A DNA stretch of 64,000 nucleotides from an uncultured Roseateles sp. (GTDB taxonomy: Bacteria > Pseudomonadota > Gammaproteobacteria > Burkholderiales > Burkholderiaceae_C), in contig NZ_CAMFJS010000019.1 of assembly GCF_945956965.1 (NCBI RefSeq), positions 1 through 64,000 on the forward strand. Direction: 5' to 3'. Made by a program: the position numbers and the translations under genes. Of the stretch, positions 1 to 64,000 are shown one piece after another. How positions within the stretch are numbered: the first letter of the stretch is position 1; each line of letters opens with the position of its first letter. Below the pieces are notes generated by a model. It was not told where the DNA came from, did no database searches, and was given only the letters and a program-made list of their open reading frames with translations.

Positions 1-239
1 AACAGGCCCTGGGTGATGGCGCCGGCCAGGCCCAGCAAGGCGCCCGCCAACCAGGCGCCGAGCGAGCGCGGCAAGCGGATCTGCCAGAGGATTTGCTGCG
101 CCATGGTGTCGTCATGCAGCCAGGTGAAGGCGAAGCCGGTGCTGCCCACCGCCATGCCGAGCAGCAGCATCAAGGCGCCGGCCAGCAGCAGCCCGGCCAG
201 CAGCGGCCAAGGGGCAATGCGTTGTGCGGTGGGGCTCAT
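1..239 (-). CDS. btuC: Cobalamin ABC transporter permease BtuC/FecD type (partial, N-terminal end only)
   Basis: The gene starts at the ATG at 239 and runs off the left edge, so only about 79 residues are seen. They show an N-terminal membrane segment (PLLAGLLLAGALMLLLGMAV) followed by the FecCD-family signature region around IRLPRSLGAWLAGALLGLAG. Members of this family form the inner-membrane channel of B12, haem or siderophore importers. It starts 3 bases after the btuF stop, in the same direction, within the B12 operon, so vitamin B12 (or cobinamide) is the likely substrate. The assignment to BtuC rather than another FecCD permease rests on context. Confidence 0.85.
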   Translation of the reverse strand, partial: MSPTAQRIAPWPLLAGLLLAGALMLLLGMAVGSTGFAFTWLHDDTMAQQILWQIRLPRSLGAWLAGALLGLAGAITQGL

Positions 240-241
240 GT

Positions 242-1174
242 TCAGGGCTTGGCGTTGGCCGCGGCTTTGGCTTGCGGGGCGAACTCACGCAGGCAGCGCG
301 CCATGATCTGGGCCGCCTCGCCCATGCGGGGGCCAGGTCTTGCCATCACATCGCTTTGCTCGGCATCGAAGACGCAGACGCGTTTGTTGGCGATGGCGCC
401 AATTCGGTCCCAGCCGGGGCGCTGATACAGGCCATCCAGATTGCGCCGGCCGATCATGATGAGCTGCGGGTTGGCTCGCACCACATACTCGGGGCTGATC
501 TTGGGGAAGGGGCCCATCTCCGGCGTGATGATGTTGCGCCCGCCCAGGCGGGCCAGGGTCTCGCCCATGAAGGAGCTGGGGCCGGCGGCATAGGGCGAGC
601 GGTCCACCTCGTAGTACACCAAGGTGCCGCGTGCCTGCGGCGGAATGCTTTGGGCGGCGGCGCCAACGCTGGCGTCAATGCGGCGCCAGATCGCTTGCGC
701 ATCCGCCACTTGCAGCAATTGGCCCAGCTTGGCGAGCACGCGCTGCACATCGGCGTAGGACTTGGTTTCCAGCGTCACCACGGTCAGGCCCAGGCCGCGC
801 AGGCGATCGCTGACGCGCGAGGAAGGGGCCACGAGCACCAGATCGGGCCGCAGCGCCACGATGGTCTCGACTTGGGTATCGTCCAAGCCGCCCAGCTTGG
901 GCAGCTTGTTCACTTGGGCGGGGTAGTTCGAGTAGCGGTCCACGCCCACCAGGCGATCGCAGGCGCCCAGCTCGCAAACCGTTTCGGTCAGCGAGGGCAG
1001 CAGGGTGACGATGCGCTGTGGCGCTTTGCTCCACTGCGTGGTCTGGCCCTGGTCGTCTTTGATGGCGACGGTGGGCTGGGCGTGCGCGCCTGTACTCAGC
1101 AGGCTGAATACGAGTAAAGGCAGGGCGATTGAAAACAGGCGGCGCAAATTCATGGCTTTGATTCCTTGGCTCAT
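242..1174 (-). CDS. btuF: Cobalamin-binding periplasmic protein (BtuF-like)
   Basis: This 310-residue type III periplasmic binding protein delivers cobalamin to the BtuCD importer. A signal peptide ends near residue 32 (LLVFSLLSTGAHA). The family core follows: PQRIVTLLPSLTETVCELGA, DRLVGVDRYSNYP, then ALRPDLVLVAPSS and a C-terminal lobe ending in MGEAAQIMARCL. The ATG at 1174 overlaps the cobU stop in an ATGA arrangement; a second in-frame ATG at 1153 (MNLRRLFSI) would give a more typical signal peptide and could be the true start. It sits between cobU and the btuC permease in a riboswitch-controlled operon, which supports B12 uptake over haem or iron uptake. Confidence 0.88.
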   Translation of the reverse strand: MSQGIKAMNLRRLFSIALPLLVFSLLSTGAHAQPTVAIKDDQGQTTQWSKAPQRIVTLLPSLTETVCELGACDRLVGVDRYSNYPAQVNKLPKLGGLDDTQVETIVALRPDLVLVAPSSRVSDRLRGLGLTVVTLETKSYADVQRVLAKLGQLLQVADAQAIWRRIDASVGAAAQSIPPQARGTLVYYEVDRSPYAAGPSSFMGETLARLGGRNIITPEMGPFPKISPEYVVRANPQLIMIGRRNLDGLYQRPGWDRIGAIANKRVCVFDAEQSDVMARPGPRMGEAAQIMARCLREFAPQAKAAANAKP

Positions 1175-1752
1175 TGGCCGCGCTGGGCCGCCACCGGCCG
1201 GGTCCAGGGCTGGCCCGCCACCATCAGGGTCAGCTGCGCGCAGCGCGCGGCCACGTCCTGATTGAGGCGCCCCAACTCATCGACATAAAAACGTGCCTCA
1301 CTCGACATCGGCGAGACACCCCAGCCGACCTCGTTGGAGACAAAAATAATGCGGCCTGGCAGCTGGGGCAGGGCCTCCAGCAAGGCCTGCCGTTCCTGCT
1401 GCCAGCCGAGCAAGTCCGCCTGGCCCTGCATGGGCATCAACCAGTTGGTCAGCCACAGGGTCAGGCAGTCCACCAGAATGAGCCGCTCGGGCGCGGCGTT
1501 AGCTTGCAAAGCCGCGGTCAAGGCCAGGGGCTCCTCCCGCGTGCTAAAGCCGGCCGGGCGGTCTTGCTGGTGACGCTGGATGCGGGCTTGCATCTCCGCA
1601 TCAAAAGCCAGCGCCGTGGCCAGTACGATGACGCGGTGCTCGGGTGCAGCGGCCAGCCAGTCTTGCGCCAGCGCTTCCGCATGGCGCGACTTGCCGCTGC
1701 GTTGGCCGCCGACGATCAGCTGATGTTGGTCGCTGCTAGTGTGGTGTTTCAT
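1171..1752 (-). CDS. cobU: Bifunctional adenosylcobinamide kinase / adenosylcobinamide-phosphate guanylyltransferase
   Basis: CobU/CobP (193 residues) phosphorylates adenosylcobinamide and transfers GMP to it when the cobalamin nucleotide loop is assembled or salvaged. The Walker A motif GGQRSGKS is at residues 15-22 and the expected guanylylated histidine is His61 in ARIQRHQQDRP. Further family blocks are LILVDCLTLWLTNWL and FVSNEVGWGVSP. The start is unusual: the only plausible in-frame start (ATG at 1752) lies inside the terminal inverted repeat of a miniature element, so the first five or six residues (MKHHTS) are encoded by that element. The other end overlaps btuF by 4 bases. It lies in the B12 operon downstream of btuB. 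Confidence 0.93.
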   Translation of the reverse strand: MKHHTSSDQHQLIVGGQRSGKSRHAEALAQDWLAAAPEHRVIVLATALAFDAEMQARIQRHQQDRPAGFSTREEPLALTAALQANAAPERLILVDCLTLWLTNWLMPMQGQADLLGWQQERQALLEALPQLPGRIIFVSNEVGWGVSPMSSEARFYVDELGRLNQDVAARCAQLTLMVAGQPWTRPVAAQRGQ

Positions 1753-1901
1753 GCTGTGTGGCGCTTAAGAAAACCGATGGATTCGCTCTTGTGGCAAGGC
1801 GCAAACCGCAGCCATAGCTGTAGCTATGGCGAGGATTTGCAACGCCGCCACGGGAGTGAAGGCGCGGTTTTATGACCCACTCAGTGTGAAACACCACACT
1901 A
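1737..1901. mobile_element. MITE-like hairpin element with TA ends, between btuB and cobU
   Basis: A 161-bp segment (1739-1899) has perfect 13-bp ends (GTGTGGTGTTTCA at 1739 and its reverse complement ending at 1899). The match extends to 17 bp when the flanking CTAG and one outer base on each side (1735, 1903) are included. TA dinucleotides flank it (1737-1738, 1900-1901), as after a TA target duplication. The whole element is an imperfect palindrome centred at 1819-1822: the left half and the reverse complement of the right half align almost throughout, with a perfect 8-bp core (GCCATAGC/GCTATGGC). No transposase is present. CTAG-type TA insertion is typical of IS630/Tc1-mariner elements, so an IS630-derived MITE is the best guess. 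It begins 8 bases after the btuB stop and covers the cobU start codon. Confidence 0.75.
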
Positions 1902-1909
1902 GCCATGGC

Positions 1910-3853
1910 TTAGAGCGCCGGGCTGTAACGCAGGCCCAGGAACACGGTGCGCGGCGCTTGGGCATAGTCCAGCGCGGTCTGGTAGTCCTTGTTGAAGGCA
2001 TTGTCCAGATTGAGCTGCACTTTCAACTCACGCGTCAGCGCGTAGGCGGCGTTGAGGTTGAGCAAGGCATAGCCGCCCAGCGCGCGCTTGTTTGCGGCGT
2101 CGTCAAAGCGTTGGCCGGAGGCAAATACGGCCGCGCCGAAGTCGAAACCAGCCAGCTGGGTTTGCGCCGAGATCGTGCCGAACTTGCTGGCACGGCGGGC
2201 CAGCATATTGCCGGTGGCCAAGTCCTTGGGTGCTTGCAGGTCCAGGCTGGCGCGCCATTGGATGCCGGCCAGCTGGGTGCTGGCGGCCAGGCTCAGACCT
2301 TGGAGCTGGGCGCGGGTGACGTTTTGATAGCAACCAAAGCTGCTATTGCAAGTGCCCGCACCACCGAAGACGATCAGGTTATTGATGTGGTTGCGGTAGA
2401 CGGTGGCGCTGAGGTCGCTGTCACCTTCGGCGAACTTGATGCCCACTTCCACATTTCGGCCCTTCTCGGGCTCCAGCGCCTTGGCACCGGGGATGCTCAG
2501 CTTGGGGCCGTAGTCGCTGAAGCTTTGGTAGAGGGTCGGCGCGCGGAAGGCGTTGCCGACCGAGCCGACCAAGCGCCAGGCCGGGCTGAGCTTGACGCCC
2601 AGGGCCAGGGTGCCGGTGTTGACGCCGCCGAACTCGCTGTCTTCGTCGTGGCGCGCATTGACTTGGGCGTCGAAGGCCGCGCCGGTCCACAAATAGCCTA
2701 GGGCCAGGCCGGTCTGCGAGCGATCGGCGCTGCCAACGGTGGCAGCTTGGGTAAGGCCGCTGTTATCCAGTTGATCTTGCTTGTGCTCGGCCAGAAAGTT
2801 GATTTGCTGGTGCGCGTCGAGCTGATAGCTGCCGTCCAGGGTGGCGGTGCGCACTCGCGTGTCGGTCTTGTAGGGCGAGGGGCGGGTTTCGTAGCCCGCC
2901 TTGGCCTGGGCCAGGCTGAGGCGGGTTTGCAAGGCCTGGCTCCATTGCGAGAGCCAGCTCAGGCGGGCCGCGCTGGTGTCTTGCAGGCTATGGTCATCCG
3001 ACGTGGACTTGAAGGCGTCGTACTGGCCGTCGGTATGGCTTTGCAAGGCCATCAGTTCCAGGCGCTGCTCGGCGTTGAGCTGCGCGCCCAGGCGCAGGCT
3101 GGCGTTGTGCTTGCTCCAGCCGTCGATGTCGGGGTTGAAGTTGCTGTTCTTGGGGTTGGCGATGGTGTTGAAACCGTCGCTGCGCTCGCCGCCCACATTG
3201 AGGGCGTAGTCGAACACGCCGGCCGTGCCGCTCACCGAGGCGCCCAGGCGGGCCGTACCCAGATTGCCAAAGCCGCCGTTCAACTCCACGGCCAGCTTCT
3301 TCGCGCCCTTGCGGGTGAAGATCTGCACCACACCGCCGATGGCGTCGGAGCCGTAGAGCGCGCTGGCCGGGCCCTTCAACACTTCAATGCGCTCGACTTG
3401 CGAGAGCGGGATGGCTTCCCAGGGCGCGCCGCCGGTGCTTTGGCTGTCCATGCGCACACCGTCGATCAGCACCAGGGTGTGGCGCGAATCCGCGCCGCGC
3501 AGAAACACGGAAGTGGCCGAGGCCGGGTTGCCGTTGCGGGTGAACTCGACGCAGCCCGCATTGCGCAACAGGTCGGCCAGGTCGCCGAAACCTTGGCGGT
3601 CGATGTCGGCGCGGGTGATGACGGTAAGGTCGGCGCTGACGTCGCCCAAGCGCAGCGGTGTGCGCGAGGCGGTCACGACCACGGAGTCAAGTTTGTTGGG
3701 GCCAGGGCCTGTGGGGCCAGCTTGTTGAGCCAGGGCCTGGCCGGACAGGCCAGAGATTGCCGCAGCAGTGGCCAGAGACAGGGGCGCGAAACGGCGCAGG
3801 CAGGCAGGGGCGAACGCCAAGCGGGCCGAGGGCCGGAAAGAAGTGGTTTGCAT
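1910..3853 (-). CDS. btuB: TonB-dependent vitamin B12 outer-membrane receptor
   Basis: A 647-residue TonB-dependent receptor that imports cobalamin across the outer membrane. After a signal peptide (ending around GLSGQALAQQ) comes a Ton-box-like stretch DSVVVTASRTP. The plug domain follows (DLADLLRNAGCVEF, FLRGADSRHTLVLIDGVRM, VERIEVLKGPASALYGSDAIGG), and then a long beta-barrel ending RTVFLGLRYSPAL. I chose the ATG at 3853; longer in-frame starts (GTG 3952, ATG 3949) would place about 33 extra residues before the signal peptide. No strong Shine-Dalgarno sequence precedes 3853. A cobalamin riboswitch lies about 110 bases upstream, which identifies the substrate and predicts repression by adenosylcobalamin. 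Confidence 0.93.
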   Translation of the reverse strand: MQTTSFRPSARLAFAPACLRRFAPLSLATAAAISGLSGQALAQQAGPTGPGPNKLDSVVVTASRTPLRLGDVSADLTVITRADIDRQGFGDLADLLRNAGCVEFTRNGNPASATSVFLRGADSRHTLVLIDGVRMDSQSTGGAPWEAIPLSQVERIEVLKGPASALYGSDAIGGVVQIFTRKGAKKLAVELNGGFGNLGTARLGASVSGTAGVFDYALNVGGERSDGFNTIANPKNSNFNPDIDGWSKHNASLRLGAQLNAEQRLELMALQSHTDGQYDAFKSTSDDHSLQDTSAARLSWLSQWSQALQTRLSLAQAKAGYETRPSPYKTDTRVRTATLDGSYQLDAHQQINFLAEHKQDQLDNSGLTQAATVGSADRSQTGLALGYLWTGAAFDAQVNARHDEDSEFGGVNTGTLALGVKLSPAWRLVGSVGNAFRAPTLYQSFSDYGPKLSIPGAKALEPEKGRNVEVGIKFAEGDSDLSATVYRNHINNLIVFGGAGTCNSSFGCYQNVTRAQLQGLSLAASTQLAGIQWRASLDLQAPKDLATGNMLARRASKFGTISAQTQLAGFDFGAAVFASGQRFDDAANKRALGGYALLNLNAAYALTRELKVQLNLDNAFNKDYQTALDYAQAPRTVFLGLRYSPAL

Positions 3854-3959
3854 GAAAAAAAGGGAACACGGCAAGGGCCAGACGCGCAACTCACCCGCTA
3901 CGCGTACTGAAATCGATGCATCGATGCAGACATGGCTGCGGCGATCCATCACCTTGTTG

Positions 3960-4160
3960 GCCGGTATCCGGGCTGGTGAACATACCGCTGAGTCCTTCCC
4001 AGCGCTTCTTCTTTGCAGAATCGGCGCCAGTGGATTGAGTCCAGGGCTTGAGGCATCTCTTGAAGCACGCCTCGTTCACTTACCGTTGCGGGGACAGCTC
4101 AGGTTGGTCTTGCCGCGTGGCGGCTTAACTTCCTGATTCCCGTTTAACTGCACCGCCATG
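3960..4160 (-). promoter_or_regulatory. Cobalamin (B12) riboswitch upstream of btuB
   Basis: On the minus strand the leader carries the conserved cobalamin aptamer landmarks in order: an AACGGGAATC start element near 4140, the core GCTGTCCCCGCAACGGTAAG (about 4078-4097), ACTGGCGC near 4030, CTGGGAAGGACTCAGCGGT (about 3985-4003), and AGCCCGGATACCGGCC near 3960-3975, which matches the 3' AGCCCGGAGACC-type block. Such elements bind adenosylcobalamin and lower expression of uptake and synthesis genes. It precedes btuB and presumably controls the btuB-cobU-btuF-btuC transcript. There is no evident terminator before btuB, so control of translation is more likely than of termination. Ends are approximate. 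Confidence 0.9.
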
Positions 4161-4192
4161 AAGGGCGGTGCGAGCACCAACAGCCTTTGATT

Positions 4193-4666
4193 CTACTTGC
4201 TGCCGGGAGGTGTTTTCGCGGGTTTGGCGGGCTTGCTAGCTTTTGGCGCCTTGCGCTTGTCTGGATGCTTGTGCGCAATGGATTTCGGGGCGCTGGCAGC
4301 TGGCTCGGCTTGGGCAATGCCCTTGAGCCCGTCAATGCCTGCTGGCTTGGCATTGCGCTGTAGATCAATGGCTTCCTGGCGCAGCCTGGCCTGCTCCATT
4401 TGATCGGCCTGGCGGGCTTGCTGCTGCGCCTGCGCTTTGGCGGCTTGCGCCTGCGCGGCCTGGGGCTGGTCGTAGCTCAGGGGTGAAGGCGCGATGTTGG
4501 GCTTGCCGGGGCAAGGGGAATCGCGCAGTTCGCGGCCATCCGGCCCGCAGCGGTAGAGGCCTGTGGTCTTGTTTTGGGTTTGCGCCTGCGCTGCTTGCTG
4601 CAAGCACAGCGCTGACCCGAGCAGGGCCAGCAGTGGGCAGAGCAAGAAGCGGGCGATGCGGTTCAC
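4193..4666 (-). CDS. DUF4124-type periplasmic protein
   Basis: A 157-residue protein with a signal peptide ([22 protein letters not shown]) and a short DUF4124-like segment, [20 protein letters not shown], that holds the family's paired cysteines. A Gln/Ala-rich coiled-coil stretch (residues about 68-100) and a Lys/Pro/Ala-rich tail follow. The function of this family is unknown; members are usually exported. The start is a GTG at 4666 that overlaps the pth stop by 4 bases (GTGA), so it is translationally coupled to pth. The low-complexity tail weakens any homology inference beyond the N-terminal domain. Confidence 0.75.
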
Positions 4667-5388
4667 GGGCTGGGCTTGTGATCCTGGGCAGGCCTTGATT
4701 CTGCGCTTGCGCGGGGGCTTGTTTCAAGCGCGCCATCCGCAGCTTTGGGGGTGCTTCCAGGATCAGCCGCCTCAGCAGGTTTGGGCGGCTTGGGTGGCTT
4801 TGGCCGAGGCGGCTTGGCGTGGATCTTGGTCAGCGCCTTGTCCATCTCGCCCTTGAGCAGCAAGTCCACCGCATCAAGCGATTTGGCGATGCAGTCTTCC
4901 ACCGCCTGGCGCTCACCCAGCGGAGGTTTACGCAGCACATAGTTGGCGACCTCAGCCTTGTGGCCGGGGTGGCCAATGCCCAGGCGTAGGCGCCAGAAAT
5001 TGGCGCTGCCCAGCTGGGCCTGCATGTCTTTCAATCCGTTGTGGCCGCCGTTGCCACCGCCTTGCTTGAACTTCATCTCGCCGGGCAAGAGGTCCAGCTC
5101 ATCGTGGATGGCCAGAATCTCTTCCGGTGCGATCTTGAAAAAGCGCGCCAGCGCGGCCACCGACTTGCCGGACAAGTTCATATAGGTCATGGGCTGCAGC
5201 AACCAGATCGGCCCCGCAGCGCCAGGCGCATTGTTCACCCGCGCGACCAGACCGTAGTAGTTGCGCTCTAGCTGCAGCGAGGTGCCGAGCTTGCGCGCCA
5301 GGGTGTCAATCCACCAGAAACCCGCGTTATGGCGGGTGTCTTCATATTCAGTGCCTGGATTGCCGAGGCCAACAAAGAGTCGAATCAT
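4663..5388 (-). CDS. pth: Peptidyl-tRNA hydrolase
   Basis: Pth cleaves peptidyl-tRNA released from stalled ribosomes, recycling tRNA. The family blocks are clear: [20 protein letters not shown] near the N-terminus (containing the catalytic His), [35 protein letters not shown] with the conserved Asp, and [12 protein letters not shown]. The protein is 241 residues against about 190-200 for the family. The extra C-terminal 50 residues are Pro/Lys/Ala-rich (from [12 protein letters not shown] onward), probably disordered and possibly RNA-binding. In many betaproteobacteria pth lies next to rplY and prs, as here, though rplY is separated by a plus-strand gene. Confidence 0.95.
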
Positions 5389-5469
5389 GGGCTGGGATTA
5401 TCCTTGTGGACTTGTGCCTGCCGAAAAATTCGGCGCTGCTTGAGACCTAGAGGAAAGAAGGACCTTTGC

Positions 5470-5826
5470 ATGATTGCTAATTTGCTACTCGGACTGGTGG
5501 CCTTGATCCACGTCTACATCGTGGTGCTGGAGATGTTTTTGTGGGAGAAGCCGCTGGGGCGCAAGGTCTTCCGCACCACGCCGGAATTTGCGGCGGCCTC
5601 CAAAGTCTTGGCCGCCAACCAGGGGCTGTACAACGGCTTTCTCGTTGCTGGGTTGCTCTGGGGTTTGAGCCTGGGCTCGGCGGCAGGTCAGCCGGTGCAG
5701 TTGTTCTTCTTGGCTTGCGTGCTGGTGGCGGGTCTCTATGGCGCGCTGACCGTGGGCAAGAAGATTCTGTTTGTGCAAGCCGTGCCGGCTGCACTGGCTA
5801 TCGCTGCGGTGCTGCTGAAGTTGTGA
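5470..5826 (+). CDS. DUF1304 membrane protein
   Basis: A 118-residue protein that is almost entirely membrane-spanning, with about four hydrophobic segments. The N-terminal LLLGLVALIHVYIVVLEMFL followed by WEKPLGRKVF matches the DUF1304 family signature, a family without an assigned function. The start is the ATG at 5470, 6-7 bases after an AGAGGAAAGAAGG-type ribosome-binding site; the open frame extends further upstream but that part is not membrane-like. It is a lone plus-strand gene between the divergently oriented pth and convergent rplY. Confidence 0.85.
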   Translation: MIANLLLGLVALIHVYIVVLEMFLWEKPLGRKVFRTTPEFAAASKVLAANQGLYNGFLVAGLLWGLSLGSAAGQPVQLFFLACVLVAGLYGALTVGKKILFVQAVPAALAIAAVLLKL

Positions 5827-5969
5827 GCCAGTGGGCGTGAGCCTTTGATTGCTGGGCTTGGGCTGTTCCATCGGCATAGCCTGGGTGCCGACGCGATGGC
5901 GTCGAGCCCGTCATTCATTTCCTATGTCGTGGCGGTGAACGAGTCGATGGGATTTGAATTGCGGGCATA

Positions 5970-5996
5970 AAAAAAGGCTCTGCATTGCAGAGCCTT
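5970..5996 (-). terminator. Intrinsic terminator of rplY
   Basis: On the minus strand the stem AGGCTCTGC / GCAGAGCCT closes a small AAT-type loop and is followed by a run of seven Ts, about 40 bases after the rplY stop. On the plus strand the T-run is poor, so it acts mainly for rplY. Confidence 0.85.
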
Positions 5997-6033
5997 TCAT
6001 TTGCCTGGGCTAAAAAGCCAAAGCAGGACTTAC

Positions 6034-6660
6034 TTACTTCTTGCCCTTCTTCTTGCCCTTGCCGTCATCGGCAGGAGCAGCAACGGCCACGATCAGCTCT
6101 TCAGTGACGGGCTCGACCGGGGTGGCAACCACGGGGTTGGGCTTGCCGTGAGTCACGACCTTGACGCCGGCAGGCAGAGTCAGGTCATTGACGTGCACCG
6201 AGTGACCCTTGGTCAGGCCGCTCAGGTTCACTTCGATGAACTCGGGCAGTTGCTGGGCCAGGCAGGTGATCAGCAGTTCGTTGATCACGTGGTTGACGGT
6301 GCAGCTGTCGGTCTTGACGGCAGGCGAAGTCTCTTCACCGATGAAGTGCAGAGGCACCTTCTTGGTGATCTTGGTGGTGCCGTCCACGCGCTGGAAGTCA
6401 GCGTGCAGAACTTGCGGCTTGTAGGGGTGCAGTTGGAAGTCGCGCAACAGAACTTGCGTGACGGCGCCGTTCAGTTCCATCTCGAGGATGGTGCTGTGGA
6501 AGGCTTCCTTCTTCAGCGCATGGAACAGGGCGTTGTGATCCAGTTCGATGTTGGCAGGCTCGCCGGCACCGAAGACAACGGCTGGCACGCGGCCAGAAAT
6601 GCGCAGGCGGCGGCTCGCTCCGGTCCCCTGCAAATTGCGCTCAAAAGCGACGAATTTCAT
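6034..6660 (-). CDS. rplY: 50S ribosomal protein L25 / general stress protein Ctc
   Basis: A 208-residue L25 of the long Ctc type, which binds 5S rRNA in the large subunit. The N-terminal L25 domain ([20 protein letters not shown], then [20 protein letters not shown]) is followed by the Ctc C-terminal beta domain ([35 protein letters not shown]). The tail is Lys-rich (GKGKKKGKK). I set the start at the ATG at 6660, which matches the family's N-terminus, with AAAAAGGATG-like purines upstream. It lies about 120 bases downstream of prs on the same strand, a common pairing. Confidence 0.96.
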
Positions 6661-6779
6661 ATGGTTCTCCAAAAAGGATGAATGGAACGCCCGCGACCAG
6701 GCTGTTCCGGTAAGGGTGGCCCTGAATGAACCGGGCCACAAGGAAAACAAGCCTCGGTGTTGCCACCCAGGCTCGTTGA

Positions 6780-7742
6780 TCAGAAATTGTTGTTTTGTTC
6801 GCTGAACAGCGAGGTCACCGACTCACCGTCCGAGATGCGGCGGATGGTTTCCGCGAATAAGAAGGCCACCGACAGCTGGCGAATCTTGCCGCAAGCCTTG
6901 GCTGCGTCGTTCAGGGGAATGGTGTTGGTGATCACGACCTCGTCCAGCATGGACTTGGAGATGCGCTCGATGGCCGGGCCCGACAGAATCGGGTGGGTGC
7001 AATAAGCGAACACGCTCTTGGCGCCACGATCCTTCAGCACTTCGGCAGCCTTCACCAGGGTGCCGGCGGTGTCGATCATGTCGTCCATGATGACGCAGTT
7101 GCGGCCATCGATTTCACCGATGACGTGCATCACTTCGGACACATTGGCGGCTGGGCGACGCTTGTCGATGATGGCCAGATCGCAGCCGAGCTGCTTGGCC
7201 AGGGCGCGTGCACGCACCACACCGCCAACGTCGGGGCTGACCACCACCAGATTGGAATAGTTGCGTGCCTTCAGGTCCGACAACAGCACCGGCGAGGCGT
7301 AGATATTGTCGACCGGGATGTCGAAGAAGCCTTGGATCTGGTCAGCGTGCAGATCCATGGTCAGAACGCGCTCGACGCCGACCTTTTGCAGCAAGTCGGC
7401 CACCACCTTGGCCGAGATTGGCACGCGGGTTGAACGGGGGCGACGATCTTGACGGGCGTAACCGTAGTAGGGGATCACGGCGGTGATGCGGCGAGCGCTG
7501 GCGCGCTTCAGGGCATCCACCATGATCAACAGTTCCATCAGGTTTTCGTTGGTCGGCGCGCAGGTGGGCTGGACCACGAAGACATCACGTGCACGCACGT
7601 TCTGTTGAATCTCAACGGTGACTTCACCATCGGAGAAACGACCAACAGTCGCCTTGCCGAGCTCGAGGCCCAGATGGGTGGCGATTTCTTGGGAGAGGAC
7701 CGGATTGGCATTACCGGTGAAGAGCACGGTATTGAGCAGCAC
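6780..7742 (-). CDS. prs: Ribose-phosphate pyrophosphokinase (PRPP synthetase)
   Basis: Prs makes PRPP from ribose 5-phosphate and ATP for nucleotide, NAD, His and Trp synthesis. At 320 residues it is close to the usual 315. It contains the ATP-site [28 protein letters not shown], the PRPP synthetase signature [20 protein letters not shown], the catalytic flexible loop [12 protein letters not shown], and the PRPP loop [14 protein letters not shown]. The start is a GTG at 7742 with AAAGGA 6 bases upstream; a nearby ATG (7749) is out of frame. It lies just downstream of tRNA-Gln, separated by a terminator hairpin. Confidence 0.97.
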
Positions 7743-7789
7743 GAGCCATCCTTTACGGAAAAGGACCCGTGGTCAGCCGCGTGTCCGGG

Positions 7790-7828
7790 TAGAAAAAACA
7801 AAAGCCCGTAACGTTAAATTAGCGGGCT
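7790..7828 (-). terminator. Terminator hairpin between tRNA-Gln and prs
   Basis: Reading the minus strand, the stem AGCCCG/CGGGCT encloses an A/T-rich loop and is followed by TTTTGTTTTTT. It lies 41 bases past the tRNA-Gln 3' end and about 50 bases before the prs start, so it probably ends the tRNA transcript, or acts as an attenuator if prs is read through. Confidence 0.7.
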
Positions 7829-7868
7829 ACGGATTCACTTGCGAATGCTGTGACTTCCTGAAGAAATT

Positions 7869-7945
7869 TGGCAGGGGAAGAAGGATTCGAACCTTCGCAT
7901 GTCGGAATCAAAATCCGATGCCTTAACCAACTTGGCGACTCCCCT
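7869..7945 (-). tRNA. tRNA-Gln (anticodon TTG)
   Basis: The minus strand folds into a full cloverleaf of 77 bases: acceptor AGGGGAG/TTCCCCT, D-arm GCCAAGTTGGTTAAGGC, anticodon stem-loop CGGATTTTGATTCCG with anticodon TTG, and T-arm GAAGGTTCGAATCCTTC. A CCA end is encoded. This reads CAA/CAG codons. It lies between ispE and prs, an arrangement common in beta- and gammaproteobacteria. Confidence 0.96.
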
Positions 7946-7999
7946 ACACAGGACACTGCAGAGCTGCAGCACCCTATAACTTTCAGCGTCTTAACTTGC

Positions 8000-9001
8000 T
8001 TAGGCCCAACCGTGAAGTGGGTGCCGATCTAAGCAGCGGCAAATTCTAGCATGAAAATCAGAGGGTAAACCATCTAACCATGAATTTTTATCCGAAGATA
8101 AAGTGCCGCTTTTTCCTGTCTGCTTTGCGGGCAAAGCGCCGGACTTAAATCCGTCGTTAAGCCTTGCAAATACTGCGCTTCCCGATCCGGTCATTCGGCT
8201 ATTGCCAAACTCGGCTTCAAGAATCTGCAGTGCCTGAACAACTTCGGGGCAGTGAGCTTCGGCCGGCTTCTGTAGGTCATTACGACCAAAGCCATTCAAA
8301 AAGCTCGCTATCCCTTGCTCGTTCAACTCAACTGGCTTGGCATTCTGACTTGATGAGCTGCTGCTCTTCTCGTTTTCGTGCTGCGCTTCGTTGTGTGCAG
8401 GAAAGCCCGCTACTATAGCCACAGAATTCGACCTTGCCAAGAGGGGGCTCGAAAAAATTTGCTGTGTGGAGATGCTTTGAGCCGGTTTGAGGACCGCAAA
8501 TGACATCTCTGGCAAATCGATGGGATGCAGGATTTCCCCGATGCCTTCAACGAACGCGTGCCTTCCGCCCAGAAAAAATGGCACGTCGGCGCCCAGGCTC
8601 AAACCCAGTGAAAAAAGTTTTTCCAAGGGCCAGTTGAGGTCCCATAAACGGTTCAGAGCCAGCAAAGTGGAGGCCGCGTCGGACGATCCCCCGCCCATGC
8701 CGGCTCCCGCCGGGATACGTTTTTCAAGATGGATGTCGGCGCCATAGTTGCACCCGCTTTGCGCTTGCAGCGCGCGTGCCGCGCGCAGGCACAGGTCGTC
8801 GGCGGGCAAGACCGCACTGGCGTCGGCCCCGTCGTGCCGGGTCAGCTGCCCATCGCTGCGGCGCTCGAAGTGCAGGGTGTCGGCCCAATCAATCAGGGCG
8901 AAGATCGATTGCAGCAGGTGGTAGCCGTCGGGCCGCTTGCCAACAACGTGCAAAAAGAGATTGAGCTTGGCGGGGGCGGGGACGTCGTAGATCGCGTGCA
9001 T
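8000..9001 (-). CDS. ispE: 4-diphosphocytidyl-2-C-methyl-D-erythritol kinase
   Basis: IspE phosphorylates CDP-methylerythritol in the MEP isoprenoid pathway. The N-terminus (PAPAKLNLFLHVVGKRPDGY), the GHMP ATP loop (IPAGAGMGGGSSDAASTLLA), LGADVPFF and the C-terminal GHMP block MTGSGSAVFA are all intact. At 333 residues it is about 40-50 longer than usual. Two insertions explain this: a Ser/Glu/Asn-rich one near residues 200-228 (with a run of six Ser) and one near 285-312 before the conserved C-terminal LDRHPLHGWA. The DNA of this half is visibly more A/T-rich than neighbouring genes. It ends about 55 bases before tRNA-Gln and follows lolB. Confidence 0.94.
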   Translation of the reverse strand: MHAIYDVPAPAKLNLFLHVVGKRPDGYHLLQSIFALIDWADTLHFERRSDGQLTRHDGADASAVLPADDLCLRAARALQAQSGCNYGADIHLEKRIPAGAGMGGGSSDAASTLLALNRLWDLNWPLEKLFSLGLSLGADVPFFLGGRHAFVEGIGEILHPIDLPEMSFAVLKPAQSISTQQIFSSPLLARSNSVAIVAGFPAHNEAQHENEKSSSSSSQNAKPVELNEQGIASFLNGFGRNDLQKPAEAHCPEVVQALQILEAEFGNSRMTGSGSAVFARLNDGFKSGALPAKQTGKSGTLSSDKNSWLDGLPSDFHARICRCLDRHPLHGWA

Positions 9002-9042
9002 GGGAAACAGGTGAAGGAAAGAGGTGGCGCGGTGCTCAGTGC

Positions 9043-9630
9043 TCAGGGCTCAACGCGGGCGCGCAGCGTGACGATGGGATCACCGGTGTTCGCATTCCGG
9101 CTGGCGCTGATCACGCCTTGCTTGCCTGCGGCATCAAAGCCGCTGAGGTCGATGCGCCAGCCCAGCTGTTCAAAGCCGGCTTGCTCGTGATGCAAGGGCC
9201 GGCTGCTCATTTGCGGCCAGGGGCGACCTTGCAGCCAGTCAAACAAGGCGGCAACGGGAATCACTTCACCCAGCAACTCGCGACTTAATTCATCCAGATC
9301 GGCGAAGCTGCGTTCGCCCTCGGGAGTTTGCAGCTTGACCTCACCGGCGCTCCAGCTGGCGCGTGCCACCAGGCTGCCCAGCGGTGTGCTCAGCGCCAAC
9401 TGCCCGGCGGCGGGGTTGCCGCTGAGTTCAAAGCCCACATTGCCGCCGGTGGGGCGGGCCGTGCTGCTGCTGACCTGAATGCTGAGCCGGCCAGTCAAGT
9501 GCACATCGCCTTCGGCCATGACGAGCACAGGCTTGGCGGGCAAACCGGCGCAGCCGAGCAGTCCGCCGGTCAAACTTGCCGCGATCAGGGCTGCGAGTGC
9601 GGCGCGCGAAAGCTGCTTGACTGGATTCAC
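9043..9630 (-). CDS. lolB: Outer-membrane lipoprotein LolB
   Basis: LolB accepts lipoproteins from LolA and inserts them in the outer membrane. The 195-residue product has a lipoprotein signal with lipobox LLGC (Cys27), then the LolB-type fold with HLTGRLSIQVSSS, QLALSTPLGSLVARASW and a LQGRPWP segment. The start is a GTG at 9630 that overlaps the stop of the upstream TPR gene in a GTGA arrangement. The order TPR protein-lolB-ispE-tRNA-prs is conserved in many betaproteobacteria, which supports the identification since LolB sequences diverge strongly. Confidence 0.9.
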   Translation of the reverse strand: MNPVKQLSRAALAALIAASLTGGLLGCAGLPAKPVLVMAEGDVHLTGRLSIQVSSSTARPTGGNVGFELSGNPAAGQLALSTPLGSLVARASWSAGEVKLQTPEGERSFADLDELSRELLGEVIPVAALFDWLQGRPWPQMSSRPLHHEQAGFEQLGWRIDLSGFDAAGKQGVISASRNANTGDPIVTLRARVEP

Positions 9631-11468
9631 AGCGAAACCTTCAGGCGCTTGAGTGTTTCCAGCAGGGCTTCGTTTTTGGGGTCACGCTTGAGGCCCTCTT
9701 GCCAGATCTGGCGGGCTTCCTCGGGCTGCTCATTGGCCCACAGCACCTCGCCCAGATGGGCGGCGATTTCGGCGTCGGGCCGAGCGGCATAGGACTGGCG
9801 CAGCAGGCGCAAGGCCTCGGCCTTGCGGCCCAGGCGGAATTCGACCCAACCCATGCTGTCGAGGATGAAGGGCTCGGTGGGGACAAAGCTGAGCGCCTTG
9901 GCGATCAACTCGCGCGCTTCTTCTAGGCGGATATTGCGTTCGGCCAACGAGTAACCCAGCGCGTTGTAAGCGTGGAAGTGATCAGCCTTGGTGGCGATGA
10001 CCTTGCGCAGCAGTTGCTCCATCTCCTCAAAGCGGCCCAGCTTCTCGGCCATCATGGACTGCTCGTAAAGCATATCGGCGTCGTCCGGGATGCGCTCATT
10101 GGCCTTGGCCAGCACCTCGTAGGCGGTCTTCCAGTCGTGGGCCTCCCGCAGCAATTGAGATTCGGCCAGCAGCTTGCTGCGCAGCTTCTCGGGGCTGTCT
10201 TCAGGCAGAGTCTGGATGATGGCGCGGGCCTGGCTCATCTTGCCCTGGCGGGCCAGCAAGGAGGCGCGGCGGAACTGCGCTTCCATCATGCGATCGGGAC
10301 TGTCGACCTTGAGTAGCCAGGCCTCCGCGGACTGCAGGTCGCCGCGCATCTCGGCGGCCTGGGCCAGCATCAGCCAGGCTTGCTGGCGGGCTTCGCGCTC
10401 GGCCGCTTCTTGGGCTTGCGCCTGGGTTTCATTGGCGGGCGTGGGGTTCTTGTCCAGCAGGGCCAGATATTCGCCCAAGGCGTTCTCGGCTTCTTGGGGG
10501 TGGCGCAGGTCCAGCTCAAGCGCGCCGAGCCCAAACCAGGCGGTGGAGATCTGCGGGGCGGCCTGGGTCACGGCGCGGAACTCTTTGGCCGCATCGGCCG
10601 CGCGTTGGGCACGCACCAGGGCCTGGCCGTAAGCCAGGCGCAGGGCGTGGTTACTCGGCTGGGCCGTCAAGCGGGCCTTGATCAGGCTTTCCGCCTCGGG
10701 GCGTGTTGTCATCAGCTCCAGCGCCAGTTGCATGGCGTCGTCGGCATCGGGGTACTCGGCGGCCAAACTCTTGCACAAGCTGAAGGCGCGGGCCGTGTCG
10801 CCGGCTGCAATGCTCAGCCGGGCCTGAGTCAGCAGCGCGGCAAGCCGGGTTTCCTTTTGCGCGGCCGCTGATTCCAACACCGGGTCCAGGGCGGCCAAAA
10901 CGCGTTTGGGCTCGGCCGCGCGCTGGAATAGGCGGGGCATGGACATCAGCACACCGCTGCGCTGCTCAGCCGGGCTGAGCGCCAGCAGCGCCCGCAGGGG
11001 CTCGGGCGCTTCATTCGGGCGATTCAATGCGGCCAGCAATTGCAGCGTCATTTGCTGGGCGGCGGTGGACTTGGGCAGGGTGTCGCGCCAGGCCTTGGCG
11101 GCTTGCAGGGCCTGATCACCGGCGCGGGCTTGCAGGGCGATGCTGACCACGCGGCTGAACAACTCCTCGTCGCTGGTGCGCCGGGCGGCGTCCAGCAGCA
11201 CCTGGTAGGCCACGCCGGGCTGGCCGCTGCGCAACTCAAGCTCGCCCACCAAGAGCTGGTAGAACAGTGGCGCGTCCAGTTCTGAATTGAGAGGGGCCGA
11301 GGCGGCTTCGCTTGCAGCAGCTGGCTTGGGGTCGGCCGGCTTGGCCTGTGCGGCCGGGGCTGCCCATGCAGCCAAGCTCGTCAAAGACATGAGGCCGGCG
11401 CTCAACAAAGCCAGGCTGGCTTTGCGGGGGAAGGAAGAAAGACCGCCTGGGCGGCAATACTCGGGCAT
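9627..11468 (-). CDS. Exported tetratricopeptide-repeat protein
   Basis: A 613-residue protein with a signal-peptide-like N-terminus (ALLSAGLMSLTSLAAWAAPA), an Ala/Pro-rich linker, and many TPR-like helical pairs over the rest. The clearest repeats are in the C-terminal third (HAYNALGYSLAERNIRLEEA, FILDSMGWVEFRLGRKAEAL, IAAHLGEVLWANEQPEEARQ). TPRs are protein-interaction scaffolds and the partner is unknown. Its position directly upstream of lolB with a 4-base overlap suggests an envelope role. It is divergent from mutM, with about 86 bases between the starts. Confidence 0.85.
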   Translation of the reverse strand: MPEYCRPGGLSSFPRKASLALLSAGLMSLTSLAAWAAPAAQAKPADPKPAAASEAASAPLNSELDAPLFYQLLVGELELRSGQPGVAYQVLLDAARRTSDEELFSRVVSIALQARAGDQALQAAKAWRDTLPKSTAAQQMTLQLLAALNRPNEAPEPLRALLALSPAEQRSGVLMSMPRLFQRAAEPKRVLAALDPVLESAAAQKETRLAALLTQARLSIAAGDTARAFSLCKSLAAEYPDADDAMQLALELMTTRPEAESLIKARLTAQPSNHALRLAYGQALVRAQRAADAAKEFRAVTQAAPQISTAWFGLGALELDLRHPQEAENALGEYLALLDKNPTPANETQAQAQEAAEREARQQAWLMLAQAAEMRGDLQSAEAWLLKVDSPDRMMEAQFRRASLLARQGKMSQARAIIQTLPEDSPEKLRSKLLAESQLLREAHDWKTAYEVLAKANERIPDDADMLYEQSMMAEKLGRFEEMEQLLRKVIATKADHFHAYNALGYSLAERNIRLEEARELIAKALSFVPTEPFILDSMGWVEFRLGRKAEALRLLRQSYAARPDAEIAAHLGEVLWANEQPEEARQIWQEGLKRDPKNEALLETLKRLKVSL

Positions 11469-11554
11469 GAAAGCTCCTGCGTGAACGATGCTGCGGGGCG
11501 ATGACTGGGCAAGGACTCGCTTTGCCCCGCATTCTGCCCCGATATGATGGCCGC

Positions 11555-12394
11555 ATGCCCGAGCTCCCCGAAGTCGAAGTCACCCGCCGCAGCTTTGCGC
11601 AAGCCATTGAAGGCGCCACGGTCACCCGCGTGGCTCTGGGTAAACCTCTGCGCTGGCCGCTGGGCTTGGAGGCCGACAGCCTGGTGGGCGGTCGCGTTGG
11701 CGCTGTGACCCGCCGAGGTAAATATTTGTGGCTGCCGATTTCCGCGCCGGTGGCGCAGGGCGGTTTGCTGCTGCATCTGGGCATGTCGGGTTCGCTGGCC
11801 TTCAGCGCCGCGCCGCAAAGTACGCCAAATGCGCCCGGCCCGCACGACCATTTCGACCTCTACACCGACCGCGGCCTGCTGCGTCTCAATGACCCGCGTC
11901 GCTTTGGCGCGGTGGTCTGGTCGCCTGCTTTTGATCAGCCGCCTGCCGCCAAGCTGCTGGCCGGCCTGGGGCTTGAGCCTTTTGATCCGCGCTTCACCGG
12001 TGAATACTTGCGTGCGGGCTTGAGCGGGCGCCGGGTGGCGGTGAAGTCGGCCCTGTTGGCGGGCGATATCGTTGTGGGCGCCGGCAATATCTACGCCTGT
12101 GAATCCCTGTTTCTGGCCGGCATTGACCCCCGCTTAGCCGCTTCCAAAGTCAGCCGCCCCCGGGCCGAGCGCCTGGCTCAGGCCGTGCGCGGCGTGCTGG
12201 CCCAGGCGCTGGAAGCCGGCGGCACCACCTTGCGTGATTTCAAAGATGCCCACGGCGTGGCTGGCAGTTTTCAGATGCAGGCCAGCGTCTATGGCCGCGA
12301 AGGCCTGCCCTGCTTGCGCTGCGACACCCCGGTGCGCCGCATCGTGCAGGGCCAGCGCTCCACCTTTTTCTGCCCCAAATGCCAAAAGAAGTAG
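11555..12394 (+). CDS. mutM: Formamidopyrimidine-DNA glycosylase (Fpg)
   Basis: MutM excises 8-oxoguanine and other oxidised purines from DNA. The mature N-terminus [12 protein letters not shown] supplies the catalytic Pro and Glu. [13 protein letters not shown], the helix-two-turn-helix region [18 protein letters not shown] and the C-terminal zinc finger (CLRC...CPKC with FCPKCQKK at the end) are all present. The product has 279 residues. I chose the ATG at 11555 because cleavage of its Met exposes the required Pro. It overlaps mutY by 16 bases, so the two enzymes of the 8-oxoG repair system are co-expressed. Confidence 0.97.
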
Positions 12395-13410
12395 TCGATT
12401 TTTTCGCGCCCCGCCTGGTGGCCTGGCAGCGCAGCCACGGCCGCAATAGCTTGCCTTGGCAGAACACGCGCGACCCTTACCGCGTCTGGCTGTCCGAGAT
12501 CATGTTGCAGCAGACCCAGGTGACGACGGTGCTGGGCTACTACCAGCGCTTTCTGGCGCGTTTCCCTACGGTGCTCGATCTTGGCGCCGCCACGCTGGAC
12601 GAGGTCTTGGCGCTGTGGGCGGGCCTGGGTTATTACAGCCGGGCGCGCAATCTGCACGCTTGCGCGCAAGCCGTGGCCAGCCAGCATGGCGGGGCTTTCC
12701 CGGGCTCGGCGGCGGCCCTGCAGGAATTGCCCGGCATTGGCCGTTCCACCGCAGCAGCCATTGCGGCCTTTTGCTTTGGCGAGCGGGTCGCGATTCTGGA
12801 TGGCAATGTCAAACGCGTGCTGACGCGCCTGCTGGCTTTCGAGGGCGATATGGCCAGCGCGGCGGAAGAGAAAAAGCTCTGGCTGCTGGCCACCGAGCTG
12901 CTGCCTGCGCAGGCCGATCAGATGACGGCCTACACCCAGGGCTTGATGGATTTGGGCTCAGGTGTTTGCACGGCACGCGCGCCGCAATGCCTGCTGTGCC
13001 CGGTGCATGAACTGTGTGCTGGCCGCGCACAAGGCGAGCCGACGCGCTTCCCAATCAAAACCAAGAAATTGAAGCGCAGCCGGCGCGAGAACTGGTGGCT
13101 GTGGCTGGAGCATGAGGGTCAGGTCTTGCTGAGCCAGCGCCCGGCCACTGGCGTGTGGGCAGGGCTGTGGAGCCTGCCCATGTTCGAGGACGAGGCGGCG
13201 CTGCGCCAAGCGGCCAGCGCGCTGGCCACGCCGCTGGAGCCCATGCCTGGCATCAAGCATGTGCTGACGCATTTCGATTGGACCTTGCATACCCAGCGGG
13301 CCGAATTGCGCAGCCGGCCGGATGCCAGTCAATTCGATGGAGAATGGGTGGCTCGTGAGCGCCTGGCCGACTACGCCTTGCCGGCGCCGCTGAAGAAATT
13401 AATCGGCTGA
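12379..13410 (+). CDS. mutY: A/G-specific adenine DNA glycosylase
   Basis: MutY removes adenine mispaired with 8-oxoguanine. The 343-residue protein has the HhH-GPD core: [12 protein letters not shown] with the catalytic Glu, the hairpin [15 protein letters not shown], and [14 protein letters not shown] with the catalytic Asp. The 4Fe-4S cluster loop is C-x6-C-x2-C-x5-C ([18 protein letters not shown]). The C-terminal NUDIX-like recognition domain begins around [18 protein letters not shown]. Its ATG lies inside the end of mutM, in another frame, giving translational coupling. Confidence 0.97.
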
Positions 13411-13447
13411 ACCTTGCTCAGCACCGCGATGAACACATGGGGCTTTG

Positions 13448-13750
13448 ATGAACAGCGCTGTTAAAACCACGATCGAATCGGCTTTGGTCGCCTTGTTTGC
13501 TGCTGGCTGCTGCCTGTGGTTTTTGGTCTCGGCCGCCAATATGGACGAGCCACCGGCGGCGCGCATCGTCTTGCTGGCTCTGGGTCTGGCGATTTGCTTG
13601 GCGGCGCATTGGGCCTTCATGGCCATGGTGCTCAAGCGCAGCGGCCGCTCGCTGCTTTTGTGGTTGCCTTTGGTGGTGATCTTTGTGCCTGTTGGCAGCG
13701 CGGTGCTGCTGGCAATGATGTCTGCCGAGGATAAGGCTCAGCAGGCATAA
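13448..13750 (+). CDS. Small predicted membrane protein, function unknown
   Basis: A 100-residue product with three hydrophobic segments (about residues 12-30, 40-62 and 70-90) and no motif I recognise. The start is the ATG at 13448; a TTG precedes it directly. It lies 37 bases after mutY in the same direction and may be co-transcribed, and it converges on rapZ. The codon usage (strong G/C third positions) is consistent with a real gene. Confidence 0.65.
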   Translation: MNSAVKTTIESALVALFAAGCCLWFLVSAANMDEPPAARIVLLALGLAICLAAHWAFMAMVLKRSGRSLLLWLPLVVIFVPVGSAVLLAMMSAEDKAQQA

Positions 13751-13797
13751 CGCTTAAAGCCCTTGCGCGCTCGCGCTTGGGCAGTCAGTCACTGCGC

Positions 13798-14754
13798 TCA
13801 GCGCGCATCCAACTCCCGGTGGCGTTTGAGCACCTGGCCATGGCTGGCGAATTTGCGCGCCAGCGCTTCGACCAAAAACACTGAGCGATGCTGACCCCCG
13901 GTGCAGCCAATCGCCACCGTCAAATAACTGCGCTGATCAGCGGCATAGCTGGGCAGCCAGGTGGCCAGGAAGCCAGAGATCTGGCCCATCATCAAATCCA
14001 CCTCGGGTTGGGCGGCTAGATAGTCAGCCACCGGCGCGTCGCGCCCGGTCAGCGGCCGTAACTCGCGGTCGTAATAAGGGTTGGGCAGCACGCGCACATC
14101 AAACACCAGGTCAGCGTCGCTGGGCACGCCATGCTTGAAGGCGAATGACTGGAACACCAGGGTCAGCGTGGTGCCGTCCACCACCACCAGATCGCGCACC
14201 CAGGCGCGCAGCTGGGCTGGGCGCAGCTGAGAGGTGTCCAGCACCGTGGATTCCACCCGCAGGGCGCTGAGCAATTCGCGCTCCAGCGTGATGGCGTCCA
14301 GCAGGGCGCGATGCTGATCCTCGCCCTCGATCTGTAGCTGCTGACTCAGTTCTTGGCCCAGGTCTTGGCGCAGTGGGTGCGGGCGGCGCGTCTCGGAGAA
14401 GCGCCGCATCAAGGCCTCGGTATTGGCATCCAAAAAGATCGAGCGCACCGGCACGCCCTCAGTGCGCAGCTTTTTGATCAGTGGCAGCAGCAGAGGCAGG
14501 GAGCCGACGCTGCGCACATCCACGGCAATCGCGACATGGCGTTTGCCGCGCAGCTTCTCCAGATTCAGGAACTCCAGCAGCAGCTCGGCCGGCAGGTTGT
14601 CGACACAGAAAAAGCCGGCGTCTTCCAGCGCATGCATCACCACCGACTTGCCGCCACCCGACATGCCGGTGACCAGCACCACATCGCTGTGTACCGGCGT
14701 GTCTGCGGTCGGTGATGGGGCCGGTGTCGTGGCCTCGTTCTCGGGGCTGCTCAT
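13798..14754 (-). CDS. rapZ: RNase adapter protein / nucleotide-binding protein RapZ
   Basis: A member of the RapZ/YvcJ P-loop family. In enterobacteria RapZ binds the sRNA GlmZ and regulates glucosamine-6-phosphate synthase; in other lineages the role is less clear. The Walker A is GMSGGGKS near residue 30, followed by [13 protein letters not shown] and the C-terminal domain block [20 protein letters not shown], then [15 protein letters not shown]. Length is 318 residues. An N-terminal Pro/Thr/Ser-rich extension of about 20 residues precedes the fold. The ATG overlaps the recN stop by 4 bases. Confidence 0.92.
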
Positions 14755-16445
14755 GACTTGGCTTTCTTGGGTTTGGCGCCGGCCGTGGGCAGGCCGGAGA
14801 GGTCCAGCATTTCCTGGGCATGTGCCAGGCTGGTGGAAGACAGTCGCTCGCCACCGAGCATGCGGGCGATTTCGGCCGTGCGGGCTTCACCGCTGACCGG
14901 CCGCACCTCGCTGCAGGTCTGCCCGCCGTGCAGGCTCTTGGCTACCACCAGATGCTGGTCGGCACAGGCAGCCACTTGCGGCAAGTGAGTCACCGCCAAA
15001 ACCTGGCGCTCGCGCCCCAGCTGTTTCATCAGGCGGCCCACGGTCTCTGCCACCGCGCCGCCGACACCGGCATCAATTTCGTCAAAAATCAGCGTGCCCA
15101 CGCCGGCTTGGCTCTGCTGGCTGGCTGTTACGGCGATGGCCAGGGCGATGCGCGAGAGCTCGCCGCCCGAGGCCACTTTGGCCAGCGGCCGCGCCGCGCT
15201 GCCGGCGTGGCCGGCCACCAGAAATTCGGTCGACTCCAGGCCAAAGCTTTGCGGCTGATCCTGGCTCAGCAATTGAATCTCGAACACGCCGCCAGTCATG
15301 CCCAGCTGTTGCATGGCTTGGGTGACGGCGGCGGCCAGCTTGGGCGCGGCGGCGCGGCGCGCGGCCGACACTTTCTTGGCCTCAATGCTGAACTGCTGCT
15401 TCGCGGCGGCCAGCTGCTTTTCCAGGGATTCCAGATCGCTGGCGGCGTCCAGCGCTTGCAACTCGCCGCGCCACTGGGCGTGCAAGGCAGCCAGCTCTTG
15501 CGGCGGGCGGCGGTAGCGGCGTGCCAGAGTCAGCCAGGCGGAAACGCGTTCGTCCAGCTCCTGCATGCGGCCGGGCTCCAGCTCGGTACTGTGCAAATAG
15601 GCGCTGAGCGTATGGCTGGCGTCTTGCATCTGCGTTTGCGCGCCGCGCAGGGCTTCGACGGCAGGCAGCAGGCTGGCATCAAAGTCCAGCACTTTTTCCA
15701 GCTGATCGAGTGCGGTGCTGAGCATGCTCTCGGCGCTGGGTTCGGCTTCGCTGAGCTCGTTCAGCGCGCCGCGTGCGGCGTCCATCAAGGACTGTGCGTG
15801 TGAGAGCTTTTGATGCTCGGCGTTGAGCTCATCCCATTCGTCGGCGCCAGGCGCCAAGCGGTCAATCTCGCCGATCTGCCAGGCCAGGCGCTCGCGCTCG
15901 CGCAGCAAATCGGCTTGGTCGGACTGGGCGTGGGTCAGCGCATCGCTGGCTTGCTTGAAGGCGGCGAAGGCGGCCGTCAACGCTGCCAGGTCGAGGCCGG
16001 CGTAATCATCCAGCAGGGCGCGCACGGCGGCCGGGCGGGTCAGGCCTTGCCAGGCATGTTGGCCGTGAATGTCCAGCAGGCTGTCGGCCAGCTCGCGCAG
16101 CTGAGTGACGGTGGCGGGGCTGCCGTTGATCCAGGCGCGGCTCTTGCCTTGGGCGTCGATGACGCGGCGCAGCAGCAGCGTGCCGGATTCATGCTCGAAG
16201 CCGGCCTCATCCAGCCAGCTGCTGAGGTGGGCGGGGCGGTCGAATTCGGCCGTGATGTCGGCCCGGGCAGCGCCCTCGCGCACCACACCGGCGTCGCCGC
16301 GGCTGCCCAGGGCCAGTTGCAGGGCGTCGATCAGAATCGACTTGCCCGCGCCGGTTTCACCGGTCAGCACGGAAAAGCCGTTAGCGAAATCCAGCTCCAG
16401 TTCGGGAACGATGACGAAATCCCGCAGGCTCATGCGCCTCAACAT
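14751..16445 (-). CDS. recN: DNA repair protein RecN
   Basis: RecN is an SMC-like ATPase that helps double-strand break repair. The 564-residue protein starts [20 protein letters not shown] and has the Walker A GETGAGKS, a central coiled coil (about residues 165-365), the ABC signature [17 protein letters not shown] and the Walker [13 protein letters not shown]. It overlaps rapZ by 4 bases and follows nadK by 42 bases, giving a nadK-recN-rapZ unit. No LexA-type operator was identified by eye upstream. Confidence 0.96.
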
Positions 16446-16487
16446 AGTTGCATCCTCAGCAGCGGCAAAGAACAGGCTGCAGTCATT

Positions 16488-17363
16488 TCAACTCACTCCC
16501 TCATACCAGCGCAGCTTGCGGCGCAGCGTGGCGTAATAACTCCAGCCCTTGGGGTGCAAAAAACAAACCTGATGGGTCGAGCGGCGCACGGTGATGCGGT
16601 CGCCGTGCAGCAGGCTGGCCAGGCTTTGCATATCGAAATTCACGCTGGCGTCGCGGCCGGCCACGATTTCCATGCGCACCTCACCGGTGTCCGGCAAAAC
16701 GATGGGCCGGTTCGACAAGGTGTGCGAGGCGATGGGCACCAGCAGCCAGCCCGCGATGGAGGGGTGCAGGATGGGCCCGCCGGCGGACAGTGCATAGGCG
16801 GTGCTGCCGGTGGGCGAGGCGACGATGATGCCGTCCGCCCGCATATTGGCCACGAACTCATCGCCCACATCAACGCGCAACTCCACCATGCTGGCGGTGG
16901 CGCCGCGGCTCACCACCACATCGTTGAGCGCAAAGCCTTCAAAAATGCTGCGCTCGTCGCGCCAGACGGCGCCTTCGAGCATGGGGCGCTTCTCGGTTTC
17001 GAAGTCACCCGCCAAGATGGGCGTTAGCGCCTCTTGGTAATGTTCGATGGAAATATCGGTGATGAAGCCCAGCCGGCCCTGGTTGATGCCCACCAGCGGC
17101 ACGCCGTAGCGGGCCATCTCGCGGGCAAAGCCCAGCATGGTGCCGTCGCCGCCGACGACGATGGCCAGATCGCATTGCTGGCCCAGCTCCTCGTTCGACT
17201 TGGCGTCGAAGCTGGTGATGCCGGTGTTCAGGGCGGTGTCGCGTTCAAGCGAAACGTCCAGGCCTTGCCTCATCACAAAGTCGGCAATTTCCTCAAGAAT
17301 TGGGCGGATACCCCGGGCTTGATGTTTGCCCACAATTGCCACATGTTGGAACGGTTTGGCCAT
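16488..17363 (-). CDS. nadK: NAD kinase
   Basis: NadK phosphorylates NAD to NADP. The family motifs are the GGDG block [13 protein letters not shown], the NE/D block and the Gly-rich [13 protein letters not shown] region. The product has 291 residues from the ATG at 17363; the open frame extends upstream but the family N-terminus ([15 protein letters not shown]) begins here. It is divergent from hrcA with about 90 bases between starts. The nadK/hrcA divergent pair is conserved in betaproteobacteria. Confidence 0.95.
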
Positions 17364-17453
17364 GGCGAGAATTACACCACAGGCCCTTGTTGTTTCATGG
17401 AGAGTTCCGGCCTGCTCGCCATCGGCGTGCACGCCTTTCCTTACAATGCACTT

Positions 17454-18473
17454 ATGCTCGACGAGCGATCCAAATCTCTGCTGAAAACCTTGGTTGAACG
17501 TTATATCGCTGACGGTCAGCCCGTGGGTTCGCGCACGCTGTCCAAAGCCTCCGGCCTGGAGTTGAGCCCGGCCACCATCCGCAATGTGATGGCCGACCTT
17601 GAAGACTTAGGCCTGATTGCCAGCCCGCACACCAGTGCCGGCCGCATCCCCACTTCGCGCGGCTATCGCCTGTTTGTCGACACCATGTTGACCACGCAGA
17701 CCGCGCTGCTGGGGGCTGATGCCCGGCCGATTGAGCCGCATCTGGCACCCGATCAACCGCAGCGCGTCATCGCCAATGCGGCGACGCTGCTGTCCAATCT
17801 GTCGAATTTTGTTGGCGTGGTGACGGCACCGCGCAAGCCCAGCGTCTTCCACCACATCGAATTCCTGCGCCTGGGCGAGCGGCGGGTCTTGGTGATCATG
17901 GTTTCGCCGGACGGCGATGTGCAGAACCGGGTCATCTTCACCGCGCAAGACCTGAGCCAGTCCGAGTTGGCCGAGGCCAGCAACCGCCTGAACAGCGGTT
18001 ATGCGGGTTTGAGCCTGGAAGGTGTGCGGGAGCGTTTGAAGTCTGAAGTGGACGCCCTGCGCGGTGAAATCGCCGCCTTGATGAGCGCAGCCGTGCAAGC
18101 CGGCACCGACGCCATGGCCGAGGAACAAGAGCGCGTGGTCATTGCCGGCGAGCGCAATTTGCTCACCGTGCAAGACTTCGGCAACGATATGGGCAGCTTG
18201 CGGCGCCTGTTCGATATGTTCGAGCAAAAGACGCAGCTGATGCGCTTGCTCGATGTGTCCAGCCGCGCCGAGGGCGTGCGCATCTACATCGGTGGCGAGA
18301 GCCAGGTCGTGCCATTTGAAGAGTTGTCCATCGTCTCGGCGCCGTATGAGATTGACGGCCACATCGTGGGCACCCTGGGCGTGATTGGCCCGACCCGGAT
18401 GGCGTATGACCGCATGATCCAGATTGTCGACATCACCTCGCGCATGATGAGCCAGGCGCTGTCACAGAAATAG
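17454..18473 (+). CDS. hrcA: Heat-inducible transcription repressor HrcA
   Basis: HrcA represses chaperone genes by binding CIRCE operators, using GroE as a folding partner. The winged-helix N-terminus ([20 protein letters not shown], then [40 protein letters not shown]) is diagnostic. Length is 339 residues from the ATG at 17454; a much longer open frame upstream runs antisense to nadK and was rejected. I saw no CIRCE (TTAGCACTC-N9-GAGTGCTAA) upstream, so it does not appear to be autoregulated through that site within the window. Confidence 0.95.
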
Positions 18474-18537
18474 CCCGGCGCCGGGCCTATACAATCCGCG
18501 CCTTCCGGTGCAATGCCGGAGTGCATTTCCCTCTCGG

Positions 18538-18615
18538 GGGCCGCTAGCTCATGATGGTTAGAGCAGCAGACTCATAATCTGTTGGTGCCGTGTTCGACTC
18601 ACGGGCGGCCTACCA
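18538..18615 (+). tRNA. tRNA-Met (anticodon CAT)
   Basis: A cloverleaf of 78 bases with encoded CCA: acceptor GGGCCGC/GCGGCCT (first pair G-T), U8-A9, D-arm GCTC...GAGC, anticodon arm CAGACTCATAATCTG with anticodon CAT, and T-arm CGTGTTCGACTCACG. The mispaired-looking first base pair is G-T rather than the unpaired C-A of an initiator, and the anticodon stem lacks the three G-C pairs of initiator tRNA, so this is the elongator. A TATACAAT box lies about 45 bases upstream. Confidence 0.93.
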
Positions 18616-18760
18616 AATTCCTTTTCAGCATGGTCATCGACTGCCTGCCGCATGCCGCACGCAGGGCCGGGACGAATGCGACGGCTAAGCTTGGCGATGG
18701 AAGACATGCCCTTGTGCCGGTGGATGGAGCGAGTTCAATTGCCAAAAGGACGGTTCAGCC

Positions 18761-19546
18761 ATGAGCGCCTCTGACTTCATTCAACTCGACGATGGCTCCC
18801 CCTGCGGCGGCTGTGGCGACGCCGACAAGCTGAGCTTTCGTTTCGACTTTGCCTATCAAGCCATTGTTGATCTGGCCTCGCAAAGCATTTGGGCGCACGA
18901 GGCCCTGGTTCGCGGCCCTGAAGGTCAGGGCGCCGGCTCGGTGCTGAGCCAGGTCAACGAAGGCAACCGTTACCGCTTTGACCAGGCTTGCCGGGTCAAA
19001 TCCATCAAGACGGCGGCCTCGCTGGGTTTGGAGACCCGCCTGTCCATCAACTTCTTGCCCAATGCGGTCTACAAGCCCGAGGTCTGCATCCGCACCACGC
19101 TGGAGGCGGCGCGCGTCAACGGCTTCCCCTTGGATCGCATCATCTTCGAGGTGACCGAGGGCGAGCGGGTGGAAGACGGGCCGTGGCTGGCTTCCATCCT
19201 GCGCGAATACCAGCGCTGCGGCTTTTTGACCGCCATCGACGATTTCGGCGCGGGCTATGCCGGCCTGACCTTGCTGGCGGACTTCCAGCCCGAGCTGATC
19301 AAGCTTGATATGGCCTTGGTGCGCGGTATTGATGGCAGTCGATCTCGGCAGGCGATTGCGCGCGGCATTTTGCGCATCTGCCAGGATTTGGGGATTGCCG
19401 TCATCGCCGAGGGCATCGAGACCGTGGGTGAGCGCGACTTCTTCAGCCATGAGGGTGTGAGCCTGATGCAGGGTTATCTGTTTGGCCGCCCGGGCTTTCG
19501 CGCGCTGACGCTGCCGGGTGCGGTGGCCTGGCCTGTGGCGCGCTAG
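18761..19546 (+). CDS. EAL-domain cyclic-di-GMP phosphodiesterase
   Basis: A stand-alone EAL domain of 261 residues, predicted to hydrolyse c-di-GMP. The catalytic signatures are present: EAL motif in WAHEALVRGPEG, the Asn in LSINFLPNAVY, the Glu in IIFEVTEGE, the DDFG loop (AIDDFGAGYAGL), the Lys in LIKLDMALVRG, the late Glu in IAEGIET and the Gln in MQGYLFGRP, so activity is likely. An N-terminal CGGCG stretch (residues about 14-18) could bind metal or be redox-sensitive. No sensor domain or membrane segment is seen. AAAAGGA precedes the ATG. It follows tRNA-Met and lies 139 bases before an unknown secreted protein. Confidence 0.92.
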   Translation: MSASDFIQLDDGSPCGGCGDADKLSFRFDFAYQAIVDLASQSIWAHEALVRGPEGQGAGSVLSQVNEGNRYRFDQACRVKSIKTAASLGLETRLSINFLPNAVYKPEVCIRTTLEAARVNGFPLDRIIFEVTEGERVEDGPWLASILREYQRCGFLTAIDDFGAGYAGLTLLADFQPELIKLDMALVRGIDGSRSRQAIARGILRICQDLGIAVIAEGIETVGERDFFSHEGVSLMQGYLFGRPGFRALTLPGAVAWPVAR

Positions 19547-19685
19547 ACGCAGCTGCCTTCTTGGGCGCCCCTGATTCGCGGGGGGTATGCCGAGAGAAGG
19601 CGGCCTGTGGGGCGGGCTCTGCGGTGGCCGAGCAACGAGGCCGTCATTTGATATGGTCAACTGATGGCCTTGACTCAGCTGCCTG

Positions 19686-20864
19686 ATGATGACGAACACC
19701 ACTCTGCGGAAAAATCTCAAACTTTCTACCTTGCTGGCCGGTTTGTCGGTGCTGGTCTTGGCGGCAGCGCTGCCGCTCAAAGCCGCAGCGGCGACGAATG
19801 CCTTGACGCTTCAGGCCCAGCAGCTGGCCGGGCAGACGCCGGTCACTGACCCCGAACTGTCGGCCTTGTTCGCACAGACCAACGCCACCTGGGACGCGCT
19901 GAAGAAGGGCCAGCTGGCCGAAATGCGCAAGTTCTCGCAAGCCAATCTGGCGGCCGAACAGGCTGCCTGCAAGACCTTGTTCTACCCCTTCGGCGGGCCG
20001 GATGTGCTCAATGCCCTGACCCTGTTCCCCAGCTGCCAGCACTACATCTTGTTCGGGCTGGAGCCCGTGGGCACTTTGCCGGACCTGACCAACAAGCCGG
20101 CCGCCGAGGTGAAGCAGTTCGTCAAGGCGATGAATCAGTCGCAGGAGTATTTGCTCCGTCGCAACTTCTTTGTCACTCAGTACATGAGCAAGGACTTCCG
20201 CTCCAAGAAGCTGGATGGTGTGATCCCACTGATCAGCGTGACGCTGGCTCGCCTGGGTTACGAGCTGAAAGGCATCGAGTACAAATCGCTCGATGGCACT
20301 CCCTTTTTCGAGTACAGAACGCGCGATGCGGCGATTGATCCCAAGGCCGACCCCAACGCTGCCCCTGCTTCAGCGGCGGAAGCCAAGCCGCGCAAACGCG
20401 TGCCGCGCGCGGTGCTGTTCAGCTTCAGCCAGCCTGGCAGCAACAAGGTGCAGACCTTGTTCTATGCCAACTTTGATGCCTCGGATGAAGGCCTCAAGCG
20501 CCGCCCCTATTTCCCGCGCTATATGGAAAAGCAGGCGCCCACCGCAACGCTGCTGAAGGCGGCGTCTTATCTGATGCACGGCCCTGAGTTCTCCGTCATG
20601 ACGGCCTTGGTGCTGAACAAAAGCCCGGTGATCGTGCAAGACGACACCGGCCTGCCTTACCGCACGCTCTTGGACGCCGGCTACCGCGTGGAGCTGTTCG
20701 GCAACTACAGCAAACCCATCGGCCTGTTCAACTACCGCGCCCAGCCCGAGTTGGCCAAGGCCTACGCAGCCCTGCCGTCGCGCAGCACCTTGCCTTTCAT
20801 GTGGAGCTATAACGTGGCGCGCGAGGATATGGGGCTTCAACTGGCGCGTAAGCCTGCGAAATGA
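19686..20864 (+). CDS. Secreted protein of unknown function
   Basis: I do not recognise this 392-residue protein. It has an N-terminal signal peptide (LLAGLSVLVLAAALPLKAAA), then a soluble domain with FYPFGGPDVLNALTLFPSCQ near residue 100, which contains one of only two cysteines visible after the signal. A Pro/Ala/Lys-rich linker with ADPNAAPASAAEAKPRKR lies at about residues 222-242. A second half follows with FSFSQPGSNKVQTLFYANF and TLPFMWSYNVARED. No enzyme motif stands out. It is probably periplasmic or surface-exposed. It follows the EAL gene in the same direction but 139 bases away, so co-transcription is uncertain. Confidence 0.8.
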   Translation: MMTNTTLRKNLKLSTLLAGLSVLVLAAALPLKAAAATNALTLQAQQLAGQTPVTDPELSALFAQTNATWDALKKGQLAEMRKFSQANLAAEQAACKTLFYPFGGPDVLNALTLFPSCQHYILFGLEPVGTLPDLTNKPAAEVKQFVKAMNQSQEYLLRRNFFVTQYMSKDFRSKKLDGVIPLISVTLARLGYELKGIEYKSLDGTPFFEYRTRDAAIDPKADPNAAPASAAEAKPRKRVPRAVLFSFSQPGSNKVQTLFYANFDASDEGLKRRPYFPRYMEKQAPTATLLKAASYLMHGPEFSVMTALVLNKSPVIVQDDTGLPYRTLLDAGYRVELFGNYSKPIGLFNYRAQPELAKAYAALPSRSTLPFMWSYNVAREDMGLQLARKPAK

Positions 20865-20917
20865 ATGAAAGCAGCTTGTTCATTCGACATCAGATTGAGT
20901 AGAAAAAGGATCGCAGC

Positions 20918-21571
20918 ATGAATTCAGCCGCTTCGCCACTGCAGGTCTTGGGCAAAGCCAGTTCCATCAATGTGCGCAAGGTTTTGTGGCTGTGCGCGGA
21001 GCTGGACTTGCCCATCAATCACGAGCCCTGGGGTTCAGGCGAACGCGATACCCAGGTGCCTGAGTTCCTGGCGCTCAACCCCAATGCCATGGTGCCGGTG
21101 ATTCGTGATGGCGACTTTGTGCTGTGGGAGTCCAACACCATTTGCCGCTACCTGGCCTTGCGCCAGGGACGCTTCGACCTGCTGCCCGCCGACCCGCAAG
21201 GCCGCGCGCGGGTGGAGCAGTGGATGGACTGGCAGGCGACCGAGCTGAACAATTCCTGGCGCTATGCCTTCATGGGCTTGGTGCGGCAAAGCCCTGCGCA
21301 TGCGGACCCGCAGCAACTGGCCGCGAGCATTGCCAACTGGCATCGGCATATGCAGATGCTGGACGCGCAGCTGCAGCGCAGCGGCGGGCCTTTTGTGCTG
21401 GGTGACAGCTTCAGCTTGGCCGACATCGTGCTGGGTTTGTCCACCCACCGCTGGATGATGGCGCCGCTGCCGGCCGAGCAAAGACCCGCGCTGCCGGCGG
21501 TGCAGGCTTTTTACGACACGCTGAGCCAGCGCCCCGGCTTTCTGGCCCATGGGCGCAATGGCATGCCTTGA
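20918..21571 (+). CDS. Glutathione S-transferase family protein
   Basis: A 217-residue cytosolic GST: an N-terminal thioredoxin-like domain with a KASSINVRKVLWL start that places the likely catalytic Ser, the cis-Pro segment LNPNAMVPVI and the WESNTICRYLA glutathione-binding block, then an all-helical C-terminal domain with FVLGDSFSLADIVLG. The substrate cannot be predicted. AAAAAGGA lies 9 bases before the ATG. It starts 53 bases after the unknown secreted protein and ends 6 bases before the convergent SRAP gene. Confidence 0.92.
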   Translation: MNSAASPLQVLGKASSINVRKVLWLCAELDLPINHEPWGSGERDTQVPEFLALNPNAMVPVIRDGDFVLWESNTICRYLALRQGRFDLLPADPQGRARVEQWMDWQATELNNSWRYAFMGLVRQSPAHADPQQLAASIANWHRHMQMLDAQLQRSGGPFVLGDSFSLADIVLGLSTHRWMMAPLPAEQRPALPAVQAFYDTLSQRPGFLAHGRNGMP

Positions 21572-21577
21572 GTCGCT

Positions 21578-22351
21578 CTAAAGCAGCGAGCCCTGCTGCG
21601 GTTCAGACGGCCCTTTCGGCCCTTTCGGCCCGGCGCGCAGGCGTGCCAGCAAGGCATCGGTTTCCTGTGTGACCGAGGACTCGAATAGCTCGGCCGCAGG
21701 CAGCTTGAGCACCTCACGGCAGGCTTCTTCCTGCGGGCCGTGCAGCCACAAGTCCCACAACTCAGGCTGGATGGGAATGGCGCTGCGCTTGTCTTGCGCA
21801 TCGTCCGGCAGCTTGGGGTCGGGCTTGTGCAGGCGAGCCAGCAGCGGGTGGCCGTCGCAATTCATCGTTAGCATGCTGAAGTTGGGTACCAGCTCGCCCG
21901 ACTCCGGGTTGACCCACTCACTCCAGATGCCGGCCAGCGCCCAGGGCGCGCCATCGGCGCGGCGCAGCGTCCACCAGATATTGCGGCCGGTTTCCCAGTT
22001 GGGCTCTTGGTAGCTGGCGGCGGCAATCAGGCAGCGCCGGCCGCTGGCCCAGGCATCGCGGTAGGTGGGACGTTGGGCGACTGATTCGATGCGGGCGTTA
22101 TTGGTCAGGATGGCGCGCGAAGCCGGCCTGGCGCTGGACGCGCGTGGCGCGATCATGCCCCACTGGCCCTTCACCGCCAGGCGTGTGACGCCCCCGCTCG
22201 AATTTGGCTGCCCGGCGCGTATGAATACGCCACTGCCAAACGGGCCCACGGCCACGCTGGGGTAGGCCTCGCCTTGCAAGCTGCTGTGCAGGCTGGCGCG
22301 GAAGTAGCGTTCGATTTCTTCCTTGGGCGAAACATGGTGGAGGTTGCACAT
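21578..22351 (-). CDS. SOS-response-associated peptidase (SRAP/HMCES/YedK family)
   Basis: SRAP proteins crosslink to abasic sites in single-stranded DNA through the N-terminal Cys exposed after Met removal. Here the product begins MCNLHHVSPKEEI, with Cys2 in place. The family blocks seen are WGMIAPRAS, RPTYRDAWASGRRCLIAAASY followed by QEPNWETG (the Glu site), AGIWSEWVN, FSMLTMNCDGHPLLARLHK, and a C-terminal PIQPELWDLWLHG. This matches the divergent subgroup with SYQEPN rather than the common GFYEW form. Length is 257 residues. It is divergent from the acetyltransferase gene. Confidence 0.9.
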   Translation of the reverse strand: MCNLHHVSPKEEIERYFRASLHSSLQGEAYPSVAVGPFGSGVFIRAGQPNSSGGVTRLAVKGQWGMIAPRASSARPASRAILTNNARIESVAQRPTYRDAWASGRRCLIAAASYQEPNWETGRNIWWTLRRADGAPWALAGIWSEWVNPESGELVPNFSMLTMNCDGHPLLARLHKPDPKLPDDAQDKRSAIPIQPELWDLWLHGPQEEACREVLKLPAAELFESSVTQETDALLARLRAGPKGPKGPSEPQQGSLL

Positions 22352-22432
22352 GATGGCTGGAGAATGTAGCGCTAAGCAGGGCCTGGCGGAGTTTTGGTGC
22401 CGCGCCCATGTCCGCCGTTTGAAAGGTCTTCG

Positions 22433-22984
22433 ATGTCTGACTTGGTTTACCTGGCCGCACCTAGCCTGGCCGATGTGGATGAAATGCTAGCCTTTGAGCA
22501 GGCGAACCGGGCCTTTTTCGAGTCCCGCATCAACGCCCGGCCGGCCAGTTATTACAGCCGCGAGGGCGTGGTCGCCGCCGTGATGACGGCGCAGCGTGAG
22601 GCGCTGGAGGATCAGGCCTATCAGTTCCTCTTGCGTGAGCAGGGCAGCGGCGCCCTGGTCGGGCGGGTCAACTTGAGCCAGATTCGGCGTGCCCACTTTC
22701 ACGCTGCCAGCCTGGGCTACCGGGTGGGTGAGGGCTATCAGGGCCGCGGCTTCGCCAAGGCTGCGGTGCGCCTGATCTTGGCCGAGGCCTTCGGCAAGCT
22801 AGGCTTGGCTCGCGTGGAAGCCAGCGCCCGGCCGGACAACACCGGCTCATTGCGGGTGCTGCTGGGCCATGGCTTTGTGCAGTACGGCCACTCCCGCCGC
22901 AGCTTTGAGCTGGGCGGGGTCTGGCATGACTTGCTGCACTTCGAGCGGCATGCGGTGGCAGACGATCTGCCCGACCGGGTTTAG
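22433..22984 (+). CDS. GNAT-family N-acetyltransferase (RimJ/RimL type)
   Basis: A 183-residue acetyltransferase. The acetyl-CoA loop is seen as YRVGEGYQGRGFAKAAVRLI, followed by LGLARVEASARPDNTGSLRV and LLGHGFVQYG, the usual RimJ/L C-terminal pattern. The substrate could be a ribosomal protein N-terminus or a small molecule. The start is the ATG at 22433 with GAAAGG upstream. Its TAG stop overlaps the TAA stop of the convergent esterase gene, a 4-base tail-to-tail overlap. Confidence 0.9.
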   Translation: MSDLVYLAAPSLADVDEMLAFEQANRAFFESRINARPASYYSREGVVAAVMTAQREALEDQAYQFLLREQGSGALVGRVNLSQIRRAHFHAASLGYRVGEGYQGRGFAKAAVRLILAEAFGKLGLARVEASARPDNTGSLRVLLGHGFVQYGHSRRSFELGGVWHDLLHFERHAVADDLPDRV

Positions 22985-23643
22985 AGCCGTAAGAAGTCGC
23001 TCAGCTCGGGCAGCAGGCCCTCAAAGTCCGCCGTCAGGCCGTGGTCCGAGCCGGGCAGCAGGTGGATGCGGCAGTTGGCGTAGCGGGCCAGCATTTCGCG
23101 CCAGTCCAGCACCTCGTCGCCCTTGGCGATGACGGCCAGAAAGCGTGCCGGCGCGCGTAACTCGCCCGCGTTCAGGGCCAGCAATTCGCCCATGAATTCG
23201 GGTCGCACGAAGAAGCGTTGCTCCGGGTCTTGCCAGCAGGTTTGTTCGCCGATGTAGCCGGCCAAATCTCGGGCCGGGTCCACCGCGGGGTTGAGCAGCA
23301 CGGTGGGCACCGCCTCCCAGCCCGGCTGCTGCGCCATGGCCGTGGCATAGAAGCCGCCCAGCGAGCTGCCCATCAGGGCGCTGCTGTGCAGGGGCCAGCC
23401 CCGGGTCAGTTCCTGCATCAAGGCCATGGCCTCGGCGGGTGAGGGCGGCAGTTGCGGGCAGGCGAAGTGCAGGTCTGGGCGATGCTGCGCCACCCATTGC
23501 GCCATGCGCACGGCCTTGGCCGAGCGGGGTGAGGAGCGAAAGCCGTGCAGATAGAGCAGATGGCTGCAGCGGGTGGCGGGCGCCGGCGGGGCCTCTGTAG
23601 CGGCCGCTTCGTGCTGGGGTGTTCCCTGATAAACATCGTTCAT
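22981..23643 (-). CDS. YqiA/YcfP-type alpha/beta hydrolase (UPF0227)
   Basis: A 220-residue alpha/beta hydrolase. The pieces are the oxyanion segment LLYLHGFRSSPRSAKA, the nucleophile elbow ALMGSSLGGFYA, an Asp in VIAKGDEVLDWRE and a His in LLPGSDHGLTADF, forming a complete Ser-Asp-His triad. YqiA-like proteins are esterases of unknown physiological substrate. About 25 low-complexity residues precede the fold, so a later start is possible. It converges on, and slightly overlaps, the acetyltransferase gene. Confidence 0.88.
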   Translation of the reverse strand: MNDVYQGTPQHEAAATEAPPAPATRCSHLLYLHGFRSSPRSAKAVRMAQWVAQHRPDLHFACPQLPPSPAEAMALMQELTRGWPLHSSALMGSSLGGFYATAMAQQPGWEAVPTVLLNPAVDPARDLAGYIGEQTCWQDPEQRFFVRPEFMGELLALNAGELRAPARFLAVIAKGDEVLDWREMLARYANCRIHLLPGSDHGLTADFEGLLPELSDFLRL

Positions 23644-23886
23644 GCCCCGCAGTGTAGGCAGGGCGCGCGCCGCGCTTGCGACAAAACGTGGAATGGCCTG
23701 TGTGAACGGCGGTATTCGCGATTGACGCCAGCCGGGTGAGCGGGGACAGTTGCTGGCTTCATGCCCGGGCGCCGAGCCTTGCGAGGAATTGGCTGCCGGG
23801 TGTGCATGCGATGATTGATTTGTCGGCCTGCGCAGCGTTTTGCTGGCGCGGGCCTTGTTTCAAAAAACGGTCCAAGGATGGTCTGA

Positions 23887-26688
23887 ATGAGTTCTTTTGT
23901 TGATGCCAAAGACGCGCTGTTGCAGGCACCGGCTTTGCGCCGCGTTGCAGGTTTGAGCGCCGTCGCCGCTGCCGTGGCTTTGCTGAGCGCTTGCGCGGGC
24001 ACGCCCTCGGCGACCGCACCGGCCGCTGCCGCTGCGAATGCCGCACCGGCTGCGCCAGCCGCACCTGCTGCCGCCAATGGCACGCCGTCCGCCAAGGCCG
24101 CTGCCGCACCCGGTGCAGCTGCATCAGCCGCCGGCCAGCCGCCACGCCCGCCCGCTGACCCGAGCGCGCCCAAGCCTTTCGCCGATGTGATCAAGGAAGC
24201 CAAGTCGCAAGACGGCCTGTTCCCGATCTGGCGCAAGGATGAAAAAGTCTGGCTGGAAATCCCCAAGGACAAGATCGGCAAGCCCTTCATGTTCACTGCC
24301 AACGTGGCCAATGCCGTGGGTGAGCGCGGCCTCTACGCCAGCCAGATGGGCATGGACCAGCTGGTGGAATGGCGCCGCATCGGCAACCAGATTCAGCTGG
24401 TGGCCTTGAACACCGCTTTCCGCGCCGAAGGCGGCGGCAAGCTGGCCGTGCAGCAAGCCTTCTCGCCCAGCTTGCTGGCGGCAGGCACGGTGGCCAGCGC
24501 CGAGCACCCCGAGCGTAAGTCGGTGCTGATCGACGCGGGCATGTTCCTGAACGATATTCCTGGCCTGTCGACCCGCCTGGAGATGGCCTACCGCCTGCCT
24601 TACGCGGCTGACCGCAGCAACTCCTACTTCGAAGCCACCCGCGCCGATGCCAAGCTCAGCACCCTGACGGCGCGCATGCACTTCTTCACTCCGCGCATCC
24701 CTGCGCCGCCGCTGGTGGCCCCGCCGGTGCCGGTGCCGACCCCGCCGCAGGCAACACCTGACCCCCGCAGCATGTTCGTCAGCTTCGTCTACAGCTTCAC
24801 GGCCCTGCCGGAAACTGCCATGGCGCCACGCCTGACCGACCCGCGCCTGGGTCACTTCATGGAAAGCTTCACCGACCTGGGCAAGGACAGCAAGCCCAAC
24901 CCGCGCGTGCACTACGTCAAGCGCTGGCGCCTGGAGAAGGCTGACCCGGCAGCTGCGCTGTCTGAGCCGGTCAAGCCCATCACCTACTGGATGGACAAGA
25001 ACATTCCGCCCAAGTACCGCCCCGCTGTTGAGGCCGGCATCGTGGAGTGGAACAAGGCCTTCGAGAAGATCGGCTTCAAGAACGCCGTGGTGGCCAAGCA
25101 GCAGCCCGACGATGCCGATTGGGACAATATGGACGCCGACCACGCCTCGGTGCGCTGGTTTGTGGGCGCCGATGTGGGCTTTGCCATTGGCCCCAGCCAT
25201 GCGGACCCACGCAGCGGCGAAATCATCGATGCCGACATCGGTATGAGCGACATCTTTGTGCGCGGCGGCCGTGCCTTCATCAGCGAAGACCTGGGCCCCG
25301 GCATGTCGGCCGGTTTGAGCCAGACCCCGCTGAGCCTGGCCGCCAAGGCCGGCGGCGCGGACCATGCTTATTGCAATTACGCCCACGAAGCCGCTGCCGA
25401 GCTGGACTTCGCCCTGGATGTGCTGGAAGCGCGCGGCGAGATCGCGCCCGACAGCCCCGAGGCCGATGCCTTCATCTTCGCCCGCATCAAGGATGTGATC
25501 ATGCATGAGGTGGGCCACACCCTGGGCCTGAAGCACAACTTCAAAGCCTCGACCACCATCACGCAGGCGCAGCTCAAGGACAAGGCCTTCACCGAAGCCA
25601 ACGGTATTTCCGGCTCGGTGATGGACTACAACGCTTACAACATCCCGCTGCAAGGCGAGGCGCCCACCACGATCAACAACACCCAACTGGGCCCGTATGA
25701 CTACTGGGCCATCGAGTACGCCTACAAGCCCATCGCGGTGGAGAACGAGGCGGCCGAGTTGGCCAAGATCGCGGGGCGCAGCACCGAGCCGGCGCTGGCT
25801 TATGCCGACGATGGCGATGCCGGCGGCTTCGGCCCCTACGATGGCATGGACCCCATGGCCAACCGTTTCGACCTTGGCGATGACCCGCTGGCTTACTACA
25901 AGAAGCGCCTGAAACTGTCCAAGGAATTGTGGGCCCGCGTGCAGGACCGCAAGCCCGAAGCCGGCGAGGACCCGATGCGTCAGCGACGTGCCTTGGTCAG
26001 CGGCTTCAATCAGCTGTTCCGCTCCTCCGAGCTGGTGGGTAAGTATGTGGGCGGCATGTATGCCAACCGCGATCTGCCCGGCAGCACCGGCCGCGCCAGC
26101 TTCAAGCCGGTGGAGCCCGCCAAGCAGCGTGAAGCCTTGCAGTTCCTGGCTTCGGGTCTGTTCAGCGTGGACAGCTTCAAGTTCCGCCCTGAGTTCCTCA
26201 GCACCCTGACCATCGACTACAACGAGTGGGACCGTGGCGGCCCGCTGAATGTGCCGGCCGCCGTGGCCCGCGTGCAGCTGGTGGCGCTGGACCGCTTGCT
26301 CAGCGGCAACACCGCGATGCGCTTGCTGGATCTGCCGTCCTATGTGCCTGAGAACCAGCGCAAGGGCTTGATCTCGCTCAGCGAGGTCTATGCCACGCTC
26401 AACAGCACGATCTGGAGCGAGCTCAAGAGCGGCACCGAGATCGACCGCCTGCGTCGCAATCTGCAACGCGAGCATCTCAAGCGCCTGCAAGCCGTGCTGA
26501 CCAAGGGCGGTGGCCCTGGCGTGTTGGCGGATGCCTATTCGCTGGCGCGTCTGCATGCGGTTCAGCTGCAAGCCGACCTGAAGAACGCGCTGGCCAAGGG
26601 CGGCCATTCGGTTGAAACCCGCGCCCATCTGGCCGAAAGCCTGGACACCTTGTCCACCGTGCTGCGCGCCAATATGCAGCGGGTTTAA
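23887..26688 (+). CDS. Large zinc-dependent metalloprotease, probable lipoprotein (DUF5117/DUF4953 type)
   Basis: A 933-residue protein with a lipobox at Cys36 (VALLSACAG), an Ala/Pro-rich linker to about residue 95, and a DUF5118/DUF5117-like region (LPYAADRSNSYFEATR). The metzincin-like zinc motif is HEVGHTLGLKH, with His540, Glu541, His544 and His550, followed by a Met-turn, GSVMDYNAYN, near residue 579. The C-terminal part is a mostly helical DUF4953-like domain. All catalytic residues are intact, so it should be an active periplasmic or outer-membrane-anchored protease. Substrates of this family are unknown. It is a stand-alone gene bounded by a terminator at 26742. Confidence 0.9.
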   Translation: MSSFVDAKDALLQAPALRRVAGLSAVAAAVALLSACAGTPSATAPAAAAANAAPAAPAAPAAANGTPSAKAAAAPGAAASAAGQPPRPPADPSAPKPFADVIKEAKSQDGLFPIWRKDEKVWLEIPKDKIGKPFMFTANVANAVGERGLYASQMGMDQLVEWRRIGNQIQLVALNTAFRAEGGGKLAVQQAFSPSLLAAGTVASAEHPERKSVLIDAGMFLNDIPGLSTRLEMAYRLPYAADRSNSYFEATRADAKLSTLTARMHFFTPRIPAPPLVAPPVPVPTPPQATPDPRSMFVSFVYSFTALPETAMAPRLTDPRLGHFMESFTDLGKDSKPNPRVHYVKRWRLEKADPAAALSEPVKPITYWMDKNIPPKYRPAVEAGIVEWNKAFEKIGFKNAVVAKQQPDDADWDNMDADHASVRWFVGADVGFAIGPSHADPRSGEIIDADIGMSDIFVRGGRAFISEDLGPGMSAGLSQTPLSLAAKAGGADHAYCNYAHEAAAELDFALDVLEARGEIAPDSPEADAFIFARIKDVIMHEVGHTLGLKHNFKASTTITQAQLKDKAFTEANGISGSVMDYNAYNIPLQGEAPTTINNTQLGPYDYWAIEYAYKPIAVENEAAELAKIAGRSTEPALAYADDGDAGGFGPYDGMDPMANRFDLGDDPLAYYKKRLKLSKELWARVQDRKPEAGEDPMRQRRALVSGFNQLFRSSELVGKYVGGMYANRDLPGSTGRASFKPVEPAKQREALQFLASGLFSVDSFKFRPEFLSTLTIDYNEWDRGGPLNVPAAVARVQLVALDRLLSGNTAMRLLDLPSYVPENQRKGLISLSEVYATLNSTIWSELKSGTEIDRLRRNLQREHLKRLQAVLTKGGGPGVLADAYSLARLHAVQLQADLKNALAKGGHSVETRAHLAESLDTLSTVLRANMQRV

Positions 26689-26741
26689 TGCGCCCAGCTC
26701 GCGGCTGATGAAGGTCAGCTGCGGGACTGAAGCATGAAGCA

Positions 26742-26773
26742 AAGGCTGGTGCGCAAGCGCCGGCCTTTTTTAT
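26742..26773 (+). terminator. Intrinsic terminator after the metalloprotease gene
   Basis: An 11-bp stem AAGGCTGGTGC / GCGCCGGCCTT (two G-T pairs) with a GCAA loop is followed by TTTTATT, about 55 bases after the stop codon. Confidence 0.8.
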
Positions 26774-26864
26774 TGCCGGCAAGGCGGTCGTGTGGCAGCG
26801 CGGCAAGTCTTTGACTTAATTCGCTGGAACAATCCAGGTGCGGATGTGATTTGAGTGAGGTTTG

Positions 26865-27875
26865 ATGACGATGGCGTACACCTTTGCGGCCGAAGACCGG
26901 GCGCTGATTTGCGGCTTCTTGTTCACGCACCAGGGCCAGGGGCGGGCCATTGAGCTGGGCGAGGCTTTGCAATGGGTGGCCAAGAGTCCTTCCGAGACGC
27001 CGGGTGAGTTCATCTGGCTGCACTTCAACCTGACCGACACCGCCTCCGCCAAATGGATGCAGTCTCATCTGGACCTGCCGCCGGAGTTCTTCGACGCCCT
27101 GCGCGAAGGCTCGCGCTCCACGCGCATTGAAGACGCGGCTGACAACCTGATCGCTGTCGTCAACGATGTGGCTTTCGAGTTTTCCTTTGACCCCTCCGAG
27201 ATCGCCAGTCTGTGGGTCAACGTCAACCCCCGCGTGGCCGTCAGCGCCCGCGTGCATCCGCTGCGCTCTATCGACCGGCTGCGCCAGGCGGTGCGTGATG
27301 GGGCGCGTTTCGGCTCCTCGGTCGCGCTGCTGAACCATTTGATGCAGGACCAGGGCGATGTGCTGGTACGCATCGTGCGCGATGCCACCTTGCAAGTGGA
27401 CCGGGTGGAAGACGCGCTGCTGCAAGGCCATCTGCAACAAAAGCGCGCCGATATGGGCAAGCTGCGCCGGGTGCTGGTGCGCTTGCAAAGGCTGTTAGCA
27501 CCCGAGCCCGGCGCCCTGTTCCGCCTGTTGCGCCAGCCGCCGCCCTGGGTCACGCCGCATGATCTGGACGAGCTGCGCCAAAGCACCGAGGAGTTCAGCA
27601 TCGTCATCCGCGATTTGGCTGCGCTGCAGGAGCGCATCAAACTCTTGCAAGAAGAAATGGCCGCTCAGGTGGGTGAGCAAACCAACCGCAGCGTCTTCAC
27701 CCTGACCGTGGTGACGGTGCTGGCTTTACCGATCAACATCATCGCCGGCATGCTGGGCATGAATGTGGGCGGCATCCCGCTGGCCGATCACCCTCACGGC
27801 TTTGCCATCATCGCCCTGATCATCCTGACCTTCACGGTGGTGGCGGGCTGGCTGGCGTTCAGGAATCGCGAGTAA
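26865..27875 (+). CDS. zntB: CorA-superfamily transporter, ZntB-like
   Basis: A 336-residue member of the CorA/ZntB metal transporter family. A large cytoplasmic N-terminal domain (GEFIWLHFNLTDTASAKWMQ) leads to a long helix and two C-terminal membrane helices. The first ends in the signature GMNVGGIPL (family GxN motif) and the second is IIALIILTFTVVAGWLAF. ZntB forms in bacteria move zinc with protons; selectivity cannot be read from sequence. I set the start at the ATG at 26865 (a TTG lies just before, another ATG at 26871), with GAGTGAGG upstream. Confidence 0.87.
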   Translation: MTMAYTFAAEDRALICGFLFTHQGQGRAIELGEALQWVAKSPSETPGEFIWLHFNLTDTASAKWMQSHLDLPPEFFDALREGSRSTRIEDAADNLIAVVNDVAFEFSFDPSEIASLWVNVNPRVAVSARVHPLRSIDRLRQAVRDGARFGSSVALLNHLMQDQGDVLVRIVRDATLQVDRVEDALLQGHLQQKRADMGKLRRVLVRLQRLLAPEPGALFRLLRQPPPWVTPHDLDELRQSTEEFSIVIRDLAALQERIKLLQEEMAAQVGEQTNRSVFTLTVVTVLALPINIIAGMLGMNVGGIPLADHPHGFAIIALIILTFTVVAGWLAFRNRE

Positions 27876-27937
27876 GGCGGCCTGCATGCAATACTTGCAG
27901 CGCCAACTGTTGCCCCTCAAACAAAGGAAGTGAAGCC

Positions 27938-28183
27938 ATGCACAACAGCAGCCTGCTCCCTCACGCCCTCAGCGTCGAGTTTCCTGAATTGGCCGAGCGC
28001 ATCAAGCAGCTCAAACACGAGAACGCGCACTTTGCCAAGCAGCTTGAAGCGCACGACGCACTGGACAAGCAAATCAGCCAGGACGAACTCGGCATCAAGG
28101 CGATTGAGGACAACGCTTTGCATGCGATGAAGCAGCAGCGGGCGCGGTTGAAGGATGAGCTGTATCAGTTGGCGAAGGGTTAA
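27938..28183 (+). CDS. YdcH family (DUF465) small coiled-coil protein
   Basis: An 81-residue protein matching DUF465: HALSVEFPELAERIKQLKHE followed by NAHFAKQLEAHDALDKQISQ and a C-terminal helix with LKDELYQLAK. The family is a two-helix coiled coil of unknown function, common in proteobacteria. ACAAAGGAAG lies 6-7 bases before the ATG. It follows zntB by 62 bases and may share its transcript. Confidence 0.88.
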   Translation: MHNSSLLPHALSVEFPELAERIKQLKHENAHFAKQLEAHDALDKQISQDELGIKAIEDNALHAMKQQRARLKDELYQLAKG

Positions 28184-28310
28184 GTCGGGAGCCCGACTCA
28201 AGTTCTCTGACGGGCTGCTGAGCCTGAGGCGCCAGTTGCTCCAGCGGCTTTCGCTATTCCTCGGCTTCGAATGATCTACGGCCCAGCCGGGAATTCGCCC
28301 CGGCAGGCGA

Positions 28311-28340
28311 CCTACTTTCTTGGGCGCCCAAGAAAGTAGG
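28311..28340. repeat. Perfect 30-bp palindrome
   Basis: The arm CCTACTTTCTTGGGC is followed immediately by its exact reverse complement, with no loop. It has no T-run, so it is not a standard terminator. It resembles a dispersed intergenic repeat unit. Confidence 0.9.
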
Positions 28341-28558
28341 CAAAGAAACCGCCCCGAATGCCTGGCCCCTGGCGGGGTTCGCTGTGGTGCTCGTCTTCAA
28401 CGGGCCGCGCCCAACTCACTGCGCTACGCTCCGTTCAAACAAGGGGCGCGAAGTCAGCTCTTGAAGGCGCTGCGCGCTGCCCGTTGAATCCTGCGCTCCT
28501 CGCCCAGGCAAAACGGGGAATGCGAAGCCCACTCGGCTCGCTGCGCGTCGCCTCGGTC

Positions 28559-28612
28559 AAAACCAAAACCAAAACCAAAACCAAAACCAAAACCAAAACC
28601 AAAACCAAAACC
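28559..28612. repeat. Tandem hexanucleotide repeat (AAAACC)9
   Basis: Nine exact, uninterrupted copies of AAAACC (54 bp), followed by ACCAAC. The minus strand reads (GGTTTT)9, a G-G/T pattern able in principle to form two-tetrad quadruplexes. There is no spacer diversity, so it is not a CRISPR array. Confidence 0.98.
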
Positions 28613-28698
28613 ACCAACGCGGCGCGCTGGCGCGCCGCCCCTCAAGCCGAGCACCGCAACGAACTCCGCAGGGGCCAGGCGTCGGGTCGCCTTCTTTT

Positions 28699-28731
28699 GC
28701 TTACTTTTCTTGGTGAAGCAAGAAAAGTGAG
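28699..28731. repeat. Long hairpin, right-hand partner of the 28311 palindrome
   Basis: The arm GCTTACTTTTCTTG pairs with CAAGAAAAGTGAG around a GTGAAG-type loop, with one G-T pair. The arm sequence is similar to that of the palindrome at 28311, suggesting the two mark the borders of one repeat element of about 420 bp. Confidence 0.75.
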
Positions 28732-28873
28732 TCGCCCGCGGGGGCGAAATCCCCGCTGGGCCAAGGCAGAGGGGCAGGTCTTGCAATTGGAGCTTGAAGC
28801 GGTGGGAGGTCTTTAGGGACGAGTTAAAGAGCACCGATAGGCGTGCGGTTGGCGCTGACCAACCGTAGGTCGA

Positions 28874-30247
28874 TCAAGCGCCGAACTTCGCTTTCAAGCC
28901 CGCCAGCAACTTCTCATGAATGCCGCCAAAGCCGCCATTGCTCATGCACAGCAAATGGTCGCCCGGTTTGGCGGCTTGCAGCACGGCGCTGAGCAGGGCA
29001 TCGACGTCGGCCCCAACTTGAGCTTGGGCGCCCATCGGCGCCAGCGCCTCCTTGGCTTCCCAGGCCAGGCCTTGCTGGTTGCAAAAGCTCAGGTCGGCTT
29101 CTTCCAGCGCCCAGGGCAGTTGGGCCTTCATGGTGCCCAGCTTCATGGTGTTGGAGCGGGGCTCAAAAATGGCCAGGATGCGCTCGTCCGGCTTGATGCG
29201 GCGGCGCAGGCCGCCCACTGTCGTGCGCATGGCCGTGGGGTGGTGGGCGAAGTCGTCGTAGACCTTGACGCCGCCCACTTCGCCGCGCAGTTCCATGCGG
29301 CGGCGCACATTCTGGAATTCCGCCAGGGCGGCGGCGGATTGCTCAGGCGCCACGCCCACATGCTCGGCGGCGGCAATGGCTGCCAGGCCATTGAGCTGGT
29401 TGTGCTCACCGAACAGCGACCACTCCACCCGCGCCACCTTGAGGCTGCCACGCAGCACATCAAAGCTCTGCGGTTCACCGCGCGCGCGCAGCACGCCGGT
29501 CTCTTCCTTGCGGCCGCCGAAGCGCACCACCTCGCTCCAGCAACCGCGCCCGAGCACGCGCTGCAGCGCTTCCTCACGCGCATTGACCACCAGGCGGCCA
29601 TTGGCTGGCACGGTGCGCACCAGATGATGGAACTGGGTTTCGATGGCGCCGAGGTCGGCAAAGATGTCGGCGTGGTCGAACTCGAGGTTGTTCAGGACGG
29701 CCGTGCGCGGGCGGTAGTGCACAAACTTGCTGCGCTTGTCGAAGAAGGCGGTGTCGTATTCATCCGCCTCGATCACAAAGGCTTTGCCACTGCCCAGCTT
29801 GGCGCTGACGCCGAAATTCTGCGGCACGCCGCCCACCAGAAAACCCGGTTGCTGCCCGGCATGCTCAAGAATCCAGGCCAGCATGGAGGTGGTGGTGGTC
29901 TTGCCATGCGTGCCGGCCACGGCCAAGACATGGCGGCCTTGCAGCACATGCTGGGCCAGCCATTGCGGGCCGCTGGTGTAGGGCAGGCCGGCGTCCAGAA
30001 TCGCTTCCATCAACGGAAATTTCTCGCCGCGCGTGACCACATTGCCGATCACGAACATATCGGGCGCCAGGGCCAGTTGTTCGGCGCCAAAGCCGCTGGT
30101 CAGCTCAATGCCCAGGGCTTGCAGCTGATCGCTCATGGGCGGGTAGACATTGGCATCGCAGCCGGTGACGCGGTGGCCCGCCTCGCGCGCCAGTGCGGCC
30201 AGGCCGCCCATGAAAGTGCCGCAAATGCCGAGGATGTGGATATGCAT
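28874..30247 (-). CDS. mpl: UDP-N-acetylmuramate:L-Ala-gamma-D-Glu-meso-DAP ligase
   Basis: Mpl recycles cell-wall tripeptide by attaching it to UDP-MurNAc. The 457-residue Mur ligase has the N-terminal HIHILGICGTFMGGLA, the ATP loop AVAGTHGKTTTTSMLAWIL, the substrate block FVIEADEYDTAFFDKRSKFV, which is typical of Mpl rather than MurC, and YDDFAHHPTAMRTTV. I chose the ATG at 30247; an in-frame TTG lies 12 bases upstream. It is last in a minus-strand group hemL-HAD-mpl with gaps of 21-37 bases. Confidence 0.96.
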   Translation of the reverse strand: MHIHILGICGTFMGGLAALAREAGHRVTGCDANVYPPMSDQLQALGIELTSGFGAEQLALAPDMFVIGNVVTRGEKFPLMEAILDAGLPYTSGPQWLAQHVLQGRHVLAVAGTHGKTTTTSMLAWILEHAGQQPGFLVGGVPQNFGVSAKLGSGKAFVIEADEYDTAFFDKRSKFVHYRPRTAVLNNLEFDHADIFADLGAIETQFHHLVRTVPANGRLVVNAREEALQRVLGRGCWSEVVRFGGRKEETGVLRARGEPQSFDVLRGSLKVARVEWSLFGEHNQLNGLAAIAAAEHVGVAPEQSAAALAEFQNVRRRMELRGEVGGVKVYDDFAHHPTAMRTTVGGLRRRIKPDERILAIFEPRSNTMKLGTMKAQLPWALEEADLSFCNQQGLAWEAKEALAPMGAQAQVGADVDALLSAVLQAAKPGDHLLCMSNGGFGGIHEKLLAGLKAKFGA

Positions 30248-30284
30248 GGTCGTCGTCAATCTTCAGAAACGAGAGGGGGCTGGC

Positions 30285-30959
30285 TCAGGCGGCGAACCAC
30301 AACCCGGCCAGGGGCAAGGCGGCTTCGAGCGAGTTCAGCACCAGACAGCGCGGCGCGGTCGCCGGGTCTGGGGATTTGAGGTCAGGCACCAGCACCACGC
30401 CGGCCCCGGCCGCCAGCGCGCCTTGGGCGCCGTAGCTGGAGTCTTCGAACACCAGGGTCTGCTCGGGCGCATGGCCCAGGCTGCTGGCTGCCAGTTCGAA
30501 GAGATCCGGGTGGGGCTTGCCGCGCGCAACTTGGTCGCCACCGTGGATGGGGCCGAAAAAGCTCAGCAAGCCAGCCAGACCCAGGCGGCGCAGCACCTCG
30601 GTATGGCGCGTGGAAGAAGCCACCGCGCAGGGCACGCCTTTCGATTGCAAGCTTTGCAGCAAGGCCAGTGCGCCGGGGCGCAAGGCAAAGCCTTGGCCTT
30701 GGAACTGTGCGTGGACCTCGCGGTCCACCGCCTCGTACATGGCTTCGGCCCGCGCATGCGAGCCCAGCTTGTCGGCCAGCAAGGCCAGGCAGTCGCGGCG
30801 GTTGATGCCCACCGTCAGCAGATAGTCGGCCTCGCTCAGCGGTGTGCCCGCCGCCGTACTCTGGCGCAGCCAGGCGTCACGGATGGGCCGCTCGGAGTCA
30901 AGCAGCAGGCCATCCATATCGAAGATGGCCGCGGTGAAGCGGCGGCCGGTGTGCGGCAT
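30285..30959 (-). CDS. HAD-superfamily phosphatase (beta-phosphoglucomutase-like)
   Basis: A 224-residue HAD hydrolase: motif I AAIFDMDGLLLDSE, motif II in CAVASSTRH, motif III Lys in GGDQVARGKPHPDLF, and motif IV LVFEDSSYGAQGALAAG. The cap domain type and DxDGxLxDSE motif place it with phosphoglucomutase/sugar-phosphatase-type HADs. The physiological substrate is unknown. It is flanked by hemL and mpl at gaps of 21 and 37 bases. Confidence 0.9.
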   Translation of the reverse strand: MPHTGRRFTAAIFDMDGLLLDSERPIRDAWLRQSTAAGTPLSEADYLLTVGINRRDCLALLADKLGSHARAEAMYEAVDREVHAQFQGQGFALRPGALALLQSLQSKGVPCAVASSTRHTEVLRRLGLAGLLSFFGPIHGGDQVARGKPHPDLFELAASSLGHAPEQTLVFEDSSYGAQGALAAGAGVVLVPDLKSPDPATAPRCLVLNSLEAALPLAGLWFAA

Positions 30960-30980
30960 GGCAGGTGGCTGGCGCGGTGA

Positions 30981-32267
30981 TCAGCGCAGGGCGTGGCGGG
31001 CGGCGTCCAGCGTGGCTTGGATGTCGGCCTCGCTGTGAGCGGCCGAAACAAAGCCAGCCTCGTAAAGCGCCGGGGCCAGGTAGATGCCGGCGTCCAGCAT
31101 GGCGTGGAAGAAACGGTTGAAGCGCTCCTTGTCGGTCGTCATCACGGTCTGGTATTCCTGCGGCAGCTGGTCCATCAGGAAGAAGCCGAACATGCCGCCT
31201 TGGCAGTCCACGCTGAAGGGCACGCCGTTTTCTTTGGCGACCGCGGCCAGGCCATCGACCAGACGGCGTGTCTTGGCCGACAGCTCTTCGAAGAAGCCGG
31301 GCTTTTGAATTTCGCGCAGCGTGGCCAGGCCGCAGGCGGTGGCCACCGGGTTGCCGCTCAAGGTGCCGGCTTGGTAGACGCCGCCCAGCGGCGCCAGGTG
31401 CTTCATGATGTCGCGGCTGGCGCCGAAGGCGGCCAGGGGCATGCCACCGCCGATCACCTTGCCAAAGACGCTGATGTCGGGCTTGAAACCGGGGATCAGG
31501 CTGGCGTAATGGCCTTGGGCGCTGTGCAGACCGACGCGAAAGCCGGTCATCACCTCGTCCAGCACCAGCAGTGCGCCGTGCTCGGTGCAGAGCTCGCGCA
31601 GGCGCTTCATGTACGCCGTTTGCGTGCGCACGAAGTTCATATTGCCGGCAATCGGCTCGATGATCACGCAGGCCAGCTCCTTGCCGTGCAGGGCAAAGGC
31701 TTCTTCCAGCTGGGCCAGGTGGTTGAACTCCAGCACCAGGGTGTGCTGGGCCACCTCGGTCGGCACGCCGGCGCTGGTCGGGTGGCCGAAGGTGGCAAGA
31801 CCTGACCCCGCCTTGACCAGCAGCGCATCGGTGTGGCCGTGGTAGCAGCCTTCGAACTTGATGAACTTGCTGCGGCCGGTGGCGCCGCGCGCCAGGCGGA
31901 TGGCGCTCATGGTCGCTTCGGTGCCCGAGGACACCAGACGCACCTGCTCCATGCTGGGCACCAGCTTCAGGATCTCTTCGGCCAGCTCGATCTCACGCTC
32001 GGTCGGTGCGCCGAAGGAGAAGCCTTCTTGCGCGGCCTTGGTCACGGCCTCCAGCACGGCCGGGTGGCCGTGGCCCAGAATCATCGGGCCCCAGGAGCCG
32101 ATGTAGTCGACATAACGCTTGCCATCAGCGTCAATGATGTAAGCGCCTTCGCCACGGGTGATGAAGCGCGGGGTGCCGCCAACGGCGCGGAAGGCGCGCA
32201 CGGGCGAGTTGACGCCGCCAGGGATGACACGCTGGGCGCGTTCGAACAGGACTTGGTTTTTCGACAT
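30981..32267 (-). CDS. hemL: Glutamate-1-semialdehyde 2,1-aminomutase
   Basis: HemL makes 5-aminolevulinate, the first committed tetrapyrrole precursor in the C5 pathway, using PLP. The 428-residue protein has [74 protein letters not shown], and the PLP lysine in [18 protein letters not shown]. All are intact. It precedes the HAD and mpl genes and follows the ThiD-like gene by 82 bases. ThiD-HemL proximity is common in betaproteobacteria. Confidence 0.97.
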
Positions 32268-32349
32268 GGCAAGAAAATCGCAGAAGGGGAGGAGTGCGGG
32301 CCCGGGTTCAAACTTGGGCCAGCGGTCAATCAGTTAACTTGGTATTCAA

Positions 32350-33339
32350 TCAGTGCATGCGCTTGGGCGGGCGGCTGCTCGGCAGGGCATCGTCCAGGCT
32401 GAGGCTGCCGGGCTCGTCCAGTGCGGCGGCGGCTTCAGCGGCGGCCGCGGCTTCCTCTTCTTCATTGGGCGGCAGGGCCCAGAAGAAGCGGTCAGGGATT
32501 GCATTGCCCATGCCGGGGCGGAAACCGCCGTCCAGCGCTTGGTCAAGAAAGGACAGGGCCTCGCCCACTGCGGCGTGAATATCAGCGCCCACTGCCAACA
32601 AGGCAGCCAGCGCGGCCGAGAGGGTGTCGCCGGCGCCGACGAAATTGATGTCGAAGCGTTCGAACTTCTCGCCCGTGATCGGGCCTTGCGAGGTGGCCAG
32701 CACGTTGTCAACGAATTGATTGGGCAGATTGATGCCACTGACTAGCACATGGGCGGCGCCATGCTGTGCGGCGGCCACGGCCAGCTCGCGCGGTGAGGCG
32801 GGGCGGTCGTTGTCCCAGTCGGGCAGCAGGAAGTCGGTAAGAGTCTTGTGATTACCCACCAGCACATGGGTCTGCGGCAGGATCAGCTCGCGGAAGGAGT
32901 CCAGATAACTCTGCTGCTGCTCTTCATCCAGCCAGGCCACATTGGGCAGATATGCGACGAGCGGCACATCCGGGTAGTCGGACAGCACCTCGGCCACCGC
33001 ACTCACGCCCTCGGCGCTGCCCAGGAAGCCGACCTTCCAGGCGGTGATGGGGATGTCTTCCAGAATCAGGCGGGCCTGCTCGGAGATGGTGTCGGTGTCC
33101 AGGGTCTGGTGCTCGAATACCTCGGCGGTGTCGCGCAAGACGATGGCGGTGACGATGGGCAGGCAGTGCGCGCCCATGGCGGCGATGGTGGCGATGTCGC
33201 CGCCCAGGCCGCTGGCACCGCTGGCCTCGCTGGCGTTGAAGCACATCACACAGGCGGGGGCTTGGGCAGCTTGCTCGTCTTCGCTGAGTAGCCCATCAAC
33301 GGCACCCGCCGGTGGGACTTTGGAATCGATTTTGCTCAT
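32350..33339 (-). CDS. ThiD-like hydroxymethylpyrimidine/phosphomethylpyrimidine kinase
   Basis: A ribokinase-fold kinase of 329 residues. Family blocks are ASGASGLGGDIATIAAMGAH, TAWKVGFLGSAE, HVLVGNHKTLTDFLLPDWD (ThiD normally has TPN here) and the anion-hole motif NFVGAGDTLSAALAALLA. It should phosphorylate HMP or HMP-phosphate for thiamine synthesis, but it is a divergent ThiD. It carries an acidic Ala/Glu-rich C-terminal tail of about 45 residues. I chose the ATG at 33339; the in-frame TTG at 33369 is weaker. The gene is divergent from rubredoxin. Confidence 0.82.
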   Translation of the reverse strand: MSKIDSKVPPAGAVDGLLSEDEQAAQAPACVMCFNASEASGASGLGGDIATIAAMGAHCLPIVTAIVLRDTAEVFEHQTLDTDTISEQARLILEDIPITAWKVGFLGSAEGVSAVAEVLSDYPDVPLVAYLPNVAWLDEEQQQSYLDSFRELILPQTHVLVGNHKTLTDFLLPDWDNDRPASPRELAVAAAQHGAAHVLVSGINLPNQFVDNVLATSQGPITGEKFERFDINFVGAGDTLSAALAALLAVGADIHAAVGEALSFLDQALDGGFRPGMGNAIPDRFFWALPPNEEEEAAAAAEAAAALDEPGSLSLDDALPSSRPPKRMH

Positions 33340-33522
33340 AGTTTGCGGCGCAAGGTCAGGGTCGGGCAAAGCGGCTGGCCGCAGGCGATATAGAACACGC
33401 GGGTTCAGCGAACGTGGGCGTTATTACAAGCCGTTGCAATTCGGCCTTGTTTTGGGGCAATTCCGGAGAATTGCCTCTGCTTCAATGCCTATTTCGTCAC
33501 GGAGTTGCTGGGGCGTGCGTGG

Positions 33523-33542
33523 CTACAATCTTTACATTGTAG
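33523..33542. promoter_or_regulatory. Inverted repeat upstream of rubredoxin (possible operator)
   Basis: CTACAAT and ATTGTAG flank a 6-base spacer, giving a perfect 7-bp inverted repeat. It lies 20 bases before the chosen rubredoxin start, and its left half contains a TACAAT box that could be a -10 element. A protein operator or an overlap with the promoter is possible; neither is proved. Confidence 0.4.
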
Positions 33543-33562
33543 TGAGCAAAAAGATATACACC

Positions 33563-33736
33563 GTGAGCGAAGCAAGTACCTGGATGTGCCTGATCTGCGG
33601 CTGGATTTACGACGAGGCCGCGGGCGATCCTGAACATGGCATCGCGCCGGGAACGCTGTGGGCCGATGTGGATATGAATTGGACCTGCCCTGAGTGCGGC
33701 GCACGCAAGGATGACTTTGAAATGGTGCGTATCTAA
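33563..33736 (+). CDS. Rubredoxin
   Basis: A 57-residue rubredoxin, a one-iron electron carrier. The two iron-binding CxxC pairs are MCLICGWIYDEAAGD and WTCPECGARKDDFEMV, with the conserved aromatic and Pro residues between. The start is probably the GTG at 33563; an upstream GTG (33542) and an internal ATG (33584) are in frame, but the latter would leave only one residue before the first Cys. Rubredoxin next to the pilGHIJ cluster is a conserved betaproteobacterial arrangement; its electron partner is not in the window. Confidence 0.93.
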   Translation: MSEASTWMCLICGWIYDEAAGDPEHGIAPGTLWADVDMNWTCPECGARKDDFEMVRI

Positions 33737-33838
33737 GTCGAGCCGCTAAGGGTTGACTAGCTGCCGGTCAGCAACTTTGCTGGCTATGCTGCCGGGCTTT
33801 CGCCCAGAATCGTTTTGCATTGAAGAGTGAGGCTTGGC

Positions 33839-34258
33839 GTGCAAGTACCTGATGGTCCTACCGGTCTAGAGAGCGGCGCTCCCGCTTCAGTGGCACGAGT
33901 GCTGGTCATTGATGACAGCAACACAATTCGGCGCAGTGCCGAGATTTTCCTGAAACAAGCCGGCCACGACATCGTGTTGGCCGAAGATGGCTTTGATGCG
34001 CTGGCCAAGCTCAGCGACTTCCGGCCCGATCTGGTGTTCTGCGACATTCTGATGCCGCGGCTCGATGGCTATCAAACCTGCGCCATCATCAAGCGCAATC
34101 CGCAGTTCGCGGCCGTGCCGGTGATCATGTTGTCCTCCAAGGATGGCTTGTTCGACAAGGCGCGCGGCCGCATGGTGGGCTCGCAAGACTACCTCACCAA
34201 ACCCTTCACCAAAGACCAGTTGCTCAAGGCCGTGCAGCAGCACCGCCGTGGCGCTTGA
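33839..34258 (+). CDS. pilG: PilG-like single-domain response regulator
   Basis: A CheY-type receiver of 139 residues. The acidic pocket is VLVIDDS, the phospho-acceptor Asp is in LVFCDILMPRLDGYQT, and the conserved Thr/Ser and Lys are in VIMLSSKDG and YLTKPFTKDQL. In the Pil-Chp system PilG promotes pilus extension. The start is the GTG at 33839, 6 bases after GAGG; an upstream GTG at 33827 is in frame. It opens the cluster pilG-pilH-pilI-pilJ-pilL. Confidence 0.88.
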   Translation: MQVPDGPTGLESGAPASVARVLVIDDSNTIRRSAEIFLKQAGHDIVLAEDGFDALAKLSDFRPDLVFCDILMPRLDGYQTCAIIKRNPQFAAVPVIMLSSKDGLFDKARGRMVGSQDYLTKPFTKDQLLKAVQQHRRGA

Positions 34259-34327
34259 TTCATGCATCAAGCGCGGCTCCCATTTGATATTGACACCTTG
34301 CTCGGCAGAGCGGCCTGAGGAGGAACC

Positions 34328-34699
34328 ATGACCATTATGAAAATCTTGTTGGTTGACGATTCGAAAACCGAATTGCATGTGCTGAGCGAGTTGCTCGGCA
34401 AGCGTGGCTACCAGGTCCGTACGGCCGAGAACGGCGAAGAAGCACTCAAGCGCCTGGGCGAAGAAAAGCCCGATCTGATCCTGATGGATGTGGTGATGCC
34501 CGGCCAGAACGGCTTCCAGCTGACCCGTGCCATCACCCGCGATGAGCGCTATGCCGGCATCCCGGTGATCATGTGCACCAGCAAGAACCAGGAAACCGAC
34601 AAGGTCTGGGGCATGCGTCAGGGGGCGAGCGACTATGTTGTCAAACCCGTCAAGGCCGATGAGTTGTTGGCCAAGATTCGTGCTCTCGGTGGTGCATGA
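34328..34699 (+). CDS. pilH: PilH-like single-domain response regulator
   Basis: A 123-residue receiver: ILLVDDSKTELHVL, phospho-acceptor Asp in LILMDVVMPGQNGFQLT, IMCTSKNQETDKVWGMRQGA and YVVKPVKADELL. In Pseudomonas PilH counteracts PilG, probably as a phosphate sink or retraction regulator. A strong GAGGAGGAACC site precedes the ATG. Its stop overlaps the pilI start by 4 bases (ATGA). Confidence 0.9.
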   Translation: MTIMKILLVDDSKTELHVLSELLGKRGYQVRTAENGEEALKRLGEEKPDLILMDVVMPGQNGFQLTRAITRDERYAGIPVIMCTSKNQETDKVWGMRQGASDYVVKPVKADELLAKIRALGGA

Positions 34700-35274
34700 G
34701 TAATAAAGAAGCGCTGCGCGAACTGCAGCACCGCCTGGCTCAGCGCATGCAGCAGGCGCGTGAGCAGACCGGCACCGGCGCCAGCTGGCTGGCGGTGGAA
34801 TGTGCGGGCTATGGCCTGCTGTTCTCGCTCAAGCATGCGGCGGAAATCTTCGCGCCCGTGCCGCTCAAGCCCCTGCCCTATGCCAAGCCCTGGATGGCGG
34901 GTTTGGCCAATTTGCGCGGCGGCTTGTTCACGGTGGTGGACCTCGCGGTGTTCCTGGGCTTGCGTGATGCGCAAACGCCTTTGGCCGAGCAGCGCGGCGA
35001 AGCGCGGGCGGAAGCCAGCCAGGCTCGCCTGGTGTCGCTGAATCCGGAGTTGAATTGCAACTGCGCTTTGTTGGTGGATCGCCTGGCCGGCCTGCGGGGT
35101 GATGATCAGCTGCGGCTGGATACCTCCGATCTGGCGAGCCAGGCGGGTGCTGACGGGGTGCGCCGGCCGCGCTTTGCCGGCCCACGGATGCTGGATGCGG
35201 CAGGGCGATCGTGGCAACAAGTGCATTTGGATGCCCTTTCAAAACATGAACAGTTTTTGCAAGTCGTGGTCTGA
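34696..35274 (+). CDS. pilI: CheW-like adaptor PilI
   Basis: A 192-residue CheW-domain protein linking the PilJ receptor to the PilL kinase. The CheW features are YGLLFSLKHAAEIFAPVPLK, the conserved LANLRGGLFTVVDLAVFLGL and the C-terminal QVHLDALSKHEQFLQVVV. About 25 helical residues with many Gln precede the domain. It overlaps pilH by 4 bases, so stoichiometry is probably linked. A 175-base gap with a hairpin separates it from pilJ. Confidence 0.88.
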   Translation: MSNKEALRELQHRLAQRMQQAREQTGTGASWLAVECAGYGLLFSLKHAAEIFAPVPLKPLPYAKPWMAGLANLRGGLFTVVDLAVFLGLRDAQTPLAEQRGEARAEASQARLVSLNPELNCNCALLVDRLAGLRGDDQLRLDTSDLASQAGADGVRRPRFAGPRMLDAAGRSWQQVHLDALSKHEQFLQVVV

Positions 35275-35290
35275 TTTCAGACTGCGAGAT

Positions 35291-35310
35291 CAGGCCTTTG
35301 CGAAGGCCTG
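35291..35310. repeat. Hairpin in the pilI-pilJ gap
   Basis: CAGGCCTT and AAGGCCTG enclose TGCG, a perfect 8-bp stem 17 bases after the pilI stop. No T-run follows, so it is not a clear terminator. It could protect or process the mRNA between pilI and pilJ. Confidence 0.6.
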
Positions 35311-35449
35311 AACGCATTTGTGGCGACCCGTGCGTGGCTAAGTAGCCATTGAGTTGCCAAGAGATTTGACGGCCAGTTGGCCGATAGACAACAGTTTTTA
35401 GTCCGATGCCAGTCAAGATCGGCGAAATTTTCGAGAGTAAGAGGGTGAG

Positions 35450-37792
35450 ATGAGCTTCCTGGACAAGATCAAAAAGCTGGGCAAGAACGAATCCGACCAG
35501 GCGGCCGCTGGGGCCGCTGATGTGGCGGGTATGGCGGGCTCAAGCGCCTTGGCCACCGCCCAGGGCGCTTCGGCTCGCCTGGGTCTGGACGGCGACGCTG
35601 ATCGCCAAGGCGCGGATACCGCGGCCTCTGCGCCCATCTCATCGATCATTTCCGAGGCCACGCCCACCGAGTTCAGCAGCGCTGAGTTCCCGGCCACGAC
35701 CAATTTCTCCAGCACCACGACGGCCGCCATGGAGCAAGCCGACGGCGCGCTCGCAGGCAAGGCCGCCAGCGGCCGCAAGCAAGCCCTGTTCACCGCGATG
35801 GTGGCGGTTGGCTTGCTGGGTACGGCGGCCACGGTGGGTCTGACCATTTTGCAAAGCTCGCGCAGCGCCGCACAGGTGCGCGCCACCGGCCAGGCTTTGA
35901 TGCAGTCGCAGCGTATGGCCAAGTCGGTCACTTCCGCCTTGGTGGGTAAGCCTGAGGCCTTTGTTGAATTGCGTGAGAGCGTGGGCAGCATGGCCAGTGT
36001 GGTGAAAGATCTGCGCTCGGGCGATGGCAGCTTGGCTGCCGCGCCGGCCAGCGTGACTGCCAGCCTGGACGCCATCTTGCCGCTGGTGCAACGTGCCGAA
36101 CAAAGCGGCCAGATGGTGCAGTCGCAGGAGAAGGCGCTGATTGAAGTGGGCCAAGCCCTGCGCCAAATCAATAAGCAAAGCGGTGACCTGCTGGAAAGCG
36201 CGGAAACCGTGGCGGCAGACGCTTTGCAGCAAGGTGCTTCGACGGCCGAAATCGCCGCCGCCGGTCAGTTGGTGATGTTGACCCAGCGCATCGGCAAGAG
36301 TGCCAATGAATTCCAGACGCAAGAAGGCGTGAGCCCGGAAGCGGTGTTCTTGCTGGGCAAGGACTTGAACTCCTTCAAGCTGATCACCGAAGCGCTGATC
36401 AATGGCAACCCCGAGCTGCACCTCAACAGCGTCAAAGATGCGGCGCTGAAAGCCCGTCTGGTGACCTTGCTGAAGCAGTACGAGCTGACGCGTAGCCAAG
36501 CCCAGGTGATTCTGAGCAGCTTGCAGGGCCTGGTGGCTGCGCGTGAAGCGCAGACCAGCATCCTGGCCGACGCCGAGCCGCTGCGCAAAGGTCTGGAACA
36601 AGTGGCGCAGGAGCTGGAATCGGCCGGTGGCGCCAATCTGGCCCTGATCGTTTTGATGGTGACCGCCTTGGCGGCGCTGGTGGTGGGTGCCTTGGGCTTT
36701 CTGCGCCTGTATGTGGCCGGCCAGACTCAACGTGCCGCCATGGCCGAGTCGCAAAAGCAAGAAGCTGAAACGCAAGAGCGTGAAGCCAAGCGCGTCAATG
36801 ACGCCAACCAGGCCGCGATTTTGCGTTTGATGAACGAGTTGCAGACGGTGGCTGAGGGTGACTTGACCCAACAAGCGACGGTGACGGAAGACATCACCGG
36901 CGCCATCGCCGACTCGGTGAACTACACGGTGGAAGAGCTGCGCAATCTGGTGAGTCAGGTGCAGGCCACGGCCGCCCGGGTGACCGACACCACCGGCCAA
37001 GTTGACCAAACTTCTACCGACCTGCTGGCCGCTTCGAAAGAGCAGCTGCATGAGATCCGCTCCACCGGTGAAGCGGTGCTGCAGATGGCCGGCCGAATCA
37101 ACGAGGTGTCCACCCAAGCGCAGGCCACTGCCACGGTGGCGCGCCAGTCGCGTGAAGCCGCTGAGTCGGGTCTGCAGGCGATGCAGAACAATATCAGCGG
37201 TATGAATTCCATCCGCGACCACATTCAGGAAACCTCCAAGCGCATCAAGCGTCTGGGTGAGTCCTCGCAGGAAATTGGTGAGATCACCGAGCTGATTTCT
37301 GACATTACCGAACAGACCAACGTGCTGGCGCTAAATGCGGCCATCCAGGCCGCCTCGGCCGGTGAAGCTGGCCGCGGCTTCTCGGTGGTGGCGGAAGAAG
37401 TGCAACGCCTGGCGGAACGCTCGGGCGACGCGACTCGCCGAATCGCCGCCCTGGTCAAGACCATTCAGACCGACACGCATGACGCCGTGGCCGCTATGGA
37501 ACGTTCCACACTGGGCGTGGTGCAAGGTACGCGTTTGTCTGATGCGGCCGGTAAAGCGCTGGAAGAGATCGATGCGGTGTCGCGTCGTCTGGACGGCCTG
37601 ATCGCCGAGATTTCGACCCAAGCTTTGCGCGAAGCCGCTTCCGCCAACGAGGTGGCCGAGAACATTCAGCACATTTTTGCGGTTACCGAGCAGACCAGTG
37701 AGGGCACACGTTCCACCGCCCTGATGGTGCATGAGTTGTCGCGTTCCGCCGAAGCCTTGAAGGCCTCGGTCGCCCGATTCAAGGTTGCCTGA
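35450..37792 (+). CDS. pilJ: Type IV pilus methyl-accepting chemoreceptor PilJ
   Basis: A 780-residue transducer. After an unusually long cytoplasmic N-terminus (about 110 residues, Ala/Ser/Thr-rich) comes TM1 (residues about 112-132), a periplasmic PilJ-type four-helix region ([20 protein letters not shown]), TM2 (about 395-418), a HAMP-like stretch with [19 protein letters not shown], and the signalling tip [20 protein letters not shown] near residue 620, which contacts CheW and CheA. PilJ senses pilus retraction, so surface contact is the likely input. GAGGGTGAG precedes the ATG. The pilL gene starts 14 bases downstream. Confidence 0.92.
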
Positions 37793-37806
37793 GGCAAGGG
37801 GCTAGG

Positions 37807-40800
37807 ATGGATCTCATGTCCAATACGAGCCAGTCCCGGCCCCAGCCGGAGCCGCGCGATATGCGGGACGCGCAGGATTCCGAATTTCCTGCCGACCTGA
37901 GTCCGCTGGCCTGGGTGCAGGAGGAACTGCGCCGCTCGCTGGAGTCGGTGCATAAATCCCTGCGCCGCCTCTTGCGCGATGGCGATGCGCGCATGACGGG
38001 CTACGCCACCCTGGGTGCTGACAGCCAGCCTGTCCCCTCGCTGCAAGCCGCTGCGGCCCAGTTGCACCAAGTCGCGGGTGTGCTGGACTTGGTCGGCCTG
38101 CCGGCCGGCGGCATCGTCTTGCGTGCCGCCGAACAAGCGGTAGCCGAGTTGGCGCAACATCCCGCCAATGTTGATCTGGCGCGGGTCGAAGTCATCGAGC
38201 GGGCCGATTTCGCGCTACTTTCGCTGGTGTCACGCATGCTGGCCGGTGGTGCGCCGGCCTCGGCGATCTCCAGTTTGAGCCTGTTCCCGAGCTATCGGGA
38301 CCTGCAAGCCTTGAATGGCGCAGAGCGTGTTCACCCGGCCGATTTGTGGCAGTTTGAATGGCAATGGCGCGAACTGGCGCTGGACGGCAAAGCCCCGACG
38401 CAAGCGCTGGACACGGTGCGTCCGGCCTTTGAATCGACCTTGCTCAAGCAGATGCGCGAGCCGCATGCTGTCGCCGCGCGCGCTTATGCCGCCAAGCTGA
38501 GCGATCTGTGCGCCGCCTTGGTGGGCGGCTTGCAGCATGCACCCAAGACCAAAACGCTGTGGCAACTGGCCGCGGCCATGTTCGAGGCGCAGTCACAAGG
38601 CTTGCTGCCACTGGACACCTTCGTCAAACGCCTGGGCTCGCGCTTGCTTTCGCAGCTGCGCGTGGTCGGTTTGGGCGATGCCGGTGATCTGGACGCCAAG
38701 CAACGCCTGGCCCATGACTTGCTGTTCTTCTGCGCCCAGAGCGGCACCCTGGCCAGCGCGGCCGACGCGCCGCGCCTGGCGGCGGTGCGTGCCGGCTATG
38801 GCCTGGCCAATCAGCCCTTGGGCGACTATGAAGACGAAAGCCTGGGTCGCATCGACCCGGCCTGGGTGAGCCAGGCCAAGCGCCGCGTCAGTGCCGCCAA
38901 GGAATCCTGGGGCACGGTGGCCGAGGGCGAAACCCATCGCATGCCGGTGCTGGACGAGCAGTTCGCCAGCCTGGCCGAATCCCTGCAGCGCCTCTTCCCG
39001 AGCGGCGCGGTGCTGGGCGAAATGATGCAGCGTGCCGTGGTCAGCACGGTGCGTTCGGCCAAGGCGCCGCCGCCGGCCTTGGCGATGGAACTGGCCACCA
39101 GTTTGTTGTACGTCGAAGCGGCGCTGGACGAGGCCGCTTTTGACCAGCCCGAGCAGGCTGACCGCGTCAAACGTCTGGCTGCCCGCATTGCGGCAGTGGG
39201 TCGTGGCGAAGCGCCCGAGCCGCTCGAAGGCTGGATGGAAGATTTGTACCGCCGTGTCTCTGACCGTCAAACCCTGGGCAGCGTGGTGCATGAATTGCGC
39301 AGCAGCCTGGCCGAGGTGGAGCGCCAGGCGGATGAGTATTTCCGCGACCCGACACAGCGTGAACGCCTGATCCCGGTGCCGGGGCAGCTGTCCTCGATGC
39401 GCGGCGTTTTGACCGTGCTGGGCTTGGATCAAGCCGCTTTGGCCTGCGTGCGCATGCGCGACGAAGTGGATCGCCTGGCCAATACCGAGGTGGATGTCGA
39501 ACGCGCGGCGCCGCGTGAGTTGTTCGATCGCCTGGCCAATAATTTGGGCGCGCTCGGTTTCATGATCGACATGCTGGGCGTGCAGCCGGCCTTGGCCAAG
39601 CGCATGTTTGTGTTCGATGAAAGCACGGGCCGCCTGAGTTCGCTGATGGGCCGCAGTGGCGATGCGCATGCCGCGCCGCCAGCGCCCATCATGCCCAATC
39701 TGCCGCCCCTGCCACCTGCTTTGGTGGAGGCCGCGCAGCGCCCTGCGGAAGACACCCGTTTGCAGCCGGCCCACGACCCGGAAATGCGCGAGATCTTCCT
39801 GGAAGAAGCCGCCGAAGTGCTGGGCAATGCCCGGGAGGCCTTGGCGGGCTTGCGTGCGGATTCGGAAAGCACGCCGCAGCTGACGGTGATGCGCCGTGCC
39901 TTCCACACCCTCAAGGGCAGCTCGCGCATGGTCGGGCTGGAGCAATTCGGCGAAGGCGCCTGGAGTTGCGAGCAGTTGTTCAACGCCCGCTTGGCCGAGG
40001 CCACGCCCAAGGCGGATGCCGCCTTGCTGGACTTCAGCGAAGAGGCTTTGGATTACCTCGGCCGTTGGTGCGAACAAATTGCCGCCGGCCAGACGCCGAC
40101 CCTGACGCCCGAGCCGCTGCGCGAAAAGGCGGATGCCTTGCGCCTGCGCCCACCGGTGGTGAGTGCCCCGGCCCCTGTGCCAGCACCTGCCGTGGCCCCA
40201 GTGCCTGTACCGGAGCCTGAGCCAGAAGTTCATGCGATGGCGGCGCAAGAAGCCCCTGCCGCCGCAGAGCAAATCGCGTCGGCCGAGCTGGAGCAAGTGG
40301 CAGAGCAAGCCGCCGAGCCCACGACAGTGCTGGCGGATCAGCCTGAGCCCATGCCAGAGCTGAGCTTTGTCACCTTGCCAGAACTTGAAGCCCTGCCGGT
40401 GACTGGCTCGCAGGCGCCCGCAGCCGGTGCCTCGACAGAGCTCGCCACGCCTGAAATGGCCGGCTTCGAGCCCACCAGCTTCAGTGAATTCGCGCCCACC
40501 GAAGTGTCGGAGTTGTTGGACCTGCCTGCTCAGCCCGAGACGGTGGCGGAGCAAGCGCCCGCGGCGCCGTTCTTGCTCCCGGAAATCGAGACCATTGAGT
40601 CTCTGGATGCGGGCGATCTGCCCGAAGTTGAGGCGGCCAGAGAACCTGCACAGAGCCCCATCGAACTTGGCAGCCAGGAGTTTGGCGAGGCTTTGGGCGA
40701 GAGCGATTTGCCCGCGATCCCTGCGGATGTTGCCGCCGAGAGCGATGCGCAAACAGCAGCGCCGGAGCAGCCTTTTGTGCTGGAGTTCAACAGCTTGCGC

Positions 40801-43800
40801 GCTGATTTGCCAGCCGCCAGCAGCGAAGAATTTGAGCTGCCCGAGTTTGAGCTCAAGCTCGACCTGGGCGAGGAAGCGACCCTGCCGGTGGCAGAGGCCG
40901 GTGCATTGAACGACGATGAATTGATCGCCGCGCTGGCGCAGATTCACCGTGAGGCTGCGCCGGAATACACATCCTCGATGGCGGACACCGAGCTGGCTTT
41001 GCCGACCGAGTTTGCGGAAGTTGCGCCGGCCGAGCAGCCCTTGGAAGTGCCCGAGCCGCTTGGTGAGACGGTGGAGATCGTTGATGCCATCGCGGCCATT
41101 GAAGCCCTGGAAGCTGTCGAGCCCATCGAACAGATCGAGCAGATCGAGCCTCAGCCGCAGGCTCACGCGGCGCCGGTCTTGGAACTGGTGCGCAGCCCCG
41201 CGCCCGAAGTGCAGGCCGAAGACGCCGAGCATGCCCTGGCTGAACCTGCGGATGACGACAGCGTCAAGGTCATTGGCCCGATCCGGGTCAGCATCACGCT
41301 GTTCAACATCTTCCTCAATGAGGCCGATGAGTTGTCGCGCCGCCTGGGCACCAGCCTAGCCGAGTGGGCGCTGGAGCTGAATGGCCCGGTGCCTGCCAAT
41401 TGCGAACCCTTGGCACATGCCTTGGCCGGTAATGCGGCGGCGGTGCAGTTTGAAGACTTGTCGATTCTGGCCCGCGCGCTGGAGCATGCCCTGGGCCGCG
41501 CTCAGCGCACGCGCCGTTACAGCGAAGCCGAAGCGCAGATGTTTGTGCAGGCGGCCGACGAGATCCGCCATCTGCTGCATCAGTTCGCCGCAGGTTTCCT
41601 CAAGGCGCTGGATCCCGCCACCTTGGCGGCTTTGCAGGCCTATCAGCCGGAGCATGATGCGGACTTCGAGTCAGAGCTGGACTCGCTGTCCATGGGCTTG
41701 GATGCCTTGATCAAGGAGAAGGGCGATCAGGCGGCTGAGCCGGAGGTGGCCGCTGCTGCTCCTGATGATGCGGCCATTGAGGCTGCTGAGGTCGAGGAAC
41801 AAGTTTCGCCTTCGCTGGCAAATGCTGCAGCAGCCATCGATCCGCTGCTGCTGACGCCTGCCGCGCATGAGGACGAAGTCGAGCCCGGCTTGCCTGATGC
41901 CATCGAGCCCGAGCTGTTCGACATCTTCGACGAAGAAGCGCAGGAATTACTGGGCCAGTTGCACGGCGCTTTGCGCGCCTGGCTGCAAGCGCCGCAAGAC
42001 CGCAGCCAAGGGGCGGCTTGCATGCGCGCCCTGCACACCTTCAAGGGCGGTGCCCGCCTGAGTGGCGCCATGCGCCTGGGTGAGCAAGCCCACCGCTTGG
42101 AAACCGAGGTCGAGCGTGTGCTGCATCAGCATGCAGACGGCGGCGCACCCAGCCAGGCCGAGTTGCTGAACTTGCAAGCCGGCGGCGATGCCCTGGCCGC
42201 CAGCATGGATGCCTTGCGTGCCGGCCATATGGCGGCGCCAGCGGAAGCTGCGCCCACGACTTTTGCATCCACCACGGTGCAAGCGCTGGCGCCTGAGCAG
42301 CTGGCTGCTGTTCCAGAGACGGTTGAGCCGCAGGCAGTGGCTGAGCCCGAATCGCTTGAGCCGACCGCCCTGCCTGCCGAGGCCGCCGCGCCGCTTGAAC
42401 GCATCGACTGGTCGCGCTTTGTCGAGAACCCATTGGACGAGAACGCCGGCGAGTTGGGCCCCATCGGCCCGCAAGCCATGGTGCGTGTGCGCGGCAGCTT
42501 GCTGGAACGCATGGCGGCCCAGGCCGGTGAGGTGAGTATTCGCCGCACCCGCTTGGAGTCCGAGCTGGCGCAGATGAAGTCGGCCCTGCTGGATCTGGAC
42601 GACAACTTGGAGCGCTTGCGCGCCCAAATGCGCGAACTGGAATTGCAGGCCGAAGCCCAGATGGGTTCGCAGCAAGATCAGCTCAGCCGCGCTTCCGAGC
42701 ATTTCGACCCGCTGGAATTCGACCGCTACACCCGCTTCCAGGAACTGACCAAGATGCTCACCGAATCGGTGGGTGACGTGGCCACGGTGCAGCGCTCTTT
42801 GCAGCGCAATGTGCAGCTGGGTGAAGACGAGTTGGCGGCGCAGTCGCGTTTGACGCGTGAGTTGCAAGACGATTTGCTGCGCACCCGCATGGTGGAGTTC
42901 GACAGCTTGTCCGAGCGTATGCACCGGGTGGTGCGCCAAGCGGCGCGCGACACCGGCAAGCAAGCGCAGCTGCAGATCATCGGCGGCCAGACCGAGTTGG
43001 ACCGCAGCGTGCTGGAGCGCATGGCCGGTGCTTTCGAGCATTTGCTGCGCAATAGCGTGGGCCACGGCATTGAAGCCAGCGACGCCCGTGTGGCCGCAGG
43101 CAAGGATGCCACCGGCCAGCTGACCCTGACGCTGCAACAAGAAGGCAATGAAGTCCTGCTGAGCTTCAGCGACGATGGCGCCGGCCTGGATCTGCCCCGC
43201 ATCCGCCAGCGTGGCGAGCAACTGGGCCTGATCAAGCCTGACGCGCCAGAGCTGAGCGACGCTGAGCTGATGCAGCTGATCTTCACGCCGGGCTTCTCCA
43301 CCGCCAGCCAAATCACCGAGACCTCGGGTCGCGGTGTGGGCATGGACGTGGTGCGTGCCGAAGTGGCCACCTTGGGCGGCAGCATCGACACTGAAACCGA
43401 GCCCGGCAAGGGCAGCCGTTTCACGCTGCGCCTGCCGCTGACCACGGCCTTGACCCAGGTGGTCTTGCTGCGCTGTGGTGATCAAACGGTGGCAGTGCCG
43501 GCGGCCCTGATGGATTCGGTGCAGCGCCTGCCGCTGGATCAGCTGGAAGGCGCTTACGCGAGTGGCAAGCTGAACTTGGCGGGTCACACGCAGCCCTTCT
43601 TCTGGCTGGGCAGCTTGCTTGGCCAGGCAGGGCATGGCCAGGCTCACGGCAAGACGGCTGCTATCGTGCTGCTGCGCAATTCCCAGCAGCGCCTGGCCCT
43701 GCATGTGGACGAGGTGATGGGCAACCAGGAAGTGGTGGTCAAGAACCTCGGCCCGCAACTCAACCGCGTGCCTGGCTTGGCGGGCATCAGCTTGCTGGCC

Positions 43801-44346
43801 TCGGGTGATGTGGCGCTGATCTACAACCCGCATGCCCTGGCCACTTGCTATGGTGAGCAGGCGCAGCAGCGCTTGCGCGAACAGCAGGCGCAATTGGCCA
43901 GCGGCGCGCCGGTGGAGTTGGTCGAGGAGCCGCAAGAAGCGCTGGCGCCGCTGGTGCTGGTGGTGGACGACTCGCTGACCGTGCGTCGGGTCACCCAACG
44001 TTTGTTGGAGCGCGAGGGCTACCGTGTGCAACTGGCTAAGGACGGTCTGGATGCGATGGAGTGCCTGGCCGCCGAGGAATTGCCAGCCTTGGTGCTCAGC
44101 GACATCGAGATGCCGCGCATGGACGGTTTCGACTTGGTGCGCAATATGCGTGCCGATAGCCGCCTGAGCAGCCTGCCGGTGATCATGATCACTTCCCGTA
44201 TCGCGCAGAAGCACAAGGACTACGCAGCAGAGTTGGGTGTTAGCCACTACCTCGGCAAACCCTATGACGAAGAACTTTTGTTACAACTGATCGCTGGTTA
44301 CACTTCCGCTTCTGCGCTAGGAGAGCCGGCGCCGCTGCAGCACTGA
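37807..44346 (+). CDS. pilL: Hybrid chemosensory histidine kinase PilL/ChpA
   Basis: A 2179-residue CheA-type hybrid kinase. Histidine phosphotransfer sites are seen at His700 (AFHTLKGSSRMVG), His1204 (AHALAGNAAAVQF) and His1410 (ALHTFKGGARLSG). A long Glu/Ala/Pro-rich low-complexity linker spans about 785-1150. The CheA core follows: a coiled dimerisation region (about 1560-1690), an ATPase with N-box HLLRNSVGHGIE (Asn1749) and GRGVGMDVVRAEV, a CheW-like domain (about 1870-2030) and a C-terminal receiver with Asp2099 (VLSDIEMPRMDGF). It should phosphorylate PilG and PilH. Length varies widely in this family. An in-frame ATG at 37816 is an alternative start. Confidence 0.93.
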   Translation: MDLMSNTSQSRPQPEPRDMRDAQDSEFPADLSPLAWVQEELRRSLESVHKSLRRLLRDGDARMTGYATLGADSQPVPSLQAAAAQLHQVAGVLDLVGLPAGGIVLRAAEQAVAELAQHPANVDLARVEVIERADFALLSLVSRMLAGGAPASAISSLSLFPSYRDLQALNGAERVHPADLWQFEWQWRELALDGKAPTQALDTVRPAFESTLLKQMREPHAVAARAYAAKLSDLCAALVGGLQHAPKTKTLWQLAAAMFEAQSQGLLPLDTFVKRLGSRLLSQLRVVGLGDAGDLDAKQRLAHDLLFFCAQSGTLASAADAPRLAAVRAGYGLANQPLGDYEDESLGRIDPAWVSQAKRRVSAAKESWGTVAEGETHRMPVLDEQFASLAESLQRLFPSGAVLGEMMQRAVVSTVRSAKAPPPALAMELATSLLYVEAALDEAAFDQPEQADRVKRLAARIAAVGRGEAPEPLEGWMEDLYRRVSDRQTLGSVVHELRSSLAEVERQADEYFRDPTQRERLIPVPGQLSSMRGVLTVLGLDQAALACVRMRDEVDRLANTEVDVERAAPRELFDRLANNLGALGFMIDMLGVQPALAKRMFVFDESTGRLSSLMGRSGDAHAAPPAPIMPNLPPLPPALVEAAQRPAEDTRLQPAHDPEMREIFLEEAAEVLGNAREALAGLRADSESTPQLTVMRRAFHTLKGSSRMVGLEQFGEGAWSCEQLFNARLAEATPKADAALLDFSEEALDYLGRWCEQIAAGQTPTLTPEPLREKADALRLRPPVVSAPAPVPAPAVAPVPVPEPEPEVHAMAAQEAPAAAEQIASAELEQVAEQAAEPTTVLADQPEPMPELSFVTLPELEALPVTGSQAPAAGASTELATPEMAGFEPTSFSEFAPTEVSELLDLPAQPETVAEQAPAAPFLLPEIETIESLDAGDLPEVEAAREPAQSPIELGSQEFGEALGESDLPAIPADVAAESDAQTAAPEQPFVLEFNSLRADLPAASSEEFELPEFELKLDLGEEATLPVAEAGALNDDELIAALAQIHREAAPEYTSSMADTELALPTEFAEVAPAEQPLEVPEPLGETVEIVDAIAAIEALEAVEPIEQIEQIEPQPQAHAAPVLELVRSPAPEVQAEDAEHALAEPADDDSVKVIGPIRVSITLFNIFLNEADELSRRLGTSLAEWALELNGPVPANCEPLAHALAGNAAAVQFEDLSILARALEHALGRAQRTRRYSEAEAQMFVQAADEIRHLLHQFAAGFLKALDPATLAALQAYQPEHDADFESELDSLSMGLDALIKEKGDQAAEPEVAAAAPDDAAIEAAEVEEQVSPSLANAAAAIDPLLLTPAAHEDEVEPGLPDAIEPELFDIFDEEAQELLGQLHGALRAWLQAPQDRSQGAACMRALHTFKGGARLSGAMRLGEQAHRLETEVERVLHQHADGGAPSQAELLNLQAGGDALAASMDALRAGHMAAPAEAAPTTFASTTVQALAPEQLAAVPETVEPQAVAEPESLEPTALPAEAAAPLERIDWSRFVENPLDENAGELGPIGPQAMVRVRGSLLERMAAQAGEVSIRRTRLESELAQMKSALLDLDDNLERLRAQMRELELQAEAQMGSQQDQLSRASEHFDPLEFDRYTRFQELTKMLTESVGDVATVQRSLQRNVQLGEDELAAQSRLTRELQDDLLRTRMVEFDSLSERMHRVVRQAARDTGKQAQLQIIGGQTELDRSVLERMAGAFEHLLRNSVGHGIEASDARVAAGKDATGQLTLTLQQEGNEVLLSFSDDGAGLDLPRIRQRGEQLGLIKPDAPELSDAELMQLIFTPGFSTASQITETSGRGVGMDVVRAEVATLGGSIDTETEPGKGSRFTLRLPLTTALTQVVLLRCGDQTVAVPAALMDSVQRLPLDQLEGAYASGKLNLAGHTQPFFWLGSLLGQAGHGQAHGKTAAIVLLRNSQQRLALHVDEVMGNQEVVVKNLGPQLNRVPGLAGISLLASGDVALIYNPHALATCYGEQAQQRLREQQAQLASGAPVELVEEPQEALAPLVLVVDDSLTVRRVTQRLLEREGYRVQLAKDGLDAMECLAAEELPALVLSDIEMPRMDGFDLVRNMRADSRLSSLPVIMITSRIAQKHKDYAAELGVSHYLGKPYDEELLLQLIAGYTSASALGEPAPLQH

Positions 44347-44484
44347 GATCGTGCTGGCCGGCGGCCCGCACCGGCCAGCACCGTTTGCCCTCGGGCAGTC
44401 GGCTTGGGGGTGCCAGGGGTCTAAAGAACACCGACGCACAGAGGGAAACGCTGCTGAAGCCTCGACCACGAGGCAGGGAACACC

Positions 44485-45522
44485 ATGTCCGAAGTCGTAG
44501 ATCATCTGGCGGAAATGACGGGGTTTCGCGATCGCGATGTGATGGACGTCACCTTGGTCACGGCGCTGCGCGAGCTGTTGGAGCCGCTGTCGGTTGCCAT
44601 CTACCGCTGCGTGGGCGAGCCCGGTGAAGAGCGTTGGCTGACTCGAGCCCGTTTGGCGCAAGGTGACGCGGTGCCCACGGCGGATCCGCTGTGGTCCGAT
44701 AGCGCCGTTCTGCCCTTGGCGACCGACTTCCCCGCCCGGCTGGAATGCCTGCACAACCGCAAGATGTTGCAGCTGCCTGCGGGCCCGCATTGGGTGGCGC
44801 TGTTCCCCATTGCCACTGACCGCGAAGTGGTGGGCGTGGTGGAAATTGAGACCAGCGAGGCTTTGGCGCCGAATTTGCAGCGCATCGTCGGCGGTGTGCT
44901 GCGGATTTATCACAACTTCCAGGGCTTGCTGGACTACAGCGAGCGCGACACCTTGACCGGCTTGCTCAACCGCAAGACCTTCGAAGACAGCTTTCTCAAG
45001 GCCGTCAGCGAGGCGCCTTCGCTTAAGCACAGCATGCCGCCGGATGACGGGCGCCGCCAAGACGGGCCGCACCCCCAGCATTACCTGGGTGTGATCGACA
45101 TCGACCATTTCAAGCGCGTCAACGACAGCTTCGGCCACCTGATCGGCGATGAGGTCTTGCTGCTCTTGTCGCGCCTGATGCGCAGCAGCTTCCGCTTCCA
45201 TGACCTGCTCTACCGCTTTGGTGGCGAGGAGTTTGTGGCCTTGATGCGCTGCGATGATCCTCAAGATGCAGCCCAGGCCTTTGAGCGCCTGCGCCAGAAC
45301 ACCGAAAACTATGTCTTCCCGCAGGTCGGCCACATCACGGTCAGCGTGGGCTTCACCCTGGTCAAGCCTGGGGATTCGCCCAGTTCGGCCTTTGACCGCG
45401 CGGACAAAGCGGTTTACTTCTCCAAGCAGGCCGGACGGAACCAGGTCAACAGCCATGCCGACTTGGTGCGGGCCGGTCATTTGAAAGAAGAATCCCGGGC
45501 CAGTGCCGTGGAGCTGTTCTGA
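44485..45522 (+). CDS. Diguanylate cyclase (GAF-like sensor plus GGDEF)
   Basis: A 345-residue soluble protein: an N-terminal GAF-like region (about residues 15-150, with VALFPIATDREVVGVVEIE) and a C-terminal GGDEF domain with LTGLLNRKTFE, GVIDIDHFKRVNDSFGHLIG and the active-site RFGGEEF. The inhibitory I-site RxxD (RFHD) lies exactly five residues before GGEEF, so the enzyme is likely active and product-inhibited by c-di-GMP. It follows pilL in the same direction by about 138 bases. A link between pilus signalling and c-di-GMP is plausible from context only. Confidence 0.92.
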   Translation: MSEVVDHLAEMTGFRDRDVMDVTLVTALRELLEPLSVAIYRCVGEPGEERWLTRARLAQGDAVPTADPLWSDSAVLPLATDFPARLECLHNRKMLQLPAGPHWVALFPIATDREVVGVVEIETSEALAPNLQRIVGGVLRIYHNFQGLLDYSERDTLTGLLNRKTFEDSFLKAVSEAPSLKHSMPPDDGRRQDGPHPQHYLGVIDIDHFKRVNDSFGHLIGDEVLLLLSRLMRSSFRFHDLLYRFGGEEFVALMRCDDPQDAAQAFERLRQNTENYVFPQVGHITVSVGFTLVKPGDSPSSAFDRADKAVYFSKQAGRNQVNSHADLVRAGHLKEESRASAVELF

Positions 45523-45679
45523 GCGCCTGAGCTCGTCATTGTTCGTCATTCAGCCTGCCTTGCGGGCCACCGCTTTGTTGCGCCATGTTTCGCTGCCGCG
45601 TTTGGCGCTGTGCGCTCTTGAATATGGCTTAAGCTGACCCAAGCTGCATTTTTTCGAGCTTGCTGGGAAGGATCGGGAC

Positions 45680-46753
45680 ATGCTGAGATCTGGCTTGACA
45701 TGCCTGTTGGCCGCGAGCCTGCTGCTAGCGGGCTGCAACACCACGCCGACCGCGCAGGGGTCCACTGACACGCTGAGCAGTTGGGCGCAGACGGCGGTGG
45801 CTGAAGGCGCCCAAGTGATCGATATGGATTGGCGCGATGACAGCCGCCAGCGCGATGTGCCGGTGCGCCTGTACTGGCCCGCCCAAGCCGTGGCCGGCCA
45901 GGTGGTGCCGCTGGTGGTGTATTCGCATGGCATTGGCGGCTCGCGCCGGGGATACAGCTATCTGGGGGCCTACTTTGCGCGCCAGGGCTATGCCAGCTTG
46001 CATGTCCAGCATGTCGGCAGTGACCGTCAGCAAGTCTGGATGGGCAATCCCTTTCAGCTGGTGTCGCGCCTGCAGGCGGCGGCGCAAGAGGGCGAGGCCA
46101 TCAGCCGGGTGGCGGATGTGAAGTTCGCCTTGGACCAGCTGCTGCACAGCGAGCGCGCGGCGCTGATCGATGCTGAGCGCATCGTCGCCGCCGGCCACTC
46201 CTACGGCGCCAACACCACCTTGCTGCTGGCCGGCGCCCAGGTCACGCGCCAGGGCCACACGCTGGATCTACGCGATCCGCGCTTCAAGGCGGCGATTGTG
46301 ATTTCGGCCCCACCTTTCTACGGCGATGGCGATGTGCGACCCATCACCGGGCCGATTGCCATCCCGACCCTGCACATCACCGCGACCGAGGATGTGATCC
46401 GCGTTCCCGGCTATTTCTCCGACGCCAGCGACCGCCTGGCCTTGTTTGACGCTACCGGGCGGGATGCACGCAAGGTGCTGGCCGTGTTTGAAGGCGGCTC
46501 GCACAGCATGTTCACCGACCGTGGCATCACCGGTGGCACCGCGCTCAACCCCCGCGCCAAGCAAGCCACTCAGGAGTTGGCCTTGGCCTTTCTGAACGAC
46601 GTGCTGGACGGTAAGCCCGATGGTCTGCGGCACTGGAGTACGCAATACCAGGACATCCTGTCGCGCTGGCAATCGCCCTACGGCCAGTTCAGCGCCCCGG
46701 CCGTGGCCCTGAAGCCCGAGACGGCTAGCCTGACGGCAATGCCCGGCTCTTGA
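45680..46753 (+). CDS. Alpha/beta hydrolase lipoprotein
   Basis: A 357-residue exported hydrolase with lipobox LLLAGC near residue 19, so it is probably membrane-anchored. The hydrolase landmarks are the oxyanion segment VVYSHGIGGSRRGYSYL, the nucleophile elbow VAAGHSYGANTTLLLAG, a likely acid in HITATEDVIRVPG and a His in VFEGGSHSMFTDR. It resembles predicted dienelactone-hydrolase/cutinase-like esterases; the substrate is unknown. GGGAAGGA precedes the ATG. Its 3' end overlaps the convergent phrB by 29 bases. Confidence 0.87.
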   Translation: MLRSGLTCLLAASLLLAGCNTTPTAQGSTDTLSSWAQTAVAEGAQVIDMDWRDDSRQRDVPVRLYWPAQAVAGQVVPLVVYSHGIGGSRRGYSYLGAYFARQGYASLHVQHVGSDRQQVWMGNPFQLVSRLQAAAQEGEAISRVADVKFALDQLLHSERAALIDAERIVAAGHSYGANTTLLLAGAQVTRQGHTLDLRDPRFKAAIVISAPPFYGDGDVRPITGPIAIPTLHITATEDVIRVPGYFSDASDRLALFDATGRDARKVLAVFEGGSHSMFTDRGITGGTALNPRAKQATQELALAFLNDVLDGKPDGLRHWSTQYQDILSRWQSPYGQFSAPAVALKPETASLTAMPGS

Positions 46754-48191
46754 CGACGGCGTAGCGCGCCAGGGTTTGTTCCCTGGCCTCGGCATGGTCG
46801 ACGATTGGCGGCGGATAGTCGCGCCCCAACACTAAGTCGCAGGCTTGTAATTCCAGGGGCTTGGCGGTCCAGGGCGCATGCCGCAGCTTGGCCGGCAGCT
46901 TGCTTAATTGCGGCAGATAGCGGGTGATGAAGCGGCCTTCGGCGTCAAACTTTTCGCTTTGCGTCACCGGGTTGAAGATGCGAAACCAGGGCTGCGCATC
47001 GCAGCCGCTGGAGGCCGCCCATTGCCAGCCGCCGTTGTTGGCGGCCAGGTCAAAGTCCAGCAGCTGTTCGGCAAAGTAGGCCTCGCCGCGTTGCCAGCTG
47101 ATGCCCAAATCCTTGATCAGAAAGCTCGCGGTCACCATGCGCAGGCGGTTGTGCATATAGCCGGTTTGATTGAGCTGCAGCATGGCTGCATCCACCAGCG
47201 GGTAGCCGGTGCGGCCCTCGCACCAGGCGGCGAAGCGGCGGTCGGCCTCGGGGCCAGTCTCCCAGGCAATCGCGTCGTATTCGGCGCGGAAAGCGGTGTG
47301 CATGGCATGCGGGTGGTGGTGCATCAGCTGGTGATAAAAATCGCGCCAGATCAGCTCGGTCAGCCAGATCTCTGCCCCTTTCTCCCCCGCTTGCATGCGC
47401 GCCCAGGCCGCGCGGGCCAATTGGCGGATTGAAATCGTGCCAAAGCGCAGATGCACGCTGAGGTAGCTGGGGCCTTTGATGGCCGGAAAGTCGCGGCTGC
47501 GGTCATAGCGTTCGATGCGCTCCAGAAACTCATCGAACAAATCGGCGGCGCCAAGGCTGCCACGCATCAGGATGGGGTTGAGCTCGGCAGGTTCAAAACC
47601 GATCTCGGCCAAGGTGGGCACACCTTTGGCCAGTGGCGTCGCAGCCAGTGCAGCGGCGTGGCGCGCCACGGGATAAGCGCGCAGATAGAAGTCATTGAGC
47701 TTGCGCAGCCAGGCGTTTTTGTAGGGCGTGAACACGCCGTAAGGCTTGCCCTGTGCGGTCAGCACCTCGCTGCGCTCGAAGATCACATGGTCTTTGAAGG
47801 TCTCCAAGGCGCAGGCAAAGCTGGCGAGGCGCTGGGCCACCAAGGTGTCGCGGGCCAGCGCGGCCGGCTCGTCATCGTGGTTGCAGAACACCGCCTGTGC
47901 GCCCAATTCAGCCGCCAGTTTGGGCACTTCTTCCGAGGCCGCGCCATGCCGCACGATCAGGCCGCCGCCCGGGCAGAGCTCGCGCAGCTGTGTATCCAGC
48001 ACCCGCAAGGCCTCCAGGATGAAGACGACACGGCGGTCGCTGCGGGGCAGGGCGGCGAGGATGTCTTGGTCCAGCACGAAGACGCAGAATACCGCCTTGC
48101 CCGAGCGGCAAGCGTGATACAGGGCAGCTTGATCTCCAACACGCAAGTCACGCCGGAACCAGAGTAAAACGCGATCAAATCGATTCATCAT
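46725..48191 (-). CDS. phrB: Deoxyribodipyrimidine photolyase (class I)
   Basis: A 488-residue photolyase that repairs cyclobutane pyrimidine dimers with blue light, FAD and an antenna. The N-terminal antenna domain (VLLWFRRDLRVGDQAALYHA) and the FAD domain are complete: SVHLRFGTISIRQLARAAWA, TELIWRDFYHQLMHHHPHAM, TGYPLVDAAMLQLNQTGYMH, NRLRMVTASFLIKDLGISWQ and FDLAANNGGWQWAASSGCDA, with FRIFNPVTQSEKFD. The start is the ATG at 48191 (or 48188); the long open frame beyond it runs antisense to yqgE. It is divergent from yqgE with 33 bases between starts. Confidence 0.95.
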   Translation of the reverse strand: MMNRFDRVLLWFRRDLRVGDQAALYHACRSGKAVFCVFVLDQDILAALPRSDRRVVFILEALRVLDTQLRELCPGGGLIVRHGAASEEVPKLAAELGAQAVFCNHDDEPAALARDTLVAQRLASFACALETFKDHVIFERSEVLTAQGKPYGVFTPYKNAWLRKLNDFYLRAYPVARHAAALAATPLAKGVPTLAEIGFEPAELNPILMRGSLGAADLFDEFLERIERYDRSRDFPAIKGPSYLSVHLRFGTISIRQLARAAWARMQAGEKGAEIWLTELIWRDFYHQLMHHHPHAMHTAFRAEYDAIAWETGPEADRRFAAWCEGRTGYPLVDAAMLQLNQTGYMHNRLRMVTASFLIKDLGISWQRGEAYFAEQLLDFDLAANNGGWQWAASSGCDAQPWFRIFNPVTQSEKFDAEGRFITRYLPQLSKLPAKLRHAPWTAKPLELQACDLVLGRDYPPPIVDHAEAREQTLARYAVVKSRALPSG

Positions 48192-48224
48192 GGCGCCAGT
48201 GTCGCCGACGAATAAAATAGCTGC

Positions 48225-48803
48225 ATGAGCCAAGACCGGATAGACCTCGCAAACCAATTCCTGATTGCCATGCCCGGCATGGCAGACGACGCTTTTGCCG
48301 GCAGCGTCATCTATATGTGCGAGCACAACGAGAAGGGCGCGCTGGGTCTGGTGATCAACAAGCCCATCGCCCTGACGCTGGGCAGCTTGTTCGAAAAAGT
48401 GGAGCTGAGCCCACCGCAACAAGCCTTGGCCGATACCCCGGTTTTCTACGGTGGCCCGGTGCAGACCGAGCGCGGCTTTGTGCTGCACGAGCCGCTGGAT
48501 GCCAAGGGTGGGCATTACAACGCCACCCTGGCCGTGCCCGGTGGCCTGGAGATGACCACCAGCCGCGATGTGCTGGAGGCCCTGTCCAACGGCGCTGGCC
48601 CCAAACGCATTCTGGTCACGCTGGGCTATAGCGGCTGGGCCGCCGGCCAGTTGGAAGAAGAAATCGGTCGCAATGGTTGGCTGACCGTGGATGCCTCGCC
48701 GGACATCATCTTCGACACCCCGGTAGAGCTGCGCTACGAGCGCGCCTTGGGGCTGCTGGGCGTGGATCCGCGCATGCTGAGCCAAGAGGCCGGCCACGCA
48801 TGA
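48225..48803 (+). CDS. yqgE: YqgE/AlgH family protein (UPF0301)
   Basis: A 192-residue DUF179 protein: NQFLIAMPGMADDAFAGSVI, YMCEHNEKGALGLVINKP, VFYGGPVQTERGFVLHEPL and LVTLGYSGWAAGQLEEEIGR. The molecular role is unknown; AlgH was linked to alginate regulation in Pseudomonas. It opens the conserved run yqgE-ruvX-pyrR-pyrB-pyrC'. Its stop overlaps the ruvX start (ATGA). Confidence 0.94.
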   Translation: MSQDRIDLANQFLIAMPGMADDAFAGSVIYMCEHNEKGALGLVINKPIALTLGSLFEKVELSPPQQALADTPVFYGGPVQTERGFVLHEPLDAKGGHYNATLAVPGGLEMTTSRDVLEALSNGAGPKRILVTLGYSGWAAGQLEEEIGRNGWLTVDASPDIIFDTPVELRYERALGLLGVDPRMLSQEAGHA

Positions 48804-49210
48804 TGAGCGCTACCCCAGCGCCACAGCAGCAACAGACCTTTCTGGCCTTTGATTTCGGCACCAAACGCACCGGTGTTGCCACCGGCAGCCGCTTCACGCA
48901 GACCGCCGAGCCCTTGAAAAGCTTGGCGCTGGAGGGCGAGGCCCGCATGCTGGCGATCGACAAGCTGATCAAGGAATGGCAGCCCGATGCCTTGGTGATC
49001 GGCGTTCCGCGCCACCCCGATGGCGCCGAGCATGAGATGACCCTGCGCGCGCGCAAATTCGGCCGCCAGCTGAAAAGCCGCTTTCGCCTGGCCGTCCACG
49101 AGGTGGACGAGCGCTACACCTCTGTTGAAGCGGAAAGTTATGGCGTGCGCGATGTCGACGCCGCCGCCGCCGCTTTGATTCTTGAACAATTTTTCCGGGA
49201 GACCTCGTGA
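48800..49210 (+). CDS. ruvX: Putative pre-16S rRNA nuclease (YqgF/RuvX)
   Basis: A 136-residue RNase H-fold protein thought to process the 16S rRNA 5' end. The family motifs are TFLAFDFGTKRTGVATG, ALVIGVPRHPDGAEHEMTLR, and VHEVDERYTSVEAE, with the acidic residues of the active site in place. The ATG at 48800 overlaps the yqgE stop, and the end overlaps the pyrR GTG start by 4 bases. Confidence 0.93.
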   Translation: MMSATPAPQQQQTFLAFDFGTKRTGVATGSRFTQTAEPLKSLALEGEARMLAIDKLIKEWQPDALVIGVPRHPDGAEHEMTLRARKFGRQLKSRFRLAVHEVDERYTSVEAESYGVRDVDAAAAALILEQFFRETS

Positions 49211-49707
49211 CGACCTTACTTCTCGATGCCGAGGCGCTTTACGCCGACCTGTTGCGCGGCGTGCAAAAACTGCTGCTGAGCCAGCCCGACAGTGCCTTGG
49301 TGGGCATCTGGTCCGGTGGCGCTTGGTTGGCCGAGCGCTTGCAAAAAGATCTGGGCCTGGCGGGCGCCGCCGGCGTGATTTCCAGCAGCCTGCACCGCGA
49401 TGATTTCGGCTCCAAAGGCATGGCGGCCAGTGCCGATCACACCAAGCTGCCTTTCGATGTGAACGGCCGCCCGCTGATCCTGGTGGACGATGTGCTGTTC
49501 ACCGGCCGCACCACGCGGGCGGTGATCAACGAGCTGTTTGATTTCGGCCGCCCGGCCAGCGTCACACTGGCCGTGCTGGTGGACCGGGGCGGGCGCGAGC
49601 TGCCGATCGAGCCGGCCTTTTCCGCCGCCCGCATTCATCTGGACGCGGCCCAGCGCCTGCGCTTGGCCAAGGATGAGACCGGCCGCTTCAGTTTCGATAT
49701 CAAATAA
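49207..49707 (+). CDS. pyrR: PyrR: pyr regulatory protein / uracil phosphoribosyltransferase
   Basis: A 166-residue phosphoribosyltransferase-fold protein with the PRPP loop [20 protein letters not shown] and the dyad region [10 protein letters not shown]. In Bacillus PyrR binds pyr leader RNA and has weak UPRTase activity; in proteobacteria its regulatory action is less established. The start is a GTG at 49207 within the ruvX stop (GTGA). It directly precedes pyrB by 11 bases, fitting the pyrR-pyrB-pyrC' operon known from Pseudomonas. Confidence 0.92.
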
Positions 49708-49718
49708 GGGGATTCATC

Positions 49719-50681
49719 GTGTTGTCCAAGCGAAATCCGCAACTCAACAAGCATGGCGAGCTGGTGCACCTGCTCTCCATTGAGGGCCTGCCCCAGGCCA
49801 TCATTCACCAGATCCTCGACACCGCCGGCACCTTTTTGTCGGTGAATGACCGCGAGGTCAAGAAGGTGCCCTTGCTGCGCGGCAAGTCGGTATTCAATCT
49901 GTTTTTCGAGAACAGCACCCGCACGCGCACCACCTTCGAAATCGCGGCCAAGCGCCTGTCGGCCGACGTCTTGAATCTGGACATCGCCCGCTCCAGCACC
50001 GCCAAGGGCGAGACCTTGCTGGACACGGTGGCCAATCTCTCGGCCATGCATGCCGATATGTTTGTGGTGCGCCACAGCGAGTCGGGCGCGCCCTATCTGA
50101 TCGCCCAGCATTGCGCGCCGCATGTGCATGTGGTCAACGCCGGTGACGGCCGCCACGCCCACCCGACGCAGGGCTTGCTGGACATGTACACGATCCGGCA
50201 TTTCAAGAAGGACTTCAAAAACCTCACCGTGGCCATCGTCGGCGACATCGTGCATTCGCGCGTGGCCCGCTCCGACATTCACGCGCTGAATATTCTGGGC
50301 GTGCCCGAGATCCGCGCCGTCGGCCCCAAGACCTTGGTGCCAGGTGACTTGCGCGAGATGGGTGTGCGCGTTTGCCACGATATGGCCGAGGGCGTGCGCG
50401 GTGCCGACGTGATCATCATGCTGCGCCTGCAGAATGAGCGCATGAGCGGCGCCATGCTGCCCAGCGCCGGCGAGTTCTTCAAGAACTTTGGCCTCACGCC
50501 CGAGAAGCTGGCGCTGGCCAAGCCTGACGCCATCGTCATGCACCCGGGCCCCATCAATCGCGGCGTGGAGATCGCCTCCACCGTGGCCGATGGCTTGCAG
50601 AGCGTGATCTTGCCGCAGGTGACCTTCGGCATCGCCGTTCGCATGGCCGTGATGTCCATCCTCGCTGGAAACGAAGCATGA
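49719..50681 (+). CDS. pyrB: Aspartate carbamoyltransferase catalytic subunit
   Basis: PyrB condenses carbamoyl phosphate with aspartate, the second step of pyrimidine synthesis. The 320-residue protein has the carbamoyl-phosphate site [20 protein letters not shown], the SSTAKGET loop, [20 protein letters not shown] and [13 protein letters not shown]. The start is a GTG at 49719 with AAGGGGA upstream. No pyrI regulatory-subunit gene is present; instead a PyrC'-type partner follows, as in the class A ATCases of pseudomonads. Confidence 0.96.
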
Positions 50682-50689
50682 CGATGGGC

Positions 50690-50800
50690 CCACCCCCGAT
50701 GCGCTTCGCGCCTCCCCCTCAAGGGGGCGAGCCCAGTGGCCCGGCAAAGCCGGATCCACGGGCTCTGCGCGCCTGCAGCGCCAGCTGCAAGCTCGTGGTC
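50690..50800. repeat. Palindrome-rich intergenic repeat between pyrB and pyrC'
   Basis: The 145-base gap contains CTCCCCCTCAAGGGGGCGAG (arms CCCCCT/AGGGGG), CCGGCAAAGCCGG, and a GCAGCGCCAGCTGC-type hairpin in close succession. From memory, very similar GC-rich blocks recur between genes in Burkholderiales; this cannot be checked here. No T-run terminator is seen, so pyrB-pyrC' can still be one transcript. Confidence 0.55.
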
Positions 50801-50826
50801 CATGTTGATGCACAGGAGTTTTGCAA

Positions 50827-52173
50827 GTGAAGATACTGATTAAAAATGGGCGGCTTATCGACCCCGCCTCTGGCCTGGACCGCGTCGGTGATCTGGCCAT
50901 CGCCAACGGCCGCATCGTCGCCTTGGGCGAGCCGACCGAGTTCGCGGCTGACCGCATCGTCGATGCCAGCGGGCTGATCGTCGCCCCCGGCTTGGTTGAC
51001 TTGGCTGCGCGCCTGCGCGAGCCGGGTCATGAGCACGAAGGCATGTTGGAGAGCGAGTTGGCCGCAGCCGCGGCCGGCGGCGTCACCAGCTTGGTCTGCC
51101 CGCCTGACACCGACCCGGTGCTGGACGAGCCCGGCCTGGTGGAGATGCTCAAGTTCCGCGCCCGCAAGCTGAGCCGTTGCCGGCTGTTTCCCCTGGGTGC
51201 GCTAACCAAAGATTTGCACGGTGAGTCGCTGACCGAAATGGCCGAGCTGACCGAGGCCGGCTGCATCGGCTTCTCGCAGGCCGAGTCCCCGGTGCGCGAC
51301 ACCTTGGTGCTGAATCGCGCCCTGATGTATGCGGCCACCTACGGCTACACGGTCTGGCTGCGCCCGCATGACGCTTACCTCGGCAACGGCGTGGCGGCCA
51401 GTGGCGCGGTGGCGACTCGCTTGGGCTTGTCCGGCGTGCCGGTGATGGCCGAGACGGTGGCGTTGCACACCATTTTCGAGCTGATGCGCGCCACCGGCGC
51501 TCGCGTTCACCTCTGCCGCATTTCCAGCGCCGCCGGCGTGGCCCTGATCCGCGCGGCCAAGAAGGAAGGCCTGGCGGTGACGGCCGATGTGTCCATCAAC
51601 TCCCTGCATCTCACCGATGTGGATATCGGTTACTTCAACCCCGCCATGCGCCTGACTCCGCCGCTGCGCCAGGGTCGCGACCGCGACGCGCTGCGCGCCG
51701 GCCTGGCTGATGGCACGCTGGACGCTTTGGTCAGCGACCATATGCCGGTGGCGGCGGATGAAAAGAATGTGCCTTTCGCCGAAGCCACGCCGGGCGCGAC
51801 CGGGCTGGAGCTGCTCTTGAGCCTGGCTTTGCGCTGGGCCCAGGACGGTGGCCTGCCTTTGAGCCAGGCGCTGGGCGTCATCACCGCCAAGCCGGTCAGC
51901 GTGCTGGGCGACGCCTTGGGTTCGCTGGCGGCCAGTGCGGGTCGCTTGACGGTTGGCGGCGTGGCCGATGTCTGCGTGTTCGACGACAAGGCCAGTTGGG
52001 CGGTGACGCCTGATGCCTTGAGCAGCCAGGGCAAGCACACGCCGTTCGCATTCGAGACCAGCGGCTTTGAGTTGCCCGCTCAGGTGCGCATGACGGTGGT
52101 GGCGGGGCATATCGCCTTTGAGGCTGGTCTTGTGGCCAGTTCGGGCGCTGGCTCTTTGGCCGGCAAAGCCTGA
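50827..52173 (+). CDS. pyrC': PyrC': dihydroorotase-like, probably non-catalytic ATCase partner
   Basis: A 448-residue amidohydrolase-fold protein (ILIKNGRLIDPASGLDRVGD). The metal-binding signature that should read DxHxHLREPG is here DLAARLREPG (residues about 59-68), so both histidine ligands are replaced and dihydroorotase activity is unlikely. Position after pyrB fits the pseudo-dihydroorotase PyrC' that assembles with PyrB in Pseudomonas-type ATCase; a true pyrC must be elsewhere. I chose the GTG at 50827, 8 bases after AGGAG; a TTG at 50821 is also in frame. Confidence 0.9.
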   Translation: MKILIKNGRLIDPASGLDRVGDLAIANGRIVALGEPTEFAADRIVDASGLIVAPGLVDLAARLREPGHEHEGMLESELAAAAAGGVTSLVCPPDTDPVLDEPGLVEMLKFRARKLSRCRLFPLGALTKDLHGESLTEMAELTEAGCIGFSQAESPVRDTLVLNRALMYAATYGYTVWLRPHDAYLGNGVAASGAVATRLGLSGVPVMAETVALHTIFELMRATGARVHLCRISSAAGVALIRAAKKEGLAVTADVSINSLHLTDVDIGYFNPAMRLTPPLRQGRDRDALRAGLADGTLDALVSDHMPVAADEKNVPFAEATPGATGLELLLSLALRWAQDGGLPLSQALGVITAKPVSVLGDALGSLAASAGRLTVGGVADVCVFDDKASWAVTPDALSSQGKHTPFAFETSGFELPAQVRMTVVAGHIAFEAGLVASSGAGSLAGKA

Positions 52174-52178
52174 CGTTG

Positions 52179-52916
52179 ATGCGCACCCTTGTCGCCCTGG
52201 GGCGCCTCATCCGCCTGTGCCTGCATTTGCTCTGGGGCGTGGTGCTGATCAGGTTGCGCTTTGCTCGTTTGAGCACGGCGAACCGTCATGTGGAGGTCAA
52301 GCGCTGGTCGGGCCAGATGCTGCGCATTCTGGGCGTCAGCCTGGAAACCAGCGGCACGCCCCGGCCCGGCGCCAAATTGATCGTCGCCAACCATGTGTCC
52401 TGGCTGGACATTGCGGCCGTGCACGCGGTGGTGCCGGAGGCGCGCTTCGTCTCCAAAGCCGATGTGCGTGATTGGCCCGTGGTCGGTTTGATGGTGGACG
52501 GCGTGGGCACCTTGTTCATCGAGCGGGCCAGCAAACGCGACGCTTTGCGGGTGGTGCATCAGATGGCTGAAGCGCTCAAGAACGGTGACACCGTGGCGGT
52601 GTTCCCCGAGGGCACAACCGGGCCGGGGCCCGAGCCGTTGGGCTTTCACGGCAATCTGCTGCAAGCCGCCATCTCGACCGATGTGCCCTTGCAGCCCTTG
52701 GCCTTGCGTTGGTCAGAGCCCGGCATGCGCTTCAGCACGGCGGCGCAATTCATCGGCGGCACTACCCTAGTTCAAAGCCTGTGGGCAGTGTTGAAGGCGC
52801 GAGGCTTGAGCGTGCGCGTCGATGTGCTGATGGCCATGAGTACCAGCCATGCCGACCGCCGCGCGCTGGCCGAGCATGTGCGCGATGAGATCGTGCTGGG
52901 CATGGCGCGGCATTGA
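52179..52916 (+). CDS. plsC: 1-acyl-sn-glycerol-3-phosphate acyltransferase (PlsC family)
   Basis: A 245-residue membrane-associated acyltransferase for phosphatidic acid synthesis or lipid remodelling. It has an N-terminal hydrophobic helix (LCLHLLWGVVLIRLRF), the catalytic HxxxxD motif in VANHVSWLDIAAVHAVV, GTLFIERASKRDALRVV and the FPEGTTG block. The start is the ATG at 52179, 5 bases after the pyrC' stop (a TTG is adjacent). Several paralogues of this family usually coexist, so the acceptor is uncertain. Confidence 0.9.
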   Translation: MRTLVALGRLIRLCLHLLWGVVLIRLRFARLSTANRHVEVKRWSGQMLRILGVSLETSGTPRPGAKLIVANHVSWLDIAAVHAVVPEARFVSKADVRDWPVVGLMVDGVGTLFIERASKRDALRVVHQMAEALKNGDTVAVFPEGTTGPGPEPLGFHGNLLQAAISTDVPLQPLALRWSEPGMRFSTAAQFIGGTTLVQSLWAVLKARGLSVRVDVLMAMSTSHADRRALAEHVRDEIVLGMARH

Positions 52917-52933
52917 CGGGCTAAAGTCAGGCC

Positions 52934-53821
52934 ATGAATCCACATGCAGTTTTGTTGGCTTTCGAAGAGGAAGCCATTCTTGCCGATGAACTGGCGCTGG
53001 CCCTGGGCCTGCCTTTGAAGTTCATCCGCCGCCACCGCTTTCCCGATGGCGAGTTGCGCCTGGTGCTGCCCACGCCCTTGCCGCCTAACGTGCTGCTGCT
53101 GCGCGGCCTGCAGCAGCCGAATGAAAAGCTGACCGAGTTGATGATCGCGGCGCCCACCGCCCGCGATCTAGGCGCGCAGTGTCTGCTGCTGATTGCGCCC
53201 TATCTGGCCTATATGCGCCAGGACATGGAATTCACGCCCGGCGAAGCGGTCAGCCAGCGCCATATCGCGCGCCTGCTGAGCCAGTTCTTCGACCATGTGC
53301 TGACGATTGACCCGCATCTGCACCGCATCAACCATCTGGACGAGGTGATGCCTGCCGGAGCAGGGCTGGCCCTCTCGGCTGCTGGCTTGCTGGGGCGCTG
53401 GGTGGCCGAGCAGGTGCCAGGTGCCTTGCTGTTAGGGCCGGATGAAGAATCGGGCCAATGGGTGCGCGAGGCGGCGCATGCCGCGGGTCTGGATCACGCC
53501 ATCGGCAGCAAGGTGCGCCATGGCGACGCCCAAGTCAGCCTGGCCTTGCCGGATGTGCCGGTTGATGGCCGCGCTCTGGTTTTGCTGGACGATATGGCCA
53601 GCACCGGCCGCACCCTGATCGGCGCGGCGCAGGGCCTGCTGGCGCGTGGCGCCCGCACGGTGGATGTAGCGGTGACGCATGCGCTCTTCAACGGTGCAGC
53701 CGTGGACGATCTGCATGCCGCTGGCGTGCGCCATGTCTGGAGCAGCAATAGCGTGCCGCATGCCAGCAATGCGGTCAGCATCGTGCCGCTGCTGGCCGAG
53801 ACCTTGCGTCGCTTTGTGTAA
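52934..53821 (+). CDS. Second PRPP-synthetase-like protein (divergent)
   Basis: A 295-residue paralogue of Prs with the same fold. It keeps RRHRFPDGELRLVLP, a YMRQD block (YARQD in Prs), DPHLHRINHLDEV in place of [11 protein letters not shown], a short K-x-R flexible-loop motif (SKVRHGDAQVSL), and the PRPP loop LVLLDDMASTGRTLIGAAQG. The K-x-R loop and short length resemble archaeal-type PRPP synthetases more than the Prs at 6780. It may use a different sugar phosphate or be regulated differently. It follows plsC by 17 bases and ends at a terminator. Confidence 0.85.
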   Translation: MNPHAVLLAFEEEAILADELALALGLPLKFIRRHRFPDGELRLVLPTPLPPNVLLLRGLQQPNEKLTELMIAAPTARDLGAQCLLLIAPYLAYMRQDMEFTPGEAVSQRHIARLLSQFFDHVLTIDPHLHRINHLDEVMPAGAGLALSAAGLLGRWVAEQVPGALLLGPDEESGQWVREAAHAAGLDHAIGSKVRHGDAQVSLALPDVPVDGRALVLLDDMASTGRTLIGAAQGLLARGARTVDVAVTHALFNGAAVDDLHAAGVRHVWSSNSVPHASNAVSIVPLLAETLRRFV

Positions 53822-53835
53822 ACCGCGGGCAGGGT

Positions 53836-53862
53836 AGGGCGGGTCCTGAGACCCGCCCTTTG
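53836..53862 (+). terminator. Intrinsic terminator between the PRPP-synthetase-like gene and gpmA
   Basis: A perfect 10-bp stem AGGGCGGGTC / GACCCGCCCT with a CTGA loop, followed by a short T stretch, 14 bases after the stop codon. The T-run is weak in both directions, so it may act bidirectionally between the convergent genes. Confidence 0.75.
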
Positions 53863-53902
53863 GCCTGAATCAGGCCTGCACGAGGCCTGACTGCGGCTTG
53901 AC

Positions 53903-54646
53903 TTAGGCCTTGCCCTGGCTTGCCACGGCCGCTGCCGCCTTGGCAGCCGCGTCGGCGTCACCCAGGTAGTAGCTGCGGATGGGCTTCAGGTCAGCATCCA
54001 ACTCGTAAACCAGCGGAATGCCGTTGGGGATGTTGACGCCCACGATGGCGTCGTCCGCGATATTGTCCAAATACTTCACCAGCGCACGGATGCTATTGCC
54101 GTGCGCGGCAATGACGACGCGCTTGCCCAGCTTGATGGCCGGCGCCACGCTGTCGTTCCAGAAGGGCAGCACGCGCTCGACGGTGTCCTTCAGGCATTCG
54201 GTCAGCGGAATGTCTTGCGGGTTCATCTTGGCGTAGCGCAGATCGCCGCGCTCGCTGCGCGGGTCGGTGGCTTCCAGCGCCGGCGGCGGGGTGTCGTAGC
54301 TGCGGCGCCAGACCAGCACTTGGTCGTCGCCATACTGCTTGGCAGTTTCGGCCTTGTTGAGGCCTTGCAGGCCGCCGTAGTGGCGCTCGTTGAGGCGCCA
54401 GCTGTGCACCACCGGCAACCAGGTGCGGTCCATCTGGTCCAGGGTGTGCCACAGCGTCCAGATGGCGCGCTTGAGCACGGAGGTGTAGGTAATGTCGAAG
54501 TCGAAGCCGGCTTCCTTGAGCAAGCGGCCGGCTTGCTTGGCCTGTTCGACGCCAGTGGGGGTCAGATCGACATCGGTCCAGCCCGTAAAGCGGTTTTCGA
54601 GGTTCCAGGTGGATTCGCCATGGCGAATGAGCACGAGTTTGTACAT
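53903..54646 (-). CDS. gpmA: 2,3-bisphosphoglycerate-dependent phosphoglycerate mutase
   Basis: GpmA interconverts 2- and 3-phosphoglycerate in glycolysis. The 247-residue protein has the phosphohistidine motif [40 protein letters not shown], and [20 protein letters not shown] with the second catalytic His. It is divergent from the porin cassette. In betaproteobacteria gpmA usually faces the rhodanese-grxC-secB-gpsA group directly; here about 3.7 kb intervenes. Confidence 0.97.
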
Positions 54647-54899
54647 GGACTAGTTAGGGTTCGAGGCCGCCCGGTTCGGGCTGCGCGGATTTTAGGGGCT
54701 ATTGACTAATAGGCCGCAAATGAGCGCCGAACGCGCATAAATACGCGGGTTGACCCCAGGAAAACAGGGAATTGGGCGGGGAAAGTCGTCTAATCGAAGT
54801 TAAAGTTGCAGGTCCGTTAGTCGATAGAAAAAGGGCGACAGGCGAAATACTCCCCTCATGCCTGCCGCCATCTCTGATGTAAACCAGGAACCCTAAAAG

Positions 54900-56132
54900 A
54901 TGTTGTCCACAACATATCGTTTCCGCCCCACGGCCTTGGCCCTGGGAATTCTCATGATCGGTGCGCAGGCGCAAGCCCAAGACAAGGCACCGGGTGAGTC
55001 CATCTTCAGCCTCTCAGGCTTCGGCACTTTGGGTGTGGTGAAAACCGACACCGATGAAGCCCGCTATCGCCTGACAGGTCAGCCGCGAGGTGCCACCACT
55101 GAGGTCAGCGCCGACGTGGATACCAAGATCGGCGTGCAAGTCGGCGCCAAGTTCAGCCCGATGTTCTCGGCCACCGTACAGGTGCTGAGCAAGCAAAACG
55201 GCTATGGCAGCTATCAGCCCGCCGTTGAATGGGCCTTCGCCAAGGCGCAGTTCTCGCCTTCCCTGAGCGTGCGGGTCGGCCGCATGGGCGCGCCCTTGTT
55301 TGCCGTGTCTGACTTCCGTGACGTGGGTTATGCCAACACCTGGCTGCGCCCCCCGCAAGACGTTTACGGCCAAGTGCCGCTGAGCCATTTCGACGGCGCC
55401 GACGCCAACTACCAAGTGGCGCTGGGCAGCTCCACGCTGACTTTCCAGCTCTATGGCGGCAAGTCTGATTCCGTCGTGACGGGCAACAAGGTCAAGCTCG
55501 ACAGCATGGTGGGCTTGAACGCGACCGCCGAGCTGGATGGTGGTTTCAGCATTCGCCTGGGTCATGTGCAAGGCAAGCTCACTGTTGAGAATGCCGGCTT
55601 GGGGGCCTTGGTCGGCATCTTGTCCAAGACGCCGTTCGCCAGTGTGGGTCAGGAGATGGATGCCACTAAAAAGCACGCCACTTTCACCGGCCTGGGCCTG
55701 GGCTACGACCAGGGCAATGTGCTGGCGCTGCTGGAATACACCCGCCGCAAGACCGACTCTTACGTGCCCAGCACCACCGGCTGGTTTGCGACTGTGGGTT
55801 ATCGCCTTGGCAAGTTCACGCCTTATGTGACCTTGTCGGAGTTGCATCAGGACAGCAGCAATGTGAACACCAGCGTGATCCCGGTCGGCGTGCCGATATC
55901 GCCCGCGATTCCAGACCTGCGTAGGTATATCGACGGCGTTGTTCTGCAAAGCCAGAGCACGCGCCAGAAGACCAAGGCCGCTGGTGTGCGTTGGGACTTC
56001 TATCGCAATACCGACCTGAAGTTCCAGTATGAGCGCATCACACCGAATGGCCCGGGCCTGTTTGGTAACGCCCCGCTGGAATTCAACAAGCCTGTCAATG
56101 TCTACAGCTTGGCTGTGGATATGGTTTTCTAA
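54900..56132 (+). CDS. Outer-membrane beta-barrel protein (porin-like)
   Basis: A 410-residue exported protein. A signal peptide (ALALGILMIGAQAQA) is followed by alternating polar/hydrophobic strands: LSGFGTLGVVKTD, LSVRVGRMGAPLF, FSIRLGHVQGKL, WFATVGYRLGKFTPYVTLSE and a C-terminal VNVYSLAVDMVF ending in Phe, the usual barrel-assembly signal. There are no Cys residues. It resembles Gram-negative porins but I cannot name the subfamily. The ATG is at 54900 with AGGAACCC upstream. The SBP-like gene starts 16 bases after it and a chemoreceptor follows, so it may admit or sense a shared ligand. Confidence 0.82.
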   Translation: MLSTTYRFRPTALALGILMIGAQAQAQDKAPGESIFSLSGFGTLGVVKTDTDEARYRLTGQPRGATTEVSADVDTKIGVQVGAKFSPMFSATVQVLSKQNGYGSYQPAVEWAFAKAQFSPSLSVRVGRMGAPLFAVSDFRDVGYANTWLRPPQDVYGQVPLSHFDGADANYQVALGSSTLTFQLYGGKSDSVVTGNKVKLDSMVGLNATAELDGGFSIRLGHVQGKLTVENAGLGALVGILSKTPFASVGQEMDATKKHATFTGLGLGYDQGNVLALLEYTRRKTDSYVPSTTGWFATVGYRLGKFTPYVTLSELHQDSSNVNTSVIPVGVPISPAIPDLRRYIDGVVLQSQSTRQKTKAAGVRWDFYRNTDLKFQYERITPNGPGLFGNAPLEFNKPVNVYSLAVDMVF

Positions 56133-56148
56133 AAGGCGGGCAAAGACT

Positions 56149-56586
56149 ATGAAAACAACTATGACAACGGGACTTCGCGTGTTCGTGCTGGCAATGGGCG
56201 TGTGCTGCGCTGGTGTGACGCAGGCGCAAGTGGCAGTGATCGTCAATGCCAAGAGCCCGACCGCCAGCATGACGGCGGATCAGGTCGCCAACATCTTTTT
56301 GGGTAAGTCCAATACGCTGCCCAGCGGTGCATCGGCCATGGCTCTGGATCAGCCGGAATCGGCTGCAGTGCGCGAGCAGTTCTACACCAAGGTCACCGGC
56401 AAGCAAGCCGCCCAGGTGAAGGCCGCTTGGTCTCGCCTGGTGTTCTCGGGCAAGGCCACGCCGCCCAAGGAAATGGCCAGCTCGGCCGAGGTGAAGAAGT
56501 TCGTCGCAGCCAACCCTGACGCGATCGGCTACATCGAAAAGTCGGCGGTAGACGGCACGGTCAAGGCAGTTTTGACGGTGGATTGA
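56149..56586 (+). CDS. Small phosphate-ABC-substrate-binding-like periplasmic protein
   Basis: A 145-residue exported protein. A signal peptide (VFVLAMGVCCAGVTQA) precedes a PBP-like fold fragment with VNAKSPTASMTADQVANIFL, GKSNTLPSGASAMALDQPES, VREQFYTKVTGKQAAQVKAA, and NPDAIGYIEKSAVDGTVKAV. This matches small PstS-like proteins rather than a full-length PstS (about 320 residues); only part of a two-lobed fold is present. No ABC permease or ATPase lies nearby, so transport is unlikely; a sensory or ligand-capture role with the adjacent porin and chemoreceptor is an inference. Starts at the ATG at 56149. Confidence 0.82.
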   Translation: MKTTMTTGLRVFVLAMGVCCAGVTQAQVAVIVNAKSPTASMTADQVANIFLGKSNTLPSGASAMALDQPESAAVREQFYTKVTGKQAAQVKAAWSRLVFSGKATPPKEMASSAEVKKFVAANPDAIGYIEKSAVDGTVKAVLTVD

Positions 56587-56646
56587 TCCGCGGGGGTGTT
56601 TAAGGTTGCGCTGTCCAGGCAGCGCAACCGATATGGAGGCTTAAGA

Positions 56647-58158
56647 ATGAATGTAAAGACCAGAATCTGGCTCTTGCCGGTATTCGCGGCCCTGATCTTC
56701 GCTGTCGGCATTGCCGTGGTGTGGGGCTTTTCGGCCCGCACCTCCTCGGCCATCACTGCGGTCGGCGAGGTGCACTATCCCTTGGTGGACGCCACCACAC
56801 AACTCGCCTCGCAATTGGAAGCTCTGGGCGCCACGATTCAAAGCGCCGTGGCCGAGGGCGAGAAAAAGCGTCTTGATGAAGCCAAAGAGCGAGCCACAAG
56901 CATTCGCAAATTGTTGGATTCGATCGAGAAGATCGAAGGCCAGGCCGAGTCAGGCGCCAAGCTCAAGAAAGGCTTCGAGGCTTACTTCGCGGCCTCGGTG
57001 GACACGGCCGAATTGTTCCTGGGCATCAAGCAGGGCGATCAGGCCGGTGCCATTCCGAAGATGCAGGCCGCGCTGAAAGCGCTTGATGATGATGTGAAGA
57101 GCGCTCGCACCCGTGCGGTCGAAGGCTTTGACAGCGGCTTGGCCAAGGCGGATGCCGGTGTTTCCTCGAGCCTGATGGCTATCCTGATCGCTGGTTTGCT
57201 GGTGGTGGTGGCCTTGGGCGTGGGTTCATTCCTGGTGATTGGCAGCGTCTGGCGTCAGCTGGGCGGCGAGCCTGAGTACGCCCGCGATGTGATGCGTCAG
57301 ATGGCTGACGGCGATTTGTCGCAAAACATCGTTGTGGCGCCCGGTGCCGATGCCAGCTTGCTGGCCGCGGTGCGGGCCATGTCGCAAGGCTTGGCGTCTA
57401 TCGTGTCGGAAGTGCGTCAAGGCACTGACTCGATGTCGGTCGCCTCGCGTGAGATCGCTGTGGGCAACCATGACCTCTCGGTACGCACCGAGAAGCAAGC
57501 CACCTCGCTGGAACAAACCAGCGGCAATATGCAGACCCTGACCGACACCGTGCGCCACAGCGCCGATTCGGCCGCCCAGGCCAATCAGCTGGCGGGCTCG
57601 GCCGCGGCTGTGGCACGCCGCGGTGGTGAAGTGGTCAGCCAGGTGGTGGTGACGATGGAAGAGATCAACACCAGCTCCAAGAAGATCAGCGACATCATCG
57701 GCGTGATCGACGGCATTGCCTTCCAGACCAATATCCTGGCCTTGAACGCCGCGGTGGAAGCCGCGCGGGCGGGTGAGCAGGGGCGTGGTTTTGCGGTGGT
57801 GGCGGCGGAAGTGCGCTCGCTGGCGCAACGCTCGGCCGAGGCTGCGAAGGAAATCAAAACCTTGATCGGCGCCAGCGTCGAACGGGTCGAGTCGGGCAGC
57901 CGCTTGGTGCAGAACGCCGGCAGCACCATGGATGAGATCGTCGCGAGCGTGCAGCGGGTTTCCGACATCATCAGCGAGGTGACCGCCGCGTCGGGCGAGC
58001 AAAGCCAGGGCATCGGGCTGGTCAATCAGTCCATTGTTCAGCTGGATCAAATGACTCAGCAAAATGCCGCGCTGGTGGAGCAGGCCGCCGCTGCCGCCAG
58101 CAGCCTGGAACAGCAAGCCACCAGCTTGCAAGCCTCGGTAGCGACCTTCAAGCTCTAA
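56647..58158 (+). CDS. Methyl-accepting chemotaxis protein
   Basis: A 503-residue chemoreceptor: TM1 (about residues 7-28), a short periplasmic four-helix region (to about 170), TM2 (about 176-198), HAMP, and a cytoplasmic signalling domain with the hairpin tip [20 protein letters not shown] near residue 360. The C-terminus ([11 protein letters not shown]) lacks an NWETF-type tether for CheR/CheB. GGAGG lies 9 bases before the ATG at 56647. It is 60 bases downstream of the SBP-like gene, so the SBP could present a ligand to its small sensor domain. A terminator follows at 58224. Confidence 0.93.
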
Positions 58159-58223
58159 AGCGCAGGGGCGTCAGCACGGCTTGCTGGCAGCTTTGGCCCG
58201 AAGCTGGTTCGCAGTGAAGCATC

Positions 58224-58256
58224 AAGCCCGTCGGTTCATCCGGCGGGCTTTTTCTT
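58224..58256 (+). terminator. Intrinsic terminator after the chemoreceptor gene
   Basis: An 11-bp stem AAGCCCGTCGG / CCGGCGGGCTT (one G-T pair) with a TTCAT loop is followed by TTTCTT, 65 bases after the stop. It closes the porin-SBP-MCP cassette. Confidence 0.88.
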
Positions 58257-58320
58257 GCGCCCGCTGCTGAGGCGTCGCGGTTTTCTATAATCGAAGTCTT
58301 TTCTCAATCGGACGCACCCC

Positions 58321-58731
58321 TTGAACTTCTTGCTCGAAAACTGGATTTTGGTCTTGGCCGCTGTGACGTCTGGTGGCCTGCTGCTTTGGCCGGCGTTGGC
58401 CAAGGGTGGCCAAGGCGCTGCGCTTTCCACCCAAGAGGCCGTGCGCCTGGTCAATCGCGAAAAAGCGGTTTTGATCGATGTGTGTGAGCCCGAGGAATAC
58501 GCCAAGTCGCATGTGGCTGGCGCTCGCAATATTCCGCTTAGCAGCTTGGAGGGCCACAAGTCTTTGCCCAGCAACAAGGCCCTCCCCTTGGTGTTGGTGT
58601 GCCAAAGCGGCGCCCGCGCGACTCGCGCTGCTGGCATGCTGCGCAAGCTGGGCTATGAAAACGCCCAGCCTTTGGCCGGCGGCCTGAACGCCTGGCGCGA
58701 AGCCAATTTGCCGGTCGAAAAGTCCGCGTAA
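58321..58731 (+). CDS. Membrane-anchored rhodanese-like protein
   Basis: A 136-residue single-domain rhodanese with an N-terminal membrane anchor (NWILVLAAVTSGGLLLWPAL). The active-site Cys is in LPLVLVCQSGARATRAAGM, with the domain start LIDVCEPEEYAKSHVAGARN and end GGLNAWREANLPV. It probably transfers sulfur in the cytoplasm or periplasm. The start is a TTG at 58321; no ATG gives the anchor. It leads the rhodanese-grxC-secB-gpsA group conserved in betaproteobacteria. Confidence 0.92.
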   Translation: MNFLLENWILVLAAVTSGGLLLWPALAKGGQGAALSTQEAVRLVNREKAVLIDVCEPEEYAKSHVAGARNIPLSSLEGHKSLPSNKALPLVLVCQSGARATRAAGMLRKLGYENAQPLAGGLNAWREANLPVEKSA

Positions 58732-58855
58732 ACGGCTGAAGCTTGCTGCTCGCCAGAGGCCCCGTTGGGGTCAGGCGGTCTGAGCGCCCGGCGAGACCCC
58801 AATTTGCTGGCCGAGAAGTCGGCTTGAATGAACTTGTGAGCGAGGAATGATGACG

Positions 58856-59116
58856 ATGGCTGCCGTGAAGATGTACACCACTCAGGTCTGCCCCTACTGC
58901 GTGCGGGCCAAGTCCTTGCTGAAGCAGCGCGGCGTTGCGCAGATTGAAGAGATCCGTATCGACCTGGACCCCAGCGCACGGGATGCCATGATGGCCTTGA
59001 CCGGCCGTCGCACCGTGCCGCAGATCTTCATTGGCGAAACCCATGTCGGTGGCTGCGATGACTTGATCGCGCTGGATCAGAAGGGTGGCCTGCAGTCCTT
59101 GCTGCAAGCCGCTTGA
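58856..59116 (+). CDS. grxC: Glutaredoxin 3
   Basis: An 86-residue glutaredoxin with the dithiol active site CPYC in KMYTTQVCPYCVRAKSLL, the cis-Pro segment TVPQIFIGETHVGG and the glutathione-binding GGCDDLIAL. It reduces protein disulfides and glutathione mixed disulfides. I chose the ATG at 58856, 9 bases after GAGGA; two earlier in-frame ATGs (58847, 58850) sit too close to that site. A terminator follows before secB. Confidence 0.95.
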   Translation: MAAVKMYTTQVCPYCVRAKSLLKQRGVAQIEEIRIDLDPSARDAMMALTGRRTVPQIFIGETHVGGCDDLIALDQKGGLQSLLQAA

Positions 59117-59203
59117 GGCCGGCTGGGGCGCTTGGTCGAATTCTCAAGAGGGTGAAGACCCCCGCGTGCTCGTCATAAACCCTGGGCCATAATCAGCGCC
59201 GCT

Positions 59204-59237
59204 GCCCGCAGCAGGAGTTTGCGGGCCTTTTTATTTT
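59204..59237 (+). terminator. Terminator hairpin between grxC and secB
   Basis: The stem GCCCGCA / TGCGGGC with a 9-base loop is followed by CTTTTTATTTTT. It lies only 13 bases before the secB ATG, so it falls inside the secB leader if secB has its own promoter. Confidence 0.8.
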
Positions 59238-59249
59238 TGGACAAACACC

Positions 59250-59711
59250 ATGGCCGACGAGAACAACACCCCCGTATTCCAGATTCAGCGCATGTATCTG
59301 AAGGATCTGTCGCTGGAGCAGCCCAATGCGCCGCAAATCCTGCTGGAGCAATCGCAACCCCAGGTGGACATCAATCTGGCCTTGTCGGCCGAGCCTGTCG
59401 CTGATGGCGTGTTCGAGGTCTGCGTGACTGCCACCGTCACCACGAAGGTCGGCGAGAAGACCCTGTTCCTGATCGAAGCCAAGCAAGCCGGCATCTTCGA
59501 GATTCGCCATGTACCGCAAGAGCAGGTTGAGGGCATTCTGGGCATCGTCTGCCCACAGATGATTTACCCCTATCTGCGTGCCGTTGTGTCGGACGTCTGC
59601 ACCCGCGCTGGTTTCCCGCCCGTGCTGCTGACGGAAGTCAACTTCCAGGCCATGTTCGAAGCTCAGCAAGCCCAGCGCGAAGCAGCGGCTGCCGCACCGA
59701 CCATCAACTAA
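59250..59711 (+). CDS. secB: Protein-export chaperone SecB
   Basis: SecB keeps precursors unfolded and hands them to SecA. The 153-residue protein has [20 protein letters not shown], a [20 protein letters not shown] core, [13 protein letters not shown] and [20 protein letters not shown], followed by [13 protein letters not shown]. The tail is acid/Ala-rich as usual. The ATG at 59250 has only a weak GGAC-like site upstream. A strong terminator lies both just before and after the gene. Confidence 0.97.
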
Positions 59712-59735
59712 ATCCACGCTCGCTTGCGTGTGTCA

Positions 59736-59770
59736 CGCCCCATGTCGCTTTGTGCGCCTGGGGCGTTTTT
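59736..59770 (+). terminator. Terminator after secB
   Basis: Stem CGCCCC / GGGGCG with an 18-base loop region and a TTTTT run (59766-59770), 24 bases after the secB stop and 19 before the gpsA start. Confidence 0.75.
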
Positions 59771-59788
59771 ACTCTTGAATCTCTCTGC

Positions 59789-60811
59789 ATGAAGATCACA
59801 GTTCTTGGCGCCGGTGCATGGGGCACGGCCTTGGCGATTCAAGCGGCCGCCCGCCATGAGGTGGTGTTGTGGGCGCGCGATCCGGCTGCCGTGGCCGAGA
59901 TGCGCAGCCAGCGCCGCAATGTGCATTACCTGCCCGAGGCTGCGCTGCCCGAGGCTCTGCAGATCGAGGCCGATCTGGGCGTGGCCGTGGCCCACGCCGT
60001 TCAGCAGCAAGGCTTGATCATCATTGCCACGCCCATGGCCGCGCTACGCGGCATGCTGGCAGGACTGCCCGATGGCGCGCAGGTGCTGTGGTTGTGCAAA
60101 GGCTTTGAGGCCGGCACCGGCCTGCTGGGTCATGAGATTGCCCGCGAGGTGCAGCCGCGCCTGCGGGTCGGCATTTTGTCGGGCCCCAGCTTTGCCCAGG
60201 AAGTGGCCGCGGGGCAGCCCACCGCGCTGGTGGCTGCCAGCGAAGACGAAGCGCTGGCGCAGGCGGCCGTGGCGGCATTTCATAGCGAGCGTTTGCGCGT
60301 CTACACCTCCAATGACCCGGTGGGTGTGGAGGTGGGTGGCGCGGTCAAAAACGTCATGGCCATCGCAGTCGGCACGGCCGATGGCTTGCGTCTGCTGGCC
60401 GAAGGTCGCGGCGATGTCAGTCATGCCCCTGGCCTGAATGCGCGCGCAGCCCTGATCACCCGTGGCTTGGCCGAGATGTTGCGTCTGGGCTTGGCCTTGG
60501 GCGCGCGGGCCGAGACCTTCATGGGTCTGTCGGGCATGGGCGACCTGGTGCTGACGGCCACCGGTGATTTGTCCCGCAACCGCCGCGTGGGTTTGCTGTT
60601 GGCCGAGGGCCTGCCCTTGGCGCAAATTCTGCGCGACTTGGGCCATGTGGCCGAAGGTGTTTACAGTGCCCCCACCGTGCTGGCGCGCGCCCAGGCCAAG
60701 GGGGTGGACATGCCCATCGCTGCGGCCGTGGTGGCTGTTTTGGAAGGGCGCTTGAGCCCGGCCGAGGCGGTGGATCAGTTGATGAGTCGGCAATCGCGCG
60801 CCGAGGTTTGA
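59789..60811 (+). CDS. gpsA: Glycerol-3-phosphate dehydrogenase [NAD(P)+]
   Basis: GpsA makes sn-glycerol-3-phosphate for phospholipids. The 340-residue protein has the Rossmann motif [32 protein letters not shown], the conserved [40 protein letters not shown] with the catalytic Lys, and [20 protein letters not shown]. The start is the ATG at 59789. It follows secB, as in many proteobacteria, and is 9 bases before the Bug-protein gene. Confidence 0.97.
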
Positions 60812-60820
60812 GCCCGAGCC

Positions 60821-61795
60821 ATGCTGCGACGTGAACTCATGCTCGCCGGTTTCGGTGCCGCTGTCTCGCCGACACTGGCCTTGGCGGCTGGCGCGCCTTG
60901 GCTGAGCCGGCCGATCAAGCTGATCGTCCCATTCCCGGGTGGTAGCTCGCCCGACATCGTCGCGCGCGCCTTGGCAGATCCCCTGTCCAAGGCATTGAAT
61001 CAGACGGTCATCATTGACAACCGGCCTGGCGCCGGCGGCAATATCGGCACCGCAGCGGCCGCTTTTGCGCCGCCCGATGGCAGCACGTTTTTGTTCACCA
61101 TCCAAGGGCCGCTGGTCACCGCGCCTTTATTGAATTTGCGCCTGCCGTACGAGCCGCAGCGGGATTTGCTGCCCGTCAGCCTGGTGGCCTCATCGCCCAA
61201 TGTGCTGGTGGTGGAGCCCAAGCTGGGCGCCAATGATCTGGCGGCTTTTGTGCGCGCGGCCAAGCAAGCCAAGGGTGGGCTCAACTACGGCAGCGTCGGC
61301 TTGGGCAGTGCGGCCCATCTGGCGATGGAGTCTTTCAAATCGCGCGCGGGCATTGCGCTAAGCCATGTGCCCTATGCCGGCTTCGCCCAAGTGGTGCAGG
61401 CGATTTTGAATGGCGAAGTGCAGGCGGCCTTTATGGTGCCAGGTCTTGCCATGCCGCAAGTGCGGGCAGGGCGCTGGAAGGCGCTGGGCGTCAGCAGCCT
61501 GGGCCGCGTGGCGGCCTTGGCCGAATTGCCGACGCTGGCCGAGCAGGGCTTTGCTGGCTTTGAGGCGATTTCCTGGCAAGCCGTGTTGGCGCCGGCCAAG
61601 ACACCGGCGGCCATCGTCGAGAAGCTGGCCGCTGCCCTGCAAACCATCATCCGCAGCGACGAGTTTCGCAACCGCCTGCTGACGCATTACTTCAGCGCCA
61701 TCGGCAGCTCGCCGGAGGGTTTGGCGCAGCAGATGCGCTCGGATCGCCAGCACTGGGGGCAGATCATCAAGGCCATTGGCCTCAAGCCCGAATGA
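60821..61795 (+). CDS. Tripartite tricarboxylate transporter (Bug/TctC) substrate-binding protein
   Basis: A 324-residue periplasmic receptor of the Bug family, greatly expanded in Burkholderiales. It has a short signal (RRELMLAGFGAAVSPTLALA), PIKLIVPFPGGSSPDIVARA, VIIDNRPGAGGNIGTAAAAF, GGLNYGSVGLGSAAHLAMES and HVPYAGFAQVVQAILNGEVQ. Typical ligands are carboxylates; the specific one is unknown. No TctA or TctB membrane genes are nearby. It starts 9 bases after gpsA and so is probably co-transcribed with it. Confidence 0.93.
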   Translation: MLRRELMLAGFGAAVSPTLALAAGAPWLSRPIKLIVPFPGGSSPDIVARALADPLSKALNQTVIIDNRPGAGGNIGTAAAAFAPPDGSTFLFTIQGPLVTAPLLNLRLPYEPQRDLLPVSLVASSPNVLVVEPKLGANDLAAFVRAAKQAKGGLNYGSVGLGSAAHLAMESFKSRAGIALSHVPYAGFAQVVQAILNGEVQAAFMVPGLAMPQVRAGRWKALGVSSLGRVAALAELPTLAEQGFAGFEAISWQAVLAPAKTPAAIVEKLAAALQTIIRSDEFRNRLLTHYFSAIGSSPEGLAQQMRSDRQHWGQIIKAIGLKPE

Positions 61796-61808
61796 AGCGG
61801 TGCGCCCT

Positions 61809-62279
61809 TCAGGCGCCGCCAGCGTAACCGTTCTGCCGCCAGGCCTCGAACACCGCCACCGCCACGCTATTGCTGAGGTTGAGGCTGCGCTGCTCGGGTC
61901 GCATGGGCAGGCGCACGCGTTGGCTCAGTGCAAATTGATCGCGCAGCTGAGGGGCTAAGCCGGCGGTTTCAGAGCCGAACACTAGAAAGTCGCCCGGCTG
62001 CCAGGTCACTTCCGCGAAGGGTCGGCTGCCCTTGGTGGTGAAGGCAAAGAGCCGTTCGGGACGTGGTTGGGCCTGGGCCAGAAAGGCCTCCCAGCTGGCA
62101 TGGCGCAGCACGGCGGTGTACTCGTGATAGTCCAGCCCAGCGCGCTGCAGCAGCTTGTCTTCCATCGCAAAACCCAAGGGTTCGATCAGGTGCAGGGTAC
62201 AGCCGGTATTGGCAGCCAGGCGAATGATGTTGCCGGTATTGGGAGGGATTTCCGGGTGGACCAGAACGATGTGGAACAT
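61809..62279 (-). CDS. trmL: tRNA (cytidine(34)-2'-O)-methyltransferase TrmL
   Basis: TrmL is a SPOUT methyltransferase that modifies the wobble base of tRNA-Leu. The 156-residue protein has MFHIVLVHPEIPPNTGNIIR, LAANTGCTLHLIEPLGF, the trefoil-knot SAM site DFLVFGSETAGLAP and LPMRPEQRSLNLSNSVAVAV. It converges with the Bug-protein gene (gap 13 bases) and follows comF by 24 bases. Confidence 0.96.
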   Translation of the reverse strand: MFHIVLVHPEIPPNTGNIIRLAANTGCTLHLIEPLGFAMEDKLLQRAGLDYHEYTAVLRHASWEAFLAQAQPRPERLFAFTTKGSRPFAEVTWQPGDFLVFGSETAGLAPQLRDQFALSQRVRLPMRPEQRSLNLSNSVAVAVFEAWRQNGYAGGA

Positions 62280-62303
62280 GGCGGTGGGGCGGAAAAAAAG
62301 AGA

Positions 62304-63059
62304 TTAGGGTTGATCGGGTTCGGGCGTTCGTGCCAGTACCCAGGCTTGTACTTGGGCGGCGCCGGCCTGGCGCAAAACGCGAGCGGTTTCAAACAGCGTC
62401 GCGCCGCTGGTCATCACGTCATCGAGCACGGCAATATGCTGGCCGTGTAACTCTTTGGCGCGCCTGGGTTCGATGGCAAAGGCGCGCCGCACATTGGCTG
62501 CACGTTCTTGCAAACTCAGGCGTGCTTGTTGTTCGGTGTGGCGCACTCGCAGCAGCAAGTCGGGCTCGCACTTTAGCTGGTGTCGCCGGGCCAGGCGGCG
62601 CGCCAATTCATAACTTTGGTTGTAGCCGCGTTCGCGCAGGCGCTCGGGCGTCAGCGGAATGGGCAGCACGTAGGTGGGGCGAGTGGCCTGCGCGGTGCAC
62701 AAGGCCTGGTCCAATTGATCCACCAGGCAGGCGCCCAGTTCGAGTTGCACGTGAAACTTGAACTGCTGCAGCAGGCCGTCCCAGGGGAAGCCGTAATCCA
62801 GGGCCGCAATGCAGCGATCCAGCGGTGGCGCCTGCTGCAGGCAGCGGCCACAGCGCGGCTCAGCTGTGCTGCTGAGGCTGGGTGGCAGGCGCGTGGCGCA
62901 GGTCCAGCAGCGGATGCTTGGCTGTGCGTAATGTCGCAGGCAATCGGCGCAGATGGGCTGCCGGGTCCAATGTCTGCAGATCGCACATTGGCGGCCGCAA
63001 GGCGAGAGCAGCCGTGTGCGGCCAACGGGCTTGCTGGGGCGGCTCAGACGCGCATCCAT
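62304..63059 (-). CDS. comF: ComF family phosphoribosyltransferase-like protein
   Basis: A 251-residue ComF-type protein, linked in other bacteria to uptake of transforming DNA. An N-terminal double zinc-ribbon is rich in CxxC pairs (CAICRHWTRQPICADC, RCWTC, RCGRC), followed by a PRT domain with LPIPLTPERLRERGYNQSYE and the PRPP-like loop IAVLDDVMTSGATLFETARV. A DNA-transport role is an inference; many non-competent bacteria carry it. It is divergent from the BioC-like gene, with 41 bases between starts. Confidence 0.93.
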   Translation of the reverse strand: MDARLSRPSKPVGRTRLLSPCGRQCAICRHWTRQPICADCLRHYAQPSIRCWTCATRLPPSLSSTAEPRCGRCLQQAPPLDRCIAALDYGFPWDGLLQQFKFHVQLELGACLVDQLDQALCTAQATRPTYVLPIPLTPERLRERGYNQSYELARRLARRHQLKCEPDLLLRVRHTEQQARLSLQERAANVRRAFAIEPRRAKELHGQHIAVLDDVMTSGATLFETARVLRQAGAAQVQAWVLARTPEPDQP

Positions 63060-63100
63060 GGGCTCAATATACTGCCGGGCATGTGCGCTGAGACTTTTCC

Positions 63101-64000
63101 ATGATGACCGAACAAGAGCCCCAAGGGCAAAAATCCCAACGGGCCCAAGCGGTCGACAGCATCGCAGTGATGCGCCAAGTGCGGCGACTGGCCCAAGCCG
63201 AAGGGGCGCCCTGGCTGCATGAGGAGGTGGCCAAGCGCATGGCCGAGCGGCTGAGTTTCATCAAGATGCAGCCCAAGAGCGTCTTGCAATGGTCGGCCTT
63301 TTTGGGCGGCGGCGCGGCCGCTCTGGCGCAGATCTATCCCCAGGCCCAGCAGGTTTGCGTGGAGCCGCAAGCCGCTTTGCTGCAGCGCGGCTTGCAACAA
63401 CACAAAAAGCCCTGGTGGCAGGTCTTGGCCCGTGGCAAGCCGGTGCAGGTCTTGGCACCCGAGGCGCTGGCGGTTGATCAGCAATTTGATCTGCTGTGGG
63501 CCAATATGGCTTTGCATGCCTATGCGGATCTGCCACAAATCCTGGCGCTTTGGCATAGGGGTTTAGCGACGGACGGCTTTGTGATGTTTTCTTGCCTCGG
63601 TCCGGACAGTTTTGTCGAGCTGCGTCGGCTCTATGCGGCGCGCTCTTGGCCGCGTCCGGGGCCTGAGTGGTGGGATATGCACGACATCGGCGATCTGATG
63701 GTGCAAGCCGGTTTCGCCGAGCCGGTGATGGATCAAGAGCGCCTGACGCTGACCTGGGCCGACCCACAGGCGCTGCTGAAAGATTTACGCGCTTTGGGCG
63801 GAAACATCGCGCCCATGCGGTTTGCGGGCTGCCGGGGGCGTGCTTGGCAGCGCGACTTGCTGCTGGCCTTGGAAGATTTGCGTGGCCCTGATGGCCGCCT
63901 GAAGCTGACCGTGGAGCTGGTCTACGGCCATGCCATCAAGCCCTTGCCGAAATTGCGCGTCACGCCCGAGGCGAGTTTGAGCCTCGATCAGATGCGGGCC
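63101..64000 (+). CDS. BioC-like class I methyltransferase (partial, 3' end missing)
   Basis: An open frame of 300 codons from the ATG at 63101 (a second ATG at 63104) continues past the right edge. It resembles the BioC (malonyl-ACP O-methyltransferase) family paired with comF in betaproteobacteria: FDLLWANMALHAYADLPQIL, GLATDGFVMFSCLGPDSFVE and WWDMHDIGDLMVQAGFAEPV. The usual SAM motif I (DLGCGPG) is replaced by LQWSAFLGGGAAAL, so SAM binding may be altered. About 25 charged, Gln-rich residues precede the domain. Confidence 0.8.
   Translation, partial: MMTEQEPQGQKSQRAQAVDSIAVMRQVRRLAQAEGAPWLHEEVAKRMAERLSFIKMQPKSVLQWSAFLGGGAAALAQIYPQAQQVCVEPQAALLQRGLQQHKKPWWQVLARGKPVQVLAPEALAVDQQFDLLWANMALHAYADLPQILALWHRGLATDGFVMFSCLGPDSFVELRRLYAARSWPRPGPEWWDMHDIGDLMVQAGFAEPVMDQERLTLTWADPQALLKDLRALGGNIAPMRFAGCRGRAWQRDLLLALEDLRGPDGRLKLTVELVYGHAIKPLPKLRVTPEASLSLDQMRA

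Follow-up and report, generated by a model that had tools for sequence, protein, structure and literature searches.

The question raised by this locus is where the translation of cobU begins when a palindromic element stands between this gene and btuB. We have analyzed the locus within a stretch of 64,000 nucleotides from an uncultured Roseateles species, referred to here as the window. The original prediction held that a 161-bp TA-flanked palindromic element between the two genes had donated the only usable start codon and the first residues of cobU, in a riboswitch-controlled operon. The element, with its perfect 13-bp ends and long hairpin, and the cobalamin riboswitch upstream of btuB were both recovered (Table 1), and the donation of the start is supported by the empty-site join and by relatives that have a start of their own. 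The prediction overlooked that the native ATG of cobU survives beyond the element, where it begins a leader ORF whose end overlaps the new start. The best explanation overall combines replacement of the start by insertion with coupling of cobU to btuB through this leader, and we consider it quite probable.

Table 1. Features of the btuB-cobU locus; positions are those of the window.
Feature	Position	Strand	Basis or remark
MITE-like palindromic element, 161 bp	1739..1899	-	class-1 ends GTGTGGTGTTTCA (direction of the btuB-cobU mRNA)
TA flank on the cobU side	1737..1738		flank reading and empty-site join; alternatively CTAG 1736-1739
TA flank on the btuB side	1900..1901		flank reading and empty-site join; alternatively CTAG 1899-1902
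Core hairpin, common to elements with other ends	1801..1840		copy comparisons
cobU, adenosylcobinamide kinase / guanylyltransferase, 193 aa	1171..1752	-	NF004469 182.4 bits (cut-off 161), PF02283; start and first residues apparently from the element
Present cobU start ATG, apparently from the element end	1750..1752	-	sequence
Stranded native cobU ATG, 3 nt past the btuB stop	1904..1906	-	empty-site join; L057 and L058 have the same stop + GCC + ATG layout
btuB, TonB-dependent B12 receptor, stop TAA 1912-1910	1910..3952	-	GTG 3952 is the mechanical maximum for the start; best NCBIfam match TIGR01779 below cut-off
Cobalamin riboswitch upstream of btuB, same strand	3942..4196	-	RF00174, 67.5 bits (gathering 31.5)
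btuF-like substrate-binding protein after cobU	242..1174	-	NCBIfam equivalog matches below cut-off
Leader ORF, 56 codons, old ATG through the element, stop TAG 1738-1736	1736..1906	-	sequence; no Pfam match

The cobU product matches the NF004469 equivalog over residues 9-182 and contains the Walker A motif GGQRSGKS. Its ATG is followed in frame by AAA CAC CAC ACT AGC AGC GAC CAA CAT CAG CTG ATC GTC and then by the Walker A glycines; as predicted, no ATG, GTG or TTG occurs among these codons, and the frame is closed by a TAA five codons upstream of the ATG, at 1767. The minus-strand junction reads btuB ... CTC TAA GCC ATG GC TA, the element, and GCAGCGACCAACATCAGCTGATCGTC. When the element and one TA are removed, the flanks join as ATG GCT AGC AGC GAC CAA CAT CAG CTG ATC GTC (MASSDQHQLIVGGQ) in the genome that holds the window (G000) and as MASSGQHQLIVGGQRSGKS in a second species of the genus (G005). 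The joined flanks encode MASSDQHQLIVGG, a normal CobU N-terminus, which becomes MKHHTSSDQHQLIVGG with the element in place; by sequence, M-A-S-SDQHQLIV is changed to M-K-H-H-T-S-SDQHQLIV. The native ATG stands 154 nt upstream of the new one. It is unable to read into cobU because the added length, with the duplicated TA, is 163 bp and no multiple of three; the ATG of the element can. From these reading frames, it is almost certain that an ATG supplied by the element has replaced the cobU start. An IS630-type MITE-like element would have inserted in codons 2-3 of cobU, cutting off the native ATG, and the gene would have survived by way of the outward ATG of the element end, which lies in frame, so that ATG AAA CAC CAC ACT AGC joins the old third codon. 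The translation of cobU now appears to run through the hairpin element; no second match to cobU was found in the genome.

The junctions of relatives, whose comparison the original prediction had called for, show the site without the element. Among 18 genomes of the genus, cobU was found in 14 (not in G012, G013, G015 and G017). The element stands at the btuB-cobU junction in two of these 14 (G000 and G005), G005 carrying the same insertion with an element 99% identical. The other 12 have their own N-terminus in place, with an ATG or GTG 8-13 codons ahead of GGQRSGKS. A wider set comprised 94 cobU loci, 11 of them duplicating others and 80 of them from named genomes (Paucibacter, Roseateles, Aquabacterium, Pelomonas and others); here the junction element occurs in L040 and L041 only, and a core-length match lies ~2.2 kb upstream of cobU in L114. 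An ATG, GTG or TTG is found 6-13 codons before the motif in 77 of the 79 loci L042-L120, and the nearest suitable ATG in the other two is at 17. A btuB end was recognised in 53 of these 79 loci, and there the gap between btuB and cobU has a median of 11 nt and a range of -1 to 168, versus 157 nt here. In both L057 and L058, MSAAQHHLIVGGQRSGKS begins 3 nt past the btuB stop, and the N-terminus in L048 reads MAASAHHLIVGGQRSGKS. On CobU matches of up to 80% identity the host is judged to be probably close to Paucibacter/Roseateles. The region around cobU aligns between G000 and G005 in four blocks (~58 kb) at 91-94% identity; barring a later exchange of this region, the insertion would therefore be older than the divergence of the two lineages, and it is most simply placed in their common ancestor. 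Three further loci (L082, L085 and L090) have btuB-cobU gaps of 115-168 nt without this element, and something else may sit there.

The length of the element, 161 bp, lies within the ~70-400 bp usual for MITEs, and its terminal inverted repeats are 13 bp long and perfect. The arms, 1735-1768 and 1870-1903, are 82% complementary, and the minus strand is predicted to form a single long hairpin of -105.7 kcal/mol (241 nt folded; z -6.1), a stability reached by none of 200 shuffles. Dispersed full-length copies are present in G000, G005 and G007. The element is bordered on both sides by TA or CTAG, and its empty site is represented by the joined flanks, which give a normal cobU start, and by the 12 genus loci that lack it. 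No transposase gene is contained in the 161 bp, and the leader ORF that crosses them matches no Pfam family. Among the other copies, some deviate by a single base at one of their ends, so that the length of the target duplication (TA or CTAG) is ambiguous. Judged by these features, the element shows the usual marks of a MITE, with ends of the IS630 type. Neither an Rfam search of 1690-1950 (E up to 1) nor a phage search with the element gave a match, and no promoter or terminator was found inside the element. Plasmid matches of core length were obtained in 4 records, and at a laxer limit 6 had the core alone.

Other copies, sought as the original prediction had suggested, exist in the same genome: three are full-length (100, 86 and 84% identity) and four are partial. 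The end 13-mer occurs six times in G000 against none for its reversed control; five of the six are element ends and one (on contig C24) is not. Of the 18 genus genomes, 13 yield one or more matches at E up to 0.001, many of these to the core only, while full-length copies are found in G000 (3), G005 (2) and G007 (2). Read outward, an end gives NTG AAA CAC CAC AC. The predicted membership of the cobU ATG in the inverted repeat thus needs qualification: the codon does come from the element end, but only its TG lies within the perfect 13-bp repeat, and the adjoining base varies to give ATG at one end and GTG at the other. Of the 14 ends of the seven full genus copies (two of which are the same cobU insertion), 13 fit this outward reading with ATG or GTG as first codon, the exception being an altered end of the C44 copy. 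Outward start codons are not universal in the wider family, where 93 end-like matches, chance ones included, comprise ATG (24), GTG (35), TTG (1), CTG (1), ATC/GTC (18) and other codons (14). The exact 16-nt end CTAGTGTGGTGTTTCA occurs at 9 places in 4 of 399 family genomes; eight of these places are accounted for by the ends of known copies, which leaves locus L212 as the ninth. The only partner of a near end in G004 (L198) has 3 mismatches.

Several copies have unusual surroundings or forms. Two class-1-like elements lie ~0.2 kb apart in L199 (G008:C29; 1999-2132 and 2325-2399), one of them interrupted by N. At two loci of G007, the pair of class-1 ends is joined nearly back to back and the entire middle is gone, which leaves palindromes of ~37 bp (L136 1479-1515 and L143 1499-1535). 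In G006 (L135 1500-1778), the start region of a small HTH protein (VKHHTPRIALG...), with its GTG, consists of an isolated end 13-mer, by chance or as a remnant. An element end with an outward start in frame lies upstream of an RNase E/G gene in G123 (L144, from 1650) and of a caspase-domain gene in G007 (L020 1649-2755), as a possible N-terminal extension in each case; these outward starts are ATG or GTG, and both genes have candidate internal starts. Among the ORFs analysed at element ends, and as judged from reading frames, cobU alone is established as a case where a start from the element would be the sole start; further long ORFs run from ends elsewhere (e.g. in L021, L136, L149, L176).

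An IS630-type transposase with the same ends, the source named in the original prediction, exists in other genera of the family but was not found in either genome that carries the cobU insertion. In locus L212 of G220, a partial IS630-type copy, a 108-aa DDE_3 C-terminus (37.4 bits, cut-off 28.6) has its stop codon inside the exact 16-nt class-1 end; against NF033545 (transpos_IS630) this piece scores 75.1 bits, under the whole-protein cut-off of 100. Its relatives occur in 64 of the 399 family genomes (E up to 1e-15) and in none of the 6 genus genomes in that set. Among 30 IS630-type loci fetched, eight (L232-L238 and L240), which belong to other genera of the family, are bounded at either side by class-1-like ends, with 2-3 mismatches in 15 and 1167-1174 bp apart; among the remainder, ends of another kind, a single end or no recognisable end was seen. 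Relatives on plasmids carry the annotation IS630-like and in some cases ISBmu8 family; in the latter, as in L232-L240, ends reading CTAGTGTAGTGTTGCATTC... flank the DDE_3 transposase and are close to those of the cobU element. These insertion sequences are ~1.17 kb long and include a transposase, whereas the cobU element has none. An IS630 parentage had looked unsupported from the genus alone, a view that was dropped after the L212 transposase ending on the exact end and the family loci. DDE_3 (PF13358) is present in 3 of the 18 genus genomes, and no class-1 ends were found around those three loci; it was not found in G000 or G005. No autonomous partner was thus recognised in either genome, and any present movement of the element there would, by inference, depend on help from elsewhere.

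The ~55 bp in the middle of the element turn up again in elements whose ends are quite unlike its own. The conserved core hairpin, GGCAAGGCGCAAACCGCAGC ... GCGAGGATTTGCAACGC, lies at 1793-1856 of the window and was compared across loci L004-L007, L012-L033 and L145-L170; an element with other ends in G007, for example, matches the core at 98% over 51 bp. At 80 places examined in the fetched loci, paired ends spanning 160-171 bp were found in 61, other lengths in 8 and none in 11, and the end types around the core include class-1 and at least five others. Two IS5-type (PF01609) insertion sequences of G004 have ends that match one end type (L226 1319-2506; 3 and 1 mismatches in 22) and another (L224 1310-2496; 3 and 1 in 17), and they are likely partners for the elements with those ends. 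At least one two-sided change that keeps the pair was seen for 14 of 22 predicted core pairs, which is a count over 28 chosen, related copies and not a test. The element or its core was found in 113 of 250 family genomes, only the top candidates per genome being scored. A strict core pattern, applied to 398 genomes of the phylum, was found in 3, which all belong to this family, and missed family genomes that were positive in the 250-genome survey. These comparisons lead us to a tentative proposal, which we put at somewhat short of probable: a group of mobile hairpins (~160-171 bp) would combine one core with the ends of different insertion sequence families (IS630-type, and IS5-type in at least two relatives) and could use several transposases. 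Those with class-1 ends, which in the genus nearly always offer an outward ATG or GTG, would act as mobile start-codon cassettes, and at cobU such a cassette may have turned a plain start into a leader-ORF attenuator.

We turn now to how cobU may be translated. The mRNA started at the riboswitch would include the entire hairpin, whose outermost stem holds the new ATG. Ribosomes ending btuB would re-initiate at the old ATG 3 nt further on, and their passage along the 56-codon leader through the element would take out the left arm and melt the hairpin. They would then stop at the TAG and restart on the new ATG at 1752. The displaced native start would thus now serve as a leader ORF, by which cobU is coupled, across the element, to btuB. 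We favour this coupling of btuB, leader and cobU as moderately probable, as inferred from the geometry: 3 nt separate the old start from the btuB stop, the leader overlaps the new ATG by 17 nt (its TAG lies 14 nt into cobU), and the predicted mean unpaired probability around the new ATG, 0.25, increases to 0.54-0.61 once the left arm is taken away. Unfolding or re-initiation has been described as a route of coupling between closely spaced or overlapping genes, and more than 80% of overlapping gene pairs share less than 30 bp (PMC12548453). No Shine-Dalgarno pairing precedes the new ATG: its energy is +0.4 kcal/mol, where the median is -2.7 for random 17-mers and -4.9 for the ATG starts of 73 relatives (counted with duplicates). 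There are points against the coupling as well. The old ATG (-1.7) has no clear Shine-Dalgarno sequence either. The start of the empty site also has a low predicted accessibility (0.34), and a long hairpin could reduce downstream expression. Finally, the leader, open in both G000 and G005, is also uninterrupted in 4 of the 7 other copies that were tested and in 632 of 5000 shuffled sequences, so that its openness is no sign of selection.

Initiation could instead occur independently at the ATG supplied by the element, from a weak ribosome site or a separate transcript, with the leader ORF playing no part; the element supplies the start by any route, and an open leader is common among its copies. 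The start lies within a strong stem, however, its Shine-Dalgarno energy is unfavourable, and no sigma-70-like promoter was found in 1600-2100, and we regard independent initiation as unlikely. A further reading keeps the replacement of the start but has the btuB-cobU mRNA cleaved or terminated within the hairpin, with cobU expressed from an unmapped downstream promoter; this is more doubtful still. MITE hairpins can alter mRNA stability or undergo cleavage (PMC3733652, PMC10969869), but the same interval, 1600-2100, holds no promoter-like site and a lone terminator-like site, inside cobU at 1623-1608, where 0.7 would be expected by chance.

The separation of the native start from its gene and the strong hairpin on the new start might also mean that the insertion inactivated cobU, leaving the ORF as a remnant and the ATG as a coincidence. 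We think this very improbable, as two species carry the same insertion with an intact ORF, the protein exceeds the equivalog cut-off, and the genome offers no other cobU match. Furthermore, between G000 and G005 dN is 0.013 and dS 0.119 (dN/dS about 0.11), with 16 of 21 differences at third positions, and cobU thus remains under purifying selection. A start at an unusual codon, such as the in-frame CTG that does exist three codons before the motif, would make the element end irrelevant but would lose the residues ahead of LIVGG that relatives keep, and is hardly credible. Replacement of the start by the element, with coupling through the leader, is thus the reading that we retain.

The element itself differs between G000 and G005 at 2 of 161 sites. 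Two or fewer differences have a binomial probability of 0.0014 at the btuB rate (126/1932) and of 0.06 at the cobU rate (21/566), and 6.6% of 2788 overlapping windows are as little diverged; in view of the latter two values, constraint on the element between the two species is not claimed. Both differences alter the leader peptide, which speaks against the coupling reading and for which reason the peptide was rejected as a selected protein.

The cobU junction provides a clear natural case in which a non-coding mobile element has almost certainly replaced the start of a conserved metabolic gene, with both starts still readable and the insertion in two species. It would be a ready test of whether ribosomes cross a full-length hairpin to a buried start, and it is a warning for the annotation of start sites next to MITEs. 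The core shared under the ends of unrelated insertion sequences would, if confirmed, show that small elements pass between transposases.

Among known systems, MITEAba12 of Acinetobacter resembles the cobU element as a short multi-copy element without a transposase; its ends carry start codons followed by 3, 7 or 8 codons, and fusions could result (PMC6382973). Start donation is described there as a possibility, whereas at cobU the native start of an enzyme appears to have been replaced and the empty site can be read. The RU / YPAL elements of enterobacteria form the N-terminal part of some annotated proteins, e.g. YP_0349 (PMC2759123), but this involves a long translated element sequence, whereas the B12 salvage gene here receives a start codon and a few residues. 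Rickettsia palindromic elements lie in frame within genes (PMC10969869); they are part of a translational fusion, whereas the cobU element restarts a frame into which the old start is unable to read. The Chunjie MITE of Geobacter uraniireducens is likewise a MITE within an operon, although start-codon donation is not mentioned in the portion of that account available to us (PMC10969869). The Beta-proteobacterial repeat element (BRE; ~90 bp, with conserved parts of 40-60 bp) occurs in Polaromonas, Delftia, Bordetella and others, often in tandem with a variable number (PMC3110155); set beside the core hairpin by description only, it may or may not be related to it. In translational coupling through an upstream ORF, of which iraD is an example, a short ORF also lies just upstream of a start and structure over the start is unfolded (review, PMC12548453), but at cobU the short ORF would stem from the native start, which an insertion had displaced. 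In searches of the open-access PMC literature we recognised no report of a MITE that replaces a conserved enzyme start and leaves the native start upstream, and absence from print is not claimed. Thus start codons at MITE ends (as a possibility), elements that form N-termini and elements in frame within genes are all known, and what the cobU junction would add to them is the replaced start of a conserved enzyme, with its native start left in place as a leader ORF.
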